Assembly: GCA_025363015.1 (NCBI GenBank)
Contig: JANYEQ010000012.1
Span: 1 to 48,233 of the forward strand
DNA: 48,233 nt
Source of the DNA: Bacteroidota bacterium
Lineage (GTDB): Bacteria; Bacteroidota; Bacteroidia; B-17B0; Aurantibacillaceae
Direction: 5' to 3'
The position numbers and the translations under genes were made by a program. The first letter of the stretch is position 1. Each line of letters begins with the position of its first letter. The notes under the pieces are model-generated. The model searched no databases. It was not told the origin of the DNA and saw only the letters and a program-made list of their open reading frames with translations. Below are positions 1-48,233 of this stretch, one piece after another.

Positions 1-119
1 GCGCTTACTCTATTGAAGCTATAAATAAATATGGCGCTTTTAAAGGAAGTTTTTTAGGCATAAAACGTATTTTGCGTTGCCATCCTTGGGGTGGGCATGG
101 CTACGATCCTGTGCCCTAA
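1..119 (+). CDS. yidD: YidD, membrane protein insertion efficiency factor (3' end only)
   Basis: This is the last 39 codons of a gene whose start lies left of the window; the frame begins at base 3 and stops at 117-119. The translated end contains [14 protein letters not shown], the signature end of the small YidD family, which is thought to help YidC insert inner-membrane proteins. The start and the rest of the gene cannot be seen. The next gene converges on it from the minus strand after a 45-base gap in which I see no clear terminator. Confidence 0.9.
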
Positions 120-164
120 ATTACATTTTTGAAAAAACCAATATTACTTAAATTAAAATTGTGT

Positions 165-1322
165 TTAACTTAAGGCTTGTTTTAAATCTTCAATTAAATC
201 TTCAACATCTTCTACGCCAACACTTAAACGTAATAAATTATCAACTACTCCTGCTTTATCGCGTTCAGATTTTGGAATGCTGGCGTGTGTCATAGTGGCG
301 GGGTGATTAATTAACGATTCAACTCCGCCTAAACTTTCTGCTAAAGAAAATACTTTAAATGATGATGCTATTTTAAATGTATCAGCTTCAGTAGCATTTT
401 TTAAAACTATCGAAATCATGCCACCAAAATCGCGCATTTGTTTTTTTGCAATTAAATGGTTGGGATGATCTGTAAAACCAGGCCAATAAATTTTTTCTAT
501 TTTTGGATGCGTTTTTAAATACTCGGCTATTTTGCGTCCGTTAAAGCAATGGCGCTCCATGCGTAAATGCAAGGTTTTAATGCCACGCATTACTAAAAAA
601 CAATCCATTGGACCAGGGTTAGCACCACAGCTATTTAATATAAAATAAATTTGTTCGTGTAATGCATCGCTATTCGTAATTAAAGCACCCATTACAACAT
701 CACTATGTCCGCCTAAATATTTGGTAACGCTGTGCATCACAATATCGGCACCTAAAGCTAAGGGGTTTTGTAAATAAGGCGATGCAAAGGTATTATCAAC
801 AGCTAAAATCAAATTATTTTCTTTTGCAATTATTGAACAGGCTTCAATATCAATAATTTGCATAGTAGGATTGGTAGGCGTTTCTACCCAAATTAATTTA
901 GTGTTTGGATTAATATATTTTTTAATAGTATTAGCATCTGTTAAATTTATAAAGTGAAATTTAATGCCGTAGTTTTGGTAAATTTTTGTAAACATACGGT
1001 AACTACCACCATATAAATCATCGCCAGTAATTACTTCGTCGCCAGGACGTAACATGCGCATCACAGCATCGGTAGCACCCATACCGCTACTAAAGCATAC
1101 ACAATGCTTGCCATTTTCTAAGGCGGCAATGTTTTTTTGTAAGGCTTCGCGCGTTGGGTTTTTACCTCGTGCATAGCCATAACCTTTATTAACACCAGGG
1201 GCTTCTTGCACATATGTACTAGTTTGAAAAATGGGTGTCATAATTGCACCAGTACTAGGGTCGGCTTCGGCACCAGCATGTATAGCTTTAGTGCCAAATT
1301 TATGCTTTGAAAAATCGTTCAT
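165..1322 (-). CDS. Cys/Met metabolism PLP-dependent enzyme (cystathionine gamma-synthase/beta-lyase type)
   Basis: A 385-residue full-length member of the Cys/Met metabolism PLP enzyme family, which moves sulfur between cysteine and methionine precursors in the cytoplasm. Seen in the sequence: the TSTY and GYARGKNPTR stretches near the N terminus, SSGMGA in the cofactor-binding region, VETPTNP, and SVTKYLGGHSD with the likely PLP lysine at K201. The C terminus ends in LRLSVGVEDVEDLIEDLKQAL, usual for the family. Sequence alone does not separate cystathionine gamma-synthase, cystathionine beta-lyase and gamma-lyase, so no symbol is given. The ATG is followed at once by the conserved FGTKAIHAG region, which supports the start. 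Confidence 0.9.
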   Translation of the reverse strand: MNDFSKHKFGTKAIHAGAEADPSTGAIMTPIFQTSTYVQEAPGVNKGYGYARGKNPTREALQKNIAALENGKHCVCFSSGMGATDAVMRMLRPGDEVITGDDLYGGSYRMFTKIYQNYGIKFHFINLTDANTIKKYINPNTKLIWVETPTNPTMQIIDIEACSIIAKENNLILAVDNTFASPYLQNPLALGADIVMHSVTKYLGGHSDVVMGALITNSDALHEQIYFILNSCGANPGPMDCFLVMRGIKTLHLRMERHCFNGRKIAEYLKTHPKIEKIYWPGFTDHPNHLIAKKQMRDFGGMISIVLKNATEADTFKIASSFKVFSLAESLGGVESLINHPATMTHASIPKSERDKAGVVDNLLRLSVGVEDVEDLIEDLKQALS

Positions 1323-1332
1323 AAATAACGTG

Positions 1333-1701
1333 TTAGTTTAATTTGCATGCATAATGTTTATCGCCCTTGTTTGTAACAATAACTGATAAATTAAATGAAG
1401 AGGCTGGCACTGAGGTTAAAACAGTTTCATTATAAGGCTCGGTATAACTTATACAGTTATTTTTAGCTTGACGTTTAGTAATTTTTTCAAGTTTTTTATC
1501 TACCAATTGAACTTCATTTATTGGGGTTACAAATGATGTATCAGCTAAAGGTAAAGAACCAAAAAAACCTAACGTTAAATCCACCTTACCTGTAGTAGTT
1601 GATGTGCCAGTTTTTGTAATGGTGCAACTACATGTTCTGTCCTTTTTACAAGCGCACAATATTATAAATACTACTAAAAAAATTAAATTATTTTTTTTCA
1701 T
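1333..1701 (-). CDS. small predicted lipoprotein, function unknown
   Basis: A 122-residue protein with a lysine start (MKKNN), a hydrophobic stretch and then LCACKKD, which reads as a lipobox with the acylated cysteine near residue 19. The mature part is rich in Thr and Ser and has further cysteines (TCSCTITK, NNCISY, HYACKLN) that could pair in the periplasm. I recognise no family. It lies 10 bases upstream of the Cys/Met enzyme on the same strand and may be co-transcribed with it. A TAAATTTG -7 element lies on the minus strand at 1735-1742, about 33 bases before the ATG. Confidence 0.65.
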   Translation of the reverse strand: MKKNNLIFLVVFIILCACKKDRTCSCTITKTGTSTTTGKVDLTLGFFGSLPLADTSFVTPINEVQLVDKKLEKITKRQAKNNCISYTEPYNETVLTSVPASSFNLSVIVTNKGDKHYACKLN

Positions 1702-1734
1702 TTCTTTTTACTTTTTTTCGTTTTTGGCGTTTTA

Positions 1735-1742
1735 CAAATTTA
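1735..1742 (-). promoter_or_regulatory. -7 promoter element before the lipoprotein gene
   Basis: The minus strand reads TAAATTTG, an exact match to the Bacteroidota -7 consensus TAnnTTTG, upstream of the lipoprotein ATG at 1701. A TTTG lies further upstream (1758-1761) but at a 15-base spacing rather than the usual 19-21, so only the -7 box is well supported. Confidence 0.45.
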
Positions 1743-1812
1743 CCCAAACAATTAGGGCAAATCGGTTTAATTTTTTATTAGTATAATATTTACAAAAAGT
1801 ACATTCATATTT

Positions 1813-3165
1813 TTAAACAGTTCTATTAATATCAAATTGCTCTAAATAATCGGCTACTTTGCGTAAAAATGTTCCGCCTAAGCTACCATCTACTACTCTA
1901 TGGTCATAACTTAGACTTAAAAACATAAAATGTCTAATGCCAATCATATCGCCTTGTGGGGTTTCAATTACAGCTGGTTTCTTTTTAATTGTACCTACAG
2001 CCAAAATAGCAACTTGTGGTTGTAAAATAATAGGTGTACCCATCACGTTACCAAAGCCACCAACGTTGGTTAGGGTAAATGTTCCGCCTTGTATTTCATC
2101 GGGGTTTAGTTTATTAGCACGTGCGCGGCTTGCTAAATCATTTACTGATTTTGTAATACCTAGCAAGTTTTTTTCATCTGCATTTTTTATAACGGGTACA
2201 ATTAAATTGCCTGTTGGTAGGGCTGCAGCCATACCAATATTAATATTTTTGCGTTTAATTATTTTAGTACCCGTTTGATCAACGCTAACGTTAATCATCG
2301 GAAAATCTTTAATTGCCTTTGCAACAGCCTCTATAAATAAAGGTGTAAAGGTTAATTTTTCGCCTTCTTTTTTCTCAAATTCTTTTTTTATTTTATCGCG
2401 CCACAATACCATATTAGTCACATCGGCTTCTACAAACGAGGTTACATGAGGGCTCACGTGTTTACTCATTACCATATTATCGGCAATAATTTTACGCATT
2501 CTATCCATTTCAATAATTTCGTCACCAGCACCAACTGATACCGCTGGGCGATTAACAATTACAGCGTGTTCGCCTACCGAAGTTGCTATTTTATTTTTTC
2601 CTTCAGCTTGGTTTTGGTTAACCGTTTTTGCTTCTGATTCGTTTACGGCAACAGAAATAGTACCTTGTTTATTACGGTTAGGGATATAGGCTAAAATATC
2701 GGCTTTGGTAACACGGCCTTCTTGTCCTGTACCTTTTATATTATCTAATTCAGCTATTGAAACGCCTTCCTCTTTAGCAATACTTTTTACCAATGGTGAG
2801 TAAAATTTGGTTGAAGAGCCATAATCATTATTAGTAACTGGGGCAGCTATTGTAGTAGTTGCCGTAACTTTTGTTTCGGCTACTGGCGTTGCTGTTTTTG
2901 GCGTTTCGGTAGCCGTAGCATTTGCTTCGTTACTTATAACCGCAATTACAGTACCTACTTGTACTACATCGCCTTCTTTAAATAGGCATTTTGTTAGTGT
3001 GCCTTCAAACGGCGATGGAATTTCGCTATCCACTTTATCGGTTGCTATTTCTAAAATAGTTTCGTCGAGCTTAATTTTATCGCCCACGTTTTTTGTCCAT
3101 TTTATGATAGTGGCTTCTGCCACACTTTCGCCCATTTTAGGCATTATTAAATCAAAGTTTGCCAT
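1813..3165 (-). CDS. 2-oxoacid dehydrogenase E2 component (dihydrolipoamide acyltransferase)
   Basis: A 450-residue E2 core subunit. The domains, in order, are a lipoyl domain (about residues 2-77) with the lipoylated lysine K44 in EIATDKVDSEI; a linker rich in Ala, Thr and Val; a peripheral-subunit binding domain (about 118-158, SPLVKSIAKEEGVSIAEL then GTGQEGRVTKADILAY); a second linker; and the catalytic acyltransferase domain (about 215-448) with SYDHRVVDG, catalytic His at 422. It transfers acyl groups from the lipoyl arm to CoA. The substrate (pyruvate, branched-chain or 2-oxoglutarate) is not decidable from sequence alone. No E1 or E3 gene is adjacent; an E1 beta gene lies about 3.5 kb away. 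A strong promoter match lies at 3185-3215. Confidence 0.93.
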   Translation of the reverse strand: MANFDLIMPKMGESVAEATIIKWTKNVGDKIKLDETILEIATDKVDSEIPSPFEGTLTKCLFKEGDVVQVGTVIAVISNEANATATETPKTATPVAETKVTATTTIAAPVTNNDYGSSTKFYSPLVKSIAKEEGVSIAELDNIKGTGQEGRVTKADILAYIPNRNKQGTISVAVNESEAKTVNQNQAEGKNKIATSVGEHAVIVNRPAVSVGAGDEIIEMDRMRKIIADNMVMSKHVSPHVTSFVEADVTNMVLWRDKIKKEFEKKEGEKLTFTPLFIEAVAKAIKDFPMINVSVDQTGTKIIKRKNINIGMAAALPTGNLIVPVIKNADEKNLLGITKSVNDLASRARANKLNPDEIQGGTFTLTNVGGFGNVMGTPIILQPQVAILAVGTIKKKPAVIETPQGDMIGIRHFMFLSLSYDHRVVDGSLGGTFLRKVADYLEQFDINRTV

Positions 3166-3184
3166 TATTAATTGTATAGAAACA

Positions 3185-3215
3185 CAAAAATAGGCTTATA
3201 AATACGAAATACAAA
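3185..3215 (-). promoter_or_regulatory. promoter of the E2 gene (full Bacteroidota consensus)
   Basis: On the minus strand TTTG (3215-3212) is followed after exactly 19 bases by TATTTTTG (3192-3185), matching the Bacteroidota consensus TTTG-N19-TAnnTTTG at both boxes. Transcription would start around 3178-3180, about 13-15 bases before the ATG at 3165. The region is shared with the divergent clpX gene. Confidence 0.7.
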
Positions 3216-3229
3216 AAATTGTGTAAACA

Positions 3230-3258
3230 ATTGGTAAAAATGGGTTGTTATTGGTAAA
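3230..3258 (+). repeat. direct repeat pair ATTGGTAAA spaced two helical turns
   Basis: ATTGGTAAA occurs at 3230-3238 and again at 3250-3258, a spacing of exactly 20 bases, just upstream of a near-consensus -7 box TATCTTTA (3264-3271) for clpX. Two sites on one face of the helix could bind a regulator, but no binding protein is known from the sequence. Confidence 0.35.
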
Positions 3259-3288
3259 TATAATATCTTTACATAATAATTAATTAAA

Positions 3289-4533
3289 ATGTCTAAAGAA
3301 ACCATATTACGTTGCTCAATGTGTGGGCGCGATAAAAAAGAAACTAAAATTTTAATAGCGGGCATAAACGGGCACATTTGCGATAATTGTGTTACGCAAG
3401 CTTATACCATAGTAAAAGAAGAAAATGGAGGTAATCAAAAACAACAAATACAACAAGCCCTTAATTTACTAAAACCTACTGCTATTAAACAAAAATTAGA
3501 TGAGTACGTTATAGGGCAAGATGACGCTAAAAAAGTGTTAAGTGTTGCGGTTTACAATCATTTTAAACGCATTGCACATGTTGCAAAAAGTAATACTGAA
3601 GAAATTGAAATTGATAAAAGTAACCTAATTTTAGTGGGCGAAACAGGAACGGGTAAAACGCTATTAGCTCGTACCATTGCTAAAATGCTTAATGTGCCTT
3701 TTTGTATTGCCGATGCCACGGTTTTAACGGAGGCTGGCTATGTGGGTGAAGATGTAGAAAGTATATTAACACGTTTATTACAAGCGGCAGATTATGATGT
3801 AGCCGCTGCCGAAAAAGGTATTGTATTTATTGATGAGGTAGATAAAATTGCTCGCAAAAGCGATAATCCTTCTATATCTCGCGATGTAAGTGGAGAGGGT
3901 GTACAACAAGCCATGCTTAAATTATTAGAAGGTACTATTGTGAATGTGCCGCCACAAGGTGGACGCAAGCACCCCGATGCAAAGATGATACAAGTAAATA
4001 CTAAAAATATTTTATTTATTTGTGGAGGTGCTTTTGATGGCATTGAGAAAAAAATTGCTAACCGTTTAAATACGCAAGCGGTAGGCTACTCAGCAAGCGT
4101 GTTGGCGAATGAAGTGGATAAAACAAATTTACTGCAATATATTAGTCCACAAGATTTAAAAGCATTTGGCTTAATACCAGAGTTAATTGGGCGTTTACCA
4201 GTACTTACGTATTTAAAACCTTTAGATAGAGCAACCCTACGTAGTATTTTAACCGAGCCAAAAAATGCTTTAATAAAACAGTACGCTCATTTATTTAAAA
4301 TGGAAGGCTGTAAATTAAGTGTAGATGAAGAGGTACTCAACTTAATAGTTGATAAAGCTCTTGAGTTTAAGCTAGGTGCACGTGGCTTGCGTAGTATTTG
4401 CGAAGCTATTATTACAGATGTAATGTATACCCTGCCTAGCGAAGAAAAACCTACCAAGCAACTTACCATTACTTTAGATTATGCTATGCAAAAATTAAAA
4501 AACGCACGTTTAACGCATTTGCAAGTTGCTTAA
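3289..4533 (+). CDS. clpX: ATP-dependent Clp protease ATP-binding subunit ClpX
   Basis: A 414-residue full-length ClpX, the AAA+ unfoldase that recognises tagged proteins and feeds them to ClpP. Seen: an N-terminal zinc-binding domain with C9, C12, C31 and C34 (CSMCG and CDNC), Walker A GETGTGKT near residues 117-124, the pore loop GYVGEDV, Walker [13 protein letters not shown], the arginine-rich [19 protein letters not shown] segment, and [11 protein letters not shown] in the large domain. clpP is not adjacent. The stop codon lies inside a hairpin shared with the convergent monooxygenase gene. Confidence 0.97.
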
Positions 4534-4560
4534 GTAAAAATAACTTTTATTTTAACTTAA
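4530..4560. terminator. bidirectional terminator between clpX and the ABM gene
   Basis: TTAAGTAAAAATAA (4530-4543) pairs with TTATTTTAACTTAA (4547-4560) at 13 of 14 positions around a 3-base loop. The A-rich left and T-rich right arms would give a U-tract on either strand. It overlaps both stop codons (clpX at 4531-4533, the minus-strand gene at 4552-4554). It has almost no GC, so its strength is uncertain. Confidence 0.5.
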
Positions 4561-4842
4561 AACTTCTGCCACACTCCAGGCTTGTGGTTTGTCATTAAAT
4601 AAAATTTTGGTAGCGCCCCATACGGTGTTAAATAATTCAGAGTTTCTATATGCTTCAATACTTTCTTCGTTATCCCACAAACTGTAGGTAAAAAATACAC
4701 AAGGGTTATTTTTATCTTGCAATAATTCTACATGCTGGCAGCCTTTAAAGCTTTTAATATGTTGCCAATTATTTTTAAAAATAGTTTTAAAAGTATTAAT
4801 ATGTTCGAGTTTAAAACTCATTTTTACAATGCGCTTAATCAT
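4552..4842 (-). CDS. antibiotic biosynthesis monooxygenase (ABM) domain protein
   Basis: A 96-residue single-domain protein of the dimeric alpha+beta barrel ABM family. The evidence is the arrangement FKNNWQHIKSFKGCQHVELLQDKN followed by FFTYSLWDNEESIEAYRNSELFNTVWGATKILF, in which a strand, the small-aromatic WDNEE turn and the F...W pair are typical. Members include quinol monooxygenases and heme-degrading enzymes, so the substrate is unknown. The start overlaps the end of the upstream adenosyltransferase gene by 8 bases on the same strand, so the two are probably translated from one mRNA. Confidence 0.75.
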   Translation of the reverse strand: MIKRIVKMSFKLEHINTFKTIFKNNWQHIKSFKGCQHVELLQDKNNPCVFFTYSLWDNEESIEAYRNSELFNTVWGATKILFNDKPQAWSVAEVLS

Positions 4843-5653
4843 AAAATTCTATTATTAAATCAAAATCTAATCTATTGCCTATATCTCGTGGACATAGCAT
4901 ATTATAGGCACTTTTACCATTTACAGCTATTTCTAAATATCCAAAACTATTAAATAAAGCTAAGGGGTCGCCTATTTTTACCTCGTCGTAAGTATTACTA
5001 ATTTCATCTATACGCTTTCCTGGTAAGGCTATTATAAATTTTTTTTTACCAACAATGTTTACAAACTGTTGTTTGGTAACGTTGGTAATAATATTTCCAA
5101 AATCATCAATATAAATACTTTTTCCACGCAAAAAATTGCCATTTACGTAGCATTCATATTGGGTAGCTTTGTAGTAATCATTAGTTAAACTACTAATACT
5201 TTGCAAATCATTGTTTTGTAGTAAGTGGTTTGCCACATCAACAAAAATATCCTTTAAAAAAAAATGGTGTTTGCTATTGTCTTCATAAAAAATTTGATAA
5301 ACAGGTTCGCTAAATTCTTTATCAATCAAAGTAAAAAGGCCGTTATCGGGACAAATTATGTATTGATTTTTGTAATAGCTTACCAAGTAACGCGTGTTAT
5401 CAATAGTTTGGCTTTTATTATTACCGCTACTATCAACTATAAATTTTACAGCAACTAAGTGTATGGTGTTTTTTGGAAAATAGGGCAAAGCATTTTTTAA
5501 AATAAAAGCCGCATCAGCAATGGTATTATCTTTAATATCGCAACTTAAATCAATAATGGTTGTATTTAAGTTTGCAGAAATAAGCTTAGCTTTAACAATT
5601 GCCAGGTAAGGGTCGCGATAGCCTAAATCGGTTGTTAATGTTACAATGCTCAT
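4835..5653 (-). CDS. SAM hydroxide adenosyltransferase (DUF62 family)
   Basis: A 272-residue protein of the DUF62/fluorinase-related family, which splits S-adenosylmethionine with hydroxide to adenosine and methionine. Seen: the N-terminal VTLTTDLGYRDPYLAIVKAKL, then IIDLSCDIKDNTIADAAFILKNA, the ICPDNGLFTLI segment, and the C-terminal domain with IYIDDFGNIITNV. These are characteristic of the family, and the length is normal. It overlaps the downstream ABM gene by 8 bases. A consensus -7 element (TATTTTTG) lies at 5659-5666, very close to the ATG. Confidence 0.87.
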   Translation of the reverse strand: MSIVTLTTDLGYRDPYLAIVKAKLISANLNTTIIDLSCDIKDNTIADAAFILKNALPYFPKNTIHLVAVKFIVDSSGNNKSQTIDNTRYLVSYYKNQYIICPDNGLFTLIDKEFSEPVYQIFYEDNSKHHFFLKDIFVDVANHLLQNNDLQSISSLTNDYYKATQYECYVNGNFLRGKSIYIDDFGNIITNVTKQQFVNIVGKKKFIIALPGKRIDEISNTYDEVKIGDPLALFNSFGYLEIAVNGKSAYNMLCPRDIGNRLDFDLIIEFYD

Positions 5654-5658
5654 CTGTT

Positions 5659-5666
5659 CAAAAATA
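5659..5666 (-). promoter_or_regulatory. -7 promoter element before the SAM hydroxide adenosyltransferase gene
   Basis: The minus strand reads TATTTTTG, matching TAnnTTTG, ending 6 bases before the ATG at 5653. This predicts a leaderless or nearly leaderless mRNA. No TTTG at 19-21 bases upstream was found. Confidence 0.4.
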
Positions 5667-5749
5667 ACTAATATTTACTGTTTTAAAATTGCTATTCTTG
5701 ACGATAGATTAACAAGGTTATAAACAAATAAAAGCTCTAAAAAATACTA

Positions 5750-6700
5750 ATGACAGAAAAATTAATAACCCTTGATAGCGTTGAACCTGTTGAAATTTAT
5801 GGTGTAAACGATGTAAAATTAAATGTAATAAAAAAGCATTTTCCTAAATTAAAACTAATTGCGCGTGGCTATTCTTTAAAAGTTTTGGGCGAACAAAATG
5901 AAATTGTACGTTTTGAAAAAAAATTAGAAATGTTGGTAGAGCATTACCATAAAAGCGGCGTATTAACCGATACTGTAATTGAGAGATTATTGGGGCAAAC
6001 GGGAGATAATTTATTAGAACAAAAAGAAGAAAATTTAGGAAGTGATGTAATTTTATTTGGCAATAACGGCTTAGTAATTAAAGCTAAAACCGACAATCAA
6101 CGCCGTTTAGTAAGTAGTGTAATAAAAAACGATATGCTGTTTGCTGTAGGGCCTGCAGGTACTGGGAAAACGTATACAGCGGTTGCTTTAGCAGTAAAGG
6201 CTTTAAAAAATAAAGAAGTAAAACGTATTATTTTAACTCGCCCCGCCGTTGAAGCGGGAGAAAATTTAGGTTTTTTGCCAGGAGATTTAAAGGAAAAATT
6301 AGACCCTTACATGCAACCTTTATATGATGCTTTAAATGACATGGTGCCTGCAGACAAATTAAATCAATACATAGAAAACCGAATTATACAAATTGCACCC
6401 TTAGCTTTTATGCGTGGACGCACTTTAGATAATGCTTTTGTAATTTTAGATGAGGCGCAAAACACTACTGAAAGCCAAATGAAAATGTTTTTAACGCGCA
6501 TGGGGGCTAATGCTAAATTTATTGTAACGGGCGATGTTACTCAAATTGATTTACCTAGCAAACAAGCCAGCGGATTAATACAAGCTATTAAACTTTTAAA
6601 AAATGTAGAAGGAATAGATATTATTACTTTAGATAATACCGATGTTATACGTCATAAACTAGTTAAAAGTATAATTGAAAGGTACGAAACGAATAAGTAA
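5750..6700 (+). CDS. PhoH family protein (predicted ATPase)
   Basis: A 316-residue PhoH-like ATPase of the YbeZ type. An N-terminal nucleic-acid-binding-like region (about 1-90) precedes the P-loop domain. Walker A is GPAGTGKTYTA near residues 134-144, RPAVEAGENLGFLPGDL is the family signature, and Walker B is FVILDEAQNT near 230-239, followed by TGDVTQIDLP. Family members are linked to RNA metabolism together with the YbeY endoribonuclease, which is not encoded nearby. The stop lies 6 bases from the end of the convergent pdhB gene. Confidence 0.93.
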   Translation: MTEKLITLDSVEPVEIYGVNDVKLNVIKKHFPKLKLIARGYSLKVLGEQNEIVRFEKKLEMLVEHYHKSGVLTDTVIERLLGQTGDNLLEQKEENLGSDVILFGNNGLVIKAKTDNQRRLVSSVIKNDMLFAVGPAGTGKTYTAVALAVKALKNKEVKRIILTRPAVEAGENLGFLPGDLKEKLDPYMQPLYDALNDMVPADKLNQYIENRIIQIAPLAFMRGRTLDNAFVILDEAQNTTESQMKMFLTRMGANAKFIVTGDVTQIDLPSKQASGLIQAIKLLKNVEGIDIITLDNTDVIRHKLVKSIIERYETNK

Positions 6701-6706
6701 TTATTT

Positions 6707-7690
6707 TTATTTACTCACATACATTACCTCTTTTACTGCTTTAATAACTTTGGTAACGTTTGGTAAACTTGCTTCTATTAAAGTTGGAGCATAAGGTAAT
6801 GGAGTATCGGCAGTGGTAATACGTAATATTGGCGAATCTAAATAATCAAATGCATCTTTTTGAACTTTAAAAGCAATTTCGCTAGAAATGCTGGCTAAAG
6901 GCCAAGCTTCTTCTACTATTACCAAGCGGTTTGTTTTTTTAACAGAGTTAATAACTGTTTCATAATCAATTGGGCGAACGGTTCTTAAATCAACTACTTC
7001 GGCATTAATGCCTTCCGCTTCTAATTCTTTTGCAGCAGCCATTGCCACTTTTAATATTTTTCCAAAACTAACAATAGTTACATCGCTACCTTGTTTTTTA
7101 ATATCGGCAACGCCAATAGGAATGATGTATTCTTCTTCAGGTACTTCGCCTTTATCGCCATACATTTGTTCACTTTCCATAAAAATAACAGGATCGTTAT
7201 CGCGAATAGCGCTTTTTAATAAGCCTTTAGCGTCGTAAGGATTACTTGGTACAATTACTTTTAAACCTGGGCAATTTGCAAACCAATTTTCAAAAGCTTG
7301 AGAGTGTTGCGAGCTCAGCATCCCTGCACTAGCAGTTGGGCCACGAAATACAATTGGGCAATTATATTGTCCACCACTCATACTATATATTTTTGCGGCA
7401 CTATTAATAATTTGATCAATAGCCACTAAACTAAAATTAAAGGTCATAAATTCAATTATTGGGCGTAAACCATTACAAGCAGCTCCCACGCCAATTCCTG
7501 CAAAGCCAAGTTCGGCAATGGGGGTGTCAATTACACGTTTTTCACCAAATTCGGCTAACATACCTTTACTTACTTTATAAGCGCCATTGTACTCAGCAAC
7601 TTCTTCGCCCATTAAAAAAATATTTTTGTCAATGCGCATCTCTTCACTCATTGCTTCGCGTAAGGCTTCTCTAAATTCAATTGTTCTCAT
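6707..7690 (-). CDS. pdhB: pyruvate dehydrogenase E1 component, beta subunit
   Basis: A 327-residue transketolase-like subunit of the heterodimeric E1. It pairs with an alpha subunit and decarboxylates pyruvate using thiamine diphosphate. Seen: FREALREAMSEEMRID, FLMGEEVAEYNGAYKVSKG (the ThDP-contacting glutamate region), RVIDTPIAELGFAGIGVGAA, GGQYNCPIVFRGP, SSQHSQAFENWFANCPGLKV, and the C-terminal domain with VVDLRTVRPID. I place the start at the ATG at 7690 (MRTIEFREAL). An in-frame extension to 7747 is possible, but it runs through the promoter and is not family-like. The E1 alpha gene is not in the window. Confidence 0.93.
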   Translation of the reverse strand: MRTIEFREALREAMSEEMRIDKNIFLMGEEVAEYNGAYKVSKGMLAEFGEKRVIDTPIAELGFAGIGVGAACNGLRPIIEFMTFNFSLVAIDQIINSAAKIYSMSGGQYNCPIVFRGPTASAGMLSSQHSQAFENWFANCPGLKVIVPSNPYDAKGLLKSAIRDNDPVIFMESEQMYGDKGEVPEEEYIIPIGVADIKKQGSDVTIVSFGKILKVAMAAAKELEAEGINAEVVDLRTVRPIDYETVINSVKKTNRLVIVEEAWPLASISSEIAFKVQKDAFDYLDSPILRITTADTPLPYAPTLIEASLPNVTKVIKAVKEVMYVSK

Positions 7691-7708
7691 AAATAATATA
7701 TTGTTTTT

Positions 7709-7716
7709 CAAAAATA
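7709..7716 (-). promoter_or_regulatory. -7 promoter element before pdhB
   Basis: The minus strand carries TATTTTTG, an exact TAnnTTTG match 18 bases before the ATG at 7690, in the divergent region shared with the Fic gene. No matching -33 box was found at the usual distance. Confidence 0.45.
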
Positions 7717-7740
7717 CTAATAAAAAATGTTTTAAAATAA

Positions 7741-7771
7741 TTTGCAAATTAATAAAAAATGACTAAATTTG
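7741..7771 (+). promoter_or_regulatory. promoter of the HTH-Fic gene (full Bacteroidota consensus)
   Basis: TTTG at 7741-7744 is followed after exactly 19 bases by TAAATTTG at 7764-7771, an exact match to TTTG-N19-TAnnTTTG. The predicted transcription start is about 7777-7780. That is downstream of an in-frame ATG at 7759, so the protein should start at the later ATG at 7801. Confidence 0.7.
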
Positions 7772-7773
7772 TA

Positions 7774-7790
7774 ATGACAGATAATGTCAT
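7774..7790. promoter_or_regulatory. candidate operator: palindrome over the Fic gene's start of transcription
   Basis: ATGACA (7774-7779) and TGTCAT (7785-7790) form a perfect 6-base inverted repeat around the 5-base spacer GATAA. It begins 2 bases after the -7 box and ends 10 bases before the ATG at 7801. The adjacent gene encodes an XRE-type helix-turn-helix domain, and such proteins often bind short palindromes in their own promoter, so autoregulation is the natural inference. Confidence 0.5.
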
Positions 7791-7800
7791 ATATAATTTA

Positions 7801-8868
7801 ATGTTAAACGAAAAATTAAAATATTTACGCGTAAAAAATAAATTAAAAATAAACGAAGTTGCTTTTATTTTAAACGTTGATTCGTCGCTGGTTAGTCGAT
7901 TTGAAAGTGGCTCAAGGCAACCTACTAAACAACAAATTTTAAAGTTAGAAGAAATTTTTAAAATAAAGCCTAATGAACTACTAAAACAAGCCCTAGCAAA
8001 TGACATTATAAAAAACATAAAAGAATATGCTTACGCAGGTGAAATTTTAAGTATTGTTAGCGAAAACATTAGTGGTTATCAAAAATTATTAAATAAAAAA
8101 GAGAAACAGCACTTACCAGCTAATTTACAAAAAGTATTAAACGAAATTGATGCCATAAAATTTAAAATTGATGCCTTAAAGCCTTTAAATACAATACAAT
8201 TAGAGCGTTTAAACGATTATTTTTTTACTAATTATACCTTTGAAAGTAATAAAATAGAAGGTAATACTTTAACATTACAAGAAACATCGCTTGTTATTAA
8301 AGAAGGTTTAACAATTGGTGGTAAAAGCGTTAGAGAGCATTTAGAGGCAATTAATCATTCAGAAGCTGTAAATTTTATAAATGATATTGCAATAAAAAGT
8401 GAGCACTTAAACGAACGTACTATTAAAGATTTACATTACCTAGTTTTAAAAAGTATACAAACAACTAATGCTGGCAAGTACCGTAGTGTTGAAGTACGAA
8501 TTAGCGGTAGCGAACACTTACCACCAGTTTTTTTTGATGTGCCTTTTAAAATGCAAGAGTTAATTAATTATTATCAACAACAGCATAAAAATTTACATCC
8601 TGTAATTTTAGCAGCAGATATGCACCAAATTTTAGTGGGTATTCATCCCTTTATTGATGGTAATGGCAGAACTAGCCGCTTGTTAATGAATTTAATTTTA
8701 TTACAAAATGGCTACTATATTGCAAATATAAAAGGTAATTTAGCAAGTAAATTGGCATATTATAAAGCTTTAGAAAAAGCGCATGTAAAAGGTAATTTAA
8801 CTGATTTTAGAGTGTTAGTTGCAAAAACGGTTAAGCAGTCGTTAACTGAATTTTATAAATTAATATAA
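7801..8868 (+). CDS. Fic domain protein with N-terminal XRE-type helix-turn-helix
   Basis: A 355-residue protein. Residues about 3-60 form an XRE-like HTH (LKYLRVKNKLKINEVAFIL, then SLVSRFESGSRQPTKQQ). The rest is a class II Fic protein: the inhibitory motif S149-NKI-E153-G154 precedes the Fic core, and the catalytic motif HPFIDGNGRTSR is at 282-293 with all key residues, including the catalytic His282. Fic proteins transfer AMP or other nucleotides to target proteins. The intact inhibitory helix suggests a tightly controlled enzyme. Targets are unknown and no antitoxin gene is adjacent. The start at 7801 is preferred over 7759 because promoter and palindrome lie between them. Confidence 0.9.
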   Translation: MLNEKLKYLRVKNKLKINEVAFILNVDSSLVSRFESGSRQPTKQQILKLEEIFKIKPNELLKQALANDIIKNIKEYAYAGEILSIVSENISGYQKLLNKKEKQHLPANLQKVLNEIDAIKFKIDALKPLNTIQLERLNDYFFTNYTFESNKIEGNTLTLQETSLVIKEGLTIGGKSVREHLEAINHSEAVNFINDIAIKSEHLNERTIKDLHYLVLKSIQTTNAGKYRSVEVRISGSEHLPPVFFDVPFKMQELINYYQQQHKNLHPVILAADMHQILVGIHPFIDGNGRTSRLLMNLILLQNGYYIANIKGNLASKLAYYKALEKAHVKGNLTDFRVLVAKTVKQSLTEFYKLI

Positions 8869-8899
8869 AAATAATTTATAAATAATTTTTATTAATTAA
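8857..8899. terminator. AT-only hairpin between the convergent Fic and hldD genes
   Basis: AATTAATATAAAAATAATT (8858-8876) pairs imperfectly with AATAATTTTTATTAATT (8881-8897), spanning both stop codons. It could end transcription from both sides, but the stem has no GC pairs and two unpaired positions, so support is weak. Confidence 0.3.
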
Positions 8900-9841
8900 G
8901 TAGTTTGCTACGTAATCTTTAACGCCTTCTTCTAAAGTTGTAAATAATTTTTTGTAGCCCGCATTAATTAATTTTTGCATATTGGCTTCTGTAAAGTATT
9001 GATATTTATCACGTATATCAATTGGTGTGTCAATAAATTCAATACTTTCAGGTTTATTTAAAGTTTTAAAAGTAGCTTTTGCTAAATCTAAAAATGGCCT
9101 AGCTGTACCACTTCCTAAATTATAAATGCCATTTTTTGGTTTATTATTAAACAAAAACCAAATCACTTCAGTTACATCTTTTACATATATAAAATCTCGT
9201 AACTGCCCTCCATCGCTATATTTTGGGTTATGCGATTTAAATAGTTTTACCTTTCCTGTTTCTTGTATTTGTTTAAATGCGTGTAAAATAACAGAAGCCA
9301 TTCTGCCTTTATGGTATTCATTAGGCCCATAAACATTAAAAAATTTTAAGCCTTGCCAATGCGGCGGCGCAGTTTTTTGTGTAATTGCCCATTTATCAAA
9401 TTCATTTTTACTATCTCCATAAGGGTTTAAAGGCTTTAATAAATTTAATTTTGTTTCATCATCATCGTAACCAAATTCGCCTAAGCCATAGGTTGCGGCA
9501 CTTGATGCATAAATTAACGCTATATTATTTCGGCTACAAATTTGCCAAATAGCTTTTGTGTAATTTAAATTTAATTCGTTTAACAGCTCTACATTAAATT
9601 CGGCAGTATCTGTTCTTGCACCAATATGAATTACCTGTGTAACAATATTCGTATGTTTTTCAAACCAATCTATAAATTGTTTACGTTCTATTTTTTGATA
9701 AAATGTTTTTAAATTATAATTGGCTTCTTTATTTTCTACTGTAAAATCATCAACCAAAATTAATTCGGTTAATCCTTCGGTATTTAATTTAGAAATTAAA
9801 CAACTTCCAATAAAACCTGCTGCACCTGTTATTACAATCAT
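8876..9841 (-). CDS. hldD: ADP-L-glycero-D-manno-heptose 6-epimerase
   Basis: A 321-residue extended short-chain dehydrogenase that converts ADP-D-glycero- to ADP-L-glycero-manno-heptose for the LPS inner core. Seen: the Rossmann glycine motif ITGAAGFIGS at residues 4-13, LILVDDF (HldD-type), HIGARTDTAEF, YASSAATYG, the active-site NPYGDSKNEFDKW (Tyr-x3-Lys), and LKFFNVYGPNEYHKGRMASV, which is typical of HldD. Length and ends are normal. The -7 box at 9846-9853 lies almost against the ATG, suggesting a leaderless transcript. Other heptose genes are not nearby. Confidence 0.92.
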   Translation of the reverse strand: MIVITGAAGFIGSCLISKLNTEGLTELILVDDFTVENKEANYNLKTFYQKIERKQFIDWFEKHTNIVTQVIHIGARTDTAEFNVELLNELNLNYTKAIWQICSRNNIALIYASSAATYGLGEFGYDDDETKLNLLKPLNPYGDSKNEFDKWAITQKTAPPHWQGLKFFNVYGPNEYHKGRMASVILHAFKQIQETGKVKLFKSHNPKYSDGGQLRDFIYVKDVTEVIWFLFNNKPKNGIYNLGSGTARPFLDLAKATFKTLNKPESIEFIDTPIDIRDKYQYFTEANMQKLINAGYKKLFTTLEEGVKDYVANYLINKNYL

Positions 9842-9845
9842 ACTT

Positions 9846-9853
9846 CAAAAATA
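9846..9853 (-). promoter_or_regulatory. -7 promoter element before hldD
   Basis: The minus strand reads TATTTTTG, an exact TAnnTTTG match only 4 bases before the ATG at 9841. If it is used, transcription would begin at or next to the start codon. No -33 box at normal spacing. Confidence 0.4.
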
Positions 9854-9916
9854 AACATAAAAACAAATATTTGTTTTGTATTTTAATAAATAATTGTAGA
9901 TATTAGTTTGTTAATT

Positions 9917-11692
9917 ATGGAAATAAATCGTGTATTTGATATTTTAGACAAGCTAAAAGCTAATTCTTCTAAAACTGATATTTTAAATTCTAAAGAAAAT
10001 AAAAATTGGGTAAACGTAAGCGTTGATAGCTTTTTTGAAAATACGCAGTTTGTTGCCAGTAGTTTATTGCAATTTAATTTACAAAAAAACGATGTTATTG
10101 CCATTATGGCCAATAACCGCCCTGAGTGGAATTTTGTAGATTATGGTGCCCAACAAATAGGTGTGGTTACAGCACCTATTTATCCAACAATTAGTGAAGC
10201 GGATTTAAAATTTATTTTAAATCATAGCGAAGCAAAACTAATTTTTATTTCAGATAAAGCTATCTATCAAAAATTAGTAGCTATTGAAAGTGAATTGCCT
10301 TACTTAACAACTGTTTTTAGTTTTAATAGTATTGATGGAGTAAAACATTTTTCGGAATTTTTACAAATAGGCAAACAACATTTAGCAACAGAAAAAATTG
10401 CTACAATAAAAACTACAATTATAGAAAACGATTTACTTACTATTCTATATACATCTGGTACTACAGGGGTTCCAAAAGGTGTCATGATTTCTCATAAAAA
10501 TATGCTGAGCAATGTAAAAGCTTGCCAAGATTTTGCACCTTTTAAAACTTCGTGGCGCGCGCTTAGTTTTTTACCATTAAACCATGTGTATGAACGTTTT
10601 TTAAATACACTTTATTTGTTTCATGGCGTTAGTATCTATTATGCCGAAAATTTTGAAACCATTGGCGATAATTGCCGCGAAATACACCCACAAATATTTG
10701 TAGCAGTACCAAGAGTAATTGAACGTGTTTTAGAAAAAATTTGTGCCGCAGGTGATAAGCTTACTGGTTTTAAAAAATATGTGTTTGACTTAAGTATTCG
10801 TTTGGCCGAAAAATATGAATTAAATGGGGCAAATGGAATTTGGTACGAATTACAACGAAAATTATGCGACGTTTTAGTGTATAAAAAATGGCGCGCAGCT
10901 GTGGGTGGAAACATTGTGTGTATTGTAAGTGGTGGTGCTGCTTTAAATACACGCTTAGAGCGTATCTTTTTTTGTGCTAAATTAACAATGTTGCAAGGCT
11001 ATGGTTTAACCGAAACTTGTGTGGTGGTTGCTGTTAACCGTTTTGGTAAAAACGAAATTATGTTTAGTACAGTAGGCCCTATTGTTCAAAATTTAGAAGT
11101 TAAAATTGCAGAAGAAGATGGCGAAATATTAATGCGTGGGCCAAGCTTAATGTTGGGTTATTATAAAAACCCCCAAGCAACTAAAGAGGTAATTGATAGT
11201 GAAGGATGGTTTCATACGGGCGATGTTGGACAATTTATAAATAATAAGTTTTTAAAAATTACTGATCGTAAAAAAGAAATTTTTAAAAACAGTGCAGGCA
11301 AATACATTTCACCAATTATGCTAGAAAACAAATTAAAAGAAAATAAATACGTAGAGCAATGTATGGTAGTGGGTGAAGGACAAAAATTTGTTTCGGCTAT
11401 TATTATTCCATCGTTTACAAATTTTAAAGAGTATTGTACAAATAATAATATTGAGTGGCTTGATAATGCAACCATGTTAAATAACGAAGAATTAAAAAAA
11501 TTAATAACCAATCATATTAAAGTACTCAATCAAACCTTAGCACCACACGAACAGCTAAAACGCTGCGAACTAATTAATGCTAATTGGACAGTTGAAGGCG
11601 GCGAAATTACACCCAAGTTAAGCTTAAAACGAAAAATAATTATAGAAAAACATCTTCAAACAATAAACAAAATTTTTTTAGTAGAGGCTTAG
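9917..11692 (+). CDS. AMP-dependent acyl-CoA synthetase (long-chain fatty acid-CoA ligase type)
   Basis: A 591-residue adenylate-forming enzyme that activates a fatty acid with ATP and joins it to CoA. Seen: the P-loop-like TILYTSGTTGVPKGVMISHKN near residues 173-193, LSFLPLNHVYER, the MLQGYGLTETC motif, EGWFHTGDVGQF, and KITDRKKEIFKNSAGKYISP containing the hinge. The Ser-Lys stretch near the C terminus (TPKLSLKRKIIIEKH) holds the likely catalytic Lys region. The length fits the bacterial/plant-like FadD branch. I use the ATG at 9917; an upstream TTG at 9908 adds only three residues. It ends 2 bases before the convergent deacetylase-like gene. Confidence 0.92.
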   Translation: MEINRVFDILDKLKANSSKTDILNSKENKNWVNVSVDSFFENTQFVASSLLQFNLQKNDVIAIMANNRPEWNFVDYGAQQIGVVTAPIYPTISEADLKFILNHSEAKLIFISDKAIYQKLVAIESELPYLTTVFSFNSIDGVKHFSEFLQIGKQHLATEKIATIKTTIIENDLLTILYTSGTTGVPKGVMISHKNMLSNVKACQDFAPFKTSWRALSFLPLNHVYERFLNTLYLFHGVSIYYAENFETIGDNCREIHPQIFVAVPRVIERVLEKICAAGDKLTGFKKYVFDLSIRLAEKYELNGANGIWYELQRKLCDVLVYKKWRAAVGGNIVCIVSGGAALNTRLERIFFCAKLTMLQGYGLTETCVVVAVNRFGKNEIMFSTVGPIVQNLEVKIAEEDGEILMRGPSLMLGYYKNPQATKEVIDSEGWFHTGDVGQFINNKFLKITDRKKEIFKNSAGKYISPIMLENKLKENKYVEQCMVVGEGQKFVSAIIIPSFTNFKEYCTNNNIEWLDNATMLNNEELKKLITNHIKVLNQTLAPHEQLKRCELINANWTVEGGEITPKLSLKRKIIIEKHLQTINKIFLVEA

Positions 11693-11694
11693 TT

Positions 11695-12993
11695 TTACGA
11701 AGTACATTTTTTTAAAAATTCAATGTAAAACTTTTTTATTTTATCATCAAAGGTATCGTTATGAAATATGGATATTAATTGTCCATTATACTTTTTTACT
11801 TCGTTAATTAATGGAACTGCTAATTCTAATAAGTTTTTATTTTCTATTTTAGAATAATAAATTAATGTACTTTCGGCAATACAAAATGGATGTATAATTA
11901 AAGGCGTAACTTGTTCATCATCTAAATTATACCAATTATAAGCATAACAATACGAGGCTCTAAAACCGTTGTAATTGGTGTAACCCATACTGTAATCTTC
12001 AATAATACCTGCTTGCAACAGTATTTTGTATGTATTTGGAAAATTTAAAACCGAAAAATGTTGCCGGCTTTTACGAATATTTTTATGTGTAATAGTAGAG
12101 AGTCTATTTATTTCAATTTTTAATTGTTGTATATTTTCTCTCGAACCATAAGAGGGATGAACACCCACCATACTATAATCGGCAATACTTTTTATTAAGG
12201 TTTGAAAACGCAAGTTTGTAGCCGAATGATTTTTATCGTTTACACCATAATCACCCAATAAAAAAAAGTAAATGCTATTAATATTTAATGCGTTATGGGT
12301 ATCAATTAAAAAGCTATAACAATCAAAAGGGTCGGTAGTTTTTTTTAAAATCACCTTGGTTCTTTCATGAATAGATTTAAAATTTTTAGCAATTAAATCG
12401 CTTACATATCCTGCTAATGTTCTTACAAAGCCTTTGTATTTATATTTAAAAGCATTATCAATATCTAAACTCGATAAAAAAGTATATGTTTTTGGTTTAA
12501 ACTCAAGTGCAGCATTTATGTTTAATAAAAGCGTTTTTAACTCTGCAAGCCATTTATTTACTAATGGTTTATTAATAAAATTATATTGGTAGGCTAAACT
12601 CGATTTAAAATTAAATCTATTATGCTTATCTATTTTATGAGGTAAATATTCCTCGTAGCGGCTTAATAGCCAAAACGTAGCGCCAAATATATCAAAAGGT
12701 ATTTGTAAACCAGATGTTTTAAAAAATATTTTTTCGAATTGCTCATGTGTATTTATTTCTACCAAATAATCTTTTATGCCAAAGTCAAATAAAATGGCAT
12801 GTGGTTTTATTTGTAAGCAATTTTCAATGGTAGTTTCAGAGTAATTTAGCTTTAAACCCACTGTATTTTTAAATTTTTCAATATCAAAAATTAATTTATA
12901 ATTAATTCCCAAACCCTCATTAAATAAGGTGTTTAAACAATACGTTAAACGGTTGCTACTTTTTGGGCTGTATATAACAATGGCATTAATCAT
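11695..12993 (-). CDS. polysaccharide deacetylase-like protein
   Basis: A 432-residue protein without an obvious signal peptide. The C-terminal half resembles the NodB-type carbohydrate esterase fold: SSLDIDNAF with D177 and D179 fits the metal-binding Asp motif, VGVHPSYGS with H279 fits the H-x(3)-S/T region, and RQHFSVLNFPNTYKILLQAGIIEDYSMGY resembles the later motif. The N-terminal half (LSRYEEYLPHKIDKHNRF) is a conserved companion domain seen in Bacteroidota relatives. The substrate is unknown; a role in cell-surface polysaccharide is an inference. The start is set at the ATG at 12993 (MINAIVIYSP). A GTG at 13005 would add four residues. Confidence 0.72.
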   Translation of the reverse strand: MINAIVIYSPKSSNRLTYCLNTLFNEGLGINYKLIFDIEKFKNTVGLKLNYSETTIENCLQIKPHAILFDFGIKDYLVEINTHEQFEKIFFKTSGLQIPFDIFGATFWLLSRYEEYLPHKIDKHNRFNFKSSLAYQYNFINKPLVNKWLAELKTLLLNINAALEFKPKTYTFLSSLDIDNAFKYKYKGFVRTLAGYVSDLIAKNFKSIHERTKVILKKTTDPFDCYSFLIDTHNALNINSIYFFLLGDYGVNDKNHSATNLRFQTLIKSIADYSMVGVHPSYGSRENIQQLKIEINRLSTITHKNIRKSRQHFSVLNFPNTYKILLQAGIIEDYSMGYTNYNGFRASYCYAYNWYNLDDEQVTPLIIHPFCIAESTLIYYSKIENKNLLELAVPLINEVKKYNGQLISIFHNDTFDDKIKKFYIEFLKKCTS

Positions 12994-13104
12994 GCTAAGG
13001 TACACAATCCATTAATACTTAAAATTTTGGTCTTAAATAATTATTGCCAAAGCAATGTTAATTGCTTAAATTCACATTTTAAAACTGTAAAAAAAACTAT
13101 TTAT

Positions 13105-15276
13105 ATGAAGAAGTTAATTTTAGTAATTGCTTTAATTCCAACTTTATTTTTTGCACAACAAAAAATCACTTTAGAAGATATTTGGATTAAGCGTGTGTTT
13201 TTGCCAAAAGAGGCTGATGGCTTTAATGTAATGAATGACGGCTTACATTATGTAGATATTGAACAAATTGCAGGGCAAAATGTATTGTGTCAATACGAAA
13301 TTAAATCGGGCAAAAAAATAAAAGAATTAGTAAATGCCAGCGATATAAAATTTAATAATAAAACTTTAGATTTAACGACTTACCAATTTAGTCCAAACGA
13401 AGATAAATTACTATTGTTTGAAGCTAAAGAAAACGTATATCGCCGCTCACCAAAGGCAAATTATTTTATTTATGATATTGCCACAAAAAAAATAGTAGAA
13501 TTATGCGATAAAGGCAAGCAATTTTTTCCGCTATTTGCGCCTGATGGCATACAAATTGCATTTGTACGCGAAAACAATTTATATATAAAAAATTTAAACA
13601 CGGGCTTAGAAGTTGCCGTAACTACTGATGGTGAATATAATAAAATTAAAAACGGTTGGGGCGATTGGGTGTATGAAGAAGAATTTAGCAAAGCCGATTA
13701 TTTTGATTGGAGCAGCAATAGTCAATATTTAGCCTATGTTAAGTTTGATGAAACAACTGTAAAAGAATACAGCATGGATACATATAATGGAAATTTGTAC
13801 CCAGATAAAGTAACGTTTAAATATCCAAAAGCAGGAGAGGACAACTCAAAAGTGTCGGTACATGTTTACGATGTAATTGGCGTTAAAACTACTACAGTTG
13901 ATATTGGTAGTGATAATGATATTTATATACCACGCATACAATTTACCAATAATCCTTTGGTTTTAGCGGTTCAGCGTTTAAATCGTTTACAAAATAAATT
14001 AGATTTAATTTTTGCTGATGCCATTGGTGGTAAAGGCATTAGCGTGTTTACCAACGAAGCCAAAACCTATATTGATATTACTGACGACCTTACTTTTGTT
14101 GGTAACAAAGGCTTTATTATTAGCCACGAAGGCGATAACTATAACCACTTATATTATTACGATATTACAGGAAAGCTTATCAATCAAATCACCAAAGGTA
14201 ATTGGGATGTTGATGAATTTAAAGGTTTTGATGAAGTAACTAATACGTTGTATTATACCAGCACTGAAAATGGCGCTATAAACCGTGATGTTTACAGCAT
14301 TAAATTAAATGGTAAGGATAAAAAACGCTTATCGCCAAAAGACGGGTTTAATAATTTCGATTTTACAAATGGCTATAAATATTATGTATCTGAATACAGC
14401 AATGCTAACACACCACCCGTATTTGAATTATGTGATATAAAAGGTACTACTATAAAAGTGCTACAGGATAATGCAGATTTAAAAAACAGATTAAAAAATT
14501 ACAATTTATCGCCACGTACATTTTTTAAATTTAAAACAAGCGAAGGTATTGAACTAAACGGCTTTATGCAAAAGCCTCATAATTTTGACTCCACAAAAAA
14601 ATACCCTGTGTATATGTATGCGTATAATGGGCCTGGTAGCAACGAGTGTAACAATACTTACGATTCTTATGAATACGCTTGGCATAATTTATTAAATCAA
14701 GAAGGTTATGTGGTAGTGTGTGTAGATGGGCGTGGTACTATGGGGCGTGGACGAGAATTTAAGCACAGCACCTATATGCAGTTGGGTAAATTAGAAACCA
14801 TAGATCAAATTGAAACTGCAAAATATTTAGGCAGTTTATCATACGTTGATAAAACACGTATTGGTTTCCAAGGTTGGAGCTACGGTGGCTATATGGCCGC
14901 ATTAATGATTAGTAAAGGAGCCGATGTAATTAAGGCCGCTATTTCGGTAGCGCCCGTAACCAATTGGAAGTATTACGATAATATTTATACCGAACGTTTT
15001 TTACGCAAACCACAAGATAATAAAAGTGGTTACGAAGATAATTCACCCACCAATTTTGTAAAAAATATAAAAGGTAAATTTTTATTAATACACGGCGCTG
15101 CCGATGATAATGTGCATTTACAAAATAGTATGGAGTTAGCTGCAGCTATGGTAAAAAATAATATACAGTTTGATTTTATGGTGTATCCCAACAAAAACCA
15201 TGGTATTAGCGATGCGGTAACGAAACGTTTGCACGTATATACTAAAATATTAAAATTTGTAAAAGAAAATTTATAA
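13105..15276 (+). CDS. S9 family peptidase, dipeptidyl peptidase IV type
   Basis: A 723-residue exported serine peptidase. A signal peptide (MKKLILVIALIPTLFFAQQ) is followed by a beta-propeller domain (about 30-490) with SGKKIKEL, YRRSPKANYFIYDI and GWGDWVYEEEF (the Glu-Glu motif that binds the substrate amino terminus in DPP IV). The alpha/beta-hydrolase domain follows. The catalytic triad is visible: Ser592 in GWSYGGYMA, Asp667/668 in GAADDNVH, and His699 in NKNHGI. It probably removes dipeptides from periplasmic peptides. I choose the ATG at 13105 because the longer frame back to 13027 lacks a signal sequence at its N terminus. The sirtuin gene follows after 6 bases. Confidence 0.92.
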   Translation: MKKLILVIALIPTLFFAQQKITLEDIWIKRVFLPKEADGFNVMNDGLHYVDIEQIAGQNVLCQYEIKSGKKIKELVNASDIKFNNKTLDLTTYQFSPNEDKLLLFEAKENVYRRSPKANYFIYDIATKKIVELCDKGKQFFPLFAPDGIQIAFVRENNLYIKNLNTGLEVAVTTDGEYNKIKNGWGDWVYEEEFSKADYFDWSSNSQYLAYVKFDETTVKEYSMDTYNGNLYPDKVTFKYPKAGEDNSKVSVHVYDVIGVKTTTVDIGSDNDIYIPRIQFTNNPLVLAVQRLNRLQNKLDLIFADAIGGKGISVFTNEAKTYIDITDDLTFVGNKGFIISHEGDNYNHLYYYDITGKLINQITKGNWDVDEFKGFDEVTNTLYYTSTENGAINRDVYSIKLNGKDKKRLSPKDGFNNFDFTNGYKYYVSEYSNANTPPVFELCDIKGTTIKVLQDNADLKNRLKNYNLSPRTFFKFKTSEGIELNGFMQKPHNFDSTKKYPVYMYAYNGPGSNECNNTYDSYEYAWHNLLNQEGYVVVCVDGRGTMGRGREFKHSTYMQLGKLETIDQIETAKYLGSLSYVDKTRIGFQGWSYGGYMAALMISKGADVIKAAISVAPVTNWKYYDNIYTERFLRKPQDNKSGYEDNSPTNFVKNIKGKFLLIHGAADDNVHLQNSMELAAAMVKNNIQFDFMVYPNKNHGISDAVTKRLHVYTKILKFVKENL

Positions 15277-15282
15277 CACACA

Positions 15283-15981
15283 ATGGCTAAAAAACGTTTG
15301 GTTATTTTTACAGGAGCTGGTGTTAGCGCCGAAAGTGGTATTAAAACTTTTCGCGATAGTGGAGGCTTATGGGAAGAATTTAAAATTGAAGATGTAGCAA
15401 CTCCCGAAGCTTGGAATAAAAATAAAGAATTAGTATTACATTTTTATAACCAACGCCGCAAACAAGTAATGGAAGCTAAACCAAATGCTATGCATAGTTT
15501 TTTAGCCGATTTACAAAAAACGTTTGATACCCATATTATTACTCAAAATATTGATGATTTGCATGAGCGGGCGGGTAGTAAAAAAGTACTGCATTTGCAT
15601 GGCGAAATTATGAAAGCTCGAAGTTCGGTTTATGAAACATTAATTTATCCATTAAAAAAAGCCAACATTTTGTTAGGCGAAAAATGCGAAAAAGGCTCGC
15701 AACTACGCCCGCATATTGTGTGGTTTGGCGAAATGGTTCCCGAAATGGAAAATGCCTACGCTATTGCCGAAAAAGCTGATTTGTTTGTAGTTATTGGCAC
15801 ATCGTTAAATGTATATCCTGCAGCAGGTTTGCTAAGTTATGTAAGTGCACATACACCCAAATGGCTTATAGACCCTAGCGATTTTAATTTAGATTACATT
15901 AAAGGCTTAAAACACATCAAGCAAACAGCAGTAAATGGTGTTGCAGAATTAAAAATAGAATTGATGGGTAAGATTAATTAA
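15283..15981 (+). CDS. cobB: NAD-dependent protein deacylase, sirtuin (Sir2/CobB family)
   Basis: A 232-residue sirtuin that removes acyl groups from lysines using NAD. Seen: GAGVSAESGIKTFRDSGGLW, TQNIDDLHERAGS, the catalytic His106 in LHLHGEI, HIVWFGEMVPEM and VIGTSLNVYPAAGL. Tyr55 and Arg58 (FYNQRR) match the Y-x-x-R pair that marks class III sirtuins, which prefer succinyl and other acidic acyl groups. Odd point: the zinc-binding Cys tetrad of CobB is missing. The region after HGE reads IMKARSSVYETL and only one cysteine remains (EKCEKG). It lies 6 bases after the peptidase gene, likely in one transcript, and its stop overlaps the convergent gene by 8 bases. Confidence 0.92.
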   Translation: MAKKRLVIFTGAGVSAESGIKTFRDSGGLWEEFKIEDVATPEAWNKNKELVLHFYNQRRKQVMEAKPNAMHSFLADLQKTFDTHIITQNIDDLHERAGSKKVLHLHGEIMKARSSVYETLIYPLKKANILLGEKCEKGSQLRPHIVWFGEMVPEMENAYAIAEKADLFVVIGTSLNVYPAAGLLSYVSAHTPKWLIDPSDFNLDYIKGLKHIKQTAVNGVAELKIELMGKIN

Positions 15982-16441
15982 CCGAGGCGTAATTTTTTGT
16001 GCTTACAATGGTTCCGTTTTCGTCCCAATTAGTCCAAACACCAGTTTTAGAGCCATTTTCGTAATTCATTTCAAAACGTTTTTTACCTGTTTCGTCGTAA
16101 ACTAACCATGTACCTGTTTTTTTACCTAAGTTATAAAATGCAATAGCCGATGTGGTGCCGTTTTCGTTATAACGTATCCATTGTTTATCTTTTTGTCCGT
16201 TCTCAAAAACGCCGCTTTCCATTAATTTACCCGATGCGTAGTAATAATTAGCTGTGCCAGATATTATGCCCTCTTTAACGGCTAACTCATTTTTAATATT
16301 ATTTTTAATAGAGGTAATGGTGCCTGTAAATAAGCCACCTTCACTATCTATGTACAAACCTTTGTCGTTTAATTGCTGTGCATTTACTATAGTAAATGAT
16401 GCTAAAACTGCTAAACATAAAATCATCTTTTTCATAACCAT
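15974..16441 (-). CDS. exported MORN-repeat-variant protein
   Basis: A 155-residue protein with a signal peptide (MKKMILCLAVLASFTIVNAQQ) followed by tandem repeats of about 22 residues of the MORN-variant/YwqK type: YYYASGKLMESGVFENGQKD, IRYNENGTTSAIAFYNLGKK, VYDETGKKRFEMNYENGSK and NWDENGTIVSTKNY. Such repeats are common in Bacteroidota, and automatic annotation often calls them an antitoxin although no toxin is present here. The role is unknown. The first ATG is at 16441, and a second two codons later is equally good. A consensus -7 element lies at 16476-16483. Confidence 0.75.
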   Translation of the reverse strand: MVMKKMILCLAVLASFTIVNAQQLNDKGLYIDSEGGLFTGTITSIKNNIKNELAVKEGIISGTANYYYASGKLMESGVFENGQKDKQWIRYNENGTTSAIAFYNLGKKTGTWLVYDETGKKRFEMNYENGSKTGVWTNWDENGTIVSTKNYASVN

Positions 16442-16475
16442 AGTTTTTAAAAGTTAAACAACTAATTTCTTAATA

Positions 16476-16483
16476 CAAATGTA
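16476..16483 (-). promoter_or_regulatory. -7 promoter element before the MORN-type gene
   Basis: The minus strand reads TACATTTG, an exact TAnnTTTG match 34 bases before the ATG at 16441. No -33 box at 19-21 bases. Confidence 0.4.
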
Positions 16484-16592
16484 TTAAATTAACTATTAGG
16501 AAATGTTAAAGTAACTAAATATTAACATTAACTTAACTTTTAAAACTAAAAAAAAGAATATTGTGTTGATAATAAGGCAATTACAGCTAATT

Positions 16593-16913
16593 TTAAAGCG
16601 CCGTTAAGGATAAATCAGTAAACATACCAATTTTGTTAGAAGTAAGTTCTAACGTTTGAAAGCCAATGGTTTCAATAGAGAGTGAATAAGTTTTATCGGT
16701 TTTAATGGTAATTTTAAAATTACCGTCTAAATCACTAAAAAATGTTTCACCAGTTTCTTTAATAATAAGTTTGGCACCAGCAAGCTCTTCGCCATTGGTA
16801 GTAGTAATTTTACCACTTAATGTTTTAGTTGCTACTTTTTCTTTATCGTTATTGTTAGCCACCAACGATACATTTAAAGTTAACATTAACGCTATATATA
16901 GTACATACTTCAT
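16593..16913 (-). CDS. exported carboxypeptidase-regulatory-like domain protein
   Basis: A 106-residue protein with an N-terminal signal segment (MKYVLYIALMLTLNVSLVA) and then one beta-sandwich domain: LSGKITTTNGEELAGAKLIIKETGETFFSDLDGNFKITI followed by YSLSIETIGFQTLEL. This is the CarboxypepD_reg-like/CNA-B-type module found at the N terminus of TonB-dependent receptors, here standing alone. It is probably periplasmic. The stand-alone form could be a complete small gene, as short paralogues occur in this phylum; no receptor gene follows. Confidence 0.72.
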   Translation of the reverse strand: MKYVLYIALMLTLNVSLVANNNDKEKVATKTLSGKITTTNGEELAGAKLIIKETGETFFSDLDGNFKITIKTDKTYSLSIETIGFQTLELTSNKIGMFTDLSLTAL

Positions 16914-17005
16914 TACTGTAAAATTAAACCAACAATTTTTAATTAATATTACATGAATGTTACCAAATTATTAAGCCTTAACTGTTAGGTATTTTTTAAA
17001 TTTAG

Positions 17006-17013
17006 TACCTTTA
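17006..17013 (+). promoter_or_regulatory. near-consensus -7 element before trmD
   Basis: TACCTTTA differs from TAnnTTTG only at the last base and ends 4 bases before the trmD ATG at 17018, which would give a leaderless mRNA. No -33 box was seen. Confidence 0.3.
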
Positions 17014-17017
17014 CCCT

Positions 17018-17695
17018 ATGCGTATTGATATTATTAGTGCTGTGCCCGATTTAATGCAAAGCCCCTTTAACCACTCTATTTTAAAACGTGCCATTACTAA
17101 TAATTTAGTAAGCGTTAACCTTATAAACTTACGCGATTATGCTATTGAAAATAAACAAAAACAAATAGATGATTATGCGTTTGGTGGCGGTGCTGGAATG
17201 GTATTAATGATAGAGCCAATTGATAAATGTATTACTAAATTAAAAGCCGAGCGGGTTTACGACGAGGTTATTTATATGAGCCCCGATGGGGAATTATTAA
17301 CTCAAAAAATATGTAATAATTTATCGCTACTTAAAAATATAATTATTTTATGCGGGCATTATAAAGGAGTAGATGAGCGCGTGCGCCAGCATTTAATTAC
17401 TAAAGAAATTAGTATTGGCGATTATGTACTAAGCGGTGGCGAAATACCTGCTGCTGTTTTAAGCGATGCCATTTTACGATTAGTACCAGGCGTTTTAAAT
17501 GACGAAACATCGGCCCTGAGCGATTCTTTTCAAGATAATTTATTGGCGCCTCCTGTATATACTCGCCCTGCCGAATATAAGGGCTGGCAAGTACCCGAAA
17601 TTGTTTTAAGCGGCCATGCCGCAAATATTGATAAGTGGCGCCACGAGCAAAGCATAGCGCGAACAAAGTTAAGAAGACCAGAATTATTAAAATAA
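17018..17695 (+). CDS. trmD: tRNA (guanine37-N1)-methyltransferase
   Basis: A 225-residue knotted SPOUT methyltransferase that methylates G37 of tRNAs to prevent frameshifting. Seen: the N-terminal [54 protein letters not shown], the SAM-binding [13 protein letters not shown] and GDYVLSGGE trefoil-knot motifs, and the C-terminal [25 protein letters not shown]. Length is normal. It stands alone rather than with rimM and rplS, and its end overlaps the convergent SprT-like gene by 9 bases. Confidence 0.96.
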
Positions 17696-18340
17696 TTTTG
17701 GAGTGTTAATAGCTGTTTCAAACACTTCAATTTCGGCTAAGGGATTAAATAAATAAGTAATATTTTTAGTTACTTCTACACATTTATATCGTTTTCTAAT
17801 TTTTTCGCCTTTTTTAAAGAGTTTATTATTGTATAAAAACAAAGTATTAATGGGTAAATTTTCTACAAAAATAGAGGTTACATCTTCATCGTGTAACTTT
17901 AGCATGCGTAATAATTGCACATCGGTACAGCTAGATGCTGCAGGGTTTATAAGGTATTTTCGTAAAGCAGCAAAAACTTCTAATGGAAAAATATCGGGTG
18001 TTAAAAAAGGTTGCATTAGGTTTTTAAAATTTTGTTTCCACTCTGCGCCATGTGGGTTAACTTTGTTTTTATGTTGATTGTAGGTTACTAAATGCGCTAC
18101 CTCGTGCACCAATGTAATTAAAAACGAAAATTTATTTAAGTTATGGTTTATGGTAATGGTATGGTTTAAGCCATTGTGTGGCTGGGTGTAATCGCCTAGC
18201 CGTGTGCTACGTTCTTTTTTTATTTTAAGTTTAAAATCAAATTCAATAATCCAGTGGGCAATAGTATTAATACTTTGCTCAGGCAAATATTTTTTTAATA
18301 TTTCTGAATTACGTTGGTACTGTATTGCCCTCACATCCAC
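17687..18340 (-). CDS. SprT-like zinc metalloprotease-type protein
   Basis: A 217-residue protein with a SprT-like domain. The metal-binding motif HEVAH (H79, E80, H83) is followed by [15 protein letters not shown], where the third ligand is expected, as in SprT and SPRTN relatives. The C-terminal part ([29 protein letters not shown]) lacks the paired zinc-ribbon cysteines of longer members, with a single Cys there. The substrate is unknown. The start is a GTG at 18340, and no in-frame ATG precedes the conserved part. Confidence 0.78.
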
Positions 18341-18424
18341 AAACTAAAAATACTAAACAACAGCTTAGCTTAAATGTATTTTATTAAAAAATTATGAAGA
18401 GAGCTGTAGTGATAAATTAGGGTT

Positions 18425-19579
18425 TTATTTCATTTCAAACCCAAAATTGTAGTAACAATTATTTAGTGTGGGGAATGTTGATTTTAAATCTAAGGAATCA
18501 GCTAAATCTTTTATTAATGGTAAACCTAAGGTTTCGTTATTTACAAGGGTATCAAAATTAAATCCTTCTCCGTTATCGCCAATTTTTAGTTCAATACTGT
18601 TTTCGCTGAGTTTATTTAGTTGAATAAATACTTGGTAATTGTTAGATTTTGAAGCTGCATATTTTATTGAATTTAATAGTACTTCAGATATAATTAAACC
18701 CAAATGAATGGCTTTTTTTGTAGAAATTAAATAATCTAACCAAATTACATCTACTTTAAAACAATGATTAATTTGTGGATAAGTTACTCTAAATTCAGTA
18801 ATTAATGCTTTAATATAACTCGATAAACTAATGTTTAAGGTATGCTCATTTTCAGTAAGCATGTCGTGAATTTTGAGCATAGAAAAAATACGTCGTTCAT
18901 ATTCATCCAACAATACTTTAGATTCATTATTTTTAACACGTGATTTACTAATGCGCATTAAGCTAATGAGTATGGTTAAATTATTTTTTACACGATGATT
19001 TATTTCTCTAATTAATAAATCTTTTTCGTGTAATGCTGTTTCTAATCTATCATGCAATACTCTTCGTTTTCGCGATTCTAGTGTAGATGCTAATACAAAG
19101 GATATGCTTAAGCAAAAACTAATTTCTTCGGGGGTAAATTTTTTTGGAATCTCAGTTTTTTCGTAACATATTACACCTATTAATTCACCCGAAATTCGGA
19201 AGGGAATATCTAATAACGAAAAAATGTTATTAGGTTTTGAGTACACATCATTAAATTCTTTTGTAAGTGGGTGAGCGTATATATCTTCGGCTAAAATAAT
19301 TTTGTTTTCGTTTAAAGCATCAAAATAAATTGGAAAATCTTTTTTATTTAAAATAGAATTTTTGCTAAATTTTTTAGTGCGACTATCATATTCGCCAATT
19401 GAAATAACAGCAGTTTTTTCGGGATTAAAAAGCCAAACGCTCATTCTTTCTATTAATAAAGAGGGAAGAATACGTGTTGCAAAATCGTGCATAATCACAT
19501 CAATATCATTTCTTTTTAAAGTGTGGATTTGAGATAAACTATCCAGTTCTTCAAGTAAATTTACATCTTGATTTTGCAT
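18425..19579 (-). CDS. orphan sensor histidine kinase with GAF domain (HisKA_2 type)
   Basis: A 384-residue soluble kinase. Residues about 20-170 form a GAF-like sensor domain (RMSVWLFNPEKTAVISIGEYD, then DIPFRISGELIGVICYE). The phosphoacceptor region is LIREINHRVKNNLTI with His195, the HisKA_2 type. The ATPase domain has NSIKYAASKS (N box) and IGDNGEGFNF (G1 box), followed by LGLPLIKDLAD. No transmembrane helix and no response regulator gene nearby, so the signal and partner are unknown. It may phosphorylate a separately encoded receiver. Confidence 0.87.
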   Translation of the reverse strand: MQNQDVNLLEELDSLSQIHTLKRNDIDVIMHDFATRILPSLLIERMSVWLFNPEKTAVISIGEYDSRTKKFSKNSILNKKDFPIYFDALNENKIILAEDIYAHPLTKEFNDVYSKPNNIFSLLDIPFRISGELIGVICYEKTEIPKKFTPEEISFCLSISFVLASTLESRKRRVLHDRLETALHEKDLLIREINHRVKNNLTILISLMRISKSRVKNNESKVLLDEYERRIFSMLKIHDMLTENEHTLNISLSSYIKALITEFRVTYPQINHCFKVDVIWLDYLISTKKAIHLGLIISEVLLNSIKYAASKSNNYQVFIQLNKLSENSIELKIGDNGEGFNFDTLVNNETLGLPLIKDLADSLDLKSTFPTLNNCYYNFGFEMK

Positions 19580-19649
19580 AGGCTAATAAATATATATTAA
19601 AGATAATTTTTTTTAGGATAAAAAAAAATTATTTAGGTAAATAATAAAT

Positions 19650-20828
19650 TTAGCTTAACTTTTGATAGGTTTGCCACCAACGGTCGGGTATTTCGTTATT
19701 GGTGGCTAGCTCATAGTCTTTGTAGCTGCAGGGGATTAAGGTGTGGCGTTCAAATTTTAAATCTTTATGAGGCGGGTAGGGTATTTCCATCCACCATCTA
19801 TCGCTTTTTTTACTTTTATAAAAATTTATTTCGTACTTCTCATCTTGTAATACTACATGAAAGCGAATATAATCGTTACTAGTACGGCTAGGAAAATCGT
19901 TTTTGCGATTATAAAATCCATCTAAAAAACACCAAATCATTTGTGCGGCTAAGTGCGATGTTTTATTGCTTGTATCGTATTCGGGGTTAATTTCATAAAT
20001 ACCAAGCGATGATAATTTATCATTCATGCCGGCGTAACGCATCATTTGGCAGGCCTCTTCGGCATAAAATCCGTTTGGCGAGGCATTAGGGTTTGCAGGC
20101 GCATCTGAATGTTTTATGGCCGTAATATCAAATGTGAGCATATCTGCTTGCCTAATAATGGGCTCAGCCTCTTCAATTTTATCTCTAATTTGCCCCAAGC
20201 GATACACATCAAAATATAATTTTGTCATCATATTCAAACTGCTTTGATCAACCAAATAACTTTGATAACCAATGTTGCTATAATTAAATAAATAATTGGG
20301 TTGATGTAAAATTATTTTTCCTAAGTACGAATTATTTGTAATATCAGTATCTGGATTTCCTAAATCAAAAACGCTATCAATGGCTACAATGTTTATGGTT
20401 TGTTCTAAATCTTGATAGCCTAAAAATTGTGCGTAGGTTAAATCTTGCGAACCTCCAATAATTATGGGTACTATATTTTTGCGTACTAAAGTATCAACTG
20501 TGCTTTTTAGGGCAAAGTAAGTGTCTTCAACGCTATGTCCCGCTTTAATATTTCCTAAATCGGCTACTTTTACATTAAAACTACCGCTGTAAAGTTTGTA
20601 CAAAAAACTTCTAACGCTATCGGGAGCTAATTTACAACCATTATTATTTTGCGCATTGCGCTGCTCGCTAACACCTATAATGGCAATATTTACTGTTTCT
20701 AAATCAGGAAAATGATTAGCCTCAGAATAAATTGAAAATAAGGATCCGAATTGTAACTCTTTAAACGAAAGAGTATCGTTTATGGTTTCAATATTAATTG
20801 GGGTAAAAAAATGGGCAATATCGCTCAT
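19650..20828 (-). CDS. arginase/formimidoylglutamase-fold protein with degraded metal site
   Basis: A 392-residue ureohydrolase-fold protein. The fold is recognisable from VNIAIIGVSEQRNAQNNNG, APDSVRSFLYKLY, IIIGGSQDL, VAIDSVFDLG and LTFDITAIKHSDAPANPNAS. In true arginases these positions read GGDH, D-A-H-x-D and S-F-D-x-D. Here the metal-binding His, His and second Asp are Q128, V153 and T236, so three of six manganese ligands are gone. Similar proteins annotated as arginase or formimidoylglutamase are, as I recall, widespread in Bacteroidota. The C-terminal region (RWWMEIPYPP, IPDRWWQTYQ) is an extension beyond the catalytic fold. Function is unknown and may not be enzymatic. Confidence 0.75.
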   Translation of the reverse strand: MSDIAHFFTPINIETINDTLSFKELQFGSLFSIYSEANHFPDLETVNIAIIGVSEQRNAQNNNGCKLAPDSVRSFLYKLYSGSFNVKVADLGNIKAGHSVEDTYFALKSTVDTLVRKNIVPIIIGGSQDLTYAQFLGYQDLEQTINIVAIDSVFDLGNPDTDITNNSYLGKIILHQPNYLFNYSNIGYQSYLVDQSSLNMMTKLYFDVYRLGQIRDKIEEAEPIIRQADMLTFDITAIKHSDAPANPNASPNGFYAEEACQMMRYAGMNDKLSSLGIYEINPEYDTSNKTSHLAAQMIWCFLDGFYNRKNDFPSRTSNDYIRFHVVLQDEKYEINFYKSKKSDRWWMEIPYPPHKDLKFERHTLIPCSYKDYELATNNEIPDRWWQTYQKLS

Positions 20829-20944
20829 GGTTAAATTTTTATTAAATGTAATTTAGTTTACTATATAGAATTGCTGTAGCACAATTATTAATTAATAGCT
20901 AATTGTTAGAAACTAATACTAAGAGATTACTATTGTTTTTTTTA

Positions 20945-20952
20945 TATATTTG
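20945..20952 (+). promoter_or_regulatory. -7 promoter element upstream of aroK
   Basis: TATATTTG matches TAnnTTTG and lies about 110 bases before the aroK ATG at 21062, predicting a leader of roughly 100 bases. I see no known riboswitch in that leader. No -33 box at normal spacing. Confidence 0.35.
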
Positions 20953-21061
20953 AAAAGCGTTTAATATTACATAAACTTGAGTAATAAAAAAGGAATTAAA
21001 AAAAATGTGAGCTTCCTTCACAACACTCAACTAACAATTTATTTACAAGCAAACAGCATGT

Positions 21062-21595
21062 ATGCAATTTGATAAACATATTTTTTTAACAGGTTTTATG
21101 GGCTGTGGTAAAACCACAATTAGTAAACAATTAGCAAATCAATTAAAGTTAGACGTAATTGATTTAGATGCGTTTATAGAACAGTTAGAAGACACCACCA
21201 TACAACAAATTTTTAATACCAAAGGCGAAGCGTATTTTAGAGAATTAGAAACAAATTATTTAAAAAAAATACAACAACTCAAAAATCCTTATGTGGTATC
21301 GTTAGGTGGTGGAACTATTTGTTTTAACGATAATTTACAATGTATAAAACAAAATGGCATTTTGTTGTATATAGATTTACCCTTAAAAAATTTATTTCAA
21401 CGTTTAAATCAACCAAACAACCAGCGCCCATTATTAAATAATTTAAAAGATGATGATTTAAAAAATTTTATTAGCTTAAAATTAGAAGAACGAAAACCTT
21501 TTTATGAACAAGCGCATATCAGGCTAAATGGCTTAAAAATCTCTCCTCACAGTATAGCATTTGAATTAATTGATTTTCAAAAAAAAGATAACTAA
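21062..21595 (+). CDS. aroK: shikimate kinase
   Basis: A 177-residue P-loop kinase that phosphorylates shikimate in the aromatic amino acid pathway. Seen: Walker A GFMGCGKTT at residues 11-19, VIDLDAFIE (shikimate-binding Asp), IFNTKGEAYFRELE, VSLGGGTICF (the GGG substrate loop) and NNQRPLL (lid arginine). Length is normal. The next gene begins inside its 3' end in another frame, overlapping by 26 bases. Other aro genes are not nearby. Confidence 0.95.
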   Translation: MQFDKHIFLTGFMGCGKTTISKQLANQLKLDVIDLDAFIEQLEDTTIQQIFNTKGEAYFRELETNYLKKIQQLKNPYVVSLGGGTICFNDNLQCIKQNGILLYIDLPLKNLFQRLNQPNNQRPLLNNLKDDDLKNFISLKLEERKPFYEQAHIRLNGLKISPHSIAFELIDFQKKDN

Positions 21596-22520
21596 GGTAA
21601 TTGCATTACTACTTTTTTTAAGTACTGCTAAATTAGTAGCACAGCAAGATGCCTTATTTAATAATGAATCTAACACTATAGGCTTTAATATTGGCGCTAA
21701 TTTTGCCGTGGGAAGTCATTTTAAACGCTTAGGTTTAAATTTTAATTTTTATTATGTTTCAAATTTTTTTCAAACAAATTCTGAAATACGAAGCTATATA
21801 AATTTTAAAAATTTAGGGCCTCATAAAATTTATAGCGAACTTGTTTTATCGCAAGGCCTTGTATTTGGTTACGGCACAAAACAAATTATTTACAATCCCT
21901 TTATAAATTCGGTGAGTAACCAAACCTATTATAAAAACGCAATAGCTTACTCCTATAATTATTATTTTAATAGAATAAAAACAAAACAAGTTACAGGTAT
22001 TGCTGCATTTCAATTTAATACAATAACTGTGATTATTGAAAATGATATACTTGCAAAGCCAATGCTAGATAGGTTTAGAACGGGTGCTTTTTTAATTCAA
22101 TACCAATATCAAGATAAATTTGTAGCCGCTATTAATTGTACCATGTGGACAGGGCAAATGGGCAAACAAATGACCTTAGATAATAATAAAATATATTCTA
22201 ATTGTTATATGGATACCACGGGAGGATTATATACCAATTGTTCGCACGGCTTATTAAGTGCCCAATTTAAATACAACATTGGCTTATTACAAAATGTACA
22301 AGCAAATGTTGGAGTAGATGCTGAGCAAGTAAGAAATGCAGTTCAAAATAAGTTTATTCACGATATGAAATTTATCCCAAAAAAATGGAATAAGGCTAAA
22401 AACTGTCACATTCCTATGTTAGACGAAAATAATAATCAATATTTATATAATCAAAATCAAAAAATAAAAAAACCAACACTGTATTGGAATGTATTTAGTA
22501 ATGCCAATTTGTTTTACTAA
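21570..22520 (+). CDS. conserved exported protein, possible polymorphic toxin type 23-like domain
   Basis: A 316-residue protein with a signal peptide (KKKITKVIALLLFLSTAKLVAQQ). The body is rich in aromatic residues and alternating patterns typical of beta strands (GLNFNFYYVSNFFQTN, YKNAIAYSYNYYFNRIKT), with short conserved-looking blocks CTMWTGQMGKQ, SNCYMDTTGG, GVDAEQVRNAVQNKFIHDMKFIP and a C-terminal YWNVFSNANLFY. From memory it resembles proteins labelled polymorphic toxin type 23 in Bacteroidota, but I cannot confirm this. It lacks the long N-terminal repeats of delivered toxins and has no evident immunity gene. The only good start is a TTG at 21570 inside aroK, so translation is probably coupled to aroK. 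Confidence 0.6.
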   Translation: MIFKKKITKVIALLLFLSTAKLVAQQDALFNNESNTIGFNIGANFAVGSHFKRLGLNFNFYYVSNFFQTNSEIRSYINFKNLGPHKIYSELVLSQGLVFGYGTKQIIYNPFINSVSNQTYYKNAIAYSYNYYFNRIKTKQVTGIAAFQFNTITVIIENDILAKPMLDRFRTGAFLIQYQYQDKFVAAINCTMWTGQMGKQMTLDNNKIYSNCYMDTTGGLYTNCSHGLLSAQFKYNIGLLQNVQANVGVDAEQVRNAVQNKFIHDMKFIPKKWNKAKNCHIPMLDENNNQYLYNQNQKIKKPTLYWNVFSNANLFY

Positions 22521-22544
22521 CAAATGTTATAAAAATTTAGGTAT

Positions 22545-23396
22545 TTACTTTGCATAGTCTACCAGCCTAATGCCTTTTGCTATACTATCGCTATAAACAT
22601 AATCGTATAAAATTTCTGTCCATTGTTGTGGTGTGCGATCAGTGTAAAACACACAAGGTTCTATTGGTTTACCAAAATGTATTTTAATAGTGTTACCTTT
22701 TTGTTTAAACATTTCGTCAGGTAAAAAAAGCATTTCAATATTTGCTTTAATGCCAAGGCGTTTACGCCAACGCGCAAAATTGTAAAAAAAATTAGAGTTC
22801 TGTCCTTCTATAAAAACGGGTACTATTGGTTTGTTGTATTTTATAGCTTTGTTTATAAAGCTTTTATTCCATTCTAAATCACGTATGCCGTTATTAAATT
22901 TACGACTTACTAAGCCCGCTGGAAATACTAATATAGCAGCATCAGTAGCATATACTTTTTCTACAACTTGTAAACTATCTCTACTTTTTATATTGCCTAC
23001 TTTATTAACGCCTACAAAAACATCGCCATAATTGGTAATGTTTTTTAAAACATCGTTTACAATAAAACGCACATCGCCTCTTACTTGCCCAATGGCCTCT
23101 ACCAAAGACATGCCATCCATGCCTCCTAATGGATGATTTGACGCTATAATAACACCACCATCTTTTGGTAAATTTTCAATACCAAAACATTCTATTTTTA
23201 CATTAAAAAACTCTAAAACGGAAGTATTAAATTCTAAGCCATGAAACTGCCCCATGTGAAGCATGCCCTTATTTATATCCTCTTCATGTAATATTTTTTT
23301 TAACCAATTTATTAAAAAACGAGGCAAAAATTTATACGTGGTCTTCGTTTTTTCTCGTAAAATTTTATCTACATCTATAAATTTCCCTGTGCTCAT
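22545..23396 (-). CDS. PlsC-like acyltransferase (hemolysin/ornithine-lipid type)
   Basis: A 283-residue membrane-associated acyltransferase. The catalytic motif is NHPLGGMDG, in which His and Asp are separated by five residues rather than the four of classical PlsC; this spacing occurs in the hemolysin-like branch that includes lysine- and ornithine- or glycine-lipid O-acyltransferases. Later blocks are VNKVGNIKSRDSL, ILVFPAGLVSRK (family motif III type) and PIVPVFIEGQNSNFFYNFAR. It could make an amino lipid or a phospholipid. No partner N-acyltransferase gene is adjacent. The ATG is at 23396. Confidence 0.8.
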   Translation of the reverse strand: MSTGKFIDVDKILREKTKTTYKFLPRFLINWLKKILHEEDINKGMLHMGQFHGLEFNTSVLEFFNVKIECFGIENLPKDGGVIIASNHPLGGMDGMSLVEAIGQVRGDVRFIVNDVLKNITNYGDVFVGVNKVGNIKSRDSLQVVEKVYATDAAILVFPAGLVSRKFNNGIRDLEWNKSFINKAIKYNKPIVPVFIEGQNSNFFYNFARWRKRLGIKANIEMLFLPDEMFKQKGNTIKIHFGKPIEPCVFYTDRTPQQWTEILYDYVYSDSIAKGIRLVDYAK

Positions 23397-23585
23397 ATTA
23401 AGGTTGCTAATGTATAACGCTTATTGTTAATATCCTAAATCAATTATTTAATAATTTTTTAACCAAACAATGGTTAATTAGCCATCTACAAAACAATATA
23501 GGCAAAGCTTAAGCCAATATTTATCAAAATTATTATACAAAAAATAATGCATATTAATGCTGTTAATAACTATCAATTTTTCAAC

Positions 23586-23622
23586 AAAGTGGTAAAAAGT
23601 GTATTAAAGTGGTAAAAAGTGG
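23586..23622 (+). promoter_or_regulatory. MraZ operator: four direct repeats of AAAGTGK with 10-base period
   Basis: AAAGTGG, AAAGTGT, AAAGTGG and AAAGTGG start at 23586, 23596, 23606 and 23616, each exactly one helical turn apart. They end 43 bases before the mraZ ATG and cover the -33 region of the likely promoter. MraZ is known to bind arrays of short direct repeats of this kind upstream of dcw operons (AAAGTG-type in Mollicutes, GTGGG-type in Escherichia coli), so the cluster is very likely autoregulated by MraZ. Confidence 0.8.
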
Positions 23623-23634
23623 TAAAATTATACA

Positions 23635-23642
23635 TATTTTTG
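23635..23642 (+). promoter_or_regulatory. -7 promoter element of the dcw cluster
   Basis: TATTTTTG matches TAnnTTTG and lies 22 bases before the mraZ ATG at 23665. The position where a -33 TTTG would lie is occupied by the last MraZ repeats, so this promoter may depend on or be blocked by MraZ. Confidence 0.55.
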
Positions 23643-23664
23643 TTAAAACATTCAAAATCAAGTA

Positions 23665-24135
23665 ATGACAAGTTTAATTGGAGAATTCGATTGTAAGGTG
23701 GACGCTAAAGGGCGTTTCATGTTTCCTATCGATTTACGTAAGCAGTTAGAAGCCTTATTTGAAAAAGGGTTTGTTATTAACCGTAATCTTCATCAAAAAT
23801 GTTTGGTGCTTTATCCAATTACTGAATGGGAAAAGTTAAATAAAAAATTAAGCAAATTAAATCGCTTAATAAAAGCTAACGATGTGTTTGTAAGAAAGTT
23901 TACAGGTGGCGCTACAAATGTTGAGGCCGATTCTGCTGGGCGATTATTATTACCAAAATCATTAACCGATTATGCAACAATTACTTCTGATTTAAAAGTG
24001 CTAGGTAGTAATAATGTAATTGAATTGTGGGATAAAAAAGCATACGAAGAATTTTTAACCCAAGATATAAATATTGAAAAATTAGCCGAAGATGTGTTGG
24101 GAGGATTAAATTTTAACGACAGTGACGATGAGTAA
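23665..24135 (+). CDS. mraZ: transcriptional regulator MraZ
   Basis: A 156-residue protein with two AbrB-like SpoVT half-domains: IGEFDCKVDAKGRFMFPIDLRKQL at the N terminus and TNVEADSAGRLLLPKSLTDYA in the second half, each with the DxKGR or DxxGR turn. MraZ forms a ring oligomer that binds direct repeats before its own gene and controls the division and cell-wall cluster. The four-repeat operator upstream fits this exactly. Length is near the family norm. Its last 8 bases overlap the rsmH start, implying coupled translation. Confidence 0.97.
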   Translation: MTSLIGEFDCKVDAKGRFMFPIDLRKQLEALFEKGFVINRNLHQKCLVLYPITEWEKLNKKLSKLNRLIKANDVFVRKFTGGATNVEADSAGRLLLPKSLTDYATITSDLKVLGSNNVIELWDKKAYEEFLTQDINIEKLAEDVLGGLNFNDSDDE

Positions 24136-25033
24136 TTATCATACCTCCGTTCTTTTACAAGCCTGTATTACACATTTAAACATTAACCCTAGCGGTGTAT
24201 ATGTTGATTTAACCTTTGGTGGTGGCGGACACTCTGCCCACATTTTAAAGGTGTTAAACCAAAACGGAAAACTATTTGCTTTTGATCAAGATGTTGATGC
24301 GCATAAAAATAGTTTAAATGATAAGCGTTTCACCTTAATACCACACAACTTTAGATACCTTAAAAATTATTTGCGTTTGTATGGCATTACAAAAGTTGAT
24401 GGTATTTTGGGCGATTTAGGCGTTTCCTCTCATCAGTTTGACGAAGCTGCTCGTGGTTTTTCTATTCGTTTTGATGCGGAGTTAGACATGCGAATGAATC
24501 AACAAAATCTACTTACTGCCAAAAAAATAATTAACGAGTACAATCACAAACAGCTCATTACTATTTTTAAAGAGTTTGCCGAAATTCATAATGCTGTAAA
24601 GTTAGCAACTGTTATTATAGCTTATCGTACCGAAAAAGAAATTGTAACTACTAATGATTTAAAGGAAGCGATTAAAACTTGTACACCAAAATTTGAAGAG
24701 CATAAATATCTTGCTAAAGTTTTTCAAGCCTTACGAATAGAGGTAAACCAAGAGATAGATGCCTTAGTAGAATGTTTAACCCAATGCGTTGAGGTACTAA
24801 ATACAAATGGACGTTTGGTAGTTATTTCTTACCATAGTTTAGAAGATAGATTAGTTAAAAATATAATGAAAACAGGTAATGTAGAAGGTACTGAAGAGAA
24901 AGATATAATTTATGGAACAGTAAAAAAAGTGTTTAAAAATTTAACATCAAAACCAATTACACCAACCGAAGACGAAATAAAAAGTAATACCAGAGCACGT
25001 AGCGCAAAATTAAGAGTAGGGGAAAAAATATAA
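24128..25033 (+). CDS. rsmH: 16S rRNA (cytosine1402-N4)-methyltransferase
   Basis: A 301-residue methyltransferase, formerly MraW, that methylates C1402 of 16S rRNA. Seen: HTSVLLQACITHLNI, the SAM-binding VDLTFGGGGHSAHIL, FAFDQDVDAH, DGILGDLGVSSHQFDEAARGFS, and LVVISYHSLEDRLVKNIM. The end SNTRARSAKLRVGEKI is typical. I start at the ATG at 24128; a GTG two codons earlier is also open. It overlaps mraZ by 8 bases. A 90-base gap with a dispersed repeat separates it from the ftsL-like gene. Confidence 0.97.
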   Translation: MSNYHTSVLLQACITHLNINPSGVYVDLTFGGGGHSAHILKVLNQNGKLFAFDQDVDAHKNSLNDKRFTLIPHNFRYLKNYLRLYGITKVDGILGDLGVSSHQFDEAARGFSIRFDAELDMRMNQQNLLTAKKIINEYNHKQLITIFKEFAEIHNAVKLATVIIAYRTEKEIVTTNDLKEAIKTCTPKFEEHKYLAKVFQALRIEVNQEIDALVECLTQCVEVLNTNGRLVVISYHSLEDRLVKNIMKTGNVEGTEEKDIIYGTVKKVFKNLTSKPITPTEDEIKSNTRARSAKLRVGEKI

Positions 25034-25050
25034 AAATTAAACACTAACCC

Positions 25051-25097
25051 GTCACACTGAGCTATCATCTCGAGCGAGTTGAAGGAGTAGTAGAAGG
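25051..25097 (+). repeat. dispersed repeat copy, rsmH-ftsL junction
   Basis: GTCACACTGAGC (25051-25062) is followed by CGAGCGAGTTGAAGG and a GTAGAAGG tail (25090-25097). It matches the copy at 45758 in the TGAGC core and in the GTAGAAGG tail. It fills most of the gap between rsmH and the ftsL-like gene and is transcribed with them. Confidence 0.7.
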
Positions 25098-25123
25098 AAA
25101 ATAAAAAATAATTAACTAATAAA

Positions 25124-25576
25124 GTGGCCAATAAATTTAGAGACATACCAACTAAAACCGAAGTACTGGAGCAAGAGCAAGCTGTGGTAGAGGAAATTGT
25201 GTCTGAAAAAATAAATAAAGAAGTCAAGCCTCGTAAAAAAGGAGTATTAGCAAAAGGCTTGTCTGCTGTATTTAGTGGTACATTTTTAACAAATCAAAAA
25301 ACATTAAAGCATTTGCCGTATGTTTTATTTTTAGGTTGTATTGCTATTCTTTACATAGGCTATAACTATTATGCCGATGATAATTTAAGATTAGAAAATA
25401 AAATAAATAAAGAAATTAAAGACTCTCGGTCAGAATATATTTCTACAAAAAGTGATTTGATGTTTGCAAGTAAACAAAGCGAAGTGGCCAAAGCCACATC
25501 GCAATTGGGTTTAAAAGAACCAGTTGTACCGCCAACAAAAATACAAGTAGACAGTTTAGCATTATATAAAAAATAA
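25124..25576 (+). CDS. ftsL: FtsL-like cell division protein
   Basis: A 150-residue bitopic membrane protein: a charged cytoplasmic N terminus (about 1-64), one transmembrane segment (LPYVLFLGCIAILYIGY, about 66-82) and a short periplasmic coiled-coil-like part (NLRLENKINKEIKDSRSEYIS). The size, topology and position between rsmH and ftsI identify it as the Bacteroidota FtsL equivalent, although sequence similarity between phyla is low. FtsL works with FtsB and FtsQ to activate FtsW-FtsI. The start is a GTG at 25124, with no ATG before the membrane segment. A 6-base gap leads to ftsI. Confidence 0.8.
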   Translation: MANKFRDIPTKTEVLEQEQAVVEEIVSEKINKEVKPRKKGVLAKGLSAVFSGTFLTNQKTLKHLPYVLFLGCIAILYIGYNYYADDNLRLENKINKEIKDSRSEYISTKSDLMFASKQSEVAKATSQLGLKEPVVPPTKIQVDSLALYKK

Positions 25577-25582
25577 TTTTTT

Positions 25583-27703
25583 TTGGAAAATAAAAAAAAC
25601 ATACTCTCTCGTACCTATTTGGTATATGTACTAATGTGCTTATTTGCTCTTGGTATTTTATATCGTATTTGCATTATACAATTTGTACAGGGTAATGAAT
25701 GGCGTGCAAAAGCTGAAGCTTTTACTACTAAAGTATTTGAAATAGAGGCTGTACGCGGTAATATTTTTGATGCGAATGGCGCTTTGTTAGCTACATCATT
25801 ACCCTACTACGAAATAGGAATTGATATTAACGCGCCCAGTATTGACGAAAAATTATACAAATCAAATCGCGATTCTTTGTCTTTTTTACTCAGTAAACTA
25901 TTTCATGATAAAAGTCCTCGCGAATATTTAAAAATTATTAATTCTGCACGCAAAGCTAAAGATCGTTACGTTTTATTAAAACGCAATGTGGCTTATAAAG
26001 ATTTACAAACTCTAAAAACATTTCCAATTTTTAGAAAAGGTAAAAAAGGGGGCTTAGTAACTTTACAAACTAATCGTAGAGAACGACCATTTCAAATGTT
26101 AGCTGGTCGTACAATTGGCATGGCACGTAATGGTATTAAACCTGTGGGTTTAGAGGGGGCATTTGATTCTGTTTTAACAGGTATTAGTGGCAAACGTTTA
26201 ATGCAAAAAATTGCTGGCGATGTGTGGCGCCCCATAAATGATGAAAACGAAGTTGAACCAAAAGATGGTAATGATTTATACACAACTATTGATATTAATA
26301 TCCAAGACGTTGCTCAATCCGCTTTACTAAGAGCGTTAATAAAAAATGATGCATCGCACGGTTGTGCAGTACTAATGGAAGTAAAAACAGGCGCCATAAA
26401 AGCAATTTCAAATTTAACAAAAGCCAAAGGGGATACAGCCGCTTATAACGAAAGTTTAAACTATGCTTTGGGTTATCCAACAGAGCCAGGCTCTACATTT
26501 AAATTAGCATCTATGCTTGCAACCATTGATGAGTATAATATTTCATTAGAAGAAAAAATACAAGTTGGTAATGGTGAGTGTATGTATTACGATCGTAAAA
26601 TGAAAGATGCTCACGCACCAACAGAGCCTGTAATTACTGTTCAACGTGCTTTTGAAACTTCTTCAAATGTTGGTATAAGTAAAACGGTAACTAAATATTT
26701 TTCTAAAAACCCTAAAGCATTTGTAAATAAATTAAATAGCTTTCATTTAAATCAAAAATTAGGCTTATCTATTCCAGGCGAGGGTATTCCTCGCATTAAG
26801 CAGGTAAAAGATAAAGATTGGTATGGTACAACTTTGCCATGGGTAAGTATTGGTTACGAAAGTTTAGTTACGCCACTGCAAACGTTAACGCTATACAATG
26901 CTATTGCAAATAATGGTAAAATGGTAAAACCACATTTTGTTAAAGAGATTAAAAAAAATGGTGTGATTGTAAAACAATTTACTACAGAGGTAATAGATGA
27001 AAAAATTGTAAAGCAAGAAACCGTAAATAAAGCAAAACTATTAATGGAAGGTGTTGTTAAAAACGGCAGTGGCAAAGGATTAAATATTACCGCTTTTAAA
27101 GTAGGGGGTAAAACAGGTACAGCACAAATTGCTAAAGATGGCGATTATAAAAGTGGTGGTACCACATATCAAGCATCTTTTGTAGGTTATTTTCCTGCTG
27201 AAAATCCTTTATATACATGTATTGTAATTATTAATTCGCCAAGCAATGGGGTTTATTATGGCGGTGCAGTTGCTGGACCTGTGTTTAAAGAAATTGCCGA
27301 GAAAGTGTTTTCAAGTAGTGTTGATTTTATTCAGCCTATTAATACTAACAAAACTAATTTATTAACTAAAGCCCCAGATGTTATTACTACAAAATCTAGC
27401 GAATTAAATCAAGTTGCTAAATCGTTTGGTTTAGCTTCTATTAAAGCAGATACGGATAGTTATGTTTTTCGCTCAACTAAAGATTCGAGTAAAATAAATG
27501 TGATAGCAATAAATTTAGAAGGGCAATTAAAAAAAGGTATTATGCCTAACCTATCTGGCTTATCAGCTAAGGATGCCTTATTTCTTTTAGAAAATAATGG
27601 TGTGTATGTAAAACTGCAAGGTTTTGGGTGCGTTAAAAAACAAAGTATTGAGGCTGGACAAAAATTTAATAAAGGAAATAAAATAGTATTAACACTCAGC
27701 TAA
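25583..27703 (+). CDS. ftsI: septal peptidoglycan transpeptidase (PBP3) with PASTA domain
   Basis: A 706-residue class B penicillin-binding protein that crosslinks septal peptidoglycan. An N-terminal anchor (YLVYVLMCLFALGILYRICII) is followed by the pedestal (VRGNIFDANGALLATSLPYYEI) and the transpeptidase domain with catalytic S304-TF-K307, S360-S-N362 and K510-TG-T513. The C terminus carries one PASTA domain (MPNLSGLSAKDALFLLENNGVYVKLQGFG). The start is a TTG at 25583, giving MENKKNILSRTYL; the next in-frame ATG lies inside the membrane helix. A 129-base gap with two repeat copies leads to murE. Confidence 0.96.
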   Translation: MENKKNILSRTYLVYVLMCLFALGILYRICIIQFVQGNEWRAKAEAFTTKVFEIEAVRGNIFDANGALLATSLPYYEIGIDINAPSIDEKLYKSNRDSLSFLLSKLFHDKSPREYLKIINSARKAKDRYVLLKRNVAYKDLQTLKTFPIFRKGKKGGLVTLQTNRRERPFQMLAGRTIGMARNGIKPVGLEGAFDSVLTGISGKRLMQKIAGDVWRPINDENEVEPKDGNDLYTTIDINIQDVAQSALLRALIKNDASHGCAVLMEVKTGAIKAISNLTKAKGDTAAYNESLNYALGYPTEPGSTFKLASMLATIDEYNISLEEKIQVGNGECMYYDRKMKDAHAPTEPVITVQRAFETSSNVGISKTVTKYFSKNPKAFVNKLNSFHLNQKLGLSIPGEGIPRIKQVKDKDWYGTTLPWVSIGYESLVTPLQTLTLYNAIANNGKMVKPHFVKEIKKNGVIVKQFTTEVIDEKIVKQETVNKAKLLMEGVVKNGSGKGLNITAFKVGGKTGTAQIAKDGDYKSGGTTYQASFVGYFPAENPLYTCIVIINSPSNGVYYGGAVAGPVFKEIAEKVFSSSVDFIQPINTNKTNLLTKAPDVITTKSSELNQVAKSFGLASIKADTDSYVFRSTKDSSKINVIAINLEGQLKKGIMPNLSGLSAKDALFLLENNGVYVKLQGFGCVKKQSIEAGQKFNKGNKIVLTLS

Positions 27704-27720
27704 AAACGTCTTCCTGATAT

Positions 27721-27748
27721 GTCACACTGAGCCTAGTCAAAGTGTGAA
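27721..27748 (+). repeat. dispersed repeat copy, ftsI-murE junction (forward)
   Basis: Core TGAGCCTAGTCAAAG, flanked by the perfect arms TCACACT (27722-27728) and AGTGTGA (27741-27747), which can form a hairpin with a 12-base loop. It pairs in layout with an opposite-strand copy at 27804. Confidence 0.75.
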
Positions 27749-27803
27749 TTAAAGTAAAGATGCAAATAGAAGTAAAAAATAAATTAAAAAATATAAATAG
27801 ATT

Positions 27804-27824
27804 GGCTTTGACTCCGCTCAGCCT
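27804..27824 (-). repeat. dispersed repeat copy, ftsI-murE junction (reverse)
   Basis: On the minus strand this reads GGCTGAGCGGAGTCAAAGCC with GGCT/AGCC ends, the same core as the forward copy 55 bases upstream. It ends 9 bases before the murE ATG and so lies where ribosomes load. Confidence 0.7.
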
Positions 27825-27832
27825 AACAAAAA

Positions 27833-29296
27833 ATGAAACTACTAAGCGAAATATTGTATAAAGTAAGACTAGAAGAGGTTGTGGGTTCTACGCACATGGC
27901 TATTTCTTCGGTTACTTTTGATTCGCGTAAAGTAAAAAAAGATTCATTATTTATTGCCACTAAAGGTACAGCAGTTGATGGGCATTTATACATTGATAAA
28001 GCAATAGAAGGTGGTGCTATCGCAATTATTTGCGAAACAATTCCTCAACAAAAAAACGAAACAGTAACCTATGTAAAAGTTGTTGATTCGTCATTAGCAT
28101 TAGGAATAATAGCCTGTAATTTTTACGATAATCCTTCTGAAAAAATAAAATTAGTAGGCATTACAGGTACTAATGGTAAAACTACAACGGTAACCTTATT
28201 GTTTAATTTATTTAAATCGTTGGGTTATTCAGTTGGATTGTTATCTACAGTTCAAAATAAAATTAATAATACCGTAATTCCTTCTACACATACAACCCCC
28301 GATGCTTTAGCCTTAAACGAATTGTTATGTACAATGGTAGAGCAGGGTTGCGAGTACGCTTTTATGGAAGTGAGTTCTCATGCTGTTGTTCAAAATCGTA
28401 TTGCAGGTATTAATTTTACCGGTGCAGTGTTTAGCAATATTACGCATGATCATTTAGATTATCACAAAACCTTTGACGAATATATAAAAGCAAAAAAACG
28501 TTTTTTTGATGTTTTACCAAACACGGCTTTTGCATTGGTAAATAAAGATGATAGAAATGGCATCATTATGTTTCAAAATACAAAAGCACAACGCCATACT
28601 TACAGCTTGCAAACCGTTGCCGATTTTAAATGTAAAATTTTAGAAAATCAATTAAATGGTTTATTTCTTAATATCGATAATCAAGAGGTATGGGTAAAAT
28701 TAATAGGCACGTTTAATGCTTACAATGTTCTTTCAGTATATGCTACAGCCGTTTTATTAAAGCAAGATAAATTAAATGTATTAACGGCATTAAGCAATTT
28801 AAATTCGGTAGAAGGTCGTTTCCAATACATCAAATCTCCCAACGGAGTGATTGGTATTATTGATTATGCCCACACCCCCGATGCATTAAAAAATGTTTTA
28901 GAAACTATAAAAGATATTCGAAATGGTAACGAACAAGTTATTACGTTAATAGGTTGTGGTGGAGATAGAGATTCTGCTAAACGCCCCGTTATGGCAGCTA
29001 TTGCTTGTGAGTATAGTACAAAAATTATTTTAACGTCTGATAATCCTCGAACTGAAGATCCTGAAGAAATTTTAAATCAAATGCAAAAAGGTATTAATCC
29101 TACTGATGTAAAAAAAACGTTGCGTATTACTGATAGAAGAGAAGCTATAAAAACAGCTTGCCAATTAAGTAATGCAGGCGATATTATTTTAATTGCAGGA
29201 AAAGGACACGAAAAATATCAAGAAATAAAAGGTGTAAAATACGATTTTGACGATTACGAAATTTTTAAAGAAACCATAAAACTATTAGGAATATAA
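27833..29296 (+). CDS. murE: UDP-MurNAc-L-Ala-D-Glu--meso-DAP ligase
   Basis: A 487-residue Mur ligase adding the third amino acid to the peptidoglycan stem. Seen: the N-terminal [17 protein letters not shown], the ATP loop [14 protein letters not shown] near residues 108-121, [30 protein letters not shown], and the C-terminal [15 protein letters not shown]. The DNPR motif marks enzymes that use meso-diaminopimelate rather than lysine. [13 protein letters not shown] near the end is typical. The last A of its stop codon is the first base of mraY. Confidence 0.97.
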
Positions 29297-30561
29297 TGCT
29301 GTATTATTTATTTCAATATTTAGATAGAATGTTTGATTTCCCTGGTGCAGGGGCATTTCAATATATTTCCTTTCGTGCAGCATTAGCATTAATTACTTCA
29401 TTAATTATTTCGTTAGTATTTGGCAAACGTATTATTGAATTTATTCGCAAAAAACAAATTGGAGAAACCATTCGTGAGTTAGGTTTAGATGGTCAAACAA
29501 AAAAAGCAGGTACACCTACAATGGGTGGTTTAATTATTTTAGCAGCAATTATTATCCCAACCTTACTATTCTCAAAAATTTTAAATGTCTATATCGTATT
29601 AATGTTAATATCTACCGTATGGCTGGGTGGTATTGGTTTTATTGATGATTACATTAAAGTATTTAAAAAAAATAAAGAGGGTTTACAAGGTAAATTTAAA
29701 ATTATTGGTCAGGTGGGTATTGGTTTAATTGTAGGTTGTGTGTTTTATTTTCATCCCGATGTTGTAATTAAAGAACGCTTAACGCACAATGAAAAAATTG
29801 CTTATAGGAATGATAATCCAAATGCATCAGAAGATTTAAAAATTCCGATCTATGAAGAAAAAGCGGTGAAAAACTTAAAAACTACAATTCCGTTTATGAA
29901 AAATAACGAATTGGATTATGGCAGTTTTGTATCGTGGGCGTGTGATGATTGTTTAAAATACGGCTGGTTAATTTTTATACCCATGGTAATAATTGTGGTA
30001 ACGGCTGTAAGTAATGGGGCTAATATTACAGATGGTATTGATGGTTTAGCTGCAGGTACCAGTGCTATTGTGGGAGTAGTATTGGGTATACTAGCTTATG
30101 TTTCGGGTAATACTATTTTTGCCGATTACTTAAATATTATGTACATACCTAATTCAGGCGAACTGGTAGTATTTATGGCAGCCTTTATTGGGGCTTGTGT
30201 TGGGTTTTTGTGGTACAATTCTTTTCCTGCCCAAGTATTTATGGGCGATACTGGAAGCCTTGCCATTGGCGGAATTATTGCAGTGTACGCCATTGCTATT
30301 CGTAAAGAATTGTTAATTCCTATTTTATGTGGTGTGTTTTTAGTTGAAAATATTTCGGTGATTTTACAAGTGTATTATTTTAAGTATCAAAAAAAACGTA
30401 GAGGATTAGAATACGCACAAGCTCATCGTTTATTTAAAATGGCGCCTTTACATCATCATTATCAAAAAGTGGGTTTTCACGAATCAAAAATTGTAATACG
30501 CTTTTTTATTATCGGTATTATGCTGGCAGTATTAACATTTGTAACGCTTAAATTAAGATAG
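29296..30561 (+). CDS. mraY: phospho-N-acetylmuramoyl-pentapeptide transferase
   Basis: A 421-residue polytopic membrane enzyme that moves phospho-MurNAc-pentapeptide to undecaprenyl phosphate, making lipid I. Seen: [15 protein letters not shown], the catalytic [45 protein letters not shown] and the [18 protein letters not shown] histidine motif. It is longer than the 360 or so residues of Proteobacteria because of a soluble insertion around residues 155-215 ([20 protein letters not shown]), which I regard as typical of the phylum. One-base overlaps join it to murE and murD. Confidence 0.97.
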
Positions 30562-31910
30562 TGAGTAAACGTATTGTAATATTAGGTAGTGGCGAAAGCG
30601 GTGTGGGAAGTGCAATACTGGCCAAACAAAAAGGCTTTGACGTTTTTGTAAGTGATAAAAATTTAATTAAAGAAAAATATAAAATACAATTAATAGAAGA
30701 AAATATTTTGTTTGAAGAAGGAATTCATACCGAAGAAAAAATTTTAAATGCCGATGAGGTCATTAAAAGTCCTGGTATTCCTGATAAAGCAGAGTTAGTA
30801 CAAAAAATACTTGCTAAAAATATTTCTGTTATTTCCGAAATTGAATTTGCGAGCCGTTATACATCTGCAAAAAAAATATGTATTACAGGTAGTAATGGTA
30901 AAACAACTACTACACTTTTAACGTACCATATTCTTAAAAAAGCTGGTTATAATGTAGGCTTAGGCGGTAATATAGGTAAAAGTTTTGCCTATCAAGTAGC
31001 TAAAGAAAACTTTGATTATTATGTTTTAGAGTTAAGCAGTTTTCAATTAGATGGCATGTACAATTTTACTGCTGATATAGCTGTGCTTTTAAATATTACA
31101 CCTGATCATTTAGATAGATACGATTATAAATTTGAAAATTATATTGCATCAAAATTCAGAATAACCAATAACCAAAGTAAAAAAGATGCTTTTGTTTACT
31201 GTGCGGATGACCTAACCATTCAGTCGTACATGCAAAAGCATCCAATTGCTGCACATCTTGTACCATTTAGCATCAAACAACCAATTGATGGCGATGGCGC
31301 ATTTTTAACCAATAACCAAATAACCCTTAATTATAAACCAAACCAAAACCAACCCTTAATTATGACAATTGAACAATTAGCACTGCAAGGTAAACATAAT
31401 GTTTACAACAGTATGGCAGCATCATTAGTATCGCGTATAGTAGATGTGCGTAAAGAAATTATTCGCGAAAGTTTACAAGATTTTCAAAACATTGAACATC
31501 GTTTAGAATTTGTTGCCACTATTAATGGTATCGAATTTATTAACGATAGTAAAGCAACAAATGTAAATTCTACATGGTATGCGTTAGAAAGTATGCAAAA
31601 ACCAGTAGTTTGGATTTGTGGCGGACAAGATAAAGGTAATAACTACGATGAGTTAACCGAATTAGTGAAAGCTAATGTAAAAGCAATTATTTGTTTAGGC
31701 AAAGACAATAAAAAAATAATTAAAGCCTTTAAAGATATAGTTGATGTAATTGTTGAAACAGATAATGCTTCTGATGCTGTTGCTGCTTCTTATAAAATTG
31801 GTACAAAAGGCGATGTTGTTTTATTATCACCCGCTTGTGCAAGTTTTGATTTATATCAGAATTACGAAGAGCGTGGTATGCAATTTAAAGCGGCAGTTCG
31901 ATCATTGTAA
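30561..31910 (+). CDS. murD: UDP-MurNAc-L-alanine--D-glutamate ligase
   Basis: A 449-residue Mur ligase that adds D-glutamate. Seen: the N-terminal IVILGSGESGVGSAILAKQKG, SPGIPDKAELV, ATP loop ITGSNGKTTTTLLTYHIL, LELSSFQLDGM, LNITPDHLDRYDYKFENY, INDSKATNVNSTWYALES and WICGGQDKGNNYDEL. The end LSPACASFDLYQNYEERGMQF is the MurD signature. Translation starts at a GTG overlapping the mraY stop by one base. ftsW follows after 39 bases. Confidence 0.97.
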   Translation: MSKRIVILGSGESGVGSAILAKQKGFDVFVSDKNLIKEKYKIQLIEENILFEEGIHTEEKILNADEVIKSPGIPDKAELVQKILAKNISVISEIEFASRYTSAKKICITGSNGKTTTTLLTYHILKKAGYNVGLGGNIGKSFAYQVAKENFDYYVLELSSFQLDGMYNFTADIAVLLNITPDHLDRYDYKFENYIASKFRITNNQSKKDAFVYCADDLTIQSYMQKHPIAAHLVPFSIKQPIDGDGAFLTNNQITLNYKPNQNQPLIMTIEQLALQGKHNVYNSMAASLVSRIVDVRKEIIRESLQDFQNIEHRLEFVATINGIEFINDSKATNVNSTWYALESMQKPVVWICGGQDKGNNYDELTELVKANVKAIICLGKDNKKIIKAFKDIVDVIVETDNASDAVAASYKIGTKGDVVLLSPACASFDLYQNYEERGMQFKAAVRSL

Positions 31911-31949
31911 TCTATTTTTTAATCATTAATTTTTTATTAAAATTTTATA

Positions 31950-33104
31950 ATGAAACTATTCAACTACCTTAAAGGTGACAAAGTAATTTGGGCAATAATG
32001 TTTTTATTGTCTTTACTCTCTATTTTAGTAGTGTATAGTGCTGTTGTAACGTTAGCTCATAAATTTAAACAAGGTAATTCAGAGTATTATTTATTTAAAC
32101 ACTTTTTATTAATCGCAGTTGGGTTTGGTATTGCGTATGTGTTTCATAAATTAAAATACACGGTGTTTAGCAAAGTAGCACAAATTGGTTTTATAGTATG
32201 TATTCCACTTTTGGTATATACTTTATTAAAAGGTGTTAGTGCTGGTGATGCTTCTCGATGGATTGAAATACCAGGATTAAAGTTAACATTTCAATCTTCT
32301 GATTTGGCTAAACTAATGTTGATAATTTACGTTGCTCGTATTTTAACAATAAAAGCAAAAATATTAGTTGATTTTAAATCTGTATTTAAACATTTATTAA
32401 TTCCTATAGGCGTAATTTGCGCATTAATACTTCCTGCTAACTTTTCTACCGCCGCTATTTTATTTTTTAACTGCCTATTATTAATGTTTTTAGGAGGTAT
32501 TCATATAAAAATAATTTTAAAAATACTTGGCATTTGTATTTTAGTGGGATCATTATTTTTTACGTTAGTTTGGTTTGTTCCTAATTCTATTCCTGGTGGT
32601 CGTGGGTCAACATGGAAGGCACGTATTGAAAATTTTAGTAGTGGAGATACAAAAAGTAATTATCAAAGCGAACAAGCAAAAATTGCGATTGCTACAGGAG
32701 GTATTATTGGAAAAGGACCTGGTAATAGTACCCAGCGTGCATTTTTACCACAAGCCTCTTCTGATTTTATTTATGCTATAATTATAGAAGAGTATGGCTT
32801 ACTAATTGCCTTTGTAATATTATTTTTATACATGATATTATTATACCGTGGTATAAAAATTTTACGGGATAATGATAAACCCTTTGGAGGCTTTGTGGCT
32901 ATTGGTTTATCATTTAGCTTAGTATTTCAAGCATTAGTAAATATGGCGGTAGCTGTTAATTTATTTCCTGTTACAGGCCAGCCTTTACCCTTAATAAGTA
33001 TGGGCGGGACTTCTATTTGGTTTACAATGATTACACTTGGTATAATTTTAAGTATTAGTAAAAGTGTTGAAGATAAAACAGAAGAGAAATTAGAAATAGT
33101 TTAA
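31950..33104 (+). CDS. ftsW: septal peptidoglycan polymerase FtsW (SEDS family)
   Basis: A 384-residue protein with about ten membrane segments. SEDS proteins polymerise lipid II into glycan strands and act with a class B PBP, here FtsI. Seen: the early VYSAVVTLAHKF, DASRWIEIPGLKLTFQSSDLAKLMLIIYVAR (with the conserved RW and QPSE-like region, here QSSD), the large loop region VPNSIPGGRGSTWKARIENF, KGPGNSTQRAFLPQASSDFIYAIIIEEYGL, and the terminal VTGQPLPLISMGGTSIWF. An 80-base gap with degraded repeat copies precedes murG. Confidence 0.96.
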   Translation: MKLFNYLKGDKVIWAIMFLLSLLSILVVYSAVVTLAHKFKQGNSEYYLFKHFLLIAVGFGIAYVFHKLKYTVFSKVAQIGFIVCIPLLVYTLLKGVSAGDASRWIEIPGLKLTFQSSDLAKLMLIIYVARILTIKAKILVDFKSVFKHLLIPIGVICALILPANFSTAAILFFNCLLLMFLGGIHIKIILKILGICILVGSLFFTLVWFVPNSIPGGRGSTWKARIENFSSGDTKSNYQSEQAKIAIATGGIIGKGPGNSTQRAFLPQASSDFIYAIIIEEYGLLIAFVILFLYMILLYRGIKILRDNDKPFGGFVAIGLSFSLVFQALVNMAVAVNLFPVTGQPLPLISMGGTSIWFTMITLGIILSISKSVEDKTEEKLEIV

Positions 33105-33111
33105 ATTGAAG

Positions 33112-33132
33112 ATCACAAGAGCAAAGTCGAAA
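33112..33132 (+). repeat. degenerate dispersed repeat copy, ftsW-murG junction (forward)
   Basis: TCACAAGAGCAAAGTCGAAA aligns with the family form TCACACTGAGCGAAGTCGAAG, with a few changes. It starts shortly after the ftsW stop. Confidence 0.5.
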
Positions 33133-33145
33133 TATATTAACAGAG

Positions 33146-33167
33146 GGCTTTGAATCATATTAGGCTT
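33146..33167 (-). repeat. degenerate dispersed repeat copy, ftsW-murG junction (reverse)
   Basis: The plus strand starts GGCTTTGAATC and ends AGGCTT, resembling the reverse copy before murE (GGCTTTGACTC ... AGCCT). With the forward copy at 33112 it repeats the forward-then-reverse layout seen before murE. Confidence 0.4.
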
Positions 33168-33184
33168 ACAAAACATAAATTAAA

Positions 33185-34297
33185 TTGAAACAACTAAAAA
33201 TAATATTAAGTGGTGGAGGTACAGGCGGACATATTTTTCCTGCCGTTGCCATTGCTAACGAAATAAAAAAAATAGTTCCTTCAGTTCAAATTTTATTTGT
33301 AGGTGCGTTAGGTAAAATGGAAATGGATAAGGTTCCTGCTGCTGGTTATAAAATTATTGGCATACCAATAGCGGGTCTTCAAAGAAAATTTACATTTCAA
33401 AATTTTAAACTACCTTTTTTAATTATTAAAAGTTTACTAAAAACCAAAAAAATAATTAATGAATTTCAACCCAATGTTGTGGTTGGTACAGGTGGCTATG
33501 CAAGTGGTCCTTTGCTAAAAGCAGCTACAAATAAAGGTATTCCAGCATTAATACAAGAACAAAATTCGTATGCTGGTATTACTAATAAAATTCTTTCAAA
33601 AAAAGTAAATAAAATTTGTGTGGCTTACGAAGGTATGGAAAAGTTTTTTCCTTCAGAGAAATTAATTTTAACGGGTAATCCGGTTCGGCAAGATGTAATT
33701 GATATTACAAATAAAAAAGATGAAGGACTTTCTTATTTTAAATTAAATGAAACTAAAAAAATAATTTTAGTAATTGGTGGTAGTTTAGGAGCTAAAGCAA
33801 TTAACGAAGCAATTGGAAATGGGTTGAATGAGTTTGTAAAAAATGATATTCAATTAGTTTGGCAAACAGGTAAAATTTATTTTGATACCGCTAAAAAACA
33901 AACGGTTGATTTTGAATCTAAAAATATTAAAGCTACAGATTTTATTTCGCGAATGGATTTAGCCTATGCTGTTGCGGATGTTGTGATATCGAGGGCAGGG
34001 GCAGGGGCAATTTCTGAATTATGTATTGTTGAAAAACCTAGTATTCTTGTGCCACTTCCAAGTGCTGCAGAAGATCATCAAACAAAAAATGCATTAGCTT
34101 TGGTAAACAAACAAGCTGCCATATTAGTAAAAGATATAGAAGCAAATCAATTATTAATTAAAGAAGCAATTGCTTTAATTAATAACGAAACCAAGCAACA
34201 ACAATTAAAACAAAACATTAAACAATTAGCTTTTTTAAACTCTGCAAATATTATTGCAAAAGAGGTTTTAAAATTAGCGAACTATAAATTTGATTAA
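33185..34297 (+). CDS. murG: UDP-GlcNAc--lipid I N-acetylglucosaminyltransferase
   Basis: A 370-residue GT-B glycosyltransferase at the inner face of the cytoplasmic membrane that turns lipid I into lipid II. Seen: ILSGGGTGGHIFPAVAIANEI, VVGTGGYASGPLLKAA, IQEQNSYAGITNKILSK, LTGNPVRQDV, LVIGGSLGAKAINEAI, and the donor-binding ISRAGAGAISELCIVEKPSILVPLPSAAEDHQTKNA. Translation starts at a TTG at 33185, and no ATG lies before the conserved glycine loop. A 130-base gap follows before murC. Confidence 0.97.
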   Translation: MKQLKIILSGGGTGGHIFPAVAIANEIKKIVPSVQILFVGALGKMEMDKVPAAGYKIIGIPIAGLQRKFTFQNFKLPFLIIKSLLKTKKIINEFQPNVVVGTGGYASGPLLKAATNKGIPALIQEQNSYAGITNKILSKKVNKICVAYEGMEKFFPSEKLILTGNPVRQDVIDITNKKDEGLSYFKLNETKKIILVIGGSLGAKAINEAIGNGLNEFVKNDIQLVWQTGKIYFDTAKKQTVDFESKNIKATDFISRMDLAYAVADVVISRAGAGAISELCIVEKPSILVPLPSAAEDHQTKNALALVNKQAAILVKDIEANQLLIKEAIALINNETKQQQLKQNIKQLAFLNSANIIAKEVLKLANYKFD

Positions 34298-34420
34298 CCA
34301 CTTAGATATAAAGATTATCAAGAAACACAAAGAAAAAATAAACCTTAGTCAAACTTCTTAATTTTTATAGCTATAAGGCAATTAATAAAAAATCTAGCAC
34401 ACCTTTGTGTACTTGGTAGT
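34296..34420 (+). repeat. candidate degenerate intergenic repeat between murG and murC
   Basis: The gap begins AACCACTTAG, contains CACAAAG at 34326-34332 and its inverse CTTTGTG at 34403-34409, and ends in a CTTTGTGTACTTGGTAGT stretch. Sequences of the CACAAAG / CTTTGTGTACTTTGTGG kind recur between genes in many bacteria, including Bacteroidota. This appears to be a worn copy, different from the TGAGC family. Confidence 0.35.
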
Positions 34421-34427
34421 AAAAGAA

Positions 34428-35819
34428 ATGAATATATTAAATTATAAACTGTATTATTTTTTGGGTGTTGGAGGCATTGGGATGAGTGCTTTAGCGCGTT
34501 TTTTTAATCATTACAAAAAAACAGTTTATGGCTACGATAAAACCCAAACCCATTTAACCAACCAATTACAACAGGAAGGCATTGGCTGTCATTTTGAAGA
34601 AAGTGAACCCAAATTAATTGAGTTGCTAAAAAGCTATAGTAAAGATGAAATTTTAATTGTGTACACACCTGCTGTCCCAAAAGAACATAAAGAATACCAA
34701 TATTTACTAGATAATAATTATACAATTTTAAAACGTTCACAAGTTTTAGGCCAAATATCTAAACAATATAAAACTATTGCCATTGCGGGCACACATGGTA
34801 AAACAACAACTACAACTCTTGTTACTCATCTATTAAAAACGGCGGGCATAAATTGTTTTTCGTTTATGGGAGGCATCTCTAACAATTACAATACCAACTT
34901 ATTATTGGGCAATGTAAGCGATAAAGATACCTATATGGTAGTAGAAGCTGATGAATACGACCGCTCATTTTTAACGCTACATCCACAAATAGCAGTAATT
35001 ACCAGCGTTGATGCCGATCATTTAGATATTTATGGTGATGAAAGTACGGTAAAGGAAGGGTATACACTTTTTAGTGAACAGGTAAAAGAAAATGGAGTTC
35101 TAATTGTTAAAAAAAATGTTGATAACGATTTAAAGCTCACTGCAAAACGCTTAATCTACTCGTTAAATTTAGATACGGAATATTGTGCACAAAATATTAC
35201 AATACAAAATGCACAATTTTTTTATGATATAAAAAGTCCTATTGAGAATATAAACGCTGTAACGCTTGGTTTACCTGGTTTACATAATATAGAAAACTCA
35301 ATTGCCGCTGTTGTTATTGCCCAACAGTTAGGTATAAAAGGAGATAGTATTAAAGAAGGCCTACGTTCTTTTAGTGGTGTTAAACGCCGTTTTGATTATA
35401 GGATAAAAACTAACAATGTAGTTTATATTGATGATTATGCACATCATCCAGAAGAACTTAAAGCTACAATTGGCTCGGTTAAAAAATTATATCCTACAAA
35501 AAAAATAACAGGCATTTTTCAGCCACACTTATTTAGTAGAACAAGAGATTTTGCCGATGATTTTGCTAATAGTTTAGATTTGTTAGACGAGTGTATTTTA
35601 TTGGATATTTACCCAGCACGCGAAAAACCTATTGAGGGCATTACCTCGCACATGCTAATAAATAAAATGAAATTAAAAAATAAAAAAGTACTAAGTAAAA
35701 ATGAAACCTTAGAATTTTTAAAAGCAAATACACCACAAGTTCTCTTAACAATGGGTGCAGGAGATATAGATGGATTAATAGAACCGATTGAAAAAATATT
35801 ATTGTCGCACGGAGCGTAG
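34428..35819 (+). CDS. murC: UDP-N-acetylmuramate--L-alanine ligase
   Basis: A 463-residue Mur ligase that adds the first amino acid. Seen: the N-terminal YYFLGVGGIGMSALARFF, YTPAVPKEHKEY, the ATP loop IAGTHGKTTTTTLVTHLL, EADEYDRSFLTLHP, SVDADHLDIYGD, VKRRFDYRI, YIDDYAHHPEELKATI and FQPHLFSRTRDFADDF. I start at the ATG at 34428; an in-frame GTG at 34407 would add seven residues of intergenic-repeat sequence. The last codons (SHGA and stop) come from a dispersed repeat copy. Confidence 0.96.
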   Translation: MNILNYKLYYFLGVGGIGMSALARFFNHYKKTVYGYDKTQTHLTNQLQQEGIGCHFEESEPKLIELLKSYSKDEILIVYTPAVPKEHKEYQYLLDNNYTILKRSQVLGQISKQYKTIAIAGTHGKTTTTTLVTHLLKTAGINCFSFMGGISNNYNTNLLLGNVSDKDTYMVVEADEYDRSFLTLHPQIAVITSVDADHLDIYGDESTVKEGYTLFSEQVKENGVLIVKKNVDNDLKLTAKRLIYSLNLDTEYCAQNITIQNAQFFYDIKSPIENINAVTLGLPGLHNIENSIAAVVIAQQLGIKGDSIKEGLRSFSGVKRRFDYRIKTNNVVYIDDYAHHPEELKATIGSVKKLYPTKKITGIFQPHLFSRTRDFADDFANSLDLLDECILLDIYPAREKPIEGITSHMLINKMKLKNKKVLSKNETLEFLKANTPQVLLTMGAGDIDGLIEPIEKILLSHGA

Positions 35820-35830
35820 TTGATTGTGAC
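35804..35830 (+). repeat. dispersed repeat copy overlapping the end of murC
   Basis: GTCGCACGGAGCGTAGTTGA, followed by TTGTGAC, matches the family form GTCACACTGAGC then AGTCGAAGTGTGAC, with changes. The first five full codons after its start base supply the last residues and the stop of MurC (TAG at 35817-35819). Confidence 0.55.
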
Positions 35831-35901
35831 AATATAATAGATAAACATAAAATAAAAAATCTCTAGAGATTAGCAAACGCTATGAGAAACAAAAAATAAA
35901 A

Positions 35902-36714
35902 TTGAAAAAAATAAATTATAAAAAAATTATTATTACGTTGCTTTGGATTATTTCTTTAGCGGGTATTACTTTTTCTTTAGCTTTTGTCAGTAAAAGCGAA
36001 AGTAATACCACTATAAAAAGCGTAACCATTTCTATTCAAAATAACGATGAAAATCCTTTTATAACCGAAAGCGACATTACTAATTTTTTCGCAGAACGCA
36101 AAGATTCTCTGATAAACAATCAATATAAAAATATTAATATTCCTCAATTAGAAAAAGCGCTTAACTCTCATCCCGCTATACAAAATGCCGAAGTAGCGGG
36201 TGATGTGGATGGCGAGTTAAAAATAAATATTTTACAGCGCACCCCTGTTTTACGAATTATTAATAGCGATGGCGAAAGTTATTATATTGATTCTCAAACA
36301 AAATTAATGCCACTTAACCAAAACTATAGCGCCCGCGTAATGGTTGCAAATGGTTTTATTAACGAGTCTTACGCTCGTCGCCATCAATTTTCTGTAAATC
36401 AAATTAAACAAAATAAAACATTTAAAGAAGTAAGTGTATTAGATGATATTTTAGATGTTTCAAATTATATTTTAAATGATTCTATTTTATCACCTCTTAT
36501 TCATCAAATTTATGTCAATCAAGATAGAGAAATTGAGTTGTTTCCTTGCATTGGCAATCATAAAATAGTTTTTGGTAATGCCGAGTTTGTATCCGAAAAA
36601 TTCAATAAACTAAAATTATTTTATACACAAGGGCTTAACAAAACAGATGCGTGGACAAAATATGCAAGCATTAACTTAAAATTTAAAAACATAGTTGTTT
36701 GTACTAAAAAATAA
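35902..36714 (+). CDS. ftsQ: cell division protein FtsQ
   Basis: A 270-residue bitopic membrane protein. A short basic N terminus (KKINYKKIIITLLWIISLAGITFSLAFV) with one membrane segment is followed by a periplasmic part with POTRA-like and beta regions: ENPFITESDITNFFAERKDSL, LEKALNSHPAIQNAEVAGDVDGELKINILQRTPVLRII, and SYYIDSQTKLMPL. Size, topology and its place between murC and ftsA identify it; overall similarity across phyla is low. The start is a TTG at 35902. ftsA begins 5 bases after the stop. Confidence 0.88.
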   Translation: MKKINYKKIIITLLWIISLAGITFSLAFVSKSESNTTIKSVTISIQNNDENPFITESDITNFFAERKDSLINNQYKNINIPQLEKALNSHPAIQNAEVAGDVDGELKINILQRTPVLRIINSDGESYYIDSQTKLMPLNQNYSARVMVANGFINESYARRHQFSVNQIKQNKTFKEVSVLDDILDVSNYILNDSILSPLIHQIYVNQDREIELFPCIGNHKIVFGNAEFVSEKFNKLKLFYTQGLNKTDAWTKYASINLKFKNIVVCTKK

Positions 36715-36719
36715 ATTGT

Positions 36720-38087
36720 ATGGAAAAAATAGTAAATCAAAACAATGTAAACTTAGCTTCTGAATTAGTAGTTGGGGTAGATATTGGAACAACAAAAATT
36801 GCAGCTATTGTTGGGCGCAGAAATGAATTTGGTAAAGTAGAAATTCTAGGTATTGGTAAAACCGAATCGTTAGGCGTTAATCGTGGTGTGGTTGTAAATA
36901 TCGAACAAACTGTGGCTTCTATTAAAGCTGCGGTTGCTATTGCTGCCGATAAAGCAAATGTTGATATTGGCGATGTTATTGTTGGTATTGCAGGGCAACA
37001 CATAAAAAGTATACAACACCGCGGTACTTTAATGCGCAAAAGTTTAGAAGATGAAGTAAATCAAAATAATATTGATGAGTTAATCGAAAGTATGCACCGA
37101 ATGGTAATGCATCCTGGCGAAGAAATTATTCACGTTATTCCACAGGAATATATTGTTGATAATGAAATTGGAATTAAAAACCCAATTGGTCATGCAGGTA
37201 TTAAATTAGAAGCCAATTTTCATATTATTACTGGGCAAGTAAGTGCTGTAAAAAATATTTTTAAATGTATAAAACGCGCTGGTTTAGAAACGATTGATTT
37301 ACATTTAGAGCCTTTAGCGAGTGCCGATGCAGTTTTAAGTGATGAAGAAAAAGAAGCAGGCGTTGTATTAGTTGATATTGGTGGTGGCACAACCGATGTG
37401 GCTATTTTTTACGATGGGATTATTCGCCACACGGCTGTAATTCCTTTTGGTGGTAATATTATTACCGAAGATATTAAAGAAGGTTGTAGTATTATTAAAA
37501 CACAGGCCGAGCAGTTAAAAGTGCGCTTTGGCTCAGCGTTATCACAAGAAAATCAAGAAAATGAAATTATTTCTATTCCAGGTTTACGAGGTCGTCCGCA
37601 CAAAGAAATTTCTGTTAAATATTTAGCACAAATCATCCAAGCACGTATGGATGAAATTTTAGAATTTGTATTATTCGAAATTAAAAGTAGTGGCTTTGAG
37701 CGTAAATTAGCTGCAGGTATTGTAGTTACTGGTGGTGGGGCTATGCTAAAACATTTACCACAATCTGTCATGCTTATTACAGGTATGGATTGCCGGATTG
37801 GTACACCAAACGAGCATTTAGCGGGTAACGACGACGAATTAAAAAACCCATTATTTGCAACCAGTGTAGGTTTAGTAATGAAAGGAATTGAGAAATTTGA
37901 ACGCGATAGCAAACGTGGAAAAAATACTACCAAACTTGAAACCGAATTGTTAACTGAAGAGGTAAGTAATAAACAAAAAATGAAAGAGGATAAAAAAATA
38001 GCACAACATTCTCAAAAAAAAATAGGAACGTTTTTTACATCCATCTTAGAAAAAACTAAAGATTGGATTGCAGACGATATTGAATAA
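36720..38087 (+). CDS. ftsA: cell division protein FtsA
   Basis: A 455-residue actin-fold ATPase that tethers FtsZ to the membrane. Seen: VGVDIGTTKIAAIVGRRNE (phosphate 1), the 1C domain region, VVLVDIGGGTTDVAIF (phosphate 2), AVIPFGGNIITEDI, and GIVVTGGGAMLKHLPQS (adenosine). The last part (KIGTFFTSILEKTKDWIADDI) has the pattern of the amphipathic membrane-targeting helix. An extra charged segment (RDSKRGKNTTKLETELLTEE) precedes it. Followed by a 102-base gap with a long hairpin before ftsZ. Confidence 0.97.
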   Translation: MEKIVNQNNVNLASELVVGVDIGTTKIAAIVGRRNEFGKVEILGIGKTESLGVNRGVVVNIEQTVASIKAAVAIAADKANVDIGDVIVGIAGQHIKSIQHRGTLMRKSLEDEVNQNNIDELIESMHRMVMHPGEEIIHVIPQEYIVDNEIGIKNPIGHAGIKLEANFHIITGQVSAVKNIFKCIKRAGLETIDLHLEPLASADAVLSDEEKEAGVVLVDIGGGTTDVAIFYDGIIRHTAVIPFGGNIITEDIKEGCSIIKTQAEQLKVRFGSALSQENQENEIISIPGLRGRPHKEISVKYLAQIIQARMDEILEFVLFEIKSSGFERKLAAGIVVTGGGAMLKHLPQSVMLITGMDCRIGTPNEHLAGNDDELKNPLFATSVGLVMKGIEKFERDSKRGKNTTKLETELLTEEVSNKQKMKEDKKIAQHSQKKIGTFFTSILEKTKDWIADDIE

Positions 38088-38104
38088 TAAATAATTTTAA
38101 GTGT

Positions 38105-38171
38105 TTAGTTCTTAGTTTTTAATATAAAAAAACATGGATGAAAACACAGGATATTAAAAACTAATAACTAA
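38105..38171 (+). repeat. long inverted repeat between ftsA and ftsZ
   Basis: TTAGTTCTTAGTTTTTAAT (38105-38123) and ATTAAAAACTAATAACTAA (38153-38171) pair at 18 of 19 positions around a 29-base loop. A further AATAACTAAAAA copy follows at about 38177-38188, directly against the ftsZ start at 38190, and could compete for the left arm. Without a downstream U-tract it is not a standard terminator. It may affect ftsA/ftsZ mRNA processing, stability or ftsZ translation. Confidence 0.65.
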
Positions 38172-38189
38172 CAATTAATAACTAAAAAT

Positions 38190-39797
38190 ATGATGCAATT
38201 TGAATTACCACAAGAAGAAAACTCAATTATAAAAGTAATTGGCGTAGGCGGTGGCGGCAGTAACGCCGTTAACCACATGTACCGTTTAGGTATTAAGGGG
38301 GTTGATTTTATTGTTTGTAATACCGATAAACAGGCTTTAGAAAAAAGTCCAGTGCCACATAAAATTCAATTAGGTGCAAAATCTACAAAAGGCTTAGGCG
38401 CAGGTTCTAAGCCAGAGGTGGGCCGAGATGCTGCTTTAGAGTCGATAGAAGAAATAAAAGCGTTTTTAGGTAGCGATACCCAAATGGTATTTATTACTGC
38501 TGGTTTAGGTGGTGGTACAGGTACTGGCGCTGCACCAGTAATTGCAAGCATTGCAAAAGGCTTGGGTATTTTAACGGTAGGTATTGTTACTATTCCGTTT
38601 GCCTTTGAAGGTAAAAAACGCAGGGCACAAGCCGAGGCGGGTTTAGAGGAAATGAAAACCTATGTAGATACGTTGTTGGTTATAGGTAATGATAAATTAC
38701 GCGAAATTTACGGTAATTTAAAAATGAGCGAAGCGTTTGAACATGCTGATGATGTACTTACTGGTGCTGCAAAAAGTATTGCAGAAATTATTAGTTTACA
38801 CATGCACATTAATGTTGATTTTAATGATGTAAAAACAGTCATGCAAGATAGTGGTGTAGCCATTATGGGAAGTGCTATTGCAAGTGGTGAAAAACGTGCT
38901 ATTAAAGCCGTTGAACAAGCTTTAAATTCTCCATTATTGAATGATAATGATATTAGTGGAGCGCGTCACGTATTATTAAACATTATGAGTGGTAGCGATG
39001 ATATTGATATGGATGAGTTTGGAGAAATTACCGATTACATTCAAAATGCTGCTGGTGGAACTGCTGAGCTAATTACAGGTTATGGCACCGATCCTTCATT
39101 GGGTGATAATGTAAGTGTAACAATTATAGCAACAGGCTTTAAAGCCAAGCAAAGTACAGGTTTTGAAGCATTAACGTTTAAAGACAGAAAGGTGGTAAGC
39201 TTAGATGAGAAAGTAATTGAAACACCGGTTGTAGAAAAACAAATTACCATTATTGATGAGATACAAAATAACGAACCCTTTGTTTTTGTAAAAGAAGAAA
39301 CCAAAGAAGAACTAAATCTAGAAACAATTATTACTACCACTAATAGCATTGAAGAAAAATCAGAAACTAATTTTGTTATTCATCAATTAGACGAAGAAAT
39401 AAAAAATGATATTTCATCAAGCTCAGTTATAACCGAAACAACAACTACCATTACTGAATTTACCTTTAATGATATAAAAGACGATGTAAAATCAAACAGT
39501 GTTATTCTGAGCGAAGTCGAAGGGAAATCAACTGAAGATACTATTAGCCGTGAAGAGCAAATTAAATTAGCACAAGAGCGTATTCGTAAACTAAAAGAAA
39601 TTACCTTAAAGATGAAAAGTCCAGAAGGCTTAGCGGCTTTAGAAAAACAAACGGCTTTTGAACGTAAGAATATTTCTTTAGAAAACAAAACACATAGTGT
39701 TGAGAGCACTGTATCGCGCTATACATTGAGCGAGGGCGAAGATAAAAAAACTGAAATTCGCCCAAACAATTCGTTTTTACACGATAATGTAGATTAG
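38190..39797 (+). CDS. ftsZ: cell division protein FtsZ with long, repeat-bearing linker
   Basis: A 535-residue tubulin-like GTPase that forms the division ring. The GTPase core (about 10-320) has VIGVGGGGSNAVNHMY, NTDKQAL, the tubulin signature GGGTGTGAAP near residues 107-116, and VDFNDVKTVMQDSG (T7 loop). The remaining 200 or so residues are a long, acidic, low-complexity linker and a C-terminal tail; FtsZ is usually shorter (about 380-400). Residues 438-445 (VILSEVEG) are encoded by a dispersed repeat copy. A second ATG one codon downstream is equally possible. A strong terminator follows. Confidence 0.96.
   Translation: MMQFELPQEENSIIKVIGVGGGGSNAVNHMYRLGIKGVDFIVCNTDKQALEKSPVPHKIQLGAKSTKGLGAGSKPEVGRDAALESIEEIKAFLGSDTQMVFITAGLGGGTGTGAAPVIASIAKGLGILTVGIVTIPFAFEGKKRRAQAEAGLEEMKTYVDTLLVIGNDKLREIYGNLKMSEAFEHADDVLTGAAKSIAEIISLHMHINVDFNDVKTVMQDSGVAIMGSAIASGEKRAIKAVEQALNSPLLNDNDISGARHVLLNIMSGSDDIDMDEFGEITDYIQNAAGGTAELITGYGTDPSLGDNVSVTIIATGFKAKQSTGFEALTFKDRKVVSLDEKVIETPVVEKQITIIDEIQNNEPFVFVKEETKEELNLETIITTTNSIEEKSETNFVIHQLDEEIKNDISSSSVITETTTTITEFTFNDIKDDVKSNSVILSEVEGKSTEDTISREEQIKLAQERIRKLKEITLKMKSPEGLAALEKQTAFERKNISLENKTHSVESTVSRYTLSEGEDKKTEIRPNNSFLHDNVD
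39504..39524 (+). repeat. dispersed repeat copy inside the ftsZ coding region
   Basis: ATTCTGAGCGAAGTCGAAGG carries the undamaged family core TGAGCGAAGTCGAAG. It is read in frame as ILSEVEG within VILSEVEG (residues 438-445) in the variable FtsZ linker, where an insertion would be tolerated. Confidence 0.8.
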
Positions 39798-39815
39798 TTA
39801 AGAAACTAAAAATTT

Positions 39816-39848
39816 AAAAAACTCTGCAAATTATTGCAGAGTTTTTTT
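39816..39848 (+). terminator. intrinsic terminator of the dcw cluster
   Basis: ACTCTGCAA (39821-39829) pairs perfectly with TTGCAGAGT (39834-39842) around the loop ATTA. The stem is extended by the preceding A5 and following T run to 14 pairs, with seven T residues at 39842-39848. It lies 19 bases after the ftsZ stop. Confidence 0.92.
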
Positions 39849-39943
39849 ACGCACTTTTGCCAAAATAAATATTTAAACATTCGTTTTTTGTTAAAAAAAC
39901 TTTTTTCTTATCTATATATTTCTATTCACAATTAAAAAATATG

Positions 39944-39951
39944 TATTTTTG
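39944..39951 (+). promoter_or_regulatory. -7 promoter element before the small membrane protein/SulP/carbonic anhydrase genes
   Basis: TATTTTTG matches TAnnTTTG and ends 10 bases before the ATG at 39962, just after the ftsZ terminator, so a new transcript probably starts here. No TTTG was found at 19-21 bases upstream. Confidence 0.5.
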
Positions 39952-39961
39952 AAGCAAATAA

Positions 39962-40276
39962 ATGAAAAACAGTTCAAAAAATACGTTTATAATTCTAATA
40001 TTTATTGGTTTATTTCTTTCTTGTTTTCAGTTTACTATTAATCAACTTTCAAAAGTTACAAAAGTTGTAGGTATTGAGCAATCTTCTGAAGATATTGATA
40101 CTAACGAAGATGATACGGAAACAAAAAAAATTGAAATAGAAGATGATTTTTTTATTTCTGAATTTTCATACACCTTTAATCAACTTTGTAATTCTAAATT
40201 AATTTTATTTTGTAAACAGCAAAAACAAAATAAATCCCCTGTAATTACTATTAACACCCCTCCCCCAAAAGTTTAA
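39962..40276 (+). CDS. small membrane-anchored protein of unknown function
   Basis: A 104-residue protein. After MKNSSKN it has one hydrophobic segment (TFIILIFIGLFLSCFQF), which could be a membrane anchor or a lipoprotein-like signal (LFLSC). A strongly acidic stretch follows (SSEDIDTNEDDTETKKIEIEDD), then an aromatic and Cys-containing part (FSYTFNQLCNSKLILFCKQ) and a Pro-rich end. I recognise no family. It is the first gene of a likely transcript with sulP and carbonic anhydrase, so an accessory role in bicarbonate uptake is possible but only inferred from position. Confidence 0.55.
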   Translation: MKNSSKNTFIILIFIGLFLSCFQFTINQLSKVTKVVGIEQSSEDIDTNEDDTETKKIEIEDDFFISEFSYTFNQLCNSKLILFCKQQKQNKSPVITINTPPPKV

Positions 40277-40328
40277 GTAATTATTAAAGCACAATTATGT
40301 ATTGTGTATTTTTTTATTAATAATTACT
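40276..40328 (+). terminator. nested hairpin between the small protein gene and sulP
   Basis: Outer arms AGTAATTATTAA (40276-40287) and TTAATAATTACT (40317-40328) are perfectly complementary. Inside them CACAAT (40290-40295) and ATTGTG (40301-40306) pair around TATGT and are followed by seven T residues (40309-40315). The inner hairpin plus T run looks like a weak terminator, and the outer pairing could compete with it, so partial read-through control of sulP is conceivable. Confidence 0.45.
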
Positions 40329-40344
40329 ATTAATCTTTTATTTT

Positions 40345-41868
40345 ATGTTCAAAAAAAATGTATTAGCCGATTTAAAATCGGGTATTGTAGTATTTTTAGT
40401 GGCGTTGCCATTATGTTTAGGTATCGCTTTAGCTTGTAAAGTGCCGTTAGTAAGTGGTATTATAGCAGGTGTTGTTGGTGGCATTGTAGTAACTGTTTTC
40501 AGCACATCAAAATATAGCGTTTCAGGCCCCGCTGCTGGTTTAACAGCAATCATTATAAGTTCAATTGCAGCACTTGGTAGCTTTGAACTATTTTTAGCAG
40601 CAGTAGTTTTTGCAGGCATTTTACAAATACTATTAGGTGTAATGAAAGCTGGTGGTGTTGGCAATTACATTCCAAATGCTGTAATAAAAGGGATGTTAGC
40701 GGGTATTGGTATTATTTTAATAATTAAACAAATACCCCATTTATTTGGCTACGATAAAGACCCCGAAGGAGATATGGAGTTTATACAGATGGATGGCGAA
40801 AATTCATTTACCGAATTAGTCCACATGATAAATTTTATAACACCAGGTTCTATAATTATTGGTTTAGTATCAATTGCTGTAATAATAATTGGTGGTAAAG
40901 CATTTTATAAAAACGATAAAATTTTATCACTTATTCCAGCGCCACTATTAGTAGTAATATTTGGAATATTACTTACTATTATATTTAATAATTATGAGTT
41001 TTTAAAAATCGATAGTCAGCACTTGGTTAATATACCTAGCATTACGTCTTTATCTGATTTAAAATCGAGTAGCATGTTCCCTAACTTTAGCAGCATAAAC
41101 CAAGGTAAATTTTGGGTAATTGTAATTACAATTGCAGCTGTAGCGAGTATAGAAACACTTTTAAGTATTGAAGCTGTAGATAAACTAGATCCTGAAAAAA
41201 ACAAAACAAATTCAAATAAAGAATTAATTGCACAAGGTATTGGTAATATTACTAGTGGCTTATTTGGTGGCTTGCCGCTCACATCGGTTATTGTTCGAAG
41301 CTCTGCAAACATTAATTCTGGGGCTAAATCTAAACTATCTATCATTATACATTCAGTTTTATTGCTGGTAAGTGTATTACTTTTACCAACAGTTTTAAAC
41401 CTAGTACCAAATGCTAGTTTAGCAGCTATATTAATATTAACAGGTTATAAACTTACCAATGCTTCTGTTTTTAAAAAAATAATAAATGCTGGTCGCGAAC
41501 AGTACTTACCTTTTTTTATTACTATCGTAGTAATGTTAAGTACTGATTTACTTAAGGGTGTCGCTGTAGGAATTATGGTTGCAATAGTATTTATTATAAA
41601 AGATAATATTAAAGCGTCCTTCGATTCTACCAACGAATTTATTAATGGTAAAATGTATTACATTGTAAAATTACCACAACACTTAACTTTTTTTAATAAA
41701 GGATTTTTAATTAATTATTTTAATAAAGTGCAAACAAATAGCACTATTACAATAGATTATACAATAAATAAAAGAATAAATTCAGATGCTAAAGATGTAA
41801 TTGAAGATTTTATTCAAATAAGTTATAAAAAAAATATTACAGTAGAATTAATTAAACCTCACAATTAA
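40345..41868 (+). CDS. SulP family anion permease, probable bicarbonate transporter
   Basis: A 507-residue protein with many membrane segments. Seen: the N-terminal DLKSGIVVFLVALPLCLGIALACKVPLVSGIIAG, STSKYSVSGPAAGLTAII (SulP substrate region), and LIAQGIGNITSGLFGGLPLTSVIVRSSANINSGAKSKLS, the family signature. The end (residues about 430-507) looks like a short STAS-type domain. SulP members move sulfate or bicarbonate. The carbonic anhydrase gene 6 bases downstream favours bicarbonate, as in other SulP-carbonic anhydrase pairs. Transport direction and coupling ion are unknown. Confidence 0.88.
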   Translation: MFKKNVLADLKSGIVVFLVALPLCLGIALACKVPLVSGIIAGVVGGIVVTVFSTSKYSVSGPAAGLTAIIISSIAALGSFELFLAAVVFAGILQILLGVMKAGGVGNYIPNAVIKGMLAGIGIILIIKQIPHLFGYDKDPEGDMEFIQMDGENSFTELVHMINFITPGSIIIGLVSIAVIIIGGKAFYKNDKILSLIPAPLLVVIFGILLTIIFNNYEFLKIDSQHLVNIPSITSLSDLKSSSMFPNFSSINQGKFWVIVITIAAVASIETLLSIEAVDKLDPEKNKTNSNKELIAQGIGNITSGLFGGLPLTSVIVRSSANINSGAKSKLSIIIHSVLLLVSVLLLPTVLNLVPNASLAAILILTGYKLTNASVFKKIINAGREQYLPFFITIVVMLSTDLLKGVAVGIMVAIVFIIKDNIKASFDSTNEFINGKMYYIVKLPQHLTFFNKGFLINYFNKVQTNSTITIDYTINKRINSDAKDVIEDFIQISYKKNITVELIKPHN

Positions 41869-41874
41869 AAAAAT

Positions 41875-42513
41875 ATGGAAAACAGTTATAAAAAATTAAT
41901 AGATGGAAACAGACATTTTTCAATGTCTAAAAAATTTGAAGACCCTGAATATTTTAAAAATTTATCGCTAGGGCAAAAACCCGATTATTTGTGGATTGGT
42001 TGTAGCGATAGCCGAGTACCCGCAAATGAAGTTACGGGTACACATAGCGGAGAGATTTTTGTACACCGCAACATTGCAAATATGGTTGTACATACAGATG
42101 TAAATTTATTAAGCGTGTTAGAATATGCTGTAAAATATTTAGAAGTAAAGCATGTAATAGTTTGCGGCCATTATGGGTGTGGGGGCATTAAAGCCGCCAT
42201 GTCTAACACCCACTTCGGTTTTTTAAATAATTGGTTACGAAATATTAAAGATGTATATTTTAAATATCAAACTGAACTTGATGCTATTGAGAATGAGGAT
42301 AAACGCACCGATAGACTAACAGAACTAAATGTAATAGAACAGGTGCGCAATTTAGCAAAAACAACTATTATTCAAGAAACATGGGTACAACGCCCTCTTC
42401 AATTACATGGTTGGGTATATGGTATAAATAATGGGCTAATAACAGATTTATCAATTATTCACAACGAAAAAGATAATATAGAACCTATTTACAGGCTTAA
42501 TATTTTACCGTAA
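41875..42513 (+). CDS. beta-class carbonic anhydrase
   Basis: A 212-residue zinc enzyme interconverting CO2 and bicarbonate. Zinc ligands are visible as C43 (GCSDSRVPA), H99 and C102 (CGHYGCGGIKAAM), with the D45-R47 dyad of the active site intact. The region HRNIANMVVHTDVNLLSVLEYAV and the C-terminal LHGWVYGINNGLITDL are typical. It lies 6 bases after sulP, so the two are almost certainly co-transcribed and may work together in bicarbonate supply or pH balance. No signal peptide is present, so it acts in the cytoplasm. Confidence 0.95.
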   Translation: MENSYKKLIDGNRHFSMSKKFEDPEYFKNLSLGQKPDYLWIGCSDSRVPANEVTGTHSGEIFVHRNIANMVVHTDVNLLSVLEYAVKYLEVKHVIVCGHYGCGGIKAAMSNTHFGFLNNWLRNIKDVYFKYQTELDAIENEDKRTDRLTELNVIEQVRNLAKTTIIQETWVQRPLQLHGWVYGINNGLITDLSIIHNEKDNIEPIYRLNILP

Positions 42514-42591
42514 CACTATCTGTTTTTCTAATAATTTTTTGTTAATAACACCTTTGTTTTTAATGTGGGTTTTTAATGCTATATGATTAAA

Positions 42592-42692
42592 TTTATGTAA
42601 AATTATGTAACATGGAAAAGGTAAAATGGAAAAATGTAACCTCTCCCAAAACTATACCCGTTTTACATCTATCATTTTACATTTTACATTAT
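42592..42692 (+). repeat. imperfect inverted repeat before rnr
   Basis: The left part contains ATGTAACATGG, AAAATGG and AAAATGTAAC. The right part contains GTTTTACAT, CATTTTACA and TTTTACATTAT, which pair with it imperfectly around a C-rich centre (CCTCTCCC, 42640-42647). The right end reaches almost to the rnr ATG at 42697. It resembles AT-rich intergenic repeats and may fold in the rnr leader. Confidence 0.45.
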
Positions 42693-42696
42693 TTAT

Positions 42697-44916
42697 ATGT
42701 CTAAAAACAAAAAACCACAACGCCACTTATTTGAAGAAGTGCTTGATTTTTTAAAACACAACGCTGATAAAACGTTTAATTACAAACAATTGGGCGCCGC
42801 TATGGAACTTAATGTGGACAGCCAACGCGTTGAACTAATAGAAATTTTAACTGCGCTTAAACAACAAAATTTTGTTTTAGAAAAAGAAGTTGGTAAATTT
42901 CAAATAAAAGAAAGCAAACAATACGTTACTGGTACTATTGATTTTACTGCACAAGCAACTGCATTTGTGGTGTATAGCGATACCGAAAAAGATATTTATA
43001 TACCTGCTCGTAAAACAAAAGATGCCTTTCAAGGCGATTTAGTAAAAGTATATGTTGCCCCAAAACATGGCAGCGGAAAACGTTTAGAGGGAGAAGTAGT
43101 AGATGTTATCAAACGTGCCAAAACCGATTTTGTAGGCACTATTCGCATCAATCCTAAGTTTGCATTTGTAGTGGCCGATAGTAATAAAATACATGTTGAT
43201 TTTTTTATTAGAAGTAGCCATATTAATGGCGCAAAAGATGGCCAAAAAGTATTAGTAACATTTAGGGAGTGGAAGCAAGGCGAACAAAACCCTACTGCCG
43301 AAGTAAAACAAGTGTTTGGAAACCCAGGCGAACACAAAACCGAAATGAACGCCATCATGAGCGAATATGGTTTACCCGAAAAATTTCCAGATGCAATAGA
43401 ATACGAAGCTAAAAAAATCCCAACCGAAATAACAGAAGAAGAAATAAAAAAACGTAGAGATTTTAGAGACATCATAACCTGTACGATTGACCCCGTTGAT
43501 GCAAAAGATTTTGACGATGCCCTCTCTATCCAAAAATTAGACAATGGCTTATGGGAAGTGGGCGTTCATATTGCTGATGTGACACACTATTTAAAAGTAA
43601 ATACAAATTTAGATAAAGAAGCTGTACAACGTGCTACCAGCGTTTATTTGGTAGATAGGTGCATTCCCATGTTACCCGAAGTATTAAGTAATTTTGTATG
43701 CTCGTTGCGTCCTAACGAAGAAAAATATTGTTTTGCGGCCGTTTTTCAATTAGATGATGATGCCATTATACACCACCAATGGTTTGGTAAAACGATTATA
43801 AATAGTAATCGCCGCTTTACATACGAAGAAGTACAAACCATTATTGAAACCGAACAAGGCGATTATAAAGAACAAATTTTAGTATTAGATAAACTTGCAA
43901 AAAAGTTGCGCGACGCCAGAATGAAGCACGGTTCTATTACATTTGACAGAGCCGAAGTAAAATTTAATTTAGATGAAAATGGTGCGCCGCTTGGTGTGTT
44001 TTTTAAAACCCAAAAAGATGCGCATAAACTAATTGAAGATTTTATGTTGTTAGCAAATAAAAAAGTATCTGAATATTTAAGCAATATAAATTTTAAACAA
44101 GAAGATACTGAACAAAAAAATACTAAAAAGAAAACCGACGATAAAGCCCTTTGCGTGTATCGTATACACGATGTGCCAAGCGATGAAAAAATGCAAGAAC
44201 TTAGTGGGTTTGCTGCACGTTTTGGACACGAAATGCATTTAGGCAACAAACAAAAAACAGCACAAGCTATCAATAAATTATTGGTAGAAGTAAAAAATAA
44301 AAAAGAACAAAGTATGATTGAATTGTTGGCTGTACGCAGTATGCCAAAAGCAATTTATTCTACTAAAAACGTGGGGCATTATGGTTTAGGCTTTGAATAT
44401 TATTCGCACTTTACCTCACCCATTCGCCGTTACCCTGATGTTTTAATTCACCGTTTATTAGATGCAAAAATAAATGGTAAAGTTTACTCCACAAAAGATG
44501 AATTAGAATTACTTTGTAAACACAGTAGCGAAATGGAGCGTATGGCTGCCGAAGCCGAACGCGCTTCAATTAAATACAAGCAAGTAGAATTTATGAGCGA
44601 TAAAGTAGGCCAAAGTTTTGATGGTACTATTAGCGGTGTAACCGAATGGGGTATTTATGTTGAGATTATTGAAAATAAATGCGAAGGCATGATTAGAAGT
44701 CGTGATTTAAAAGGCGATCAATTTTATTTTGAAGAAGAGAATTACCGTTACGTAGGGCGCAACAGCGGTAAAATATATGCCTTAGGCGATACCGTAAAAA
44801 TTACCGTAAAAGATGCTGACCTAGTTAAAAAACAATTAGCGTTTGAGTTTGTAGAAGCAATACCTGTAGGTGGTAAACCTAAATTTACCGAACATAAAAA
44901 ACGTAGAGGACGATAA
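42697..44916 (+). CDS. rnr: ribonuclease R
   Basis: A 739-residue 3'-5' exoribonuclease of the RNB family that degrades structured RNA. A helix-turn-helix-like N terminus (about 1-70) precedes two cold-shock-type domains (YVTGTIDFTAQATAFVVY; VGTIRINPKFAFVVA). The catalytic RNB domain has CTIDPVDAKDFDDALSI (metal-binding aspartates), ADVTHYL, RRFTYEEVQ and HFTSPIRRYPDVLIHR. A C-terminal S1 domain follows (GTISGVTEWGIYVEI), and the protein ends in a basic tail (EHKKRRGR). A lysine-rich insertion (EDTEQKNTKKKTDD) interrupts the RNB domain. A long inverted repeat precedes it. Confidence 0.95.
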   Translation: MSKNKKPQRHLFEEVLDFLKHNADKTFNYKQLGAAMELNVDSQRVELIEILTALKQQNFVLEKEVGKFQIKESKQYVTGTIDFTAQATAFVVYSDTEKDIYIPARKTKDAFQGDLVKVYVAPKHGSGKRLEGEVVDVIKRAKTDFVGTIRINPKFAFVVADSNKIHVDFFIRSSHINGAKDGQKVLVTFREWKQGEQNPTAEVKQVFGNPGEHKTEMNAIMSEYGLPEKFPDAIEYEAKKIPTEITEEEIKKRRDFRDIITCTIDPVDAKDFDDALSIQKLDNGLWEVGVHIADVTHYLKVNTNLDKEAVQRATSVYLVDRCIPMLPEVLSNFVCSLRPNEEKYCFAAVFQLDDDAIIHHQWFGKTIINSNRRFTYEEVQTIIETEQGDYKEQILVLDKLAKKLRDARMKHGSITFDRAEVKFNLDENGAPLGVFFKTQKDAHKLIEDFMLLANKKVSEYLSNINFKQEDTEQKNTKKKTDDKALCVYRIHDVPSDEKMQELSGFAARFGHEMHLGNKQKTAQAINKLLVEVKNKKEQSMIELLAVRSMPKAIYSTKNVGHYGLGFEYYSHFTSPIRRYPDVLIHRLLDAKINGKVYSTKDELELLCKHSSEMERMAAEAERASIKYKQVEFMSDKVGQSFDGTISGVTEWGIYVEIIENKCEGMIRSRDLKGDQFYFEEENYRYVGRNSGKIYALGDTVKITVKDADLVKKQLAFEFVEAIPVGGKPKFTEHKKRRGR

Positions 44917-44952
44917 AAAAATTAATCAATCGTTGTCAGTATAGATTTTTGC

Positions 44953-44978
44953 CCAACTTTTTATAAAAAAAAAGTTGG
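44953..44978. other. hairpin after rnr
   Basis: CCAACTTTTT (44953-44962) and AAAAAGTTGG (44969-44978) are perfectly complementary around a 6-base loop. No T run follows on either strand, so it is a stable hairpin, perhaps protecting the rnr 3' end, rather than a clear intrinsic terminator. The rest of the 242-base gap to purE holds only a near-consensus -7 box (TACATTTA, 45136-45143). Confidence 0.5.
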
Positions 44979-45158
44979 AATAAAGTTTTAAGGATAAAAG
45001 TTGAATATATCATAGTAAAAAGGCAGGCTCAAATATGTACTCCATATTTACTCCACGTATTAAAGTAAAAATAAAAAATAGTTTATAAAATACACCAAAT
45101 TTAAATTGCTTTAGTATTAACACAATTTATTTTAATACATTTACAATAAAAGTAACAT

Positions 45159-45662
45159 ATGAAAGTAGGAATTATAATGGGAAGTAAAAGCGATTTGCCC
45201 ATCATGCAAGCCGCCGCCGATATATTAAAACAATTTGATATTACCTTTGAAATAGATATCGTATCGGCACACCGCACCCCACAAAAAATGTTTGAATACG
45301 CTACCACTGCCCATACTAAAGGCATACAGATTATAATTGCAGGAGCTGGTGGTGCGGCGCATTTACCAGGTATGATAGCCGCTTTAACCCCCTTGCCCGT
45401 AATTGGTGTACCCATTAAAAGTAGTAATAGCATTGATGGTTGGGATAGTTTATTAAGCATTGTACAAATGCCAAACGGCGTACCAGTAGCCACAGTGGCT
45501 GTTAATGCTTCACAAAACGCAGGTATTTTGGCGGCTCAAATATTAGGAAGTAGCGATAAAACCATTCTTGAAAAAATAATTGTTTTTAAAAACGAATTAA
45601 AACAAAACGTAGAAAAAGCCAGCGAAGATTTAAGAAGTACAAGCCCTAAAAAGTATTTATAA
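45159..45662 (+). CDS. purE: N5-carboxyaminoimidazole ribonucleotide mutase
   Basis: A 167-residue class I PurE, which rearranges N5-CAIR to CAIR in purine synthesis. Seen: [35 protein letters not shown] with the catalytic His, [32 protein letters not shown], and [20 protein letters not shown]. Length is normal. purK is not adjacent. The gene stands alone and ends in a strong terminator. Confidence 0.96.
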
Positions 45663-45693
45663 ATTGTAGTACTTAGTTTTATAAAAATAAAAC

Positions 45694-45726
45694 AAAAAGG
45701 GTTTCCGTTTAATGGAAACCCTTTTT
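45694..45726 (+). terminator. intrinsic terminator after purE
   Basis: AAAAAGGGTTTCC (45694-45706) and GGAAACCCTTTTT (45714-45726) are perfectly complementary over 13 pairs with a 7-base loop. The T-rich end on either strand makes it usable in both directions, although mutS2 ends some 120 bases away. Confidence 0.93.
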
Positions 45727-45757
45727 AATTTAAAATAAAATTATGCCACCCTAAATC

Positions 45758-45792
45758 GCCGCACTGAGCAGAGTCGAAGTGACGGTAGAAGG
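45758..45792 (+). repeat. dispersed repeat copy, purE-mutS2 gap (forward)
   Basis: GCACTGAGCAGAGTCGAAGT is followed by GACGGTAGAAGG. It has the core and the same GTAGAAGG tail as the copy at 25051. It lies between the purE terminator and the mutS2 stop. Confidence 0.75.
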
Positions 45793-45812
45793 TCAGTAAA
45801 TGTAGGAACGCT

Positions 45813-45835
45813 GATGTTTCGACAAGTTCAACAAC
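45813..45835 (-). repeat. dispersed repeat copy, purE-mutS2 gap (reverse)
   Basis: The minus strand contains GTTGAACTTGTCGAAAC, a variant of TGAGCTTGTCGAAG, 20 bases after the forward copy. Together they give the forward-reverse pair seen elsewhere in the window. It ends 8 bases from the mutS2 stop. Confidence 0.6.
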
Positions 45836-45843
45836 AGACAAAT

Positions 45844-47919
45844 TTAACCTTCAGCCAAAACCAAATTCTCCATACCCACCGTCATTTTCATTAAACCGAA
45901 TTTAATAAATACTTTTTCATTCTTTATTTCCTCAATAACTCCAATTTCGGTGCCGCTTAATATTTTCACTTTGCTGCCTACCTTTAATTTCGGCTTAATG
46001 CTTGCAATTTTCTTTTCAGAATAATTATCTAATTTTTTTTGTTTTTTTAATTCATACTGTTTTTTGGTTTCAGCGGTAATACCATCAATAAAACGCTTAA
46101 TCACTTGTTTCCTGTCGCCTTTTTTATTCCAGTCGTCCATTAAACGCAAATATTTTTGTCCATAATCTGCAAGTCGCACCAATTCTATTTTTCGATCACG
46201 CTCGCGCACTATCTTATCCTGCCAGGTATCAAATAACGTATGGTATTTTTCTTTTGCTATTTTTTTTAGAAATTCTTCATGTTCTACTTTTTCCAATTGT
46301 TCGTCTAATTTTGTTTTTTGAGTTTGAACCTCTGCCAACAAACGGTTAAACTTTAATTTATCCTTATCTACTTTTTGCTTAGCACGTTCAATTATAAATT
46401 TTGGAAAACCAACACGTTCTGCCACTTCAAACGTATAACTGCTACCGGGCTCACCAATACTTAAAATATATTTTGGTTCTAAATGCTCAATATCAAATAA
46501 CATACAACCATTAAATGTACCAGGTAATTTTTCGGCTAATAATTTTACATTACTAAAGTGCGATGTAATGATGCCTTTGGTCTTTGAGTTTTCGATGCTT
46601 TCCAATACAGCTTCTGCAATAGCGCTGCCTAATTCAGGATCTGTTCCACTACCAAACTCATCCATTAAAACAAGTGTGCTTTCGTTCATCTCGTTTAACA
46701 TATAGGTCATCGATTTTAACTTTGCGCTGTAGGTACTTAATTCGTTCTCTATACTTTGTGTATCGCCAATATCAATTAATATTTTTTCAAAAAAACAATA
46801 GCTGCTATTTTCTTTTACCGGTATAAGTAAACCGCTTTGCAACATCATTTGTAAGATGCCAATGGTTTTTAAAGCAATGGTTTTGCCCCCTGCATTTGGC
46901 CCGCTAATAACCAATACCCTATTCTCAAAATTTAATTTAACGGTTAGCGGAACCGTTTTTCTGCCATTTTTTTTGTTTTGTAAAAATAGTAAAGGATGGT
47001 AAGCAGAAATAATATTCAGATCAAAGCCTTCTTTTATTTCGGGTAAATGAGCATTAAGATCTACCGCAAAAAGTGCTTTTGCTTTTAAAAAATCAATAGT
47101 GCCTAAAACATTAAAACCCTTTTTAAGTTCGGGTATATAGGGTTTTATTAATGCGCACAATTCTCGTAATATTTTGTTTATTTCTCTTTGTTCATCTATC
47201 TCCAGCTCAGCAACTTCATTATTAATAGCAATGGTAACGCCTGGCTCTATAAAAATTGTTTTGCCACTTTCACTTTTGCTATGAATAAATCCCGAAATTT
47301 CAGCTTTATAATCCACCAAAACTGCTAAGGTACGGCGTCCGTTAAAAAAACCTTCTTCATTTTCTCTTAAATAACCAAGCCGGCGCAAATCATTCACATG
47401 ATTGTAAAAACGTTTATCACTTTCTTTTCTTTTTTGAATGATTTGTTTTCGAATCCTGCTTAACTCTGTTGAAGCGTTGCTTTTTACTAACGCTTCATGA
47501 TCAATAATGCGATCTATTTCATCTACCACTATGCCACAGGTTTCCACATTCTCTGCCAGCTCATACAAATTTGGCATCACCGTCTTTTTACCTTTTAAAA
47601 ATCGTAATAAGGTATTAATTACGCTGGTAGTTTTTAAAACTTTTAGTAGTTGTAATTCTTGCACTAATGCGCCTTCAATATTTAAAACCGTTAATTGTTC
47701 AATAATGTCTTCGTGTTCAACATCCGGAAAGAATCCATTGGCAGCTAACACCGCTTTAATTTCGTTGGTTTGCTCCAAATTAGCAATTAGCTCTTTTGAA
47801 TATTGTTTTGGAAAAATCTCGTCGCACAGCAGTTTTGCTTGTTTACCACAGCAGTTTTGCTTTACAAGTTGTTTTATTTTATCAAATTGAAGAAGTTCTA
47901 TATTTTTTTGATCAATCAT
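45844..47919 (-). CDS. mutS2: MutS2 family protein lacking an Smr domain
   Basis: A 691-residue MutS2-type protein. Residues about 1-310 form the core/lever-like part without mismatch-recognition domains. The ATPase has Walker A VISGPNAGGKTIALKT near residues 332-347, STYSAKLKSM, and Walker B STLVLMDEFGSGTDPELGSA. A long coiled-coil region follows (RAKQKVDKDKLKFNRLLAEV onward), then a small KOW-like end (LKVGSKVKILSGTEIGVIEEI). Canonical MutS2 is about 780 residues with a C-terminal Smr endonuclease domain, absent here. MutS2 acts on recombination intermediates or stalled ribosomes in other bacteria. Confidence 0.92.
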   Translation of the reverse strand: MIDQKNIELLQFDKIKQLVKQNCCGKQAKLLCDEIFPKQYSKELIANLEQTNEIKAVLAANGFFPDVEHEDIIEQLTVLNIEGALVQELQLLKVLKTTSVINTLLRFLKGKKTVMPNLYELAENVETCGIVVDEIDRIIDHEALVKSNASTELSRIRKQIIQKRKESDKRFYNHVNDLRRLGYLRENEEGFFNGRRTLAVLVDYKAEISGFIHSKSESGKTIFIEPGVTIAINNEVAELEIDEQREINKILRELCALIKPYIPELKKGFNVLGTIDFLKAKALFAVDLNAHLPEIKEGFDLNIISAYHPLLFLQNKKNGRKTVPLTVKLNFENRVLVISGPNAGGKTIALKTIGILQMMLQSGLLIPVKENSSYCFFEKILIDIGDTQSIENELSTYSAKLKSMTYMLNEMNESTLVLMDEFGSGTDPELGSAIAEAVLESIENSKTKGIITSHFSNVKLLAEKLPGTFNGCMLFDIEHLEPKYILSIGEPGSSYTFEVAERVGFPKFIIERAKQKVDKDKLKFNRLLAEVQTQKTKLDEQLEKVEHEEFLKKIAKEKYHTLFDTWQDKIVRERDRKIELVRLADYGQKYLRLMDDWNKKGDRKQVIKRFIDGITAETKKQYELKKQKKLDNYSEKKIASIKPKLKVGSKVKILSGTEIGVIEEIKNEKVFIKFGLMKMTVGMENLVLAEG

Positions 47920-47940
47920 TTATTTTTTAAATTGCTCTTC

Positions 47941-47980
47941 TTAATGAATTAAAATTTTAATTAAATTTTAAATTCATTAA
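47941..47980. repeat. 40-base palindrome in the mutS2 leader
   Basis: TTAATGAATT (47941-47950) and AATTCATTAA (47971-47980) are perfectly complementary. The pairing continues inward as AAAATTT against AAATTTTA with one bulged base, leaving a 5-base loop. It lies between the mutS2 ATG (47919) and its -7 box, so it would be at the 5' end of the mRNA. It has a single GC pair, so it may instead be a protein-binding palindrome. Confidence 0.6.
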
Positions 47981-47982
47981 TA

Positions 47983-47990
47983 CAAATTTA
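47983..47990 (-). promoter_or_regulatory. -7 promoter element before mutS2
   Basis: The minus strand reads TAAATTTG, matching TAnnTTTG, about 64 bases before the ATG. The mRNA would begin inside or beside the palindrome at 47941-47980. No -33 box at normal spacing. Confidence 0.45.
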
Positions 47991-48097
47991 TACAATAATT
48001 TTTTGCTTCGCTTCAATTTTTATCAGTTTACAGGATAATGCTGTTGATTCTTTAACAGCCTATTGGCAAAATTACCCCAACTCTCATTCGTTTAGCA

Positions 48098-48117
48098 GGG
48101 CTGAGCGTGTCGAAGCC
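48098..48117 (+). repeat. dispersed repeat copy in the CHU_C remnant (forward)
   Basis: GGGCTGAGCGTGTCGAAGCC carries the TGTCGAAG variant of the family core. It is read in frame as RAERVEA in the remnant. Confidence 0.65.
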
Positions 48118-48126
48118 ACAGCAGTA

Positions 48127-48146
48127 CCTTCGGCAGGCTCAGGGGC
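48127..48146 (-). repeat. dispersed repeat copy in the CHU_C remnant (reverse)
   Basis: The minus strand reads CCCTGAGCCTGCCGAAGG, the same core in opposite direction, 9 bases after the forward copy. The pair could form a cruciform or hairpin. Confidence 0.6.
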
Positions 48147-48233
48147 CAACGTAGTTATTTTAAAGTGGAACGGTACCTACAAAAACCAACCTTTGCCCAC
48201 AGGCACTTATTTTTATATTGTTGAGAGTACAAC

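Follow-up and report, generated by a model that had tools for sequence, protein, structure and literature searches.

What controls the head of the dcw cluster in Bacteroidota? The question is raised by the region 5' of mraZ in a stretch of 48,233 nucleotides (GenBank assembly GCA_025363015.1, contig JANYEQ010000012.1, family Aurantibacillaceae), which as a whole we call the window and which is contig 18 of a 3.3-Mb genome. An earlier note on this DNA had drawn attention to a row of repeats there and proposed that MraZ binds them. Here we discuss what is likely to read these repeats, how they stand to the promoter in the window and elsewhere in the phylum, and whether they are the only regulatory site in the region.

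The mraZ locus of the window

The features of the locus are given in Table 1. The genes 3' of mraZ are those for RsmH, an FtsL-like protein and a penicillin-binding protein, and this identifies the locus as the head of a dcw cluster. Two genes upstream of mraZ is an open reading frame (21570-22520, + strand) with the polymorphic-toxin domain Bacterial toxin 23 (PF15528, 98.6 bits).

Table 1. Features of the mraZ region (positions in the window; minus values relative to the inferred transcription start)
Feature	Position	Strand	Basis	Remarks
Acyltransferase gene	22545-23396			divergent; upstream neighbour of mraZ
Upstream partner of second 9-mer	23551-23559			degenerate in the window; forms TTATnAACAnTGTTnATAA in several species of the genus
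Second 9-mer, TGTTAATAA (TTATTAACA on the - strand)	23561-23569	-	genus alignment, palindrome search	inverted
9-mer TTTTCAACA	23578-23586	+		TTWTYMACA, DnaA-box-like; 2 nt 5' of first GTGG
MraZ box 1, AAAGTGG	23586-23592	+	motif scan, conservation	GTGG core 23589-23592
MraZ box 2, AAAGTGT	23596-23602	+		varies more than the other boxes; in the genus often ATGG
MraZ box 3, AAAGTGG	23606-23612	+	genus alignment	GTGG 23609-23612, about -38 to -35
MraZ box 4, AAAGTGG	23616-23622	+	genus alignment	GTGG 23619-23622, about -28 to -25
-7 box TATTTTTG	23635-23642	+		TAnnTTTG type; 12 nt 3' of last GTGG
Inferred transcription start	23647	+	TAnnTTTG set as -12 to -5, F. psychrophilum ruler	
mraZ	23665-24135	+	PF02381, 83.1 bits	fold match to M. 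genitalium MraZ-DNA complexes
rsmH (mraW)	24122-25033	+	PF01795	
FtsL-like gene	25124-25576	+	PF19579	
Penicillin-binding protein gene	25583-27703	+	PF00905, PF03717, PF03793	PASTA domain; FtsI type by position

The first gene of the cluster has the marks of its family, with PF02381 present in two stretches and scoring well above the cut-off of 23 bits. Both D-x-x-x-R motifs are there, and D13, R17, D89 and R93 are invariant in 12 aligned sequences. The predicted model (pLDDT 87) has 16 matches in the PDB with E <= 0.001, all of them MraZ chains, and its best solved matches are the MraZ proteins of M. pneumoniae and M. genitalium. With 9sz7, a cryoEM entry titled as MraZ with a 4 box promoter, the TM-score is 0.80 by query length.

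The intergenic region 5' of mraZ is 268 nt long, with 22% G+C. In it AAAGTGK stands four times at exact 10-base steps, and a TAnnTTTG box and mraZ follow directly, as the earlier note described. The note carried its array on to 23642, which takes in the -7 box, whereas the repeats themselves stop at 23622. Lone AAAGTGK words are unremarkable (28 in the window against 21.04 expected); a pair at exactly 10 bp is expected 0.01 times per window by chance, and a quadruple never arose in 200 first-order Markov windows. In the whole genome to which the window belongs, the exact pattern AAAGTGN4AAAGTG is found at the mraZ array only, in three overlapping places, and with one mismatch at 39 further places against 14 in the reversed control. 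Tandem repeats with a GTG core, in 10-bp steps and 5' of mraZ, are the mark of an MraZ operator, and the window has them.

The pattern GTGGNAAANNGTGGNAAA has 13 matches in 26 genomes of the genus, including one in the genome of the window, and 12 of the 13 are at mraZ, the other being in genome G023 (locus L277). Half of the genomes (13 of 26) have a match to the pattern, and variation of the boxes presumably accounts for the rest. With all matches but one at mraZ, MraZ looks like a local autoregulator in this genus, as far as motif searches can tell, and for the same reason we have dropped the idea of an MraZ regulon beyond mraZ.

With regard to the promoter, TAnnTTTG is placed at -12 to -5 relative to the start in the F. 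psychrophilum data of PMC9723704. By this ruler the start would be at about 23647 and the GTGG cores would begin at about -58, -48, -38 and -28, so that the boxes lie over the -33 position and to either side of it. The TAnnTTTG -7 box of Bacteroidota housekeeping promoters is present, in the form TATTTTTG, in all 25 genus regions, the window included. The -33 element (TTTG or TTG) is absent from the mraZ promoter of the window, there being no TTG that starts on the + strand between 23425 and 23639. The phase and placing of the boxes, taken with their conservation (below), make it very likely that the array is an MraZ operator set over the -33 region.

Conservation of the array

When the regions 5' of mraZ are aligned for the window and 24 other species of the genus, few gaps are needed. 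All 25 have GTGG as box 4; as box 3, 22 have GTGG and 3 have ATGG. Box 1 is degenerate in L025 and lost at the contig end in L004.

For a wider view we took 229 mraZ upstream regions, comprising a genus set of 47, 125 from other Bacteroidia and 57 from the phylum outside the class; one further locus (L147) gave no hit and was dropped. They include 80 named loci, some from the same genomes as others in the set; beyond the nearest named relatives the hits are largely Flavobacteriales. Similarity alone was the ground for counting L161-L182 with the genus set and L183-L240 with the class, so the genus set may include family-mates, and some MAG titles (Klebsiella, Rhizobium) are clearly wrong. Crude k-mer clustering, with regions of less than 90 nt excluded, gave 20 genus-set, 73 class and 54 outside representatives.

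If an array is defined as a chain of at least two GTGG at 10-bp steps, then it is present in 20 of 20 genus-set representatives, in 66 of 73 from other Bacteroidia (missing by this rule in 7) and in 44 of 54 from outside the class. In the class representatives there are 108 cases of two GTGG at a distance of 10, where dinucleotide shuffles give 0.18. Comparison with the mraZ upstream regions of relatives, which the earlier note had put forward as a way to check its proposal, finds the array kept across the genus and in most of the class; a lack of conservation in close relatives, which the note had named as refuting it, is thus not what is seen.

The repeat unit needs some revision. Column information is highest for GTGG, with T-A-A-A-A-A next; the heptamer AAAGTGG is a fair description but splits the linker. 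The period of one unit per helical turn that had been proposed stands, but the core is GTGG with A-rich linkers (TAAAAA) rather than AAAGTGG. As the chain rule itself demands G at the third place, it is the genus alignment that gives an independent view of the boxes.

Position of the array relative to the promoter

Between the last GTGG and TAnnTTT[GAC] there are 10-12 nt in 63 of 86 arrays, made up of 19 of the 20 in the genus set and 44 of the 66 in the class, where shuffled tails give 0.26 and 0.96 respectively. In 6 of the 66 class arrays the gap is 21-22 nt, one helical turn more, and 12 of the 66 have no TAnnTTT[GAC] within 40 nt of the last box; the remaining five of the 86 arrays have gaps of 2 to 9. 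The fixed gap fits the suggestion, made in the earlier note, that MraZ would directly control RNA polymerase at a promoter of non-E. coli type, and we regard that suggestion as supported by the sequence comparisons.

The direction of such control has to be considered. As the array occupies the place of the absent -33 element, a MraZ oligomer at -58 to -25 might recruit RNA polymerase, making MraZ an activator. The lack of any TTG from 23425 to 23639 and the rigid gap after the last box would fit, and a M. gallisepticum study cited in PMC8475190 is said there to have found FtsZ raised on overexpression of MraZ. Nonetheless we think activation quite unlikely and prefer repression, because MraZ is reported to be a repressor in E. 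coli (as cited in PMC8475190 and PMC7761207), because a M. genitalium mraZ mutant is reported to have raised mraW and ftsZ (PMC8475190), and because the boxes reach to -25 and so overlap the space of the polymerase. To judge from F. johnsoniae RNA-seq data in PMC7366714, a missing -33 element in itself says little.

The situation is different outside the class, where TTGAC is found 20-60 nt before the first box in 38 of 45 arrays (the 44 given above becomes 45 with the 200 nt used here). In the class the same word has this position in 4 of 66 arrays, and in the genus set in 0 of 20. Outside the class the array thus appears to lie 3' of the -10 box of an E. coli-like promoter. Given this shift between classes, one MraZ operator seems, on the sequences compared, to serve two promoter types from two positions.

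Family f19 (L077, L078, L079, L081, L082 and L089) has mraZ upstream regions with GTGGnAAAAAGTGTTATTTTGTG, and its 10-bp GTG array seems to span the -7 region itself, a third layout. The 9-mer discussed below is absent before the array in the scorable members, L077, L079 and L081.

A second conserved element beside the array

The A's before box 1, which the earlier note assigned to the MraZ unit, belong also to a second conserved element, TTWTYAACAAA, which that note did not include. In the window its 9-mer, TTTTCAACA, ends 78-79 nt before mraZ. Most of the genus has two additional copies upstream as an inverted pair, of which the window keeps one. In the class, 44 of 66 arrays have TTWTYMACA within the preceding 25 nt, against 0.145 in shuffled sequence, and in 36 of the 66 the gap to the array is 2-3 nt. 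It is missing from that stretch on the same strand in 22 of the 66, and outside the class it is found before none of 48 arrays. The class form is mostly TTATTAACA, TTATCAACA or TTTTCAACA, and rarely TTATCCACA or TTTTCCACA; of the 47 class representatives with a 9-mer, 4 have one of these two. Flavobacterium species other than F. johnsoniae have all three features together, namely the array, the 9-mer and TAnnTTTG.

In family f18 (L069, L071 and L075) the 9-mer before the array is inverted and canonical (TGTGGAAAA, that is TTTTCCACA), with 11 nt from its GTGG to the first box. We also looked at the palindrome TNATNAACANTGTTNATNA as a separate operator, and rejected it. With each place tabulated on both strands it occurs at 8 places in 26 genus genomes against 5 in the reversed control; four of the 8 are at mraZ, three others overlap reading frames and one is intergenic, and among these four no shared target came to light.

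The 9-mer could be nothing more than a part of a plain MraZ autorepressor site, either within the MraZ footprint, as an inverted half-site or a bendable flank, or as an A/T-rich upstream element, with no second protein. It is indeed phased to the boxes, the gap being mostly 2-3 but also 12-13 and 22, and the canonical 9-mer read backwards, TGTGGATAA, resembles a GTGGTAAA box. However the third base is G in boxes 2, 3 and 4 in 25 of 25 genus regions, and reading the common 9-mers backwards yields GTTA or GTTG. The other places at which the 9-mer stands also bear on this.

Where else the 9-mer stands

TTATYMACA pairs were found at 31 places in 16 genomes (14 of them single-contig) against 8 in reversed controls, and these include sites flanked by a fmt-like and an HU gene and others flanked by dnaB and an accA-like gene, where fmt-like and accA-like are labels that we presume from reading the sequences. 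A gene-blind search of 150 relatives for TTATYMACAN{10,11}TTWTYMACA had matches in 111 genomes, at 142 places by table count against 14 in the reversed control. The 130 loci examined have 132 pairs; the 10 places left out are eight in the genus of the window and two in G042.

The largest group by far is before the HU gene, with 82 of the 132 pairs, 69-163 nt off and all in the direction of the gene. Five are before mraZ, at 78-81 nt and all in its direction, in the family of the window, and by the same measure the window's 9-mer next to the array, at 79 nt, is in the same slot. Other targets are nrdB (4), purH (3), mutL (2), nadA (2), parA (1) and recN (1), with 32 pairs unassigned; the pairs near nrdB, mutL, nadA and recN point away from the gene. 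In the case of dnaB, three Flavobacteriaceae pairs are 81 nt before the gene (L291, L295 and L298, with Pfam matches for L291 and L298), and a fourth, in family f18, is 220 nt off (L310). The target genes were identified by Pfam on one or two members for HU, nrdB, parA, mutL, purH and dnaB, and by blastp for the rest; we take recN to be such from an SMC_N match and nadA from the sequence alone. In two species of the window's own genus (L361 and L367) a pair separates mutL from a small divergent gene whose product would begin with a signal-peptide-like stretch.

The genome of the window has a pair 100 nt before its HU gene (L356; PF00216). This promoter (L356:1501-1906, contig 43) has two 9-mers 19 bp apart, then TTGACA, and then TACATTTG 19 nt after the TTG, a near-ideal -33/-7 pair, whereas mraZ has no -33 element.

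The same HU upstream region has no GTGG, and the same 9-mer pairs precede HU, nrdB and dnaB. With the 9-mer standing at HU where there is no GTGG, a MraZ half-site is less likely, and we consider it unlikely that a plain MraZ operator with no second protein accounts for the 9-mer.

The HU-promoter 9-mers found by pattern are TTATTAACA (78), TTATCAACA (68), TTTTCAACA (13), TTATCCACA (2), TTATTCACA (2) and TTTTTCACA (1). A matrix trained on HU sites alone, with mraZ not included, has a site with a score of at least 10 no further than 150 nt from mraZ in 20 of the 20 genus-set representatives, in 52 of the 73 from the class and in 4 of the 54 from outside it, where 1.45, 4.1 and 2.25 are expected; at a threshold of 8 the outside set has 14 of 54 against 6.0 expected. 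In the window at least 15 matches score 10.67 or more, the mraZ site being third, and with so many matches a lone 9-mer means little, so that it is position and company that carry the case.

DnaA as candidate reader of the 9-mer

The first candidate as reader of the 9-mer, and from its sequence and neighbours the most likely, is DnaA. The nrd genes are a classical DnaA target in E. coli, and the DnaA recognition motif is kept in the genus (GGKDHATV). The 9-mer TTTTCAACA is an exact fit to TTWTCAACA, proposed as the Mollicutes DnaA-box consensus in PMC3322544, a paper that itself doubts how well this covers the motif, and TTATCAACA is given as a predicted DnaA box in the oriC of Cyanothece in PMC4674748. 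The window's 9-mer does not fit the E. coli DnaA box TTWTNCACA, having A at position 6. The two 9-mers of the window are inverted, unlike the direct arrangement at 19-20 bp of the HU promoters.

The reader could instead be a replication- or growth-linked factor other than DnaA, a reading which overlaps with the one that we prefer and which we rate as a serious alternative but the lesser prospect. Most of the 9-mer sites differ from TTATCCACA at position 6, and the places include purH and nadA, which are not obvious DnaA targets. In the complete genus genome G001 (4.6 Mb) TTWTCCACA and TTWTCAACA both show no enrichment, with 90 and 256 places against 189 and 294 respectively in reversed controls; no oriC-like cluster is seen for TTWTCCACA or, among the matches listed (about 2.97 of the 4.6 Mb), for TTWTCAACA, and no box cluster was seen in the dnaA neighbourhoods of the genus. 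Against such a factor are the naming of TTWTCAACA as a DnaA box in other bacteria in the two papers cited above, the presence of the DnaA recognition motif in the genus, and the neighbours of the 9-mer, which include HU, nrdB, dnaB and a ParA-type gene.

Clusters of TTATCCACA type, on both strands, are present in family f20 (L299, about 1501-1668, and L300, about 1480-1671) and are possibly replication origins. We considered whether position 6 of the box goes with the DnaA residue that follows D-H (A, S or T), and dropped the idea, the lineages being too few and the picture mixed.

Proposed control of the dcw head

We suggest that the four GTGG boxes, one per helical turn, would serve as operator for MraZ, which the first gene encodes, and that an oligomer of this protein, lying along one face of the helix from about -58 to -25, would block RNA polymerase from its -33 and -7 contacts. 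With the polymerase kept off in this way we infer that MraZ represses its own gene, and with it the genes behind. The 9-mer TTTTCAACA and the one upstream of it (about -86 to -61) would be read by a regulator linked to replication, DnaA being the likeliest, which may also act at the HU, nrdB and dnaB promoters. The upstream position of the 9-mers and the missing -33 TTG suggest that this regulator would activate, or compete with MraZ. That the dcw head is a two-input promoter of this kind, with a MraZ operator and a site for a replication-linked regulator, is in our view reasonably probable on the sequence data.

A broader proposal can be offered more tentatively, as having a little less than an even chance. 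It is that in Bacteroidia the dcw cluster and the genes for HU, ribonucleotide reductase and the replicative helicase (the last at least in Flavobacteriaceae) share a DnaA regulon with TTWTYAACA as its site, that at mraZ the DnaA site has been fused in fixed phase to the MraZ operator, and that the operator, once downstream of the start, took up its place at the -33 region with the change of promoter type in this class. Such a fusion would bring replication initiation and the output of the division genes together at a single promoter.

Comparison with known systems

The literature matches listed include no description of a MraZ operator in Bacteroidota, although Fisunov 2016 may cover it, no DnaA regulon in Bacteroidia and no paper on the 2026 MraZ-DNA structures. 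What we have is very probably a known operator extended to a class with a different promoter, and what is new is its combination with a 9-mer that HU and replication genes share. That 9-mer provides a concrete and testable link between replication and the division operon in Bacteroidia. The difference in place of the operator between classes of one phylum is in effect a natural experiment on how a repressor functions across a change of sigma factor.

DnaA boxes offer one comparison. The 9-mer of the window fits the Mollicutes consensus, and pairs of such 9-mers precede HU, nrdB and dnaB in relatives, but it has A and not C at position 6, in contrast to the E. coli box TTATCCACA. With the Bacteroidota housekeeping promoter (sigma-ABfr; TTTG/TAnnTTTG) the window shares the -7 box TATTTTTG; however it has no TTTG or TTG at the -33 distance, and has MraZ boxes there.

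For MraZ itself, the Mycoplasma operator described in PMC8475190 has the same AAAG­TG[T/G] direct repeats before mraZ, and 9sz7 of M. genitalium, to judge by its title and chains, combines a four-box promoter with the same MraZ fold. The window differs from the Mycoplasma operator in its TAnnTTTG -7 box, its TAAAAA linker and its flanking 9-mer. The B. cenocepacia operator is likewise, in the account of PMC7761207, an array before mraZ of four 7-nt repeats with 3-nt spacers, hence a 10-bp period, and a GTG core. In B. cenocepacia and E. coli, however, that account puts the array downstream of the -10 box and over the start, whereas in the window it is upstream of the -7 box.
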